Source of the DNA: Chloroflexota bacterium
GTDB lineage: Bacteria; Chloroflexota; Anaerolineae; Anaerolineales; UBA11858
Assembly (NCBI GenBank): GCA_018648225.1
Contig: JABGRQ010000106.1
Span: 1 to 39,456 of the forward strand
Direction: 5' to 3'
Length of the DNA: 39,456 nucleotides
Each line of letters opens with the position of its first letter. Positions within the stretch are counted from its first letter, which is position 1. Under the pieces are notes generated by a model, which saw only the letters and a program-made list of their open reading frames with translations, made no database searches and had not been told where the DNA came from. Shown one piece after another: positions 1 to 39,456 of the stretch. The position numbers were made by a program, and so were the translations under genes.

Positions 1-120
1 GAATTTGATGAGCGCCTGCGGATGGATATCACGTATATCGAGCGACGTTGCTTGCGGTTGGATATTCAAATATTCGTTCGCACGCTTTTTTCGGTTCTTC
101 AGCAAGAAGGCGCTTATTGA
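1..120 (+). CDS. C-terminal end of a polyprenyl-phosphate sugar-1-phosphate transferase (partial)
   Basis: The first 39 codons are open from the window edge to a TGA at 118-120. The peptide reads FDERLRMDITYIERR, then a second LD pair, an RTLFSVL segment and the terminal GAY. This matches the C-terminus of the bacterial sugar transferase family (WbaP/WcaJ-like, PF02397), whose members typically end in a LD-YIE-SL-LD-RT-GAY pattern. These enzymes transfer a sugar-1-phosphate to undecaprenyl phosphate at the inner face of the membrane, the first step of a Wzx/Wzy-pathway repeat unit. The position directly upstream of wzz-, wzy- and wzx-like genes fits that role. The catalytic domain and start lie outside the window, so sugar specificity cannot be judged. 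Confidence 0.82.
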   Translation, partial: EFDERLRMDITYIERRCLRLDIQIFVRTLFSVLQQEGAY

Positions 121-250
121 AATCACTTTGTGGCCATTGTTCACTGCCAATCCGAAAAGCAAGAAAGCGCCAATTTTTTAACATTTAATGAATTGGTGGA
201 ATGGTTCGATGTAGTGGTACCTTTTTCTTATATCTGTCACATATATCCAG

Positions 251-259
251 TGAGATAAT
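251..259 (+). promoter_or_regulatory. Possible extended -10 promoter ahead of the wzz-GGDEF gene
   Basis: The string TGaGATAAT fits an extended -10 element (TGn plus a hexamer one base off TATAAT). It lies in the AT-rich 205-bp gap between the sugar transferase and the wzz-like gene. No good -35 box is visible. A start near 266 would leave a leader of about 60 nt. The rest of the gap holds no gene I can recognise. Confidence 0.25.
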
Positions 260-293
260 TATTAGCAGATATACAGTTTTTATATTTTATTAA

Positions 294-318
294 GATTACT
301 ACACAAGTAATCAGGAGG
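294..318 (+). promoter_or_regulatory. Leader hairpin abutting a strong Shine-Dalgarno
   Basis: GATTACT (294-300) and AGTAATC (306-312) form a perfect 7-bp inverted repeat around a 5-nt loop. They are followed at once by AGGAGG (313-318), the ribosome binding site that fixes the ATG at 326. The stem could be a small leader structure or a protein-binding palindrome. Nothing in the sequence tells which. Confidence 0.4.
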
Positions 319-325
319 ACGGTCA

Positions 326-1447
326 ATGGAATTTCGCCTTTATCTCCAAATGCTCCGGCGTAGTTGGTGGATAATTTTTTTAACTGCCTTTTCTGCGTTG
401 ATCATTGCGCTCGGGTTTGTCTATTTCGCAACCCCCATCTACCGCGCCTCTACGCTGCTCATCGTCAGCCCCAATATTGAAGCCATCGGGGATGAAAATC
501 AATACCAGATCGTTAGCAGCCTGGTCGCGTTGGACAAACGCTCAATTGTAGGCACATACGCTGAAATTCTGAATAGCGGAACAGTCTACAATAACACGCT
601 TACAAAAATGGGCCTCGGCATTGAAAGTATGATCGACTATGAATACTTTACGGTGGTGCTTCCGGATGCCAATATTCTTGAGCTCGCCGTGGAGGGGCCG
701 AATCCGGCAACCGTAACTGTGCTTGCCAATAGCCTCAGCCAGAGTGCGGTTGAATATATTTCTGATCTCTACACAGTTTACGATATTGATATTCTGGATG
801 CAGCCACGCAACCCATAAAGCCAGTCCGCCCACAGCCTGTGCGCGATGCTGCCCTGGCTTTCACATTGGGCCTATTGCTTGGCGCCGTGCTGGCTATTGT
901 TCGAGAACAGTTACGCACACCCCTGGAAGCGCTACTGGAACGGACACAGGTTGACGGCATCTCCCAGGCATATAACCGCCGCTATTTCACCGATCAGCTT
1001 GATTCGCTCACGGGAAAATCTCCCGATATCCTGGTTGCACTGGGGCTGGTTAAGCTAGATGGCCTGAGCAACTATTTGACAGTTCTGCCGCAGCCGGTCA
1101 TTCAACAACTATTGCGCCAAATTACCGCAATCATGCGAAAAGAATTACGCGGAAATGATATTATCGGCCGTTGGGATGATGTTACCTTCTCAATTATGTT
1201 GCCAGACACACCCGGAAAAGCAGCATATAGCACGCTTGGCCGCGTCCAGATGGCGCTCTCGACCCCCATGCGTTTTAGCCATGATGGCGAGGTGATATTA
1301 CTTAGCCCCAAGGTTGGCATTGGGGAACGCCTACAAGGCGACGGAGCTACGGTTCTCGTTGAACGCGCCGAAGGCGCTCTAGATGAAGCGGAACACGATG
1401 AAAGTGGTTTGATCTTGTTTAAGACGCGCGCATTGATCGGGTTCTAG
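326..1447 (+). CDS. Wzz-like polysaccharide co-polymerase fused to a degenerate GGDEF domain
   Basis: The N-terminal part is a Wzz chain-length determinant. A transmembrane segment lies at about 14-36, followed by the typical YRAS.LLIVSP strand and an extracytoplasmic region. A proline-rich stretch (about 163-171) then leads into a second transmembrane segment at about 174-192. The cytoplasmic part (about 206-366) is not a Wzc tyrosine kinase. It follows the GGDEF family outline: DGISQAYNRRYF (210-221) for DxLTxLxNRRxF, LVKLDGL (241-247), RWDDVTF (282-288) at the RxGGDEF site, VGIG (330-333) and AEGALDEAEHDESG (348-361). The catalytic glycines and acidic residue are lost. RGND (275-278) keeps an RxxD exactly five residues before the signature, as in a c-di-GMP inhibitory site. 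It probably controls glycan chain length and may sense c-di-GMP; the sensing is inference. The start is set by AGGAGG at 313-318. Confidence 0.85.
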   Translation: MEFRLYLQMLRRSWWIIFLTAFSALIIALGFVYFATPIYRASTLLIVSPNIEAIGDENQYQIVSSLVALDKRSIVGTYAEILNSGTVYNNTLTKMGLGIESMIDYEYFTVVLPDANILELAVEGPNPATVTVLANSLSQSAVEYISDLYTVYDIDILDAATQPIKPVRPQPVRDAALAFTLGLLLGAVLAIVREQLRTPLEALLERTQVDGISQAYNRRYFTDQLDSLTGKSPDILVALGLVKLDGLSNYLTVLPQPVIQQLLRQITAIMRKELRGNDIIGRWDDVTFSIMLPDTPGKAAYSTLGRVQMALSTPMRFSHDGEVILLSPKVGIGERLQGDGATVLVERAEGALDEAEHDESGLILFKTRALIGF

Positions 1448-1499
1448 CCCCAATGGCAAATCACGCCCATTTACCAGCACCCACGCGAGAGGTCGCCCT

Positions 1500-2966
1500 G
1501 TGAACGTCTCTTCTACCAACCAATCCAACCCCTGGCTTCAGATCATGTATGCCCTGATTGGGATTGGCGTAGGCGTGGGTGCTGGTTTTCTTGTATTCAC
1601 TACTCCCGATACGCTCAAACTTTTTGTAATCATCATCGGCGCTTTCGCCTTCATTGTTTCTGTGGCGCGCGTCGAATGGGGGCTATTGGTGCTGGCATTT
1701 ATGGTGTACACCAATATCTCCGATATTGCCATTGTATTCCACGGGGCGCCATCGGTAACAAAATCTTTTGTCTTCTTGCTCTTGTTCGCAATTTTGATGC
1801 GCTGGATTGCTTATAACGAAAAACCCAACGGCTGGCAACGTGCTTTAGCGCTGCTCGCCGGTTATGGGATAGTAGGTTTCGCATCTATTTTGTACGCCGC
1901 CAGCCCAGAGCGCTCACAAGATGCCCTCGAATTGTATATCAAGAACGCAATGATTGTGGTTGTAGTCGTGATTCTTTTGCAACGCGCCGTAACACTTCGG
2001 CGCGTTATTTGGGCTTTGCTGATTGCAGGTATTTTCTTGGGGACACTTACGGTTATTCAATATGCCACAGGCACATACGGCAATAATTACTTCGGTTTTG
2101 CGCAAACCAGTGCGGCAGTTCTCGTCGGAGCATCCAGCACGAACCGCGTTAGCGGGCCGATTAACGACCCTAATTATTACGCGTTAATCATGACAGTGCT
2201 GGTTCCACTGGCGCTGGACCGGGTTTGGCACGAGAAAAATCGCTGGATGCGGATTCTTTCCGTGTGGGCGTTTGGAGCGACGGTGGCCGCAGTGATACTG
2301 ACTTACTCGCGCAGCGGATTCGTCACCCTGGTGGCGGTCATCGGATTGATGTTACTCTACCGCACCCCAAATCTGAAAAATTTACTCATTTTGTTAATGC
2401 TTGGGGTGATGCTATTTCAATTTATCCCTACACAATATACTGAACGTCTTGAATCGATGTTATCTTTCCTGCCGGGTTCCGGCAGCAGCCTGCGCGAGGA
2501 CGAAGCCGTTCGCGGGCGCACTAGTGAACTGCTGGTCGGTTGGAATATGTTCCTGGACAACCCGGTTTTGGGTGTTGGCTACGATAATTACCCGATTCAT
2601 TATCAGGCCTATTCGCGCCAGGTGGGTCTTGATCCGCGCGCAACCGAACGCTCAGCGCATAATTTATATATTGAAATTCTCGCTGAAACCGGCATTGTCG
2701 GACTAATATTTTTTCTGGCAATTGTGATTATCACTTTGCGCGATATCTATTGGAGCGCTAAAAATCTTCAAGCACAAGGTCTGCGCGACACAGCCGATAT
2801 GGCAACTGCGGTGGGGGTAAGTCTGCTGGGTTATTTATTGGCATCGGTTTTCATTCATGATGCCTACCAACGATATTTCTGGTTAATCGTTGGCATTGCG
2901 ATGGCGATTCCTAAAATGGCGAAAAACGAAATCGCTGTTCAAAAAGTAGCCACGCAAAAATCCTAA
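1500..2966 (+). CDS. Wzy/WaaL-like O-antigen polymerase or ligase
   Basis: This is a polytopic membrane protein of 488 residues with about eleven hydrophobic segments. It carries the Wzy_C-family (PF04932) landmarks. SGPINDPNYYAL (218-229) precedes a membrane segment, TYSRSGF (268-274) supplies the RSG motif, and the large extracytoplasmic loop holds GVGYDNY (358-364) and AHNLYIEILAETG (386-398). Such proteins polymerise undecaprenyl-linked repeat units on the outer face of the membrane or ligate glycan to an acceptor. The two activities cannot be told apart from sequence. Placement between the Wzz-like and Wzx-like genes favours polymerase. The start is a GTG at 1500 behind GAGAGG (1487-1492). 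It lies 52 nt after the wzz-like gene and 9 nt before the flippase gene, so it is probably in one transcript. Confidence 0.85.
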   Translation: MNVSSTNQSNPWLQIMYALIGIGVGVGAGFLVFTTPDTLKLFVIIIGAFAFIVSVARVEWGLLVLAFMVYTNISDIAIVFHGAPSVTKSFVFLLLFAILMRWIAYNEKPNGWQRALALLAGYGIVGFASILYAASPERSQDALELYIKNAMIVVVVVILLQRAVTLRRVIWALLIAGIFLGTLTVIQYATGTYGNNYFGFAQTSAAVLVGASSTNRVSGPINDPNYYALIMTVLVPLALDRVWHEKNRWMRILSVWAFGATVAAVILTYSRSGFVTLVAVIGLMLLYRTPNLKNLLILLMLGVMLFQFIPTQYTERLESMLSFLPGSGSSLREDEAVRGRTSELLVGWNMFLDNPVLGVGYDNYPIHYQAYSRQVGLDPRATERSAHNLYIEILAETGIVGLIFFLAIVIITLRDIYWSAKNLQAQGLRDTADMATAVGVSLLGYLLASVFIHDAYQRYFWLIVGIAMAIPKMAKNEIAVQKVATQKS

Positions 2967-2975
2967 TTCCCCACC

Positions 2976-4442
2976 ATGACATCGGAAGCTGACACGCGTT
3001 CGGCCTTTGTAAAGAAAAAAGCCATACAGGGGACATTTTGGTCATATCTTTCTTTTATCATCGGTAAACTGCTCTCTTTCGCCACGACCATCATTTTGGC
3101 GCGCTTGTTGCTGCCCGAAGAATTTGGTCTGGTCGGCTACGCCACTGTTGTGATCGATTATCTCGATGTACTCAATACGCTGGGCATGGGCACCGCCATC
3201 ATTTCCCGCAAAGATCGCATTGAAGAAGCCTCCAATATCGCTTTTTACAGCAGCACAATTCTGAGCATTGTGCTCTATCTCCTTGCCTGGGTGGCAGCCC
3301 CCTTCGCAGCCGCCTATTTTAGCGAACCAGCAGTAACGCCGCTATTGCGCGTGATTGCACTCACCCTGCCAATTTACGCGCTCGGCGCGATCCCCGGAGC
3401 GCATATCCAAAAGAATTTGCGCTTCAAAATCAAAATCATCCCCGATTTCAGCCGAAGTTTTAGTAAAGGGCTGGTATCGGTTGTGCTCGCCTGGGCTGGT
3501 TTTGGCGTTTGGAGTCTGATCTGGGGGCAAATTGTCAGCGCTTTTATCGTTGTCATTCTGAATTGGATCTTGGGCAAATGGCGGCCTACGCGCGTCTTCG
3601 ATCGCCAGGTATCCAAAGAAATGCTCACTTTCGGCGGACATATTGTGGCCATCGGTTTTATCGGTGTGCTGCTCAACAATGTAGACTATTTGATAGTAGG
3701 CCGGGTATTGGGTGCTGCAGCATTGGGCTACTACACGCTGGCCTACCGCATGCCCGAATTGGTGATCCGCACCATCAACCTGGGTGTAGACCGGGTTGCC
3801 CACCCCATTCTCTCAACCCTGCAGTGGGATCAAGAACAACTACGCAGCGTTTACCGCAATTACCTGCGTTATACATCGCTGGCAATTCTGCCTGCGGGCG
3901 TGGGGCTGGCAATCCTTTCAGCTCCCATTATTCGCATATTCTATTCCAGCGAATGGCTTGCCTCGATTCCTGTTATGCGCTGGATCGCCATCGCCGTAAT
4001 GGTTGGCGCGCTGGGGCATATTCCCGGCGTGCTCTACAAAGCCATCAACCGGCCCGATATTCTAAACAAATTGGCCCTCATCAAACTGCCGCTAACCATC
4101 GCGATATTATGGTACGGCTCGCGCTGGGGTATTGTTGGTGTCGCGCTGGGGCATGTGCTGCTGGCCTTTATTAAAGTCACCCTCGATACGGTGGTCGCCG
4201 GGCGCTTCGTCAATTTCGGCTTGTGGCAGGTATTCAAAACCATCTCGCCCGCGTTTTGGGGCGCCATCATCATGGGGGCTGCCATCCTGCCGTTGCATCT
4301 AATCCCCAATTTTTCCGATATTCCCAAACTCATCACAGCCATAATTCTTGGGGCGGGTGTTTTTATCGCGATTGTTTACTGGCTTGACCCAACTTTGATT
4401 CACAAGAGCAAATCCATGTTACGCGGCGTATTTCAGAAATAA
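2976..4442 (+). CDS. Wzx-like polysaccharide flippase (MOP superfamily)
   Basis: This is a 488-residue, roughly 12-14 transmembrane-helix protein of the polysaccharide-export branch of the MOP/MATE superfamily (PF13440 type). The N-terminus has the family hallmark: a basic start, a membrane helix ending in ILARLLLPEEFGLVGYA (about 41-57), then the DVLNTLGMGTAII segment (about 65-77). It flips undecaprenyl-diphosphate-linked repeat units across the cytoplasmic membrane, supplying substrate to the Wzy-like protein encoded just upstream. The ATG at 2976 follows the wzy-like stop by 9 nt and has no clear Shine-Dalgarno, suggesting translational coupling. The next gene starts 12 nt downstream. The sequence does not reveal the substrate. 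Confidence 0.88.
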   Translation: MTSEADTRSAFVKKKAIQGTFWSYLSFIIGKLLSFATTIILARLLLPEEFGLVGYATVVIDYLDVLNTLGMGTAIISRKDRIEEASNIAFYSSTILSIVLYLLAWVAAPFAAAYFSEPAVTPLLRVIALTLPIYALGAIPGAHIQKNLRFKIKIIPDFSRSFSKGLVSVVLAWAGFGVWSLIWGQIVSAFIVVILNWILGKWRPTRVFDRQVSKEMLTFGGHIVAIGFIGVLLNNVDYLIVGRVLGAAALGYYTLAYRMPELVIRTINLGVDRVAHPILSTLQWDQEQLRSVYRNYLRYTSLAILPAGVGLAILSAPIIRIFYSSEWLASIPVMRWIAIAVMVGALGHIPGVLYKAINRPDILNKLALIKLPLTIAILWYGSRWGIVGVALGHVLLAFIKVTLDTVVAGRFVNFGLWQVFKTISPAFWGAIIMGAAILPLHLIPNFSDIPKLITAIILGAGVFIAIVYWLDPTLIHKSKSMLRGVFQK

Positions 4443-4454
4443 AGGCATATCCCT

Positions 4455-5516
4455 GTGAGACGGTTAGATCATCCCCGCGTGAGTGCGATCATCACCACCT
4501 ATAACTGCCAGGCATTCATCAGCGACGCGATTACCAGCGTACTTTCGCAAACGCGGCCCGTCGATGAATTCATCATCGTCGATGACGGTTCCACCGATGC
4601 CACGCGCACCGTCATCCAGCGTTTCTCTGGTTACGGTATCCAACTCATCACGCAAGAAAATCAGGGGCCGGGCGCGGCGCGCAATACCGGCATCCGGGCT
4701 TCCAGCGGGGATCTGATCGCCTTTTTGGATTGCGACGACATCTGGCTGCCCCATAAAACGCAGGTTCAGGCGGATTATTTAAAAGGATGGCCGCGGGACT
4801 CGCTCGTAGGTGCCCATAGCTGGTGGTGGAATACCTACTCCGATGTGTGGACTGTAAAACGACGCGGCATCCCTCGAGGCAAAGACAAAGCCCCGGAGAT
4901 TCTGATCCACAACTTTGTCGGCAACCCGTCGGCCACCCTGTTCCGCCGCGAACTCTTCGAGCAGGTCGGCATCTTCGATGAATCCCTGCACTGGGGCGAA
5001 GATTGGGAACTGTGGATGCGCATCCTGCAACAGCTTGAGATGGGTTTCATCCCCGAACCGCTCATTATCTACCGCTGGCATAGCGGCAATATTTCACACG
5101 AACGCATGTGGGAGCGCTTCACTTATCTGGAAAATATCGCCCTGACGCAAATTGGGGCATATCCTCATCGAATCCAACGCCTGTTTCTGCAAGGACGAGC
5201 CAAAGCGCGCTGGGCGCTGGAGCGAAGCTGGCATCTGCGTTCCCGTAACGCGCCGCGTATCAGGCGGCTTGGCTATCTCGGACGTGCTTTCTTATATTCC
5301 CCCTTTGAACAACTCGGCGAAAAATTTAAATTGCTCATCTCGACTGTCCTCGGCACAACAAAGTATCGCGCGCTGCAAGATTTGATGGCGCGGCGCGGAT
5401 CAGGCAAATCCGCCGCGCGGGCCGACAAAGACCTAAATAAACCGGATTGCCGGACGTTGCTCAAGCCCGCGCCAGGCCTGTCGTATTCATTCTGTTCACC
5501 CGAGAAAGCCGAATAA
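4455..5516 (+). CDS. Family 2 glycosyltransferase
   Basis: This is a GT-A-fold enzyme (GT2) of 353 residues. Seen in the N-terminal 120 residues are the strand VSAIITTYN (9-17), the nucleotide-binding VDDGSTD (42-48), GPGAARNTGI (71-80) and the DxD-type metal site FLDCDDIW (90-97). GEDWELWMR (about 176-184) matches the later acceptor/base region ED. The C-terminal third is basic and has no membrane helix, so the enzyme is cytosolic or membrane-peripheral. It is expected to add one sugar to the lipid-linked repeat unit. The start is GTG at 4455, 12 nt after the flippase stop, with only a weak AAAGG upstream. Donor and acceptor are unknown. Confidence 0.85.
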   Translation: MRRLDHPRVSAIITTYNCQAFISDAITSVLSQTRPVDEFIIVDDGSTDATRTVIQRFSGYGIQLITQENQGPGAARNTGIRASSGDLIAFLDCDDIWLPHKTQVQADYLKGWPRDSLVGAHSWWWNTYSDVWTVKRRGIPRGKDKAPEILIHNFVGNPSATLFRRELFEQVGIFDESLHWGEDWELWMRILQQLEMGFIPEPLIIYRWHSGNISHERMWERFTYLENIALTQIGAYPHRIQRLFLQGRAKARWALERSWHLRSRNAPRIRRLGYLGRAFLYSPFEQLGEKFKLLISTVLGTTKYRALQDLMARRGSGKSAARADKDLNKPDCRTLLKPAPGLSYSFCSPEKAE

Positions 5517-5518
5517 TT

Positions 5519-6661
5519 ATGTATATCGCCCACATGATCGACAGCCTGACGGTGGGGGGCGCGCAAACGCTAATTCTTACGTTCGCCAAAGCTTTAAGGG
5601 AAATCAATACCGAAAGTTCTATCCAGCACAAGTTTGCCGTCATCAATCTGGGTTATTCCACCATCCAAAAAAGCCTCGAAGACCAGGGAGCGGTTGTCTT
5701 TACGCTGGAAAGTGATCGCTTGATCAGCCCCAAAGAAAACCTGGCCTTATTGGGCATTTTACGGCGCGAAAAATTTGATGCGGTCCACTCCCATCTGACG
5801 CGCTCAAATATCCTGGGCGCTGTGCTCGGATCGCTGATGGGAATCCCATCGGTTTGCACATTGCACTCAACCAGCGAAGATCCGCGTCATCATAACCCCA
5901 AACGATATCAACTGGAAACCTGGGCCTTACAAAATTTTGCGCACAAAGTTTTTGCTGTGGGGCATTCGGTGGCGCAGGTGCATCAGGCCAGGTTCCAGTC
6001 CAAAACGATTGAAATTCTACTTAACCCTGTCGATGAGATTCCAGAGATTGCGCCCAAGGCGCGCCTCCGGTTGCGCGCGGCATTATCCGGTGATGCCCGA
6101 CGCCCGCTGATTATCGCCGTAGGGCGTTTACTACCACCAAAAGGTTATCAAGATTTAATATCTGCTTTTGCAATTCTGCGAAAAACACACCCGGAGGCTT
6201 TTCTGGCGATTGCTGGCAAAGGGTTCCTGCAAGACGATCTGGCGCAACAGATTGAGCGCAGCGGCTTACACGGCCACGCCCGGCTGCTAGGCAACCGCGA
6301 GGATGTGCCCGCGCTGTTGAAAGCCGCCGATATTTTTGCCAGTTCTTCGCATTGGGAGGGCCTGCCCCTGGCAATCCTGGAGGCTATGTCCGCGGGTTTG
6401 CCGATTGTTGCCACCGATGTCGGTGATATTGCCCACATCGTGAACGCGCAACGCGGATTGGTCGTGCCCCCTCACAAACCCAAAGCTATCGCAGATGCAC
6501 TCGCCCAATTATTATCCGACCCCGATCAAAGGCGCGCATTCGGCAAAGCTGGCATGGTTTACGTTGCCCGTGAGCACAATGCCCTGGCATGGACACAATA
6601 CCTGCTTGACACATACGAAGCCATCCAATACGATCGAAGCGTCCGCAATTTATTGCGGTAA
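5519..6661 (+). CDS. Family 4 glycosyltransferase (GT-B), first of five
   Basis: This is a 380-residue retaining GT-B glycosyltransferase. The N-terminal domain opens with IDSLTVGGAQTL (7-18), the GT4 donor-side glycine loop. The C-terminal Rossmann domain has AVGRLLPPKG (200-209) and the EX7E motif E280-E288 within EGLPLAILEAM. It should use an activated sugar nucleotide to extend the repeat unit. I chose the ATG at 5519, 2 nt after the upstream GT2 stop, over an in-frame ATG at 5447. The 24 extra residues would overlap the GT2 gene and precede the usual GT4 N-terminus. Tight spacing suggests coupling with the GT2. Confidence 0.86.
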   Translation: MYIAHMIDSLTVGGAQTLILTFAKALREINTESSIQHKFAVINLGYSTIQKSLEDQGAVVFTLESDRLISPKENLALLGILRREKFDAVHSHLTRSNILGAVLGSLMGIPSVCTLHSTSEDPRHHNPKRYQLETWALQNFAHKVFAVGHSVAQVHQARFQSKTIEILLNPVDEIPEIAPKARLRLRAALSGDARRPLIIAVGRLLPPKGYQDLISAFAILRKTHPEAFLAIAGKGFLQDDLAQQIERSGLHGHARLLGNREDVPALLKAADIFASSSHWEGLPLAILEAMSAGLPIVATDVGDIAHIVNAQRGLVVPPHKPKAIADALAQLLSDPDQRRAFGKAGMVYVAREHNALAWTQYLLDTYEAIQYDRSVRNLLR

Positions 6662-6702
6662 AATTGTGGCACTATTACGAGCCGTATTTCGGGAGACAAA
6701 TA

Positions 6703-7599
6703 ATGAGCGGGAAGAAACTTCTCAATTTAATTAAACGTGCATCTTCGCACCTGGAACAATATCGCGCAAATTTATCCGATACCCTGCATCTTTCACCCAA
6801 AGATTTAGCCTGGAAAGTTCGTTGGCGCATGAAGCACGACCGCAATCCACTCTTTATCCAGATTCAAGACAAATATGCGGTGAAAGACTATGCCCAGGCG
6901 CGCGGCATCCGCACAGCCGAGTTGTACTACGTCACCGAGCAACCCGATAGCATCCCCTTCGACACGCTGCCCGAAAACTTTTTTATCCGGGCAAACCACG
7001 GCTGCGGCTGGAATATCCTTTGCAAAGAAGGCATAATTTACTACTACAAAAGTGGTGAAGACCTCGGCAACCGCGATATGTCCAAATACATCATCACGCA
7101 GAATGATTGTATCCAATTCTGCAAAACCTGGCTGAATTCGATCTATTCAAAAAGCCAGTGGGCATACCAACACATCAAGCCCCGTATCATTGTTGAAGAA
7201 TTACTCATGCCGCGCGTTGGCGATGTATTGATTGATTATCGTTGTTTTACATTCAATGGCAAGGTCATCGCCATCAATGAAGATTCGCCGCTGCACAATA
7301 TGGTCGAAGGCGTATTTGTGGATGCCAACTGGCAACCCTTTGATATTCCTAAACATATTGAGAAACCCCCTGTACCATTTCCTGAGAGACCCGAAACCCT
7401 GGATGAAATCGTAGCTGCGGCAGAAACGCTCGGCCAGGGGCTTGATTTTGCCCGTATCGATATTTATGACACCACCCGCGGCATTACACTCGGAGAAATC
7501 ACGATCTACCCCTGGGGAGGCGAACTCAACACCCCTACCACTGACCCCGAGTTTAACCAATGGCTTGGCGATCATTGGGCGCTGCCAGAGCAGCATTAA
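6703..7599 (+). CDS. TupA-like ATP-grasp protein
   Basis: This 298-residue protein resembles the ATP-grasp TupA group (PF14305). WRMKHDRNPLF and DKYAVKDYA fall near residues 44-66. FFIRANHGCGWN gives the nucleotide-binding strand and glycine stretch, IIVEELL follows, and VLIDYRCFTFNGK and the terminal FARIDIYD...GEIT segment supply the acidic metal and ATP ligands. TupA of Bacillus contributes to teichuronopeptide synthesis, and homologues are common in surface glycan loci. By analogy this one may attach an amino acid or another carboxylate to the glycan; that is inference. An in-frame TTG exists at 6664, but GGGAG (6691-6695) upstream of the ATG at 6703 decides the start. The gap to the next gene is 127 nt and carries a repeat. 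Confidence 0.78.
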   Translation: MSGKKLLNLIKRASSHLEQYRANLSDTLHLSPKDLAWKVRWRMKHDRNPLFIQIQDKYAVKDYAQARGIRTAELYYVTEQPDSIPFDTLPENFFIRANHGCGWNILCKEGIIYYYKSGEDLGNRDMSKYIITQNDCIQFCKTWLNSIYSKSQWAYQHIKPRIIVEELLMPRVGDVLIDYRCFTFNGKVIAINEDSPLHNMVEGVFVDANWQPFDIPKHIEKPPVPFPERPETLDEIVAAAETLGQGLDFARIDIYDTTRGITLGEITIYPWGGELNTPTTDPEFNQWLGDHWALPEQH

Positions 7600-7612
7600 A
7601 CAACACAATTTC

Positions 7613-7650
7613 AACGCGAATTGCGCGAATGAACGAAAATCGCGAATAAA
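7613..7650 (+). repeat. GCGAAT-type short repeat tract
   Basis: The gap between the ATP-grasp gene and the next GT4 contains three close variants of CGCGAAT (AACGCGAATTGCGCGAATGA, then CGCGAATAAA). They lie in a 38-nt stretch followed by an AT-rich run. It looks like a truncated copy of a dispersed intergenic repeat. The remaining part of the gap (7651-7726) shows nothing further. Confidence 0.4.
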
Positions 7651-7726
7651 AAATTAGGAAATATTGGCGGAATTCGCCTATGCTCTCTGTGGCAAAAACC
7701 TGTTTGGTTCCGGGTTAGTTTATATC

Positions 7727-8893
7727 ATGAAAGAAAACCTCAGCGTTGTGATGCTGGTCAATGAATTCCCGCCGCTCAAGGTTGGCGGCGGCGAACGACA
7801 GGCCGAACAACTTTCCATGCAACTGGTCAGGCAGGGGCTTATCGTCGGCGTGATCACTCGCGGCACGCAAGGCTTGCCAGATTATGAAACGCGCGACGGT
7901 TTTTGGGTGCAACGCATCCAGCCGCGCGGCGCGGGTAAGCTAAAATCGCTCAGTTTTTTGTTTGGAACTATGCGACAGCTCTGGCAGCGGCGCAGCGACT
8001 ATCATATTATCCATGCGCACCTCGCCTTCACCCCGGCGATTGCTGCCGCGCTTACCGGAAAACTGCTGCGCAAACCGGTGATCGTCAAATTTGGCAACAG
8101 CGGCGAATTCGGTGACGTACAGGTTTCACAAGCCACGCGCCGCGGGCGCGTCAAACTAGCCTTGTTGCGGCGTTGGGGCAAGCGTTTTATCGCCCTGGAT
8201 CAAGCCATGCACGCTGAATTATTGAACGCCGGTTTTGACCCTCAACGCGTGCAGCGCATGGACAACGGCGTTGATGCCGTGCAATTCCAACCCGCAGATG
8301 ATCGCCAATTCCATAAAGCTGAACTCGGTCTGAGCGGGAAAACTGTGTTGCTTTTTATTGGCCGTCTTGAGGCGCAAAAATCGCTGCCATTGCTGATCGA
8401 GAGCTTCCACACGCTGTCGCAATCCCGCCCCAAAGTTTTTTTACTGCTGGTCGGTGACGGCCCCGACCGCCCGGCGCTGGCCGCGCAAATCTTGGCATTG
8501 GGATTGCGCGAGCAGGTGCGCTTCGTCGGCAACATCCGTGATGTGCGCCCGTATCTGGCCGCCAGCGATATTTTTGTACTGCCCTCCGTCTCAGAAGGCA
8601 TGTCAAACGCGCTGCTAGAAGCCATGTCGAGCGGGTTGGCCTGCGTAGTCACCCGCGTTGGCAACGCCGCCGAAATGCTGCAAAATGGCGCCTGCGGCGT
8701 GCTGGTCGAACCAGGCAATCCGCACAATCTCAGCGGCGCATTCAACATGCTGCTCCAAAATCCAAAACGCTTACACACATTCGGCCAGAAAGCGCGCCAG
8801 CGCGTCGAAGAGCATTATGCCATCCAGATTGTCGGGCGCAAATACCAGGCGCTGTATGAAGAGTTGCTCCATGCGAATTCTGTATTTCATTGA
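7727..8893 (+). CDS. Family 4 glycosyltransferase, second of five
   Basis: This is a 388-residue GT-B enzyme. The N-terminal domain begins VVMLVNEFPPLKVGGGE (7-23), the loop that often contacts the nucleotide diphosphate in GT4. HAHLAFTP (97-104) follows. The C-terminal domain has FIGRLEAQKS (210-219), LVGDGPDR (241-248) and the EX7E pair E290-E298 in EGMSNALLEAM. It is cytosolic with no membrane segment. An in-frame start at 7664 would add 21 residues that do not look like GT4 sequence, so the ATG at 7727 is preferred although its Shine-Dalgarno is weak. The stop at 8893 lies inside the next GT4 gene (start 8871), so the two are probably co-translated. Confidence 0.87.
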   Translation: MKENLSVVMLVNEFPPLKVGGGERQAEQLSMQLVRQGLIVGVITRGTQGLPDYETRDGFWVQRIQPRGAGKLKSLSFLFGTMRQLWQRRSDYHIIHAHLAFTPAIAAALTGKLLRKPVIVKFGNSGEFGDVQVSQATRRGRVKLALLRRWGKRFIALDQAMHAELLNAGFDPQRVQRMDNGVDAVQFQPADDRQFHKAELGLSGKTVLLFIGRLEAQKSLPLLIESFHTLSQSRPKVFLLLVGDGPDRPALAAQILALGLREQVRFVGNIRDVRPYLAASDIFVLPSVSEGMSNALLEAMSSGLACVVTRVGNAAEMLQNGACGVLVEPGNPHNLSGAFNMLLQNPKRLHTFGQKARQRVEEHYAIQIVGRKYQALYEELLHANSVFH

Positions 8894-9971
8894 CAGCCTT
8901 AAAGTCGGCGGAGCAGAGGTTTTGCTGCGCAATTTGGCTACAGGCGTGCTCGCGGCGGGACACGAAATCCATATAGGTTATTGCACCCCCGGCCCGCTGG
9001 AGAACGACTTCCAGCGCATGGGCATCAACCTTTATCGCCTGCCGCACCGGTGGCGGGTTGATCCGCGCTTGTTGCTGCGCATGTACCAACTTGTACGCCG
9101 TCTCCGTCCGGATGTCGTTCACACCCACCTCTTCAAGAGCGATCTCCACGGGCGGCTGGCGGGGCGCATGGGCAACGCAGGGCGGGTTATTTCCACATTG
9201 CATAGCACAGACCCCTGGGCGGCAAAATTTCCGCTGGGGCGCATCTACGGCGCCACGGCGCGCTTTGCCGATATTTTGATAGCCGTTTCAGATGAGGTCA
9301 AAGCGTATCACATCCGCATGACAGGCGTGCCGCCGGAAAAAATTATCAGCATTGCGAATGGAATTGATATACAGAGATTCGCCGCGCGGCCCAAAGTGGG
9401 CAGCCATTTTCGGGCGCAGTATAATATCCCGCGGGACGCGTTGCTCCTGGGGGCGGTCGGGAGGCTGGTCCCCGACAAAGGGCACAGCGATTTCTTACGA
9501 GCCGCGGCCCTAATTGCGGAATCACACCCCCGAGTTTGGTTCATGTTAGTTGGGGATGGACCACTCCGAGCGAGTCTTGAACGTCAAACTGAGGCAGCAG
9601 GTATCCGCCCCCGGGTAGTGTTCACCGGTCTCATCGAAGAGATTCCCGCCGCCATGCAAGCCCTGGATATACTCGTCTTCTCTTCCCTGCGCGAAGGTCT
9701 GCCGCTAACCCTGCTCGAAGGCATGGCGGCCTCCAAGCCGGTTGTCGCAACCCAGGTCGGCGGCATCGGCGGCGTGCTAAAAAACGGCGTGAGCGGCTGG
9801 CTGGTGCCCGCTGGCGACGCGTCTGCATTGGCTCATGCTTGCCTGCGTCTGATTGAAGCCCCGGTGCAAATCGCCCAGATGGGCAAAGCGGCGCAACAGT
9901 GCGTCGAGGTCGAGTACACGCTGGAGCGCATGGTCGCGCAAACGCTGCAACTTTACACGAAAACCCTATGA
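8871..9971 (+). CDS. Family 4 glycosyltransferase, third of five
   Basis: This is a 366-residue GT-B glycosyltransferase. Its N-terminus (MRILYFIDSLKVGGAE, 1-16) is almost the same as that of the GT4 at 5519, suggesting the two are paralogues. AVGRLVPDKGH (195-205), LVGDGPLR (226-233) and EX7E at E275-E283 in EGLPLTLLEGM mark the donor-binding domain. The start overlaps the previous gene by 23 nt, and the stop overlaps the next gene in an ATGA arrangement, so three glycosyltransferases in a row (7727-11116) form one translationally coupled unit. That arrangement fits consecutive steps on one repeat unit. Longer in-frame versions reaching back to 8658 would lie wholly inside the previous gene and were rejected. 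Confidence 0.86.
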   Translation: MRILYFIDSLKVGGAEVLLRNLATGVLAAGHEIHIGYCTPGPLENDFQRMGINLYRLPHRWRVDPRLLLRMYQLVRRLRPDVVHTHLFKSDLHGRLAGRMGNAGRVISTLHSTDPWAAKFPLGRIYGATARFADILIAVSDEVKAYHIRMTGVPPEKIISIANGIDIQRFAARPKVGSHFRAQYNIPRDALLLGAVGRLVPDKGHSDFLRAAALIAESHPRVWFMLVGDGPLRASLERQTEAAGIRPRVVFTGLIEEIPAAMQALDILVFSSLREGLPLTLLEGMAASKPVVATQVGGIGGVLKNGVSGWLVPAGDASALAHACLRLIEAPVQIAQMGKAAQQCVEVEYTLERMVAQTLQLYTKTL

Positions 9972-11116
9972 CCCCAAAGAAAATTCGCGTTTTTGAAATC
10001 GGGAAATCGACTGCCGGTGTAGGCGAGTATTTGCGCTGGCTGGCAGCGGGATTGGACAAAACCCAATTTGCGTTAACATTCGCCTGCATGTCCGAAGGTG
10101 GAGATGCTTTGGCCGCGAAGTTGGCGCAAATCGAGGGCGTGACAGCTTTCAGCATCCCCATGAATCGTTACAAAATCGCTCCGCTCTCCGACTTGCGTGC
10201 TTTGCTGCGCTTGAGGCGCGAGATACGGAGAGGCAATTTTGATTTGATCCATGCCCATGCCTCCAAGCCGGGGTTTATGGCGCGGTTGGCGGCGATTGGC
10301 ACAGGCATTCCGGCGATCTATTCTCCGCATTGTTTCGCATTTCACGCGGGCGCGCATTCGCTCGCGGCGCGGGGAATCGCGTTTTTTGAGCGCGGCGCGG
10401 CACGCTGGCTGACCAGTAAAATCATTGCCGTGGCGCACGCTGAAGTTGTGTTAGCCCAACGCTATCGGGTCGGCAGCACAGAACAGTTCATCACCATTCA
10501 TAGCGGCATTGACACAGCTCCCTTTGATATCCCGGTGCAAAAAGCTGCTGCGCGAGACGACCTGAATATTCCACCGGATGTGCCGCTGGTCGGCGCGGTG
10601 GGGCGCATGAGTCGGCAAAAAAATCCCTTGCTCTTTGTTCAGGCTGCAGCGTTAATTCACGCCCGGCTTCCCCAGGCTCATTTCATCTGGGTTGGCGACG
10701 GCCCGCTGATGGCCGCCGCAAAATCGCTGGCAGTTGAGTCTGGGTTGACAAAAATCCTGCACTTCCCCGGAAAGCGTAACGATATTCCTGAGCTGCTGGG
10801 CGCGTTAGATTTATTTGTGTTACCATCAGATTGGGAAGCATTCCCACTGACCATCCTTGAAGCCATGGCTGCCCGCCTGCCGGTGGTAGCCACCGACGTA
10901 ATGGGTATTCCCGAAATTGTAATTCCCGGTAAAACCGGGCTGCTCGTCCCACCAAATGATGCCCCTGCCCTTGCAAATGCCATCATACAACTATTGGCCA
11001 ACCCCAACCACGCCAAAATCATGGGCGAATGTGGTCGCCAGCACGTGGAAAGCGCATTTTCACGCCAACAAATGATCCGAAGTATCGCAGAAGCGTACCA
11101 AAGGACTGTTGCATAA
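9968..11116 (+). CDS. Family 4 glycosyltransferase, fourth of five
   Basis: This 382-residue GT-B protein has the N-terminal loop GKSTAGVGEYL (12-22), which differs from the VGGAE type of its neighbours. HAHASKPGFMARLAA (about 95-109) resembles a group of GT4 enzymes annotated as capsular glycosyltransferases. The C-terminal domain shows AVGRMSRQKNP (210-220), WVGDGPL (241-247) and EX7E at E290-E298 in EAFPLTILEAM. The ATG at 9968 overlaps the previous stop (ATGA), which fixes the start and implies coupling. A 63-nt gap with a good ribosome binding site separates it from the BcsB-like gene. Confidence 0.86.
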   Translation: MTPKKIRVFEIGKSTAGVGEYLRWLAAGLDKTQFALTFACMSEGGDALAAKLAQIEGVTAFSIPMNRYKIAPLSDLRALLRLRREIRRGNFDLIHAHASKPGFMARLAAIGTGIPAIYSPHCFAFHAGAHSLAARGIAFFERGAARWLTSKIIAVAHAEVVLAQRYRVGSTEQFITIHSGIDTAPFDIPVQKAAARDDLNIPPDVPLVGAVGRMSRQKNPLLFVQAAALIHARLPQAHFIWVGDGPLMAAAKSLAVESGLTKILHFPGKRNDIPELLGALDLFVLPSDWEAFPLTILEAMAARLPVVATDVMGIPEIVIPGKTGLLVPPNDAPALANAIIQLLANPNHAKIMGECGRQHVESAFSRQQMIRSIAEAYQRTVA

Positions 11117-11179
11117 TCGCATAGAGTGGTGGATAATTATTGTACAAAAGGGCTGCCAATTTTTTAAGGAGAAAGACAA

Positions 11180-13450
11180 ATGAAGAAACTTTTTGCCCTC
11201 ACCTCCGCCATACTTGTAATTACATTTCTGATTTCTCCTGCCTATGCGCAGGATGATCAACCCCCGCCCGCAGATGAACCTGCCCAGGAAGTAGACCTTC
11301 CCACAGTTCAAAGCGGAGACGAGATTTATTTCAATCTGCTCGATTACACCGAAGAAGTGCTGTACGGACCATTCGACACCTTCACCTATACTTTTTCATT
11401 GCCAGCCAACTGGGAAATAACCCAGGCCGGTGAAGTCCGTTTGGCGATCAAAATTTTTACCGTGGGTGAAAACGCAGTCGGCGCTACGGCAGATTCTGCC
11501 GCTGATACGCTGGCAGCGCAATTAGAGAACACAATCGATGGGTCGTTGCAGGTATTTTTCAACGACCAGGTTCTCGACACAATTTTGCTCGAACAAAGTG
11601 GCGAACGCGTGGTAACGATCCCGATACCGCTGGAAACCATTGAGGCACTGGAACCCGGAAGAGATCACCAACTGATTGTAGAACTGGATGCCGGTGGAAG
11701 TTGCGACGAATTTGACCTGCGCACACGGGTTGCTATTCACCCCTATTCGTTGTTCAATTTCCCACATACGATCAACACCCCGACAACCGATCTGGCTTTG
11801 TTACCTCGGCCGATTTTCCAAAACTCATTCTTGCCCGATCAAGCTTTACTCATTGTCCCGGACAATCCCAGCATCAGCGAATTACAGGCAGCTTTTACCG
11901 TCGCCAGTGGTTTTGGTACGCTTACTGGCGGTCGCCTTGAATTAGCGCTGCGCTCAAACAGTCAGGTCACCCCCGACGAATTAGGGCAAAATCATCTCAT
12001 TTTCGTGGGCAAACCGGCAAGTCTTTCCTTGCTCGGTTCAGTTGCCTTCCCCGTGGAGCCGGGCGAAAGCGCGTTGGGTTCACAAGGCGCTCAGACCGGC
12101 GATGGCATCATCGAGATGGCCGTTTCTCCGTGGAATTCAAACTACGTCGCCTTATTGGCAACCGGCATTGACGATATGGGTGTACTCAAAGCGGCTGCCG
12201 CCGTCAGTTCGGGTCAAATTCTAACTGGCGACCAGGAAAATTTTGTCATCGTTGCCAATATTGCCCCGGCCGCAGCCAATATCGAACAACGTCTCGATCA
12301 GACTTTTGCCGATCTGGGCTATGCCGACAGAAAACTCTGGCGCGTTGGCTATAGCGTCACCGAATACGAGTTTTATCTGCCCCCTGGACAAGTTCTGGAC
12401 AATAACGCTTATCTCGATTTGCTCTTCAGTCACTCCAAATTGATGAACTACGATCTTTCGGGCATGGTTGTCACCATGAATGGCAAAGATATTGGCAGCA
12501 TCAAATTCAACGATGACAATGCCGACTATAACCAGATACGCATCAATATTCCGCCAACAACAACCTATCCGGGCTACAATAAAGTTCGCGTCAGCGCCGA
12601 GCTAATTCCTCAAGATTATTGTATCGACCCGCGCCTCGGCAGCACCTGGGTGCGCATCTGGCCCGAAAGCACGCTTCATATCCCGACCAGCCCTCAAGTC
12701 GTCTCCACGGCGCAAAGTTTCGGTTTGGATACATATCCGGCCCCCTATTCGCTGCATCCGCTGCTCAGCTCGACCGCCCTCATCGTTCCGGCGGGCGACC
12801 CCGCAGCCTGGGAAGTAGCCGCAAAAGTGGCCTTCGATCTTGGCAATCAAGCTGATCCTGCAATTACAGATTTATCAGCCGCCTTTGCTGATTCTGTTCC
12901 CGATGAAATTCTCGGCGGCAGGAATCTAATTCTCGTAGGTTTGCCCTCCTCCCTGGCGCTGCTCAGTGAAGTCAACAGCGCGCTACCGGCTCCGCTGGAT
13001 ATGAACAGCAACACCATCACAAAAAATGTACTGGAAGTGGATTATCGCATCCCGACGGGCAGCAGTGTGGGCTACCTTGAAATCATCACATCGCCCTGGA
13101 ACGCCGACCATGTGCTTCTGGCTGTGCTGGGCAGCAACGTCACTGGCTTGCAATTAGCCGGAGACGCGCTCAGCAACCCCGAGTTGCGCACTGGCCTGGC
13201 TGGTAATTTCTCAATTGTCGTCAACGACCAAATTCTCAGCGCCGACACTCGTGAAATTGCTGCCTATGAAGTTCCCCAAGCGGGAGATGCTGCTGAAGAA
13301 ACCGCGCTCACCGATCTCATGCCAGAAACCCCTGTACAAGGCCGCGCGCCGTGGATATTGCCCACCATGGCCGGTGTTCTGGTTCTGATATTAATTGTGA
13401 TCGCCATCGCGGCTTCTGGCTGGTGGCGACAACGTCGACAGAACGCATAA
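11180..13450 (+). CDS. BcsB-like exported, membrane-anchored polysaccharide synthase subunit
   Basis: This is a 756-residue protein with a signal peptide (1-23, cleavage predicted after AYA). It has a long beta-rich extracytoplasmic part and a C-terminal transmembrane anchor (about 726-747) followed by a basic tail. The two-lobed layout fits the BcsB family (PF03170): jelly-roll segments alternate with flavodoxin-like units such as ALLIVPDNPSISELQAA and ALIVPAGDPAAWEVAAK, each followed by ILVGLPSS or HLIFVGKPAS. BcsB is the extracytoplasmic partner of the cellulose synthase BcsA. No BcsA or PilZ domain is encoded nearby, so this copy either serves a synthase encoded elsewhere or works with the Wzy pathway here. 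Despite the usual family name, c-di-GMP binding belongs to BcsA. AAGGAGA (11166-11172) supports the ATG, and a strong terminator follows the gene. Confidence 0.8.
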   Translation: MKKLFALTSAILVITFLISPAYAQDDQPPPADEPAQEVDLPTVQSGDEIYFNLLDYTEEVLYGPFDTFTYTFSLPANWEITQAGEVRLAIKIFTVGENAVGATADSAADTLAAQLENTIDGSLQVFFNDQVLDTILLEQSGERVVTIPIPLETIEALEPGRDHQLIVELDAGGSCDEFDLRTRVAIHPYSLFNFPHTINTPTTDLALLPRPIFQNSFLPDQALLIVPDNPSISELQAAFTVASGFGTLTGGRLELALRSNSQVTPDELGQNHLIFVGKPASLSLLGSVAFPVEPGESALGSQGAQTGDGIIEMAVSPWNSNYVALLATGIDDMGVLKAAAAVSSGQILTGDQENFVIVANIAPAAANIEQRLDQTFADLGYADRKLWRVGYSVTEYEFYLPPGQVLDNNAYLDLLFSHSKLMNYDLSGMVVTMNGKDIGSIKFNDDNADYNQIRINIPPTTTYPGYNKVRVSAELIPQDYCIDPRLGSTWVRIWPESTLHIPTSPQVVSTAQSFGLDTYPAPYSLHPLLSSTALIVPAGDPAAWEVAAKVAFDLGNQADPAITDLSAAFADSVPDEILGGRNLILVGLPSSLALLSEVNSALPAPLDMNSNTITKNVLEVDYRIPTGSSVGYLEIITSPWNADHVLLAVLGSNVTGLQLAGDALSNPELRTGLAGNFSIVVNDQILSADTREIAAYEVPQAGDAAEETALTDLMPETPVQGRAPWILPTMAGVLVLILIVIAIAASGWWRQRRQNA

Positions 13451-13486
13451 ACAAGACCAGTTTCGTCCATTTTGTGGAATAGCACA

Positions 13487-13528
13487 AGGTGGGTGTGGGA
13501 GACAAAGCTCCCCGCACCCACCTTTTCT
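13487..13528 (+). terminator. Rho-independent terminator after the BcsB-like gene
   Basis: AGGTGGGTG...GGGAG (13487-13501) pairs with CTCCCCGCACCCACCT (13508-13523) around a short ACAAAG loop, with one bulge. TTTTC follows. It lies 36 nt after the stop at 13450 and divides the first transcript from the GT4 at 13588. Confidence 0.85.
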
Positions 13529-13587
13529 ATAACACCGATCCTATCCAACTGACTTTCGTATTTTTCTCGCGAGCAATAATTGATGCA

Positions 13588-14709
13588 ATGAAAAAAATCG
13601 CGCTTTTCCGAGTTTGGGACACACATCCCATCGATAAGAGCATTGTTAAGGTGATCGAAAAGCACTTTCCGGAATATGTACTGGAAGTCTTCACTCTCAT
13701 GGATTTTTTGCGCGCTCGTAAGATGCTCCTAATCCTAAATATCTTTGTGGTCATCCGGTATTATGGTTTTCGCATCTTGCGCGGGGAGCTTGGCTTTCGA
13801 GAATCATTTTTGCGCACGCCATACCTTTTTAAGAAAATCAATGCCTATGCGAAATCGATTCTAAAAAACAACGGCCCCTACGCGTTTTCTTTTCAATTAC
13901 AATCCCTGTTTGATACTGCTTCCTCATCAACTCCCCACTTTATCTATACGGATCATACCCATCTTGAAAATCTGAATTATCCAGACTTCGCCCAGCAAGA
14001 TTTATTCGCCCCAGCGTGGATTGGCTGCGAGCAAGAAATTTATACCAACGCCAGCCTCATTTTTACGCGCAGCACAAATATCTCGCGCTCGCTCATCGAG
14101 CAATATGCCTGCCCTACCAAGAAAATTTTCTGCGTTTACGGCGGCAGCAATATCCCGCTCGACGAAAAGCGAGTAATCGAACAACGCGTTTTTAATATGC
14201 ACATTCTCTTCGTGGGAATCGATTGGGAACGCAAGGGTGGCACTGATCTGCTGGCAGCCTTCAACCTGGTTTTGCAAAAACACCCTGGTGCGCGGCTTAC
14301 CCTGGTGGGGGCGCAACCTGAAATTACGCATCCCAAAATTCGAGTGGTTGGGCGAGTGCAATCATCAGAGATGCCAGACTACTACCGCGCGGCAGATATT
14401 TTCTGTGTGCCTACAAAACAAGAGCCTTTTGGAGCCGTATTCATCGAAGCGCTGGCCTATCAATTGCCCATCATAGCCACTCAAATTGGTGCCATCCCCG
14501 ATTTTGTCATCCCTGGCAAAAACGGCTATTTGGTTGCCCCCGGCGACGTTAACGCGTTGGCCGGCGCGTTAACGAATTTACTCGACGACCCGAATAAATG
14601 TACCTGCTTTGGCAAAGTTGGCTACCAGTTGGCACAAGACCGCTATAATTGGGAGCAGGTAGGCAACCGCATTCGACAACATATTCTCGCCGCGCTCAAG
14701 GCAGAATGA
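13588..14709 (+). CDS. Family 4 glycosyltransferase, fifth of five
   Basis: This is a 373-residue GT-B enzyme that is divergent in its N-terminal half. No VGGAE loop is visible; instead there is FRVWDTHPIDKS (7-18) and a hydrophobic stretch at about 46-58. The C-terminal domain is ordinary: FVGIDWERKGG (208-218), LVGAQP (239-244), and EX7E at E279-E287 in EPFGAVFIEAL. The start at 13588 is chosen because an upstream in-frame start at 13489 would begin inside the terminator hairpin. No convincing Shine-Dalgarno is seen. The last 14 nt overlap the end of the oppositely oriented glycoside hydrolase gene. AT-richer codons than in the other GT4 genes suggest a separate origin, which is only an impression. 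Confidence 0.82.
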   Translation: MKKIALFRVWDTHPIDKSIVKVIEKHFPEYVLEVFTLMDFLRARKMLLILNIFVVIRYYGFRILRGELGFRESFLRTPYLFKKINAYAKSILKNNGPYAFSFQLQSLFDTASSSTPHFIYTDHTHLENLNYPDFAQQDLFAPAWIGCEQEIYTNASLIFTRSTNISRSLIEQYACPTKKIFCVYGGSNIPLDEKRVIEQRVFNMHILFVGIDWERKGGTDLLAAFNLVLQKHPGARLTLVGAQPEITHPKIRVVGRVQSSEMPDYYRAADIFCVPTKQEPFGAVFIEALAYQLPIIATQIGAIPDFVIPGKNGYLVAPGDVNALAGALTNLLDDPNKCTCFGKVGYQLAQDRYNWEQVGNRIRQHILAALKAE

Positions 14710-15913
14710 ATTCAACCGTGTGCTGTATCGGGTCCACAATTACTGACCCCTTGGTGAAATCTCGCCGCCAAAGATCGCCTTCCGGATAGCGAACCCCAAC
14801 CGGAACACCGAGGTCGTAATAATAATTCGGAAACAACCAGTTTTCACGATAAGCCGTCGAATTCGAATAGCGGAAATACGCGCGCCCATGATTAACCAGA
14901 AGATAGGAACCTAAAGCAAATTGTTGGCGCAACAACGCCTGGCGGTCGCCGGGAGAAACCAGTAAAGCGATCTTGCCATCTGCCTGGGTGATTTCTGCAC
15001 GCGTAAGGTGGTCCTCCCATTCGGATTTCGAAAAATATTCATCACCCCAATTCAGCGCCCAACCTTCATCCATGGCGCCATCGAGGTATTTAAGATAGCT
15101 ATACCAGGTACCAAATCCACGGTTTGACACGATATTGGCATACAACGGCCTGCCCAGAGGGTGAAAATAACCCTCGTAAATATATTTCAGAAATCCCTCA
15201 ACGGCGGCTTGATAAGCCCCATCATTGGGATAACGCATGGGAATCACAGCATGTTTTTGCACACGCCCCAGGCTGGCGTCCACATTATCCAGAAAAACAC
15301 CGAACCACCCATTTTGGGTTTGACTCAACTCGACGCGCTCAAGCCAGAATTGACGCCACTCAGCATTTCCCGGGTCCATCAGATAATACCCCGTATCTTC
15401 GAAAATTCGCTGCCCACGCGAGTCCAGCAAAAACCAGTCGGGGTGCTGTTCGCTAATCGTACAAAAATCGCCCGCTAAATAGGCCACCTGATTCCCGGGT
15501 GGCTCATCGGTGCAGGAACCCGGATCGTTGATCGCATCCAGACGAAAATATTGCGGGACAGATTTTGAATATCCCAAAGCGCGCAATTCGTCCAGAGCAG
15601 CTTCGTCTTTTTGTGTGAGGATCAAAAGATCATAATTTTCAACCAGCGATTGTAAATTTTCATCGAAGGGCGGCTTGGAAAACCAGGTTAACTGAATAGA
15701 TGTCTGTCCTTGAAAAGCATACGGAGTCGGCGTGAATGCAGGCATTTCGGTCAGATACGGCCCATCTCCCTGAACAATCGGTAGAGGAGATGCAGGCTCC
15801 TGGGTATACGCGTCGTAAATGGCCCACACGAACACCGCGATCGCGGCCAGGATTAACAAGGCTACAATCGCTACGATAAAAGCTGGTACTTTAGTCTGAT
15901 TTTTATAATGCAT
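14696..15913 (-). CDS. Membrane-anchored putative glycoside hydrolase (GHL15-like)
   Basis: This 405-residue protein has an N-terminal transmembrane anchor (about 11-33) and a TPTP linker. The extracytoplasmic domain carries YDLLILTQKDE, EQHPDWFLLDSRGQ, YYLMDPGNAEWRQFWLERV and GWFGVFLDNVDASLG. This pattern of short beta strands ending in aspartates suits a TIM-barrel hydrolase. It recalls the hypothetical glycosyl hydrolase GHL15 family (PF14885). The D-N-V-D stretch is a candidate active-site region. It may trim or release the polysaccharide made by the surrounding genes. It is the only minus-strand gene in the glycan region. The ATG follows AGGAAAA at a normal distance. The family call is from memory of motifs and the substrate is unknown. 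Confidence 0.62.
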   Translation of the reverse strand: MHYKNQTKVPAFIVAIVALLILAAIAVFVWAIYDAYTQEPASPLPIVQGDGPYLTEMPAFTPTPYAFQGQTSIQLTWFSKPPFDENLQSLVENYDLLILTQKDEAALDELRALGYSKSVPQYFRLDAINDPGSCTDEPPGNQVAYLAGDFCTISEQHPDWFLLDSRGQRIFEDTGYYLMDPGNAEWRQFWLERVELSQTQNGWFGVFLDNVDASLGRVQKHAVIPMRYPNDGAYQAAVEGFLKYIYEGYFHPLGRPLYANIVSNRGFGTWYSYLKYLDGAMDEGWALNWGDEYFSKSEWEDHLTRAEITQADGKIALLVSPGDRQALLRQQFALGSYLLVNHGRAYFRYSNSTAYRENWLFPNYYYDLGVPVGVRYPEGDLWRRDFTKGSVIVDPIQHTVEFILP

Positions 15914-16097
15914 AGGATGTTTTCCTGAAATGTTATGGTATCCTAAACTAGAATTTCTTTACTATGAAAACTGCCTGATTCGCGTCATCCGTGTTCTATT
16001 TTAAAGCCGCGGAACTAAATATACGGGATGCCGTTCTCCGCAACAATAAGACTTTGAACATAATTATAGCCTGAATTCCGAGCTTCACTGCGCATTT

Positions 16098-16994
16098 ATG
16101 AAACACCGTCTCACAATTGGAATCCCCGTATTCAATGGCGCCCAGTTTATCGCCGAAGCGCTGGATTCGATTCTTACGCAAACCTTTGATAATTTCGCCG
16201 TGGTCATATCGGATAACGCATCTACCGACGAAACCGAGACCATTTGCAAAGCCTATGCTGCAGGCGATCATCGCATCCACTATTTTCGCGAGGCTGCCAA
16301 TCGAGGCGCGGCCTGGAATTATAATCGTGTCTTTGAATTGGCTAAAGCCCCTTATTTTAAGTGGGCAGCCCACGACGACATCTGTGCGCCAACTTTTTTT
16401 GAGCAGTGTATCGAAACGCTCGATCAAAATCCGCAAGCTATTTTGGCGTATCCACGCACAACCATCATCGACAAAGACGGCCAATTCGTCAGACACTATC
16501 CCGACGAGTTGGACTTCTTCGATTACAGTCTTTGCAAGCGCTATCGCAGTATTATGAGGCTTTATCGAAAACCTCGTTCTTGCAACCCCATTTTCGGCGT
16601 CATGCGCCGCGATATTTTAGCGCAAACACCATTAATTGGCGGCTTTGTTGCCTCAGACATGGTTTTGCTGGCCGAATTAAGCTTGCGCGGCCATATTCTC
16701 GAAATACCCGAATATCTATTTTTGCGCCGCGACCACGATAATGTTTCTATTCGCGCCTATCCATCCTACCGCGATCGCATAGCCTGGTTTGATCCCAACA
16801 AAAAGGGGCGCCTACAACTCAGCCGGTGGCGCTGGCTCTACGAGTATCACCAATCGCTCCAACGTGTAACGATGAGCGCATTAGAGTACCTGTGCTGCCA
16901 CGCGTATCTCGCCGAATGGGCAGCCTGGAATGCGCCCGGATTGGTAAAGGATATTCTCAAGGTAATTCTGTGGCCGTTTTTGAAAAGACTTTAA
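16098..16994 (+). CDS. Family 2 glycosyltransferase
   Basis: This is a 298-residue GT-A enzyme. It shows LTIGIPVFNGAQFIAEALD (5-23), the nucleotide-binding SDNASTDET (about 38-46), NRGAAWNYN (about 71-79) and the metal-binding AHDD (about 93-96) where many GT2 enzymes have DxD. No membrane segment is evident. It opens the second plus-strand block after a 184-nt divergent spacer shared with the glycoside hydrolase, which presumably holds two outward promoters; I could not place them convincingly. No Shine-Dalgarno is seen before the ATG. Its stop lies 22 nt before the ABM-like gene. It likely adds a sugar to the same repeat unit, but donor and acceptor are unknown. Confidence 0.84.
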   Translation: MKHRLTIGIPVFNGAQFIAEALDSILTQTFDNFAVVISDNASTDETETICKAYAAGDHRIHYFREAANRGAAWNYNRVFELAKAPYFKWAAHDDICAPTFFEQCIETLDQNPQAILAYPRTTIIDKDGQFVRHYPDELDFFDYSLCKRYRSIMRLYRKPRSCNPIFGVMRRDILAQTPLIGGFVASDMVLLAELSLRGHILEIPEYLFLRRDHDNVSIRAYPSYRDRIAWFDPNKKGRLQLSRWRWLYEYHQSLQRVTMSALEYLCCHAYLAEWAAWNAPGLVKDILKVILWPFLKRL

Positions 16995-17016
16995 TTCCTG
17001 TTCAGGAGGCAGAACC

Positions 17017-17343
17017 ATGCTCATTTTTCAGTTTCACCACTATATTAAGCCTGAATACATCGAGGCCTATAAAACTGCGATTATTGAGAATGTCCGCACC
17101 AGTATGTCGACCGAACCTGGTTTCCTGCGCTTCGATATTCTGCAGGATCAGGCAGACCCGGCTCATTTTTCACTGTACGAAATCTATCGTGATGCCAAAG
17201 CGCGTGAAGCGCACCTGGAAAGCGCACATTTTTTGATCTGGAAAGAGCTGGTTCTGGGTCAAGAGATGTTCGCCAAAAAGGGACATGGCGGCGAATTTGA
17301 CCCGGTGGTGATCTCACATCTCGATGAGGAAACCACCCTGTGA
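17017..17343 (+). CDS. Small ABM-fold (antibiotic biosynthesis monooxygenase-like) protein
   Basis: This 108-residue protein matches the dimeric alpha/beta-barrel ABM pattern (PF03992). MLIFQFHHYIKPEYIEAY leads to a helix, EPGFLRFDILQD (about 35-46) and HFSLYEIYRDAKAREAHLES (51-70), and HF.IWKE follows. Family members include quinol monooxygenases, heme-degrading enzymes and proteins of unknown role. CAGGAGG (17003-17009) supports the ATG. The stop codon overlaps the GTG of the cytidylyltransferase gene (17340), so the two are translationally coupled. Why an ABM protein is tied to nucleotide-sugar synthesis is unclear. No metal or cofactor site is obvious. Confidence 0.75.
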   Translation: MLIFQFHHYIKPEYIEAYKTAIIENVRTSMSTEPGFLRFDILQDQADPAHFSLYEIYRDAKAREAHLESAHFLIWKELVLGQEMFAKKGHGGEFDPVVISHLDEETTL

Positions 17344-18110
17344 AGGTTGCCATATTGGCCGGGGGTTATGGCTCGCGGCTAGCCGAAGAAACCGAGATTC
17401 GCCCTAAACCGCTGGTTGAGATCGGGGAGCACCCGATGCTGTGGCATATCATGATGATCTATGCGCACTTCGGATTCAATGATTTTGTCATCGCACTGGG
17501 CTACAAAGGCGAGATGATTAAAAAGTATTTCGTCGAGCGCGCCGCCTATGGCAGTAATCTGACGGTCGATTTTCGCAGCGGGCGCGTGGAAAGCACCGAA
17601 AATAATTTGCCCAAATGGCGTGTAACACTAGTGGATACCGGCCAAAATACACTCACTGGCGGGCGCATCAAAAAGCTGCAGCCCTATATCGGGGATGAAA
17701 CCTTCATGCTCACCTGGGGCGATGGAGTGGCCGATATTGATATTGCCGCGCTGGTAGATTTTCATCGCAGCCACGGTAAACTTGCTACGGTGACTGCCGT
17801 CCATCCCCCAGCGCGTTACGGTTCACTAGATTTGGATCATGATCGCGTTATAGCTTTTGCCGAAAAACCGCAACTACAAAAAAGCTGGATCAATGGCGCT
17901 TTCTTCGTGCTGGAACCGGAAATTTTTGACTATATTAAAGGCGACAGCACACAATGGGAAAAAGAACCTCTTGAACGGCTCGCCAACGAAGGTCAACTGA
18001 TGGCTTATAAACATAGCTCTTTCTGGCAGTGCATGGATACGCTGCGCGAGAAATATATCCTCGAAAATATGTGGAATTCCGGGGCTGCCCCCTGGAAACA
18101 TTGGGACTGA
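17340..18110 (+). CDS. rfbF: Glucose-1-phosphate cytidylyltransferase
   Basis: This 256-residue protein is the full length of RfbF/DdhA enzymes, which make CDP-glucose from CTP and glucose-1-phosphate. Clear motifs are LAGGYGSRLAEET (6-18), RPKPLVEIG (21-29), the MLTWGDGVADID segment near 121-132, and PARYGSLD followed by FAEKPQ. The E-T signature after the GSRL loop and the ERAAYGSN region are typical of cytidylyl- rather than thymidylyltransferases. It starts the CDP-hexose branch, whose next enzyme, CDP-glucose 4,6-dehydratase (RfbG/DdhB), is not encoded in this window. The GTG start overlaps the preceding TGA. A 100-nt gap with a palindromic repeat follows. Confidence 0.9.
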   Translation: MKVAILAGGYGSRLAEETEIRPKPLVEIGEHPMLWHIMMIYAHFGFNDFVIALGYKGEMIKKYFVERAAYGSNLTVDFRSGRVESTENNLPKWRVTLVDTGQNTLTGGRIKKLQPYIGDETFMLTWGDGVADIDIAALVDFHRSHGKLATVTAVHPPARYGSLDLDHDRVIAFAEKPQLQKSWINGAFFVLEPEIFDYIKGDSTQWEKEPLERLANEGQLMAYKHSSFWQCMDTLREKYILENMWNSGAAPWKHWD

Positions 18111-18129
18111 TGGTATAAAAATACCGGGC

Positions 18130-18191
18130 GGCGGAGAGCGCAAAGAGTTTTTCTTTATTCTTTCTCAGCGCGCTTCTTCGCGTTCTCTGCG
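18130..18191 (+). repeat. Palindromic intergenic repeat, GCGGAGAGCGCAAAGAG type
   Basis: GCGGAGAGCGCAAAGAG (18131-18147) is roughly complementary to CGCTTCTTCGCGTTCTCTGCG (18171-18191), across a T-rich centre. It fills most of the rfbF-SDR gap and could form an RNA hairpin inside the transcript. It is imperfect, as expected for an old copy of a dispersed element. Confidence 0.6.
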
Positions 18192-18210
18192 ATAAATAAC
18201 AGGAGTAACC

Positions 18211-19233
18211 ATGCGCGTACTCGTCACCGGACATCTTGGCTATATTGGCACGATCTTAACCCCCATGCTGCTGGCTGCAGGGCATGAAGTCAGCGGTTTG
18301 GATAGCGATCTCTACGCCCGTTGCACCTTTGGCGAATTCTCTCCGCAGGTGCTGAATAATTTCAAGGATATCCGCGACGTTGAACTGGATGATGTCAAAG
18401 GTTTTGATGCGGTGATTCATCTGGCGGGTCTATCGAATGATCCCTTAGGCGATCTCAATCCGGCGCTGACCTATGAAATCAACCACCGTGCTTCGGTGCG
18501 GCTGGCAGAACTGGCAAAGGCCGCCGGAGTCAAACGCTTTCTATTCTCATCTTCGTGCAGCACTTATGGGGCCGCTGGAGAAGAAGCCCTCGATGAAAGC
18601 GGCGAGTTCAACCCGGTTACGCCTTACGGTCGCTCCAAAGTGCTCGTTGAGCAAGATGTCGCGCTGCTGGCGGACGAGAATTTTTCGCCGACTTTCTTGC
18701 GCAATGCCACCGCCTACGGTGTCTCGCCGCGTCTGCGCTTTGACCTGGTGCTGAACAACCTCGTCGCCTGGGCTGACACCACCGGCCTGATCTACCTGAA
18801 GAGCGATGGAACGCCCTGGCGCCCGTTGGTGCATATCGAAGATATTTCGCGCGCATTTCTGGCGATTCTTGAAGCTCCAATTGAAAAAATATACAACCGT
18901 GCCTTCAACGTGGGGCGCAGCGCCGAGAGCTACCGCATCCGCGATGTAGCCGAAATTGTCGCCCAAACTGTGCCCGGCTGCCGCGTGGAATACGCCCCCG
19001 GCGCCGGGCCGGACAAACGCACCTATCGTGTCAACTGCGACCTGATTCAACGCGAACTGCCTCTATTCCAACCCGCCTGGGACATTCGCCGTGGCGCGCT
19101 GGAACTTTACGAAGCCTATCAGCGCGTCGGCATCCAGCAGGCCGAATTTGAAGGCCCGCGCTATAAACGCATCGCCCACATTCGCCAACTCATCGCCGAT
19201 GATCTGCTCGATGAAAATCTGCGCTGGATTTAA
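18211..19233 (+). CDS. NAD-dependent epimerase/dehydratase (extended SDR)
   Basis: This is a 340-residue extended SDR. The nucleotide-binding loop is TGHLGYIG (6-13), followed by HLAGLSNDP (70-78). The catalytic serine region is SSSCSTYG (113-120), and the Tyr-Lys pair is Y139-K143 in PYGRSK. Serine/cysteine replaces the TDE or TDK of 4,6-dehydratases, so it is more likely an epimerase or ketoreductase than the missing CDP-glucose 4,6-dehydratase. It sits between rfbF and a C-methyltransferase and probably acts on the same nucleotide sugar. CAGGAG (about 18200-18205) supports the ATG. The TAA stop (19231-19233) overlaps the first bases of the next intergenic repeat. Confidence 0.82.
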   Translation: MRVLVTGHLGYIGTILTPMLLAAGHEVSGLDSDLYARCTFGEFSPQVLNNFKDIRDVELDDVKGFDAVIHLAGLSNDPLGDLNPALTYEINHRASVRLAELAKAAGVKRFLFSSSCSTYGAAGEEALDESGEFNPVTPYGRSKVLVEQDVALLADENFSPTFLRNATAYGVSPRLRFDLVLNNLVAWADTTGLIYLKSDGTPWRPLVHIEDISRAFLAILEAPIEKIYNRAFNVGRSAESYRIRDVAEIVAQTVPGCRVEYAPGAGPDKRTYRVNCDLIQRELPLFQPAWDIRRGALELYEAYQRVGIQQAEFEGPRYKRIAHIRQLIADDLLDENLRWI

Positions 19234-19314
19234 CGCAAAGTCGCGAAGGTGCAAAGACGCAAAGAAAAACTACAAAAAACCTTGGGCGGCTTTGCATCCT
19301 TGCGCCCTTGCGTT
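19232..19314 (+). repeat. Palindromic intergenic repeat, AACGCAAAG type
   Basis: AACGCAAAGTCGCGAAGGTG (19232-19251) is complementary, with mismatches, to CTTTGCATCCTTGCGCCC plus TTGCGTT (about 19290-19314). The left arm begins inside the stop codon of the SDR gene. Downstream, TTCGTGGTTCTTCGTAATCTTCATGGA looks like a flanking part of the same kind of element. Confidence 0.65.
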
Positions 19315-19359
19315 AAAAATATTCGTGGTTCTTCGTAATCTTCATGGATTATTCTTAAA

Positions 19360-20592
19360 ATGCCCTCACATCCTCCCACCTGCCGCTCGTGCGGATTTGA
19401 CTCCCTGCACGAAATCATCGACTTCGACGAAACGCCTCTCGCCGACCGCCTGCTAACCGCCGAGCAACTCGCCGAGCCGGAACTTACCGCGTCGCTTACG
19501 CTCTACTTCTGCCCGCAATGCGCGCTGGTGCAAATTGGCGTCAGCGTTGACCCCGAGATTCTCTTCCGCCAGGATTATCCCTATTTTTCATCCGTCTCAC
19601 CGGGCTGGATGGCCCACTGCCGCGCCAACGCCCTCGAACTCATCGAGAGCCGCGCACTCAATCACAATAGTCTCGTTGTTGAGCTTGCCAGCAACGATGG
19701 TTATTTGCTGAAAAATTTCATTGAGCATGGCATTCCCGTGCTCGGTATTGACCCGGCGCAAGGCCCGGCAGAAGCCGCTCAAAAGGCGGACATCCCTACC
19801 GAGTGCGAATTCTTCACCCTCGAGCTGGCGCAGCATCTCCGCGCCAAAAACAAGCAAGCTGATGTGATTCTTGCTAACAACGTTTTGGCGCACGTCCCCG
19901 ACCTGAACGGTTTCGTCGCCGGGATGAAAACACTGCTCAAAACCAACGGCGTGATCGTCATCGAAGTTCCCTATCTGATTGACCTGATCGAAAAACTCGA
20001 GTTCGATACGATCTACCACCAGCACCTATGCTACTTTTCTGTCACGGCGCTTGATCGGCTTTTCCGCCGCCACGGGTTGAACATCAACCATGTGCGCCGC
20101 TTGCCCACACACGGCGGTTCGTTGCGGCTGTTTGTGGAGCATCATCCCGCGCCATCGGAAATAGTAAAAGGATTGCTGGCCGATGAAGTTCGCTCCGGGA
20201 TAAGTTTACTGCCCTATTATGCGGATTTCGCTGCCGGGGTAAGCGGGATTCGCTCAAAGCTGATTCCGCTGCTCGAAGATTTGCGTGCCAAGGGGCAGCG
20301 CATCGCCGGGTATGGCGCTGCCGCCAAAGCCACCACCCTGATGAGATACTGTGGCATCGACAAACGCCATCTCGATTACATCGTAGACTTGAATCCGTTC
20401 AAGCACGGGCGTTTCATGGGCGGCAATCATCTGTCCATTCGTCCAGTGGAATACCTGCTCGAAGATCAACCCGACTTTGTATTGCTGCTGGCCTGGAACT
20501 TTGCTGATGAGATTATTCAGCAGCAAAGCGAATATCGCGCCCGCGGCGGCAAATTTATTATCCCCATTCCCGAACCAGAGATTCTACAATAA
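19360..20592 (+). CDS. Zinc-type nucleotide-sugar C-methyltransferase
   Basis: This 410-residue protein shows the three-part layout of TylCIII/NovU/TcaB9-type sugar C-methyltransferases. The N-terminal zinc knuckle has C8, C11, C51 and C54 (PF08421 type). A SAM-binding domain with [12 protein letters not shown] (105-116) follows, and the C-terminal domain has [11 protein letters not shown] (about 315-325) and [12 protein letters not shown] (PF08484 type). [10 protein letters not shown] and [12 protein letters not shown] place the catalytic region at 201-226. In characterised members, as I recall, the catalytic pair here is Glu-His; this protein has Q220-H221. It probably C-methylates a keto-sugar nucleotide made by the rfbF/SDR branch. 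The ATG lacks a clear Shine-Dalgarno. Confidence 0.85.
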
Positions 20593-20643
20593 TCGCATTG
20601 ATATTCGATAACAAAGCTCAATAGTCAAGACAGCAAAGATATT

Positions 20644-21711
20644 ATGAAACAAAAACTCCACTTTCCCATCTTCAACGCTCTGGTTGGCTCAATTTTTGGC
20701 GCGCTGATTGGTTATTATATCTTTCGTCCCGGCATCAGTGTCCTCGTGGGCTTGATAACTGGCTTGGTACTGGGCGCTGGCGCAGAACTACTCTTTAGCC
20801 ACCTGAACGCCGAACATTGGCTTTACCGGCGGCGAGTATTACTATTCGTGCTGCTCGAGATCCCTTTGGCCATGCTTATATTCGGCCCCTACGCCTACGT
20901 TTATACCAATTCACTGCCCAATCATCACTCCATCTGCTGTGAAACACCGCTGGACTACGGCGCGGCAGAATATGAAAAAATTCACATCCAAACCGCCGAC
21001 GGCCTTATGCTGTCGGGTTGGTATGTGCCGCCGCAGGAAATAACCGGAGCGGTGATTGTGTTGCTGCATGGCGCGCACGGCGATCGCACCGGAACCGCCT
21101 GGCACGCCCGTCAATTCATTCAGGCGGGTTATGGCGTGCTGCTCTACGATCAACGCGCGTTGGGTGAATCGGACGGCGAAGTGGTGGCAATGGGCTGGGT
21201 TGAAGGCCCCGATTTGCTGGCTGTGCTCGACGGCCTGGAATCCCACCCGGAGGTTGATTCTACTAAAATTGGCATCGTGGGACTCTCCGGTGGGGGGCAT
21301 ATCGCCCTCAACGCTGCCCATCTCGCGCCGGAGCGATTCCACGCGATGTGGCTGGATGGCATTCAGGCGCAGCAAATTGCCGATTTCCCCCAAGCAGAAA
21401 ATCTTGGCGAAAAATTTGCCACCGTAATTAACGCCATGATCCTGAAAATGGCTCAAGTTCACTTTCGTCGCTCAGCTCCGCCCAGTTTTGTGGAAATACT
21501 GCCTGAATTCAATCACATCAAAATGGTCATCATCGCTGGCGGCCTGGATGATTTTGAAAGCCGCGTCAGCCAGAAATATGCGGCCATCGTGGGGCCAAAT
21601 GCCGAAATCTGGCATATCGACAACGCCTGGCATGTCGGCGGCCCGGTGGTTGTCCCCGAAGAGTATAGTCAGCGTATGCTGGATTTCTTTGAGATAGCCT
21701 TCTCTCGATAA
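20644..21711 (+). CDS. Membrane-anchored alpha/beta hydrolase
   Basis: This 355-residue protein has a hydrophobic N-terminal region (about 8-50 and 65-88, two to three transmembrane segments). An extracytoplasmic or cytoplasmic alpha/beta-hydrolase domain then starts near 112. VIVLLHGAHGD (137-147) is the oxyanion-hole HG motif and YDQRALGESDG (168-178) is typical of the S9/acyl-hydrolase type. GLSGGG (213-218) supplies nucleophile S215. D302 or D303 in GGLDDFE and H330 in AWHVGG complete a plausible triad. It may deacylate or cut an ester on the glycan. Its TAA overlaps the next ATG (TAATG), so it is coupled to the jelly-roll protein gene. Confidence 0.78.
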   Translation: MKQKLHFPIFNALVGSIFGALIGYYIFRPGISVLVGLITGLVLGAGAELLFSHLNAEHWLYRRRVLLFVLLEIPLAMLIFGPYAYVYTNSLPNHHSICCETPLDYGAAEYEKIHIQTADGLMLSGWYVPPQEITGAVIVLLHGAHGDRTGTAWHARQFIQAGYGVLLYDQRALGESDGEVVAMGWVEGPDLLAVLDGLESHPEVDSTKIGIVGLSGGGHIALNAAHLAPERFHAMWLDGIQAQQIADFPQAENLGEKFATVINAMILKMAQVHFRRSAPPSFVEILPEFNHIKMVIIAGGLDDFESRVSQKYAAIVGPNAEIWHIDNAWHVGGPVVVPEEYSQRMLDFFEIAFSR

Positions 21712-22808
21712 TGAAACCACATCCGATGGCACGTTCTCTAATCATAATAGCGGTTCTGGCTGGCTTGTTGTCACTCCCCCAGCTTGACAAGCTAGTAGGC
21801 GAAATCCCTGACCCAGGGTGTTTAACTACTATTCCTGTGATGAAAGAAAATGGATCCGATATCCATATTTGGTATGGCTCGCAACAACTTTTCGGGCAAC
21901 TTGGCAAACCCCAACGCTGGGCTAATATCTTGGGACGTGTTCATAATCCAGGCGAAATTGCATCGCTGACCTACTCATTGAATAGCGGCGAAGAACACAC
22001 TATCAATCTAGGTCCAGATGAGCGACGGCTGGCATGCAAAGGTGACTTTAATATCGAGATTTCCATCGATTGGTTAAAGCCTGGAAAAAATCAGGTTGAT
22101 GTAATTGCTTCTTATCGAAACGGAAACAAATTCGTTGAAGCGATCCAGATTGACTTTACCAACGGAATTTCGTGGGCGCTACCCTATTCGATCAACTGGG
22201 ATTCAATATCACAGCTAAGTGATGCAGTCCAAGTCGTTGATGGCCTTTGGCAGTTCAATGAAAACGGGCTTCAGCCATCAACAATTAGCTACGACCGGGT
22301 AGTCGCTCTGGGGGACCAAACCTGGCAAGATATTGAAATTCTTGTACCGTTTATCGTTTACAGCATTGACCCTATGGACTCTTCCAGCAACGGAGCCGGT
22401 TTCGGGATAATCATGCGCTGGAATGGACACTCTGATGAACCTGTGAAATGTGAACAACCGCGCTGTGGATGGTGGGATTCGGGCGCTGCCGTCTGGTATA
22501 AATGGGATTTATATGGGAAAGATGAACGTCTATTATTGCGAGGGTATCAAGATACTACTCTAGATGTGGCCGAAGAAATCGATTTATTATTAGGTGAATG
22601 GTATTATTTACGCATGGCCGTTGAAACAACATCCGAAAATAGTCAGATATATCAACTCAAACTTTGGAAAGCCGACCACTCCGAGCCTGAAGAATGGACG
22701 CTGAAAGGCATTCAGGGCGACTCGGGGCCACGCAGCGGTTCCGTGCTCCTTGTTGCCCATCACGCCGATATTGTCTTTGGCGATTTGGAAGTAGCCCCCC
22801 TGCCATAA
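21711..22808 (+). CDS. Exported protein with a concanavalin A-like (jelly-roll) domain
   Basis: This 365-residue protein has an N-terminal signal or anchor (about 8-22). A beta-rich first half contains an Ig-like stretch (GRVHNPGEIASLTYSLN and a later strand IEISIDWLKPGKN). The C-terminal domain (about 160-365) has TWQDIEILVPF, GAGFGIIMRWNG, GEWYYLRMAVE and the closing SGSVLLVAHHADIVFGDL. These recur in concanavalin A/LamG-like jelly rolls that bind or sense sugars. I do not recognise a specific family. It is translationally coupled to the alpha/beta hydrolase (TAATG), suggesting a hydrolase and carbohydrate-binding pair at the cell surface. A second, broken copy of its last strands lies at 23425-23511. 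Confidence 0.68.
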   Translation: MKPHPMARSLIIIAVLAGLLSLPQLDKLVGEIPDPGCLTTIPVMKENGSDIHIWYGSQQLFGQLGKPQRWANILGRVHNPGEIASLTYSLNSGEEHTINLGPDERRLACKGDFNIEISIDWLKPGKNQVDVIASYRNGNKFVEAIQIDFTNGISWALPYSINWDSISQLSDAVQVVDGLWQFNENGLQPSTISYDRVVALGDQTWQDIEILVPFIVYSIDPMDSSSNGAGFGIIMRWNGHSDEPVKCEQPRCGWWDSGAAVWYKWDLYGKDERLLLRGYQDTTLDVAEEIDLLLGEWYYLRMAVETTSENSQIYQLKLWKADHSEPEEWTLKGIQGDSGPRSGSVLLVAHHADIVFGDLEVAPLP

Positions 22809-22834
22809 TCAACACCAAAAAGAGCCAGCCTTTG

Positions 22835-23425
22835 ATGAAAAATATGCACTGGAAAAACCTTTACCATCGTTTGTTCCGAACAAGAGCCAGAAACCGCCTG
22901 TTGTTGCTCAAAAGTCTCCCCAAAAACGCAGTCTGTGCAGAGGTGGGGGTTTGGAAGGGTGAATTTAGCAGCTTGATACTCAAATATACACAGCCTGCAA
23001 AATTATATTTAATCGACTGTTGGGAATTTCAACCAGCTTTCGCTTCGGAAAAATCTATAGTCATCGCCAATCAACAACCGGCTTATGAAGAGATGTTCAC
23101 CCAAATCAAAGAGCAATTTGGCGATCTGCCCAATGTCGAAGTAATTAGAGCCTTTTCGCATGAAGCTGTTACCCAACTCTCTGACGAAACACTCGACTGG
23201 GTATATCTTGATGCAAACCATACCTACGAACATGTTTTGCAAGACCTCAAGCAGTATTTTCCAAAAATCAAACCCGGCGGATATATTTCCGGTGACGATT
23301 ACACCTGGGGAAAAGAATTCGACTATCCAGTAAAAAGAGCGGTGCAAGAAATTCTTGAGACAGCGCCATTAACGCTGGTAAAAACTTTCCGATCACAATA
23401 TATGCTGCGCAAAGTTCTTGCTTAG
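22835..23425 (+). CDS. Small class I SAM-dependent methyltransferase
   Basis: This 196-residue protein resembles the Methyltransf_24/TylF-like group often found in glycan loci. The SAM-binding loop is CAEVGVWKGEFS (34-45). An acidic residue follows in LYLIDCWEF (57-65), LDWVYLDANHTYEHVLQDL (about 125-143) provides the D-A-N-H-TY motif, and PGGYISGDDY gives a late metal- or substrate-binding acidic pair. It may O-methylate a sugar. In-frame sequence upstream overlaps the previous gene; the ATG at 22835 is the first after that gene's stop. Its TAG abuts a remnant of a jelly-roll gene, which suggests the methyltransferase gene was inserted next to, or into, an older gene. Confidence 0.75.
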   Translation: MKNMHWKNLYHRLFRTRARNRLLLLKSLPKNAVCAEVGVWKGEFSSLILKYTQPAKLYLIDCWEFQPAFASEKSIVIANQQPAYEEMFTQIKEQFGDLPNVEVIRAFSHEAVTQLSDETLDWVYLDANHTYEHVLQDLKQYFPKIKPGGYISGDDYTWGKEFDYPVKRAVQEILETAPLTLVKTFRSQYMLRKVLA

Positions 23426-23511
23426 CGCTCGCTCCGGAAAACGGCTCCACTCTTCTGGTCGCCCATCATATTGATGCTACGTTTGGTGATATTGTAATCA
23501 CCCCCCCTGCC
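23425..23511 (+). pseudogene. Remnant of a jelly-roll domain gene 3' end
   Basis: In frame with position 23428, the 97-nt gap between the methyltransferase and the kinase translates to a peptide with NGSTLLVAHHIDATFGDI. This aligns with SGSVLLVAHHADIVFGDL at the C-terminus of the intact protein encoded at 21711-22808. DNA similarity runs from about 23425 to CCTGCC at 23511, the point where the intact gene also ends. No start and no upstream domain remain. Either a second member of the family was decapitated by insertion of the methyltransferase gene, or a partial duplication occurred. Confidence 0.7.
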
Positions 23512-23521
23512 CTGAAAAATT

Positions 23522-24637
23522 ATGCTCAACTCTGACGAACAGATTATCATCCAGCAACTTAGCAACGCCCTCTGCCAGCAAATACCCGATTGGTTTGGAG
23601 AGCAAGCCCAATTGGTACGCCTTGCCCCAATCACAATCCGCTATGCTTTTTCATACGCGTTTTTATACGATGTAATGCTTTCCAATTGGCAAGTTGTCCG
23701 CATACGCGCTAAAATCCAGGACTATGAGGAACGCAGCGACCTGCCAGCGGCCATACAGGATACCGAATTAAGGTTCGCCGCACAACAAGAATTTGAAGCC
23801 CTGCAAGTGATGGCGAAAGCCATCCGCGATCAAGACGACCCTCAACTTGGTTATATTCAGGCCATCGCCTATTTACCGCGCTGGAACGCGATTGTGATGC
23901 ATGAAGTAGAAGCTGTTGTGTCATTTCGCAAAATCCTTTACCGGCCAGATATGCGCCTGGGTTTTCCAAATATCCGCCAGCGTTTCGCAAAAGCAATTCA
24001 TCTCGCCGGAAAGTGGCTGCGCCTCTACCATCAAGCTTTGGGCGACGTGCAATTGCAGCCTTTTGACACGCGCGATCTATCCGAACATCTGGAAATGCGC
24101 TTCCGTCAAATCGCAGAAATTCAGGTCTCACACGGAGATATGCAATCCCTGAAGAAAAAATTCAAGGCAGCATTATCGGCATTGAAGGACTGCCCAGTCT
24201 ACTACACACTAACACACAGTGATTTTCATCTCACCAATATTCTCTTATCGTCCAATGGACAAGTAATCGTTTTGGATTTCGATCCAAGTTTCCGGGAGCG
24301 TAGGCCGCTGTATTTTGATATTCTACAATTATTTACCGATATTGATGTTCAAAAAACACTAATCAGCAGCTTCGGGTTTTTGCTGCCGCAAGCCTACCTA
24401 CGAAGACTGCGAGAACAATTCTTCAAAGGCTATTTCACGGACATATCGCTGGACCGGCGCTTCAACGCCTTGTATAGCGCCACCGGAATGCTGCGATCTA
24501 TGTATTGGTATAAAAACCGCGCCCTGAAGATGACAGGAGTAAAAAGAATACTTGCGCTGGGTGCATATCAACTCATGCGTCCCTATTTTTCGACTAAAGC
24601 CCACCACTATTTGGATGAAATTTTACAAGCCAAATGA
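23522..24637 (+). CDS. APH/choline-kinase-like phosphotransferase
   Basis: This 371-residue protein has the small-molecule kinase signature of the aminoglycoside phosphotransferase superfamily (PF01636). HSDFHLTN (232-239) is the Brenner-type catalytic loop with D234 as base, and LDFD (251-254) binds the second metal. The N-terminal lobe (about 30-130) is divergent and has no strong glycine loop. In a glycan locus it could phosphorylate a sugar or an alcohol on a precursor, as WaaP-like and choline-kinase-like proteins do; resistance to antibiotics is less likely here. Its stop overlaps the next start (ATGA at 24634), so the two are coupled. Confidence 0.75.
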   Translation: MLNSDEQIIIQQLSNALCQQIPDWFGEQAQLVRLAPITIRYAFSYAFLYDVMLSNWQVVRIRAKIQDYEERSDLPAAIQDTELRFAAQQEFEALQVMAKAIRDQDDPQLGYIQAIAYLPRWNAIVMHEVEAVVSFRKILYRPDMRLGFPNIRQRFAKAIHLAGKWLRLYHQALGDVQLQPFDTRDLSEHLEMRFRQIAEIQVSHGDMQSLKKKFKAALSALKDCPVYYTLTHSDFHLTNILLSSNGQVIVLDFDPSFRERRPLYFDILQLFTDIDVQKTLISSFGFLLPQAYLRRLREQFFKGYFTDISLDRRFNALYSATGMLRSMYWYKNRALKMTGVKRILALGAYQLMRPYFSTKAHHYLDEILQAK

Positions 24638-25821
24638 CCCATCTTCAAATTGCCAACAATTGCCCGGCGTGCCGCTCCACAGAAACACAGATCTTCTACC
24701 GCGTTGAGCGCGCACCCACGCACAGCGTATTGCTGCACAAAAGTCGGCAAGAAGCCCTGGAGTACCCAACCGGGGCAATCCAACTGGCTTTTTGCGAACA
24801 ATGCGGATTCATCTTCAATACGGCCTATAATCCGGCTTTGCAAAATTATCACGCCGAATATGAAAGCACACAGAGCTATTCGCCCACATTCGACCATTTT
24901 TCCCACCAATTGGCGCAAGAATTAATTGACCGCCACGATTTGCGCGGAAAAGAAATCATCGAGATTGGCTGCGGCATGGGGGAATTTCTCAGTCATATTT
25001 GCGGGATGGGCGGAAACCGCGGCCTGGGGTTTGATCCTGCTCATCAGGCTGGGCGCGTGGCTCACAGCGAGAAGATTCGCTTTATAAGAGATTTTTATTC
25101 CGAACAGTATGCTCATCACCACGCCGACTTTGTTATCTGCAAGATGACCCTGGAGCATATTGGCAATGTGGCTGAATTTGTGGATATGGTGCGCGCCGCG
25201 TTGACCAATTCTCCACAGGCGTTAGTATATTTCCAGGTGCCAGATACCAACCGCGTGCTCGAGGAAATCGCCTTTTGGGATATTTATTACGAACACTGTT
25301 CCTACTTCACGGCAAACTCGCTGAGAAATCTTTTCCAACGCTGCGGATTTGAAGTGCTGCGCCTGGAGCGCGCCTATGACAACCAATACCTGATGATCGA
25401 GGCCAGGCTTTCTACCCCCGCGATCCCGACCCTCGCTAAACCTGCAAACAATCCGCGCAGCAAGGTCACTTTCTTTCAACAACATATCGCCCGGCGCTTA
25501 TCTGGCTGGCGAAATTTTCTGGCCAAAAAACAACACCAGCGCCAACGCGTAATGCTTTGGGGCGGCGGCTCGAAAGCAGTCGCTTTTCTCACCACGCTGG
25601 GCATCGGTAACGAAATTGAATACTGTGTAGATATCAACCCGCACAAACGTGGCACCTTCACTGCCGGAAGCGGGCACGAAATCATTGCGCCGGAAGACCT
25701 GAAAGACTCGCCCCCCGATGTGGTAATTGTGCTAAATCCAATTTACATCCCCGAAATTCGACAAAGCCTGAAAACTCTGGGGCTGGTTCCTGATATTCTA
25801 TCGATTACAACATCTTTTTAG
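24634..25821 (+). CDS. Zinc-type C-methyltransferase-like protein (paralogue A)
   Basis: This 395-residue protein has the layout of sugar C-methyltransferases. The zinc knuckle cysteines are C10, C13, C54 and C57, and the SAM loop is IIEIGCGMGEFL (108-119). FQVPDTNRVLEE precedes FWDIYYEHCSYFT, with E220-H221 at the expected catalytic pair. The C-terminal Rossmann-like domain has MLWGGGSKAVAFL and VDINPHKRGTF. It is clearly related to the next gene (26111-27262) along the whole length and less so to the protein encoded at 19360. The ATGA overlap with the kinase gene fixes the start. Substrate unknown. Confidence 0.8.
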   Translation: MTHLQIANNCPACRSTETQIFYRVERAPTHSVLLHKSRQEALEYPTGAIQLAFCEQCGFIFNTAYNPALQNYHAEYESTQSYSPTFDHFSHQLAQELIDRHDLRGKEIIEIGCGMGEFLSHICGMGGNRGLGFDPAHQAGRVAHSEKIRFIRDFYSEQYAHHHADFVICKMTLEHIGNVAEFVDMVRAALTNSPQALVYFQVPDTNRVLEEIAFWDIYYEHCSYFTANSLRNLFQRCGFEVLRLERAYDNQYLMIEARLSTPAIPTLAKPANNPRSKVTFFQQHIARRLSGWRNFLAKKQHQRQRVMLWGGGSKAVAFLTTLGIGNEIEYCVDINPHKRGTFTAGSGHEIIAPEDLKDSPPDVVIVLNPIYIPEIRQSLKTLGLVPDILSITTSF

Positions 25822-25888
25822 ATTATTCAGATGACAGAGAAATAATAACTGTCTATCCGAAAATTTATTTGGATAGATTTGAGAATAT

Positions 25889-26002
25889 GTCATTCTGAGG
25901 AGCGAAGCAACGAAGAATCCCTGGTACGCTGCATCATTCTTTGCCTATGCGGGTTCGAATAAACTCAACCCCACAGGGATTCCTCGCTTTGCTCGGAATG
26001 AC
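25889..26002 (+). repeat. Palindromic intergenic repeat with GTCATT...AATGAC ends
   Basis: The left arm, GTCATTCTGAGGAGCGAAGC continuing to CCCTG (25889-25923), is complementary with a few mismatches to the right arm from CAGGGATTCC to GGAATGAC (25974-26002). The arms enclose about 50 nt. It looks like a non-autonomous palindromic element of the GTCATT(C/G) family found in many environmental genomes. It separates the two C-methyltransferase paralogues. No gene is seen in 25822-26110 apart from this repeat and the promoter candidate. Confidence 0.75.
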
Positions 26003-26047
26003 AAGACTGTTCAAAATCATGTTGACCGCTACAATATATTTGTATTA

Positions 26048-26075
26048 TTGGCATATCTATTTCGAATTTTATGAT
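26048..26075 (+). promoter_or_regulatory. Candidate sigma-70-type promoter for the second C-methyltransferase
   Basis: TTGGCA (26048-26053) and TATGAT (26070-26075) are separated by 16 nt, each one or two bases from consensus, in an AT-rich stretch directly after the palindromic repeat. Transcription would start near 26082, 29 nt before the ATG at 26111. It would drive the methyltransferase, rmlB and membrane protein genes. Confidence 0.45.
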
Positions 26076-26110
26076 AGATTCTACATATTGTGCGCTCTGT
26101 GATAACCCCT

Positions 26111-27262
26111 ATGCTCACACACTGCCCGGTTTGCGAACACCCAACGTATAGCGAGATTCTGCACATCCAGGAAACGCCTGTCCACTGTAATCGTCTGTAC
26201 GGCAGCCGCGCGGCTGCGCTGACCGCGCCCATCGGGGAGATTGACCTGGTCTACTGCGAAAACTGCAGCCATATTTTCAATCGTGCCTTTGACGAGGTGC
26301 TGACTGCCTACGACCCTGAGTATGAAAATTCACTCTTCCATTCGGCACGCTTTCGGGAATACGCCCGCGGTATCGCGACAGAACTCATTCAGCGGCATAA
26401 TCTGCACAACAAGGATATTCTTGAAATCGGCTGCGGTGGCGGGGATTTTCTCAAATTAATCTGCGATCTGGGCGAAAATCGCGGCCGCGGTTTTGATCCA
26501 GCCTATGACGCTGAACAAGGTATTGTTGCAGAAAATCTGCACTTTGTGCGCGGTTATTTTGACGCAACGCATCTCACTCTGCCGATTGATTTTGTTGTTT
26601 GCCGCCATGTGCTGGAGCATCTCGCCGCGCCTGCCGAATTATTGGCGCTGGTACGCGCGGCCAACACCCCGCTTTTCTTCGAAGTGCCCAATGCGCTTTA
26701 CACGCTGCGCGATCTGGGTATCTGGGATGTGATCTACGAGCATCCTTCGCTTTTTACGCCGACTTCGCTGCAATATATCTTCGAGCGCGGTGAGTTCTCC
26801 GTCATGCGGCTGGATGAAGTTTATGGAAAACAGTTCCTGGCGCTTGAAGCACACCCTAAGAGAAATCCGGCTTTTGCCGCGCCTTCTCCTCCTCAAAGCG
26901 GACTCGCCCGGGAATTGGTTGCCACCTTCAAGCAACGCTGCGCCGAAAAGGTTTCCCACTGGGTGCAGAAAATCCATCATTTCGCAGAATCAGCTCAAAA
27001 AGTTGTCCTGTGGGGCGCTGGCTCCAAGGGCGTAACCTTCCTGAATTCCTTTGATAAAAACCCTCCCATCGAATTCATCGTAGATATCAATCCCCGCAAA
27101 CAAGGCTTATTCATCCCGCGCACCGGGCAAGAAATTATTTCCCCCAACGCGCTCAAAAAATACCAGCCTGACGGTATAATTCTGCTCAATCCGCTCTATG
27201 CGCGCGAAATTCGTTCGCAAGTTGAGGCCATTGGCGTGCGGACAAAAATCTACTTTGCATGA
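26111..27262 (+). CDS. Zinc-type C-methyltransferase-like protein (paralogue B)
   Basis: This 383-residue protein is the tandem relative of the one encoded at 24634. It has C5, C8, C49 and C52 in the zinc knuckle, ILEIGCGGGDFL (103-114) for SAM, EVPNALYTLRD, and IYEHPSLFT with E210-H211 at the catalytic site. The C-terminal part has VLWGAGSKGVTFL and VDINPRKQGLF. Two in-frame GTG codons lie upstream (26090, 26099), but the ATG at 26111 best matches the paralogue's N-terminus. No Shine-Dalgarno is obvious for any of them. It sits 17 nt before the dTDP-glucose 4,6-dehydratase gene, which could supply its 4-keto-sugar substrate; that pairing is inference. Confidence 0.8.
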   Translation: MLTHCPVCEHPTYSEILHIQETPVHCNRLYGSRAAALTAPIGEIDLVYCENCSHIFNRAFDEVLTAYDPEYENSLFHSARFREYARGIATELIQRHNLHNKDILEIGCGGGDFLKLICDLGENRGRGFDPAYDAEQGIVAENLHFVRGYFDATHLTLPIDFVVCRHVLEHLAAPAELLALVRAANTPLFFEVPNALYTLRDLGIWDVIYEHPSLFTPTSLQYIFERGEFSVMRLDEVYGKQFLALEAHPKRNPAFAAPSPPQSGLARELVATFKQRCAEKVSHWVQKIHHFAESAQKVVLWGAGSKGVTFLNSFDKNPPIEFIVDINPRKQGLFIPRTGQEIISPNALKKYQPDGIILLNPLYAREIRSQVEAIGVRTKIYFA

Positions 27263-27279
27263 ATAAATAAGGAAACGCT

Positions 27280-28356
27280 GTGAAAAACATTCTCATTACT
27301 GGCGGCGCCGGATTCATCGGCTCAAATTTCGTGCGCCAACTCCTGAAAAACGAACCTGATTTACAGGTTATTAATCTTGACGCACTGACCTACGCCGGCA
27401 GCCGGGCGAATCTCGAAGCATTGCCCGGCGAAGAACGGCATACGTTTATTCAGGGAGATATTTGCGACCGCGCCCAGGTTGACGATTTGCTGCGCCAGCA
27501 CGAGATTGACACGATTGTGCATTTCGCCGCCGAATCGCATGTCGATCGCTCGATTCTCGGACCGGAGCAATTTATCCAAACCAATATCGTGGGCACCTTT
27601 ACCTTGCTGGAAGCGGCTAAAGATTTCTGGCTGCGCGAGCGCAAATGGATTTCCGGGCAGGCGCGCTTTCATCACATTTCCACCGATGAGGTATTTGGCT
27701 CTCTCGCCCCGGACGATCCTCCCTTCGCCGAGACCACGCCCTACCAGCCTAATTCGCCCTACGCGGCTTCTAAAGCCGCCAGCGACCATCTGGTGCGGGC
27801 TTACCATCACACCTACGGGCTGCCAACCACACTGACCAACTGCTCCAACAATTACGGGCCACACCAATTCCCCGAAAAATTGATTCCGCTAATGATTTTG
27901 AACGCGCTGGAAGGTAAGCCATTGCCTGTTTATGGGGATGGGCAACAAATTCGGGATTGGCTTTATGTGGAAGACCATTGCGAGGCGATTGCGTTGGTAC
28001 TGCGCCAGGGGCGGATCGGTGAAGACTATAATGTCGGCGGCGACAACCAACCCACAAATTTGGAGATTATCCAAACGTTGTGCAACATCCTCGATGCGCG
28101 CTTGCCTGCTTCGCCGCACAAACCCCACGCGCAGTTGATTGAATACGTCACCGACCGCCCCGGGCACGATCGGCGCTATGCAATTGATATGCGCAAAATC
28201 CAAACGGAATTGGGTTGGCAGCCGCGGCAAGCGCTTGTCAGCGGGCTTGAAAAAACTGTAGACTGGTATCTCGCCAACGCTGAGTGGGTGGCTAAAATCC
28301 GCAAGCAGCAACAATACAACCAATGGATGCAGCAAAATTATGCGCATCGATCTTGA
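27280..28356 (+). CDS. rfbB: dTDP-glucose 4,6-dehydratase
   Basis: This 358-residue extended SDR converts dTDP-glucose to dTDP-4-keto-6-deoxyglucose. The NAD loop is GGAGFIG (8-14), with HFAAESHVDRSI (81-92). The catalytic STDEVFGSL (134-142) has the dehydratase-specific TDE, and Y161-K165 lies in YAASK. NNYGPHQFPEKLIPL and DDGQQIRDWLYVEDH-type segments (here starting GDGQQ) complete the RmlB signature. rmlA, rmlC and rmlD are not in the window, so either rhamnose genes lie elsewhere or the product feeds the C-methyltransferases nearby. The GTG at 27280 follows AAGGAAA (27269-27275). Confidence 0.92.
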   Translation: MKNILITGGAGFIGSNFVRQLLKNEPDLQVINLDALTYAGSRANLEALPGEERHTFIQGDICDRAQVDDLLRQHEIDTIVHFAAESHVDRSILGPEQFIQTNIVGTFTLLEAAKDFWLRERKWISGQARFHHISTDEVFGSLAPDDPPFAETTPYQPNSPYAASKAASDHLVRAYHHTYGLPTTLTNCSNNYGPHQFPEKLIPLMILNALEGKPLPVYGDGQQIRDWLYVEDHCEAIALVLRQGRIGEDYNVGGDNQPTNLEIIQTLCNILDARLPASPHKPHAQLIEYVTDRPGHDRRYAIDMRKIQTELGWQPRQALVSGLEKTVDWYLANAEWVAKIRKQQQYNQWMQQNYAHRS

Positions 28357-28993
28357 GAAAAAAGAATATCGTCTGCTGTTCTCGCTGCTACTGATTGATG
28401 CCATTTTCATCGTTGCCCACATTCTTAAATTCAGCACCAATCTGGTTTCCTCGTATTTGTTCTCGCTTGAGCAGAACAAAGGCTATGCCGAAATTTATCA
28501 GGACATCAAAGGGGTTTGGATCGCTGTACTTTTAGTTTATTTGTTCATCCGGCGACGAAAAATAGTCTATGCCGTTTGGCTGCTGCTGTTTGGCTTCATT
28601 TTGCTCAATAACGTGATGACGTTTCATGAGAGTATCGCCGGGAGCCTGAGTACTAATTTAATGCCCTTCGACTGGCCGCTGGCATACAAAGTCAAGCTGG
28701 GGGAATTGGCTCTCTACCTAATGATCGGAATTCCAACAATGCTTTTTATAGGGATAAGCTACCGAAGAAGCGCGCCCGAAGAGCAGTCCGTTACGCGCAC
28801 GTTGCTGTGGTTATTCGCCCTGTTGATGGTTTTTGCATTAGGGGTTGATCTGCTGCACATCGGCATCCGGCGGATTTTTGATACACAGCTAGTTTATGAA
28901 ATTATGGGCGGATTGGAAGAGGGGGGTGAAATGGTTGTGATGAGTTTGATCTACGCTTACCTGTTCGGGGTGGATGAAAGCTCGACAAAATAG
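28340..28993 (+). CDS. Polytopic membrane protein of unknown function
   Basis: This is a 217-residue protein with about six hydrophobic segments (near 11-29, 57-71, 74-93, 119-140, 152-172 and 196-210). I do not recognise the family. Polar residues in or beside the membrane stand out: H27, H96-E97 in TFHES, E122, D170 and H173 in GVDLLHIG, and E193/E194/E197 in LEEGGEM. Such a set could bind a metal or form an intramembrane active site, but this is speculative. Its start overlaps the rmlB stop by 17 nt, so it is co-translated and probably part of the glycan locus. It ends 8 nt before the convergent amidohydrolase gene, with no visible terminator between. Confidence 0.65.
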   Translation: MRIDLEKKEYRLLFSLLLIDAIFIVAHILKFSTNLVSSYLFSLEQNKGYAEIYQDIKGVWIAVLLVYLFIRRRKIVYAVWLLLFGFILLNNVMTFHESIAGSLSTNLMPFDWPLAYKVKLGELALYLMIGIPTMLFIGISYRRSAPEEQSVTRTLLWLFALLMVFALGVDLLHIGIRRIFDTQLVYEIMGGLEEGGEMVVMSLIYAYLFGVDESSTK

Positions 28994-29001
28994 CCTCCGT
29001 T

Positions 29002-30630
29002 TTATTTAGCCGAATACACCCATTCACCGGCAATCATGGTGCTGAGGGGTAGAATTTCGTGCAGCCCGTCCGCTTCACAGGTAAAAGGATTTGTATCTAA
29101 CACCAGAAGGTCGGCATGATAACCCGGCGCGAGTACTCCCAGGCGATCTTCTATCCCCGCTGCGTAGGCCGCACCGAAGGTATAGGCGCGCAGGGCTTCT
29201 ATAAGACTGATGCGCTGCGCGGGGAACCAGCCATCCGGCCCAGGGCTGCCATCCCGGCGGCGGCGGGTGACGGCGGCATGCAATCCCCAAAACGGATTCG
29301 GCGACTCGACCGGTGCATCGGAGCCGAAGGCCAATACCGTCCCGTACGCTAACTGATCCTGCCAGGTATAGCCATTTGTGGCACGCTGCCCCAGGTTACG
29401 GTCGGCCATGTACATATCTGAAGTGGCATGAATTGGCTGCATGGATGCAATAATGCCCAATTCAGCCAGACGAGGAGCGTCATCGGGGTGAATGATTTGC
29501 ACGTGCTCAATGCGGTGGCGCAAAGACGACGGGGGATGGAGGTCGGGAGACGGATGGCTATGCGCCAAACTTTTTTCGTATTTGCGCAGGGCTTCAAAGG
29601 CATCCACCACTTCATGATTCGTCCGGTCGCCGATTGCGTGAATGGTTAGCGGCAAACCATTGGCAACCGCCTGCTGACCGAATTCAACAATTTGCTCGGC
29701 ATCGAGCAGCAGCATACCGCGGTTTTCGGCTTCGCCCTCATAGGGTTGTAACATCGCCGCTGTGCGCGGCCCCAAAGCACCATCGCCAAAAGCCTTCACG
29801 CCGCCAATGCGCAGCCGATCGTCGCCGAAACCCCAGCGCAAACCCAGGCCAACGGCATAGGGCAAATCTTCCACAGGGATATTTTTGACCACGCGTAATT
29901 TTAGCGCATCGCGTTGATGCAGCCGTTGCAAAGCATCAAAACAAGCGCGGCGATCGAAATCGTGTACTCCAGTTATTCCGAACGCAAATAACTGCGCTTG
30001 CGCTTGCAAAAGCATCTCGGCCAGTTCATCGCCCGAAGGTTCAGGAATGATCCGCGCCAACAAGGTCATCGCGCCTTCCAATAATATCCCGGTTGGCGCG
30101 CCGTGCGGATCGCGTTGAAACTCGCCATCTTCAGGGTTGAGTGTCTGAGCGCTAATTTTTGCCGCACATAACGCGGCGCTATTCGCCCAACCCGCGTGCA
30201 GCGACTTCGCCGTCAGATAGACTGGATGCTGCGGGGCGACGGCATCCAACTGTGCGGCAGTCGGGAACCCGCCTTCGTTGGGCAAGCCCCAATTATTTTG
30301 ATTCCAGCCGTGGCCCAGAATCCACTCGCCAGGCGCGGAAACCGCGGCGCGCTCGGCGACACGTTGCAAACATTTTTCCAGGGAGTCAACTTCACAATCG
30401 ACATATTGCAAACTTTGAGCGTAATGCTGCATGTGAATATGCGCATCCGTCAGGCCAGGGATCAGCGGGGCGCCGCCCATGTTTTGGGTTTGCGCGCCAG
30501 CCCCAAACTGAGTCCGTAAATCATCATCCCCCAGCGCCAGAATCACGCCCCGGTCGATGGCAATCGCCGAAGCGCGCGGCATCTCCGGGTTCAGGGTATA
30601 GATATCCGCATTATAAAGAATTTTCACCAT
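29002..30630 (-). CDS. YtcJ-like amidohydrolase (Amidohydro_3 family)
   Basis: This 542-residue protein has metal-dependent amidohydrolase features of the YtcJ/PF07969 type. A beta-sandwich start is followed by PLIPGLTDAHIHM (55-67), where H64 and H66 are metal ligands. HGWNQNNWG follows, then HAIGDR for the later histidine, HRIEHVQ, and FGSDAPVESPNPF with the final metal-binding aspartate. It is full length for the family. Substrates of YtcJ-like enzymes are mostly unknown; some act on N-acylated compounds. The start lies 5 nt beyond the parB stop on the same strand, so it is probably cotranscribed with parB, although a functional link is not obvious. Confidence 0.85.
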   Translation of the reverse strand: MVKILYNADIYTLNPEMPRASAIAIDRGVILALGDDDLRTQFGAGAQTQNMGGAPLIPGLTDAHIHMQHYAQSLQYVDCEVDSLEKCLQRVAERAAVSAPGEWILGHGWNQNNWGLPNEGGFPTAAQLDAVAPQHPVYLTAKSLHAGWANSAALCAAKISAQTLNPEDGEFQRDPHGAPTGILLEGAMTLLARIIPEPSGDELAEMLLQAQAQLFAFGITGVHDFDRRACFDALQRLHQRDALKLRVVKNIPVEDLPYAVGLGLRWGFGDDRLRIGGVKAFGDGALGPRTAAMLQPYEGEAENRGMLLLDAEQIVEFGQQAVANGLPLTIHAIGDRTNHEVVDAFEALRKYEKSLAHSHPSPDLHPPSSLRHRIEHVQIIHPDDAPRLAELGIIASMQPIHATSDMYMADRNLGQRATNGYTWQDQLAYGTVLAFGSDAPVESPNPFWGLHAAVTRRRRDGSPGPDGWFPAQRISLIEALRAYTFGAAYAAGIEDRLGVLAPGYHADLLVLDTNPFTCEADGLHEILPLSTMIAGEWVYSAK

Positions 30631-30635
30631 GCGTA

Positions 30636-31511
30636 TTAATCCCCCAAAAATTTCATCAGCAATGCATCCAGCTCTTCATTGGAATAATAATGCACGGTGA
30701 TGGTGCCACCCTTGTTGCCGTGCTTCATGCTGACTTTTGTGCCCAGGGCTGAACGCAAACGCTCTTCGAGTTCAACCACTTCCGGCGGCGGCACCGGACG
30801 CTCGCGCAGGGGTGGTTTCTCTCCACTCAATTTACGGACCAGTTCCTCGGTTTGGCGCACGCTGAGTTTTTTATCGATCACGGTTTGCAAGGCTGCGGCC
30901 TGGCTTTGCGATGTAGATAGGGCTAATAACGCCCGCGCGTGGCCCTCGCTGATTTTTTCTTCCAGCAAGGCTTGTTTGGCACTGGGCGGCAGATTGAGCA
31001 AGCGCAGCGTGTTGGTCACCGCCACGCGGCTTTTGCCCACGCGCTCGGCGATTTCGGCGTGCGCCAGGCCGAATTCGTCCACCAGTTGCTGGTAGGCATC
31101 GGCAGTTTCCAGCGGGCTGAGATCGGCGCGCTGCACATTTTCGATTAACGCCAACTCTAATCGCTGCTGATCGGTGGCCTCGCGCACCACCACGGGCACT
31201 TTTTCCAGCCCCGCTTCTTTGGAAGCCAGCAAACGCCGCTCTCCGGCAACGAGAATATAACCCGTAGTTTGTTCATCGCGGGTAACGATTAGCGGCTGGA
31301 TGATGCCGTGTTCACGAATGGATGCAGCCAGCTCGGCGATTCCAGTTGGCTTGAAGTGGACGCGCGGCTGACGAGGGTTGGGGCTGATCTGGCTCACCGG
31401 AACTTCAACTACCCCCGCGGCGAGATCCACCGAAGCAGACGGTAGCGCATCCATCGGAATCAACGCGTCTAAACCTTTACCCAGGCCTGAGCGTTTACGT
31501 GGAGATGTCAT
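30636..31511 (-). CDS. parB: Chromosome partitioning protein ParB
   Basis: This 291-residue ParB/Spo0J protein has a basic N-terminus RKRSGLGKGLDALI. The CTP-binding domain has ISPNPRQPR and VAGERRL (the GERR box). ELALIENVQRADLSPLE and a helix-turn-helix (EIAERVGKSRVAVTNTLRLL) follow, with a C-terminal dimerisation region rich in LEERLRSALG. It binds parS, loads and slides as a CTP-dependent clamp, and works with ParA in segregation of the origin region. The AAAGG before the start decides for the ATG at 31511 over an in-frame GTG at 31520 that is part of that ribosome binding site. No parS palindrome (GTTTCACGTGAAAC-like) was found in the window. Confidence 0.93.
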   Translation of the reverse strand: MTSPRKRSGLGKGLDALIPMDALPSASVDLAAGVVEVPVSQISPNPRQPRVHFKPTGIAELAASIREHGIIQPLIVTRDEQTTGYILVAGERRLLASKEAGLEKVPVVVREATDQQRLELALIENVQRADLSPLETADAYQQLVDEFGLAHAEIAERVGKSRVAVTNTLRLLNLPPSAKQALLEEKISEGHARALLALSTSQSQAAALQTVIDKKLSVRQTEELVRKLSGEKPPLRERPVPPPEVVELEERLRSALGTKVSMKHGNKGGTITVHYYSNEELDALLMKFLGD

Positions 31512-31590
31512 ATTCAGCACCTTTCAACAATCCTTCCGAAAAAAGTGTCTGTCCTAAAAAATCTGGCAGACGAGCTACTTTCGGTTCTAT

Positions 31591-32379
31591 TTACAATTTG
31601 GCCGGAACCGCCACACGATCTTTAGTCAGCAATTCTTTGGCTGCCGCCTGATAGGCTTTCCCGCCTGCCGAGTTGCGATCGTAGAGCGAAATTGGAATTC
31701 CATAGGAGGGCGCTTCAGCCAGGCGAACGCTGCGCGTGATAACGGCATCAAATACCTGATCGGGGAAATATTTGCGCACTTCTTCGACAACATCGCTCGA
31801 AAGGTTGGTGCGCGAGTCAAACATGGTCATCAATACACCGCGAATTTTGAGTTGCGGGGCAACCGTGCTGCGGATACGATTCAACGTTTGCACCAACTGG
31901 CCCAACCCCTCCAGCGCTAAATATTCGCACTGCACCGGAATAATCACGCCGTCGTTGGCCGCCACGAGCCCATTGATGGTTAACAGACCCAATGAAGGTG
32001 GGCAATCGATAAGGATATAGTCATATTTATCCTTCAGTTTTTCTAATCCTGAACGCAGGCGTTGTTCACGATGTTCTGCATCCACCAGTTCTACACTCGC
32101 CCCTGCCAAACCGGGATTTGCTGGAAGTAAATCCATATGGAGACGCGGGTTATGCAGAATCAGCTTTTCGGGGGCAGCCTTATCGATCAAGACTTCATAC
32201 GTGCCGCCTTTGATATTCTCCTTGTCCACGCCAATCGAGGAGGTGGCATTGGCCTGCGGGTCAATATCCACCAATAAAACTCGCTGTCCATTCTCCGACA
32301 GGAAAGCCCCCAGGTTGATCGCTGTTGTAGTTTTGCCAACGCCGCCTTTTTGGTTGGCAATTGCGTAAATCAATCCCAT
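31591..32379 (-). CDS. parA: Chromosome partitioning ATPase ParA (Soj)
   Basis: This 262-residue ParA/MinD-family ATPase has the deviant Walker A KGGVGKTTTAINL (about 11-23) and VDIDPQANATSS (about 39-50). DYILIDCPPSLGLL carries Walker B, and GVLMTMFDSRTNLS follows. It is the short chromosomal Soj type without an N-terminal DNA-binding domain. It forms ATP-dependent dimers on the nucleoid and is stimulated by ParB. AAAGGTG followed by TACTGT places the start at the ATG at 32379; the in-frame GTG at 32388 lies within the Shine-Dalgarno itself. Gene order parA-parB with a 79-nt gap is the usual one. Confidence 0.94.
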   Translation of the reverse strand: MGLIYAIANQKGGVGKTTTAINLGAFLSENGQRVLLVDIDPQANATSSIGVDKENIKGGTYEVLIDKAAPEKLILHNPRLHMDLLPANPGLAGASVELVDAEHREQRLRSGLEKLKDKYDYILIDCPPSLGLLTINGLVAANDGVIIPVQCEYLALEGLGQLVQTLNRIRSTVAPQLKIRGVLMTMFDSRTNLSSDVVEEVRKYFPDQVFDAVITRSVRLAEAPSYGIPISLYDRNSAGGKAYQAAAKELLTKDRVAVPAKL

Positions 32380-32436
32380 ACAGTACACCTTTTTATCTTT
32401 TGGGTTTTTGCTACCGTGAACAGGAAGCCTTCATCT

Positions 32437-33261
32437 TCAAACTTCAAGGGGAATACTCGCTAAACCGCAACGCGTCACCGAGTCTGCCGCCAATCGATTC
32501 GCAAACACTGCCGCTTCAAACGGGTCTTGCGTGCGCTGGTAATGAATAGCATATGCAGCAGCGAAAATATCGCCAGCGCCCGTAGCATCTACTTCCGCAA
32601 TCGAGGGCGCCGCGATTGGATACTGTTCTCCAGCAATAAAAACGCGTGCGCCAGAAGAACCACAAGTCACTACAAGATGGTGAGCTTCAGCGGCCATTGC
32701 GGCAATTACTGCTTCGTCGTACTGGACATCTTCCTCACTCATCACAATCACGCCCTTCTTCTGTAGCGCCGGGAGGCTATTACGCCAATCGGCGGGCGAA
32801 ATATGCCCAGCGGCATCCCACCGACGCAGCCAACCTTGCACCGTTGCCAGTACCAAACTCTCTGGAAATTCGTTGGCTATTTCGGGTTCAATTTCCTGCG
32901 CAATCGGCGCCAGATGAACCAACGGCGCAATGCGCCATTCGGCAGGAATCACATCCAGTGTAAGGGGCTGGGCAATGCTTTCAATCCGCTGGATGCGTCC
33001 GTGGGGTGTGGCAATATTCTCGAAGATGGTTGTTTTTTCTGCGGGGATGCTAAGAATCTGCACACCCCGTTCAAGCAACAAACCAAATTGCTCGCCAGCG
33101 CCCCAAGAAGTCACCAGCCCGACACGCTGGCCCAATGCCCGGGCGGTTAATGCCGAATACGCTGCCGTACCGCCGAGGCGCAAACCATGCGGAGTAATAT
33201 CGAGCGCAATATGCCCAACAATCAAATAGTCAATGGCTTCAACGCTGGGAGGGCGGAGCAT
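32437..33261 (-). CDS. PfkB-family carbohydrate or nucleoside kinase
   Basis: This 274-residue ribokinase-like protein starts with IVGHIALD (14-21) and LGGTAAYSALTARALG (29-44), the sugar-binding GG motif. It ends with the anion-hole DATGAGDIFAAAY (225-237), where D231 is the catalytic base. It is slightly short for the family (usually 300 or more), and the lid is reduced. Substrate unknown. TATAAT read on the minus strand (33268-33273) lies so close to the ATG that a transcript from it would be nearly leaderless. It sits between jag and parA, where mnmE, mnmG and rsmG are often found in other bacteria. Confidence 0.83.
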   Translation of the reverse strand: MLRPPSVEAIDYLIVGHIALDITPHGLRLGGTAAYSALTARALGQRVGLVTSWGAGEQFGLLLERGVQILSIPAEKTTIFENIATPHGRIQRIESIAQPLTLDVIPAEWRIAPLVHLAPIAQEIEPEIANEFPESLVLATVQGWLRRWDAAGHISPADWRNSLPALQKKGVIVMSEEDVQYDEAVIAAMAAEAHHLVVTCGSSGARVFIAGEQYPIAAPSIAEVDATGAGDIFAAAYAIHYQRTQDPFEAAVFANRLAADSVTRCGLASIPLEV

Positions 33262-33287
33262 GGCTAAATTATACCTGAGTTAAGCAA

Positions 33288-33326
33288 AGCAGGGTGTGCG
33301 CCTGGGATCCACGCAAACACCCTGCT
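33288..33326 (-). other. Inverted repeat between jag and the PfkB gene
   Basis: AGCAGGGTGT (33288-33297) pairs perfectly with ACACCCTGCT (33317-33326), and GCG/CGC extends the stem past a small bulge. No long T-run follows on either strand, so it may be a second weak terminator or a regulatory palindrome just upstream of the kinase gene. Confidence 0.45.
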
Positions 33327-33330
33327 CGGT

Positions 33331-33362
33331 AAAAAAGCGACAGGCTCTGGTGGACACCTGTC
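33331..33362 (-). terminator. Rho-independent terminator after jag
   Basis: Read on the minus strand, GACAGG (33362-33357) pairs with CCTGTC (33344-33339). GC and six T follow (33336-33331). It starts 8 nt beyond the jag stop codon and should end the rpmH-to-jag transcript. Confidence 0.7.
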
Positions 33363-33370
33363 ATCTGATT

Positions 33371-34123
33371 TCAACTACGCTGGTAAATGACAACCTTGCG
33401 ATTGCGGCCTGTGCCAACGCTCTCGGTATATACACTACTGTCATCTTGCAATTCCAGGTGTGCAATCCGACGCTCATTGGCGGGCATCGGTTCCAGCGAT
33501 TGGCTGCGGCCAGTCTGAGCGACTTGTTCAGCCACGCGCCGCGCCAGACGGCTAATTTGCTGCGAACGGCGCTGGCGAAAACCTTCGACATCAATTACCA
33601 GCGGCATGGCTCGCTCCAGCTCTTTGCCGAGCATCAGACGGGCGATATACTGCAATGCTTCAAGCGTTTCGCCGCGGCTGCCAATTAAAACGCTAAGGTC
33701 ATCACCTGAAATATCGGCGTGCACGGGGACGCGGTCGAGGGGGCCATAAGGCTCGCCCAGATAGGTGTCGATTTTGGTGTCTTCGAGGTGCATTTTGTCG
33801 AGCAGATCGCGCAATATATCATGGACGAGCTGCAAAGTGTATGCTTGATCTTCGGATGACGCGACCGATGCGGTAGATTCTGTCGAGGAGCTGGTATCGG
33901 CTTCTTTCGCTGAAACCGCCGCGGGTACAGGTTCCGCATCGTCCTTGACAATCAGCATAATGCGCGCCTGTCGCGAACCCAATCCAAATAAACCGGTACT
34001 GCCTTCATCCAACACTTTTACATCCACAGCCGCGCGGACAAGGCCCAAATCGGAAAGACCTTTTTCAATCGCTTCGTCTATCGATGGGGCGATGACTTCG
34101 AGGGTAGCGTGTTTTTCCGACAT
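33371..34123 (-). CDS. jag: Jag/KhpB RNA-binding protein
   Basis: This 250-residue protein has the three-part Jag layout. The Jag-N domain (about 1-60) holds VIAPSIDEAIEKGLSDLG and GLFGLGSRQARI. An acidic, Ser/Thr/Ala-rich linker (about 62-97) follows, then a KH domain with the loop IGSRGETLEALQYIARL. The C-terminal R3H domain has RSQSLEPMPANERRIAHLEL, where the R-x3-H order is met by the final RRIAH. Jag/KhpB partners KhpA and influences cell-wall elongation and division through RNA binding in Gram-positive bacteria. It lies directly downstream of yidC (14 nt), the usual order. Confidence 0.9.
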   Translation of the reverse strand: MSEKHATLEVIAPSIDEAIEKGLSDLGLVRAAVDVKVLDEGSTGLFGLGSRQARIMLIVKDDAEPVPAAVSAKEADTSSSTESTASVASSEDQAYTLQLVHDILRDLLDKMHLEDTKIDTYLGEPYGPLDRVPVHADISGDDLSVLIGSRGETLEALQYIARLMLGKELERAMPLVIDVEGFRQRRSQQISRLARRVAEQVAQTGRSQSLEPMPANERRIAHLELQDDSSVYTESVGTGRNRKVVIYQRS

Positions 34124-34137
34124 GAATTTTCTCCCTA

Positions 34138-34899
34138 TTATTTTGATGCTCGTTGAGGCAGAATATTATTCCAATCGAGCCGTCCCATGAGCGCATATTG
34201 CCCAATCGTAGCCAGGTTGCTGACAACAAAATATAACGCCAAACCTGATGAGAAGCTATACGCCAGCCAGCCCATAAAAATGGGCATATATAAACCCATC
34301 GCTTTGGTCATCTGGGCGCTTTGATCATTGGCGCTGCCAGTGCTCGGCGGGGTCATCAATTTGGTTTGCAGATAGCTGGTGACGACGACGACAATTGCCA
34401 AAATCGGGATGCCAAAACCGGCAATTGCCAAGCCAAAGTCTTTTTCGGGCAAGCTGAGGTCCATCCACAAGAAATGATTGTTGAGCGGAATGAGGTCTGC
34501 CCCGCCGGAGATATGATGGCTGAGATTGAGCAACTGCACCGGACTGACAGCCAGGGCGCGGATGATGGCCTGATACAGGCCAATGATGATCGGGAACTGA
34601 ATTAAGGTTGGCAAGCACGAGCCAAAGGGGTTGACGCCCATTTCCTTATAAAGTGCCATTTGCTCTTGGGCAAGTTTTTCTTTGTTGTCTTTGTATTTTT
34701 TCTGAATTTCTTGCCATTTTTTTGATTTTTGCAAATCCTGCAATGCGCCACTCTGCTTGACCTGTTGCGCATTCAGCGGGTAGAGCACCAACCGAATGAG
34801 AATAGTGAACAAGATGATGGCAATGCCAAAGTTCTGCCCTATAAAAGCATAAATATAGAGCAGGATATTAATCATGATACTGATGAAAGAATCCCACAT
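34138..34899 (-). CDS. yidC: Membrane protein insertase YidC/Oxa1
   Basis: This 253-residue insertase is of the short type without the large periplasmic domain of Proteobacteria, which fits a monoderm organism. The first helix is followed by ILFTILIRLVLYPLN, with the conserved arginine in the hydrophilic groove. The cytoplasmic coiled region has a run of Lys-Gln residues (LQKSKKWQEIQKKYKDNKE), and NPFGSCLPTLIQFPIIIGLYQAI is a hallmark. GWLAYSFSSGLALYFVVSNL is the last conserved helix pair. AAAGGA places the start at the ATG at 34899; an in-frame upstream extension to 34941 runs into the intergenic repeat. No lipobox is present. Confidence 0.93.
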   Translation of the reverse strand: MWDSFISIMINILLYIYAFIGQNFGIAIILFTILIRLVLYPLNAQQVKQSGALQDLQKSKKWQEIQKKYKDNKEKLAQEQMALYKEMGVNPFGSCLPTLIQFPIIIGLYQAIIRALAVSPVQLLNLSHHISGGADLIPLNNHFLWMDLSLPEKDFGLAIAGFGIPILAIVVVVTSYLQTKLMTPPSTGSANDQSAQMTKAMGLYMPIFMGWLAYSFSSGLALYFVVSNLATIGQYALMGRLDWNNILPQRASK

Positions 34900-34920
34900 A
34901 ATCGTGTTCCTTTGAGAAAA

Positions 34921-34980
34921 ACGCGGATGAAAACAGATCAACGCGGATTTTTGGTCTTTTCTTTATCCGCATTCATCTGT
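34921..34980 (-). repeat. Palindromic intergenic repeat, ACGCGGAT type
   Basis: ACAGATCAACGCGGAT (34932-34947) and ATCCGCATTCATCTGT (34965-34980) are complementary at 14 of 16 positions around a T-rich centre. ACGCGGATGAAA precedes at 34921. The element fills the gap between the PQQ lipoprotein gene and yidC. Confidence 0.65.
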
Positions 34981-35003
34981 GGCTTTTCGCTAATTATTTA
35001 TGA

Positions 35004-36089
35004 TTACTCGCCGGCGTCTGAGAACGTCCATTTTTGGGCACCGTTGGCATCATAAGCTACAACCAATGCTTCGGGCTGGGAAGTTGTGACCAGGATCAGG
35101 TCTCCAGCGGCAGCCGGGCTGGCATAGGTGTTGCCTTCAAATGTTTTTTGCCAACTAATCGAGCCATCCGCTTGAACCGCCACCAGCAGACCTTCCTCAG
35201 CGGTGAAGTAGATCATGTCATCCACAACCAGGGGCGTATCCACGATAGAACCCGTACCCGGTGCGACCTTCCAGAGCATTTCGCCCGTCTGGCGGTCGAG
35301 GGCGTAAAAAGCACCGCTCAGATCGCCAAAATAAAGCGCGTCGCCGTTAATCGCCGGCCCACCCCAGACCCAGTCTTGCGCATCAAAGTGCCAGAGTTCA
35401 CCGCCGTTGTCGGCATCGAGAGCAATCATCGTATTGGCAAACGTGCCAATATACAGCATACGATCCTCGCTCAACGCGGGCGTGCCAACGATAGCGCCGC
35501 CCAAATCATCCGTAACCCAATGCTGTACGCCGGTTGTCGCATTCACCGAATAAATGCGGTGATCCATTGAGGGTACAAACATACATTCGCACTGCGTATC
35601 AGTTCCAGGGGTTGCCCAAAGCTCTTTTTCGGTCGCAAATGGCTCGCGCAGGGGTAAACCGTTGAAGCCAATCGCATAGAGGTTTTTATCCGTAGATGGG
35701 GCAAAAATTCCATTCGCTGTAATCAACGGGCTGTCGATATAGCGTCCGGTAGATTCGTCATAGGTCCAGTTTAAAGCTCCGGTTTTCGGATCCAGGCTAT
35801 ACAACGTGTGGTTATAACCGCCGATAACCAACTGCCCGTCCGGTGTCAGCGCGGGCGTGGAATAAAACGTTACCGCGGCGTCCGGCTCGTTGGGATAACG
35901 CCAGCGTTCGCTGCCGTTTGCCAGGTTTATCGCGTACACATAATTATTGTAAGCAAAATAAGCTGTATCCTCATCGGCTACAACGCTCGCCCAGCCCGAA
36001 GCAACAACAGTGCGCCCCCCGGTGCACGCGCTCAAGGCAATCGCAAGAATTAACAAGGTCAGGATCGTCAAGATTGATTTTGTTTTCAT
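35004..36089 (-). CDS. PQQ-like beta-propeller lipoprotein
   Basis: This 361-residue protein has a lipoprotein signal ending LALSAC-like (here ALSAC, Cys22). Repeated beta-propeller blades of the PQQ-binding-like/BamB kind follow: YVYAINLANGSERWRY, TLYSLDPKTGALNWTY, RIYSVNATTGVQHWV, TMIALDADNGGELWHF, AFYALDRQTGEMLWKV and LLVAVQADGSISW. Six to seven blades are visible. In monoderm cells it would sit on the outer face of the membrane. BamB works in outer-membrane assembly, which is not expected here, so the role is open. Its location between yidD and yidC is unusual and suggests a link to envelope protein assembly. Confidence 0.82.
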   Translation of the reverse strand: MKTKSILTILTLLILAIALSACTGGRTVVASGWASVVADEDTAYFAYNNYVYAINLANGSERWRYPNEPDAAVTFYSTPALTPDGQLVIGGYNHTLYSLDPKTGALNWTYDESTGRYIDSPLITANGIFAPSTDKNLYAIGFNGLPLREPFATEKELWATPGTDTQCECMFVPSMDHRIYSVNATTGVQHWVTDDLGGAIVGTPALSEDRMLYIGTFANTMIALDADNGGELWHFDAQDWVWGGPAINGDALYFGDLSGAFYALDRQTGEMLWKVAPGTGSIVDTPLVVDDMIYFTAEEGLLVAVQADGSISWQKTFEGNTYASPAAAGDLILVTTSQPEALVVAYDANGAQKWTFSDAGE

Positions 36090-36109
36090 ATTTTAGATTG
36101 TGTTTTGAA

Positions 36110-36138
36110 ATCATAGTATGTCAGGAGATCGCCTCCAA
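36110..36138 (-). promoter_or_regulatory. Possible promoter for the PQQ lipoprotein gene
   Basis: On the minus strand, TTGGAG (36138-36133) and TATGAT (36115-36110) are 17 nt apart in the 70-nt gap between yidD and the lipoprotein gene. The -10 is good and the -35 is weak. GGAG and CTCC around GCGAT form a small hairpin over the -35. Confidence 0.3.
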
Positions 36139-36159
36139 TCACACTATATTAGTATTCGC

Positions 36160-36480
36160 TCATGGCACCAGATCAACGCCGCCCGGATTGAAAGGGTTGC
36201 AACGCAAAACGCGCCACACCGCCATCAAACTGCCGCGCAACGCGCCATATTTATAGATTGCCTGGTATCCATAATGCGAACAAGATGGATAAAAGCGGCA
36301 TGTATTCGGTGGCAAGGCGCGCGAGAGCGTCATCTGATATAAACGAATGAAGGCCAACAACGGCACACGCGGGAGATTTCCAAGCGTTAATGGCAGATCG
36401 CGCAAACGCGGTTCTTCACTATTTAAGTGCGGTCCTGCATCTAGTGGCCCTGTATCGTTCAAATAAAAGTCAGTTGACAT
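36160..36480 (-). CDS. yidD: Membrane protein insertion efficiency factor YidD
   Basis: This is a 106-residue protein with the complete YidD core. LAFIRLYQMTLSRALPPNTC is followed by RFYPSCSHYGYQAIYKYG, GSLMAVWRVLRCNPFNPGG and the terminal VDLVP. The three conserved cysteines are present. An N-terminal stretch of about 40 residues before the core is longer than usual. YidD aids insertion by YidC. The ATG at 36480 overlaps the end of rnpA by 11 nt; an in-frame TTG at 36492 is possible but less likely. The overlap implies coupling with rnpA. Confidence 0.9.
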   Translation of the reverse strand: MSTDFYLNDTGPLDAGPHLNSEEPRLRDLPLTLGNLPRVPLLAFIRLYQMTLSRALPPNTCRFYPSCSHYGYQAIYKYGALRGSLMAVWRVLRCNPFNPGGVDLVP

Positions 36481-36826
36481 TGGTGTTTTCAATAGAAATC
36501 AGGCCAGCCTTCGTGAGCAAATGCTCAAGCGCCTGATGAATTTCCGCAAAACTGGCTTGAGTTATTTTGCTTCTGGCAATCGCAAGCGCATCACAACCCG
36601 GCGAGATATGGCCCATTTCGCTGCGAATAATTTCGCGAAGCTGGCGTTTCACCCGATTGCGCTGGACAGCATTGCCCACCGCTTTACTCGCTGAAACGCC
36701 AAATCTGGAAATTTGAAGCTCGTTAGGAGAGATAACTAACACAACAAGCGGGTGGGCATAGGACTTGCCAGAACGCCGCACCCGCTCAAAATCAGTTGCC
36801 TTCGTCAGACGAAATTTGCGCTTCAC
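36470..36826 (-). CDS. rnpA: Ribonuclease P protein component
   Basis: This 118-residue RnpA begins MKRKFRLTKATDFERVRRSG and contains SRFGVSASKAVGNAV followed by the RNR motif in RNRVKRQLREIIR. These are diagnostic for the family. It binds the 5' leader of pre-tRNA and supports the catalytic RNA (rnpB, not in this window). The start is a GTG at 36826; no other in-frame start lies between it and rpmH. It is 42 nt downstream of rpmH, the universal order in bacteria. Confidence 0.93.
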   Translation of the reverse strand: MKRKFRLTKATDFERVRRSGKSYAHPLVVLVISPNELQISRFGVSASKAVGNAVQRNRVKRQLREIIRSEMGHISPGCDALAIARSKITQASFAEIHQALEHLLTKAGLISIENTNVN

Positions 36827-36868
36827 CCCTGCACCAGTGGCGGAGGTGATAGCCAGCCCAAATGCGGG

Positions 36869-37045
36869 TTAGCTCTTCCAGTTAACTTTCTTAACATGCT
36901 CGTTCATTTTCACCGTCAGGCGATAGCGGCCTTTAGCGCGACGACGCTTGAGAACATCGCGCCCTCCACGAGTGGACATTCGAGAGCGGAAACCATGCAC
37001 GCGGACTCGACGACGTTTTTTGGGTTGATACGTTCGTTTGGGCAT
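36869..37045 (-). CDS. rpmH: Ribosomal protein L34
   Basis: This short gene (58 codons plus TAA) encodes [19 protein letters not shown], then [21 protein letters not shown] and a slightly extended tail, [17 protein letters not shown]. The core is the classic L34 sequence; the tail is longer than the usual 44-46 residues. TAGGTAA stands before the ATG at 37045. A near-consensus promoter lies 76 nt upstream. It leads the rpmH-rnpA-yidD-yidC-jag run. Confidence 0.95.
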
Positions 37046-37079
37046 AATACATTACCTACTTCTGTAATTCAATTCTGTG

Positions 37080-37097
37080 GTTCAGAGTTTGCTGAAC
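37080..37097 (-). other. Small hairpin in the rpmH leader
   Basis: GTTCAG and CTGAAC form a perfect 6-bp stem around a 6-nt loop in the leader between the promoter and rpmH. A role in L34 autoregulation is possible but not shown. Confidence 0.3.
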
Positions 37098-37120
37098 ACC
37101 TACTTTAAAGCCGAAGCGTG

Positions 37121-37149
37121 ATTATACCGTATGAGTTTTTTCTGGTCAA
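37121..37149 (-). promoter_or_regulatory. Strong sigma-70-type promoter for rpmH operon
   Basis: On the minus strand, TTGACC (37149-37144) and a perfect TATAAT (37126-37121) are 17 nt apart. The -35 box overlaps the stop codon of the YfhO-like gene. Transcription would start near 37114, giving a leader of about 70 nt before rpmH. Confidence 0.8.
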
Positions 37150-39452
37150 ACGGATTTTTGACGACTTGAGCGCAGCTTCCAACCAAGCCCAACCCAGGCA
37201 AACACGCTCACGAAGAAGCCAATATAAAATGAAAGCGGCTGATACCTGAATTCGACGCGCTGTGCCCCCGCAGGTACTTCAACCGCACGAAACAGATAAT
37301 TGGCTTGCAACACATCAACCGGCTCGCCATCCACCCAGGCGCGCCAGCCCGGATACCACACATCGGCCATTAAAAGCCAGCCGGGCGCCCGGCTTTTAAT
37401 GGAAAATTGCACAAAATTGGGGTGCTCATCTTCGAGAGTCACCTGCCCCAACGTGGAATCGCATACGCGGCTCGGGGCGGATTCCAAGCCTTCAAGGACA
37501 ATCGTATCCCCAAAGTTGATCTCGCCAGAAAAGGTCTGCGCCCAGGCATCTTCTGCATCTATAGCGGGCACAGCGCACGGCACCCAGCTAAAACGGCTGA
37601 CCAAACCTCGGGGCGCAAAACTCACGCTATAGCCGCGTTCCGCGACCACCTGCTCAGTGGCAGCCACCGCCATCAAGTTCAGTATGCGCTCTTTTGAGTT
37701 GGCATCCAACCCCTCCAGCGCATCCATCCAGCGGGCATAGCGCCCCGGCACAAAGGGATCAAAATTATTAACCGATGCCTGCCCAGTGAGCAAGTTCAGA
37801 TTAGGCAGTTGGGCGGCGCGCAGGTCGAGCCAGTTTTCACCAGAATCAAAAGTATCGAAGCGCAAAAAGCGTTCGTACTTAAAGGCGTATTCTTGCTCGG
37901 CGGGAAGATAGATACGCCCATCCACAGCCGGGACGGAGTGTGTATAAAACTCCGGATTGGTACCAGGATTGAGGCCCCATCCGGCAAAAAGCAAATCCGC
38001 GGTAATCCACAAAACGACCAGCCATTGCCAGATTCGAGTGCGGCCTGCGTGGGTATGCGGCGGCGCGGTCAGCGATAGCGCCCCAGCCCCCAGACCCCAC
38101 AGGCCCGCCAGCGCCGTAGCCCGGATGAAGGTAGGGCTGACTGCGCCCATATTAAAATAGGCCAGCCCGGCTCCCATACTGACAGCAAACGCGCCCGCCG
38201 TGCCCAAACGCGTCCAATACAGGCCGCGGCCCTCGGGTCTGCGCCAAAATTGCACACCCAGCGCAGCCAACAACACCAGCGCAACCACCGCCCATAAAGA
38301 GAAGCGCGTCGGCGCCTGGAACATATCGAAGGTCGGGATATGTTGATACAGCCAGGGAAAAACAGGGGTGTTTTTACCGAGGGCGAGAAGGAAGGCAACA
38401 AGAATGATAGCAGCAAAAAAACATACGCTTGACAATTGAAGATTGGCGATTAGCGATTGCTCATTATTGTTTTTTACCCGTCGGCGCGCGAGCGTGCCCA
38501 ATGCCAATAATAACGGCAGCAACCCGATATACACGGCATCTTCCCAGAAATTGCCATAGCCCCAATAATCGCCGTGAGCAGGGTTGCCAAAGAAATTCGG
38601 AGCGATCAGCGTGATAAAGCGCCACGGCCAAAACGAATAGTTGAGCGCAAATTCGGCGTCAACCGCGGTGGCGCGCTGCGATTGCAGCAGATATTCGGCG
38701 GTGGGCAGCAGTTGAACCGCGGCCAGCGCCGCACTGCCCAGCCCGGCCAGCAGATAGCTACCCGCGGCCTTAAGCACCGCGCGCCAACGTCGGAGATTGT
38801 CAGCGCGCGTCCAGGCCCAAAAGAGAATCCACGCTCCGGTGAGCAGCCACGTATACCAGGCGGTCTGCGCATGACCAGCCAACAATTGCACACCCAGCAC
38901 GAGGCTGAGATGCGCCCAGCGGCGCAGGGAGGGCCGCTCGACTGCCGCATAGGCCGCCAGCAATGCCCAGGGAAGCCAGGCCGCCGTGGCGTTGATACTG
39001 GCAAACCAAGCACGCGCCACCAGATAGCCCGAAAGGGCATACGCCAGCCCGGCCACAGATTGCGCCAATGGATCCCAGCCGAGACGACGGGTCAGTTTCG
39101 CCATCCCCCAGCCGGATAAGATCAGGTGCAATGTCAGCACCAGCGCTTGCGCCCAGGCCATCGCACTGAGGCCGCCGAGCGCATAAAACAGCAGATATAT
39201 CCAGGTGGCCGGGTAAAACAATGCCGACTGATAATTTGCCAGCAGCGGCGCGCCCATCCCGAGCAGCGGATTCCAGAGCGGCAGATGTCCATCGAGAAGG
39301 GTCTCCCAGGCAAATGTCCACCAGGGCATGAACTGCAAGCCCGGCGTGCCCCAAAATAGCACTTTGCCGCCAAAGAGCAATGGCGAGAACAAGGCAATCG
39401 GAGCGAGTGTGATGGGGAGATAAGGCAGTTGGAAGAGTTTCTTAATAGTCAT
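37146..39452 (-). CDS. YfhO-like polytopic membrane protein
   Basis: This 768-residue protein has about 12 or more transmembrane segments, from LPYLPITLAPIALFSPLLFG to one near 535. A large extracytoplasmic C-terminal domain follows, with a final membrane helix (FYIGFFVSVFAWVGLGW, about 740-756). The end pattern WLLMADVWYPGWRAWVDGE, VLQANYLFRAVEVPAG and VEFRYQP is characteristic of YfhO-family proteins (PF09586), GT-C-like enzymes connected in Bacillus and Listeria to glycosylation of lipoteichoic acid or related polymers. The first luminal loop holds GAPLLANYQSALFYP. The ATG at 39452 leaves only 4 nt of upstream sequence, so an earlier start outside the window cannot be excluded. Confidence 0.85.
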   Translation of the reverse strand: MTIKKLFQLPYLPITLAPIALFSPLLFGGKVLFWGTPGLQFMPWWTFAWETLLDGHLPLWNPLLGMGAPLLANYQSALFYPATWIYLLFYALGGLSAMAWAQALVLTLHLILSGWGMAKLTRRLGWDPLAQSVAGLAYALSGYLVARAWFASINATAAWLPWALLAAYAAVERPSLRRWAHLSLVLGVQLLAGHAQTAWYTWLLTGAWILFWAWTRADNLRRWRAVLKAAGSYLLAGLGSAALAAVQLLPTAEYLLQSQRATAVDAEFALNYSFWPWRFITLIAPNFFGNPAHGDYWGYGNFWEDAVYIGLLPLLLALGTLARRRVKNNNEQSLIANLQLSSVCFFAAIILVAFLLALGKNTPVFPWLYQHIPTFDMFQAPTRFSLWAVVALVLLAALGVQFWRRPEGRGLYWTRLGTAGAFAVSMGAGLAYFNMGAVSPTFIRATALAGLWGLGAGALSLTAPPHTHAGRTRIWQWLVVLWITADLLFAGWGLNPGTNPEFYTHSVPAVDGRIYLPAEQEYAFKYERFLRFDTFDSGENWLDLRAAQLPNLNLLTGQASVNNFDPFVPGRYARWMDALEGLDANSKERILNLMAVAATEQVVAERGYSVSFAPRGLVSRFSWVPCAVPAIDAEDAWAQTFSGEINFGDTIVLEGLESAPSRVCDSTLGQVTLEDEHPNFVQFSIKSRAPGWLLMADVWYPGWRAWVDGEPVDVLQANYLFRAVEVPAGAQRVEFRYQPLSFYIGFFVSVFAWVGLGWKLRSSRQKSV

Positions 39453-39456
39453 AACG

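Follow-up and report, generated by a model that had tools for sequence, protein, structure and literature searches.

We describe a Chloroflexota protein in which a Wzz-type co-polymerase continues into a degenerate GGDEF domain. It has 373 amino acids and is encoded by an open reading frame at positions 326..1447 of the window, that is, of the whole stretch of 39,456 nucleotides that was analyzed (features lie on the forward strand unless marked otherwise). Our main reading, to which we assign a probability of roughly two in three, is that the fusion is a Wzz-type co-polymerase carrying a catalytically dead GGDEF domain as a putative receptor of c-di-GMP. Direct control of the Wzx/Wzy co-polymerase by c-di-GMP is the best reading of this arrangement. 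Polysaccharide synthesis has known receptors of this kind; what is new, in the literature searched, is the direct fusion to a Wzx/Wzy co-polymerase, and our search (limited for subscription journals) found no paper on a Wzz-GGDEF fusion.

Domain architecture and fold

The ATG of the fusion gene is directly preceded by AGGAGG. The N-terminal part of the protein matches Wzz in Pfam (PF02706, residues 6-94, positions 341..607; E 5.2e-10, 39.9 bits, cut-off 25.5), and the best NCBIfam match on this side is TIGR01006 (CspC family), with an E value of 1e-15 yet below its cut-off. Hydropathy gives two transmembrane segments, TM1 at residues 16-34 (371..427; helix 14-34 in the structural model) and TM2 at residues 174-192 (845..901; within the model helix 171-208). 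Together with the Wzz profile they bear out the pair of Wzz-type segments noticed in a preliminary description of this DNA, and they enclose about 140 extracytoplasmic residues, as in the layout of CpsC-type co-polymerases. By its profile, its two membrane segments and the Wzy and Wzx genes encoded with it, the protein classes as Wzz-type.

The C-terminal part is a degenerate GGDEF domain (residues 208-358, positions 947..1399), recognized by Pfam, Foldseek and superposition alike. The preliminary description had drawn this domain from its sequence outline and named a profile search and a structure prediction as the ways to check it; both agreed. The match to PF00990 has an E value of 2.5e-12 (47.3 bits, cut-off 23.8). 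In the AlphaFold model (pLDDT 86.2) the fold is that of GGDEF domains, with diguanylate cyclases as the top Foldseek matches (E ~2.5e-12) and a superposition on PleD (1w25_A) with Z 23.6 and rmsd 1.9 Å over 163 residues (VIA-align). Profile and fold thus both place the domain in the GGDEF superfamily. A single unbroken helix, residues 171-208 of the model, forms TM2 and the entry into the GGDEF fold. Pfam gave no match to a GAF domain in the protein. No known RNA, riboswitches included, reached the gathering score in the window, and promoter and terminator matches near the fusion gene were no commoner than in shuffled sequence.

At the position of GG(D/E)EF the alignment shows DDVTF (residues 284-288, 1175..1189), and the equivalents of D327, K332, N335, D344, GG, E370 and E371 (PleD numbering) are all replaced, the residues for metal, phosphate and base of an active diguanylate cyclase among them. 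The inhibitory site (I-site) is retained. R275-G-N-D278 (1148..1159) aligns with R359xxD362 of PleD, and the protein reads RGND, then IIGRW, then DDVTF where PleD has R359xxD362-LPCRY-GGEEF, so the RxxD stands exactly five residues ahead of the signature position, as the preliminary description had it. The third I-site residue, PleD R390, corresponds to R306 (1241..1243); for PleD R313 the alignment is unsure. Judged from sequence, with a dead active site (A-site), RxxD five residues upstream and a secondary Arg, the domain would belong with the degenerate I-site receptors.

Gene cluster and companion protein

The contig begins inside the gene of an initiating sugar transferase, of which the last 39 codons remain (Bac_transf, PF02397 type; 1..120); a 201-aa open frame in the related locus L009 has the same C-terminus. 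The fusion gene is followed by a Wzy/O-antigen ligase-type polymerase (PF04932; 1500..2966), a Wzx-type flippase (PF13440; 2976..4442), a series of glycosyltransferases (GT2 and several GT4, 4455..11116) with a TupA-like ATP-grasp protein in their midst (6664-7599), and a BcsB-like protein of the cellulose synthase subunit family (PF03170; 11180..13450), all assigned by Pfam families. The BcsB-like gene is recurrent in these clusters, and in L115, L118, L122, L123, L129 and L145 it comes directly after the fusion. The usual order is companion, initiating sugar transferase, GT4, Wzz-GGDEF, Wzy, Wzx and glycosyltransferases, often with the BcsB-like gene, and in most loci the fusion precedes Wzy and Wzx. 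Adjoining the glycan cluster on the minus strand (30636-34123) are parB, parA and a Jag/KhpB-type gene, a usual origin-proximal set.

The interpretation in the preliminary description is supported in part; its idea that c-di-GMP replaces phosphotyrosine control is a conjecture. In the neighbourhoods of the fusions, which extended at most ~10 kb to either side and often less where a contig ended, no BY-kinase relative turned up, and the C-terminal domain is a GGDEF domain in place of the BY-kinase, or separate partner kinase, of the PCP-2a and PCP-2b classes. A partner kinase could be encoded elsewhere in the genome. However, unfused Wzz without a nearby kinase occur in the same gene order, so the lack of a neighbouring kinase does not set the fusions apart, and the same genome carries an ordinary Wzz-BY-kinase of 575 aa in another locus on a different contig. 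The loci of the Wzz-BY-kinase and of a kinase-less Wzz in this genome are L141:3261-4985 (+) and L142:6678-8331 (+). The kinase-less Wzz, on a further contig and near its end, has 352 aa and adjoins an apparent low-molecular-weight tyrosine phosphatase, recognized by eye only.

Most clusters of this kind also contain what we call the companion, a protein of ~310 aa with multiple transmembrane segments and a second degenerate GGDEF domain in its C-terminal part, usually encoded immediately upstream of the initiating sugar transferase (for example L012:2903-3829 (+), L015:1965-2843 (+) and L116:15149-16072 (-)). Its Pfam scores for GGDEF fall just above or just below the cut-off, its fold matches GGDEF domains in a model of middling confidence, and its I-site has the Arg in 18 of 23 cases and the Asp in 22 of 23. 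No companion homologue was recovered from the assembly of the genome under study; since the contig starts only within the sugar transferase gene, it was probably lost at the contig end. In three closely related MAGs (upstream stretches: window 1-325, L009 1-815, L010 1-1053) the contigs all stop within ~0.3-1 kb upstream of the fusion gene, which leaves each of them without the companion.

We surveyed companion and fusion in 57 loci. Fusions with an intact I-site were accompanied by an intact companion in 13 cases, and by one without RxxD in four, with no companion seen in 16 (of which two are cut by contig ends), while the five fusions that have lost the I-site, mostly from one clade, all had an intact companion. 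The companion is also present at loci with unfused Wzz, where the corresponding numbers were 13, one and five. Complementary loss of RxxD between companion and fusion was not significant (Fisher p 0.17).

Distribution and conservation of the fusions

In unbiased profile searches 29 of 396 genomes of the class had a full-length fusion, as did 20 of 400 genomes drawn across the phylum, and unfused Wzz-only relatives also came up; Herpetosiphon isolates also carry the full-length fusion. Other Wzz-GGDEF fusions, for which the preliminary description had suggested looking in databases, are thus present in many genomes, so the fusion is no product of misassembly. It represents a family of the Chloroflexota rather than one local oddity, with identities to the window protein down to ~22%. 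A pattern search gave ten full-length relatives (Anaerolineae, Herpetosiphon and other records) and one near-identical sequence; one of its patterns was NDIIGRWD, hence these ten are biased towards the motif. A match outside the Chloroflexota, L018, comes from a MAG labelled Nitrosomonas and is most likely a mis-binned contig.

We compared 38 fusions (alignment A2) with PleD and 35 canonical GGDEF domains from the same and related genomes. D327 and E371 were kept in none of the 38, K332 in at most one, N335 in two and D344 in three. GG(D/E)EF was found in 0/38, and no fusion had a working cyclase site; homologues with one would, by the preliminary description, have counted against its receptor idea. 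Column retention was ranked for 33 non-redundant fusions over 30 columns near-invariant in the controls: the ten A-site columns had a mean retention of ~7%, while the I-site Asp (97%) and Arg (91%) were both in the top four. RxxD was intact in 33 of the 38 fusions, and in 23 of 28 rows from outside the motif-biased search with the window protein left out. The equivalent of PleD R390 is R in only 28/38 and K in 3/38. The I-site was lost in the four members of clade L035-L038, in which Pro replaces the Arg, and in L039, where an insertion breaks RxxD. Both the losses and the incomplete retention of the secondary Arg count against the main reading.

The GGDEF part is not decaying. Compared with the 99%-identical L009, it showed 33.5 synonymous and 4.5 non-synonymous differences, and this low dN/dS (0.036, against 0.02 for the Wzz part) indicates that the domain is maintained under strong purifying selection. 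A single origin of the fusion was rejected: in the tree of the Wzz part the fused and unfused states require seven changes, at least three of them forced by well-supported branches, so gain and loss of the GGDEF part probably recur. From this tree the GGDEF part appears as a module gained or lost while the Wzy/Wzx setting persists, and Wzz can evidently work without it, a further point against the main reading.

These data have to be weighed against the view that the dead GGDEF domain is a ligand-free scaffold for dimers or oligomers, or a surface on which Wzy, the companion or a glycosyltransferase docks, with RxxD kept for fold or contacts. We consider this unlikely, although part of the conservation agrees with it. 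The equivalents of PleD D292, F372, R366, L347 and G416, probably structural columns, show about the same retention as the I-site; RWD[DN] at the former active site is conserved in about half of the fusions, and the clade with Pro for Arg keeps ARWDD. The D292/R366 pair, which we take to connect the stalk helix with the GGDEF domain, would by its retention suit signal transmission. RxxD is found in 35/35 of the canonical domains, so that in the fusions it was most simply inherited from active cyclases, not invented, and its retention by itself needs no new function. Against a scaffold, proven receptors show the same pattern, and each of the five fusions without the motif is paired with a companion whose RxxD is intact (a small sample, mostly one clade). 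Moreover, the R202A variant of YdaK retains its fold (PMC7064775), so the I-site Arg is not needed for folding in that protein.

Comparison with known systems and proposed mechanism

The closest parallels to a receptor function come from other polysaccharide systems. PssE, encoded in the pss exopolysaccharide operon of Listeria monocytogenes and a receptor by the I-site of its degenerate GGDEF domain, is like the fusion a membrane protein; it has a dead DKDDA site with RxxD five residues upstream and binds two c-di-GMP per protein (PMC4125290). It is however a separate protein from another kind of polysaccharide operon, and the fusion is the Wzz of a Wzx/Wzy cluster. YdaK of B. subtilis, from a putative EPS operon, combines transmembrane segments with a degenerate GGDEF domain and a working I-site Arg, and R202A abolishes its c-di-GMP binding (PMC7064775). 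With four transmembrane segments and no Wzz domain, and acting with DgcK and the YdaMN proteins, it differs from the fusion, and its layout is most resembled by the companion gene. The preliminary description had pointed to PelD, an inner-membrane protein needed for polymer synthesis that binds dimeric c-di-GMP at the RxxD of a degenerate GGDEF domain (PMC2170427, PMC8461298). This parallel stands for the dead A-site with RxxD, as in PssE and YdaK, but not for the four transmembrane segments, the GAF domain and the Pel operon of PelD, since the fusion has two segments and lies in a Wzx/Wzy cluster. BcsE likewise has a dead GGDEF with RxxD and binds dimeric c-di-GMP in cellulose secretion (PMC7439463); unlike the fusion it is a REC-GGDEF tandem, membrane-recruited by BcsF, and no co-polymerase.

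On the side of the co-polymerases, Wzc and CpsCD (PCP-2a/2b) share with the fusion the Wzz-type membrane part, the C-terminal cytoplasmic regulatory module and the place beside Wzy and Wzx, and phosphorylation governs the octamer assembly of Wzc-type proteins (PMC12220298). Their module is a Walker-motif tyrosine kinase, whereas that of the fusion is a GGDEF domain, and no kinase is nearby. In Alg44 a c-di-GMP sensor sits on the co-polymerase of alginate (PMC8461298), the role predicted for the fusion; there the sensor is a PilZ domain and the pathway is synthase-dependent.

In the mechanism that we propose, c-di-GMP supplied by the other diguanylate cyclases of the genome would bind, probably as an intercalated dimer, at R275, D278 and R306 and would cross-link adjacent GGDEF domains within the Wzz oligomer. 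The change could travel through the unbroken helix into TM2, and the Wzz ring would then work differently with Wzy, so that polymer synthesis is switched on or lengthened. The bridging c-di-GMP dimers might be the counterpart of phosphorylation in Wzc-type octamer assembly. More tentatively, and with something short of an even chance, a whole branch of Chloroflexota Wzx/Wzy systems might be run post-translationally by c-di-GMP instead of tyrosine phosphorylation, the Wzz ring being clamped through its dead GGDEF domains, which would set polymer length or output, and a second dead-GGDEF membrane protein, often beside the initiating sugar transferase, sharing or replacing this role.

The fusion could also bind c-di-GMP mainly to recruit or restrain a cyclase or the companion, as a local signalling hub with little direct effect on chain length. 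YdaK touches its cyclase through the I-site (PMC7064775), and a companion GGDEF protein is found in most of the same clusters; yet we recognized no dedicated cyclase gene in the clusters, and the direct fusion to a co-polymerase argues for a direct output, which makes this reading improbable. We dismiss as highly improbable a domain that is still an enzyme, or a GTP binder at the old active site, because the A-site residues are replaced in the window protein and in nearly all relatives, as expected from the earlier judgement that cyclase activity was very unlikely, even if one G and the metal Asp position survive in a handful of outlying members (e.g., GDDTF) and VCA0965 is an example of an AGDEF site with activity (PMC3974145).

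For synthase-dependent polymers such as cellulose, alginate and Pel there is ample documentation that c-di-GMP exerts direct allosteric control. For Wzx/Wzy systems, in contrast, the control described is a cycle of phosphorylation of the co-polymerase (PMC12220298). If direct control of the fusion by c-di-GMP is true, its one-protein link between the messenger and a Wzy-type co-polymerase would join both modes, and the signalling from co-polymerase to Wzy would become testable through a small-molecule switch. The fused and unfused Wzz in identical gene order provide a natural experiment.

c-di-GMP proteins of the genome

The genome that contains the fusion has ~8 strong GGDEF matches, seven of them shown with complete cyclase motifs, and six HD-GYP matches. 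EAL and PilZ domains were not found in it, while the control genomes gave matches; PilZ was consequently rejected as its c-di-GMP receptor. With GGDEF and HD-GYP present and no PilZ, the gene content suggests that the cells probably synthesize c-di-GMP and lack its usual receptor, and the fusion is a candidate receptor for this genome. In two relatives small PilZ-type genes lie less than 10 kb from the fusion, at L117:16367-16735 (+) and L115:349-702 (-).
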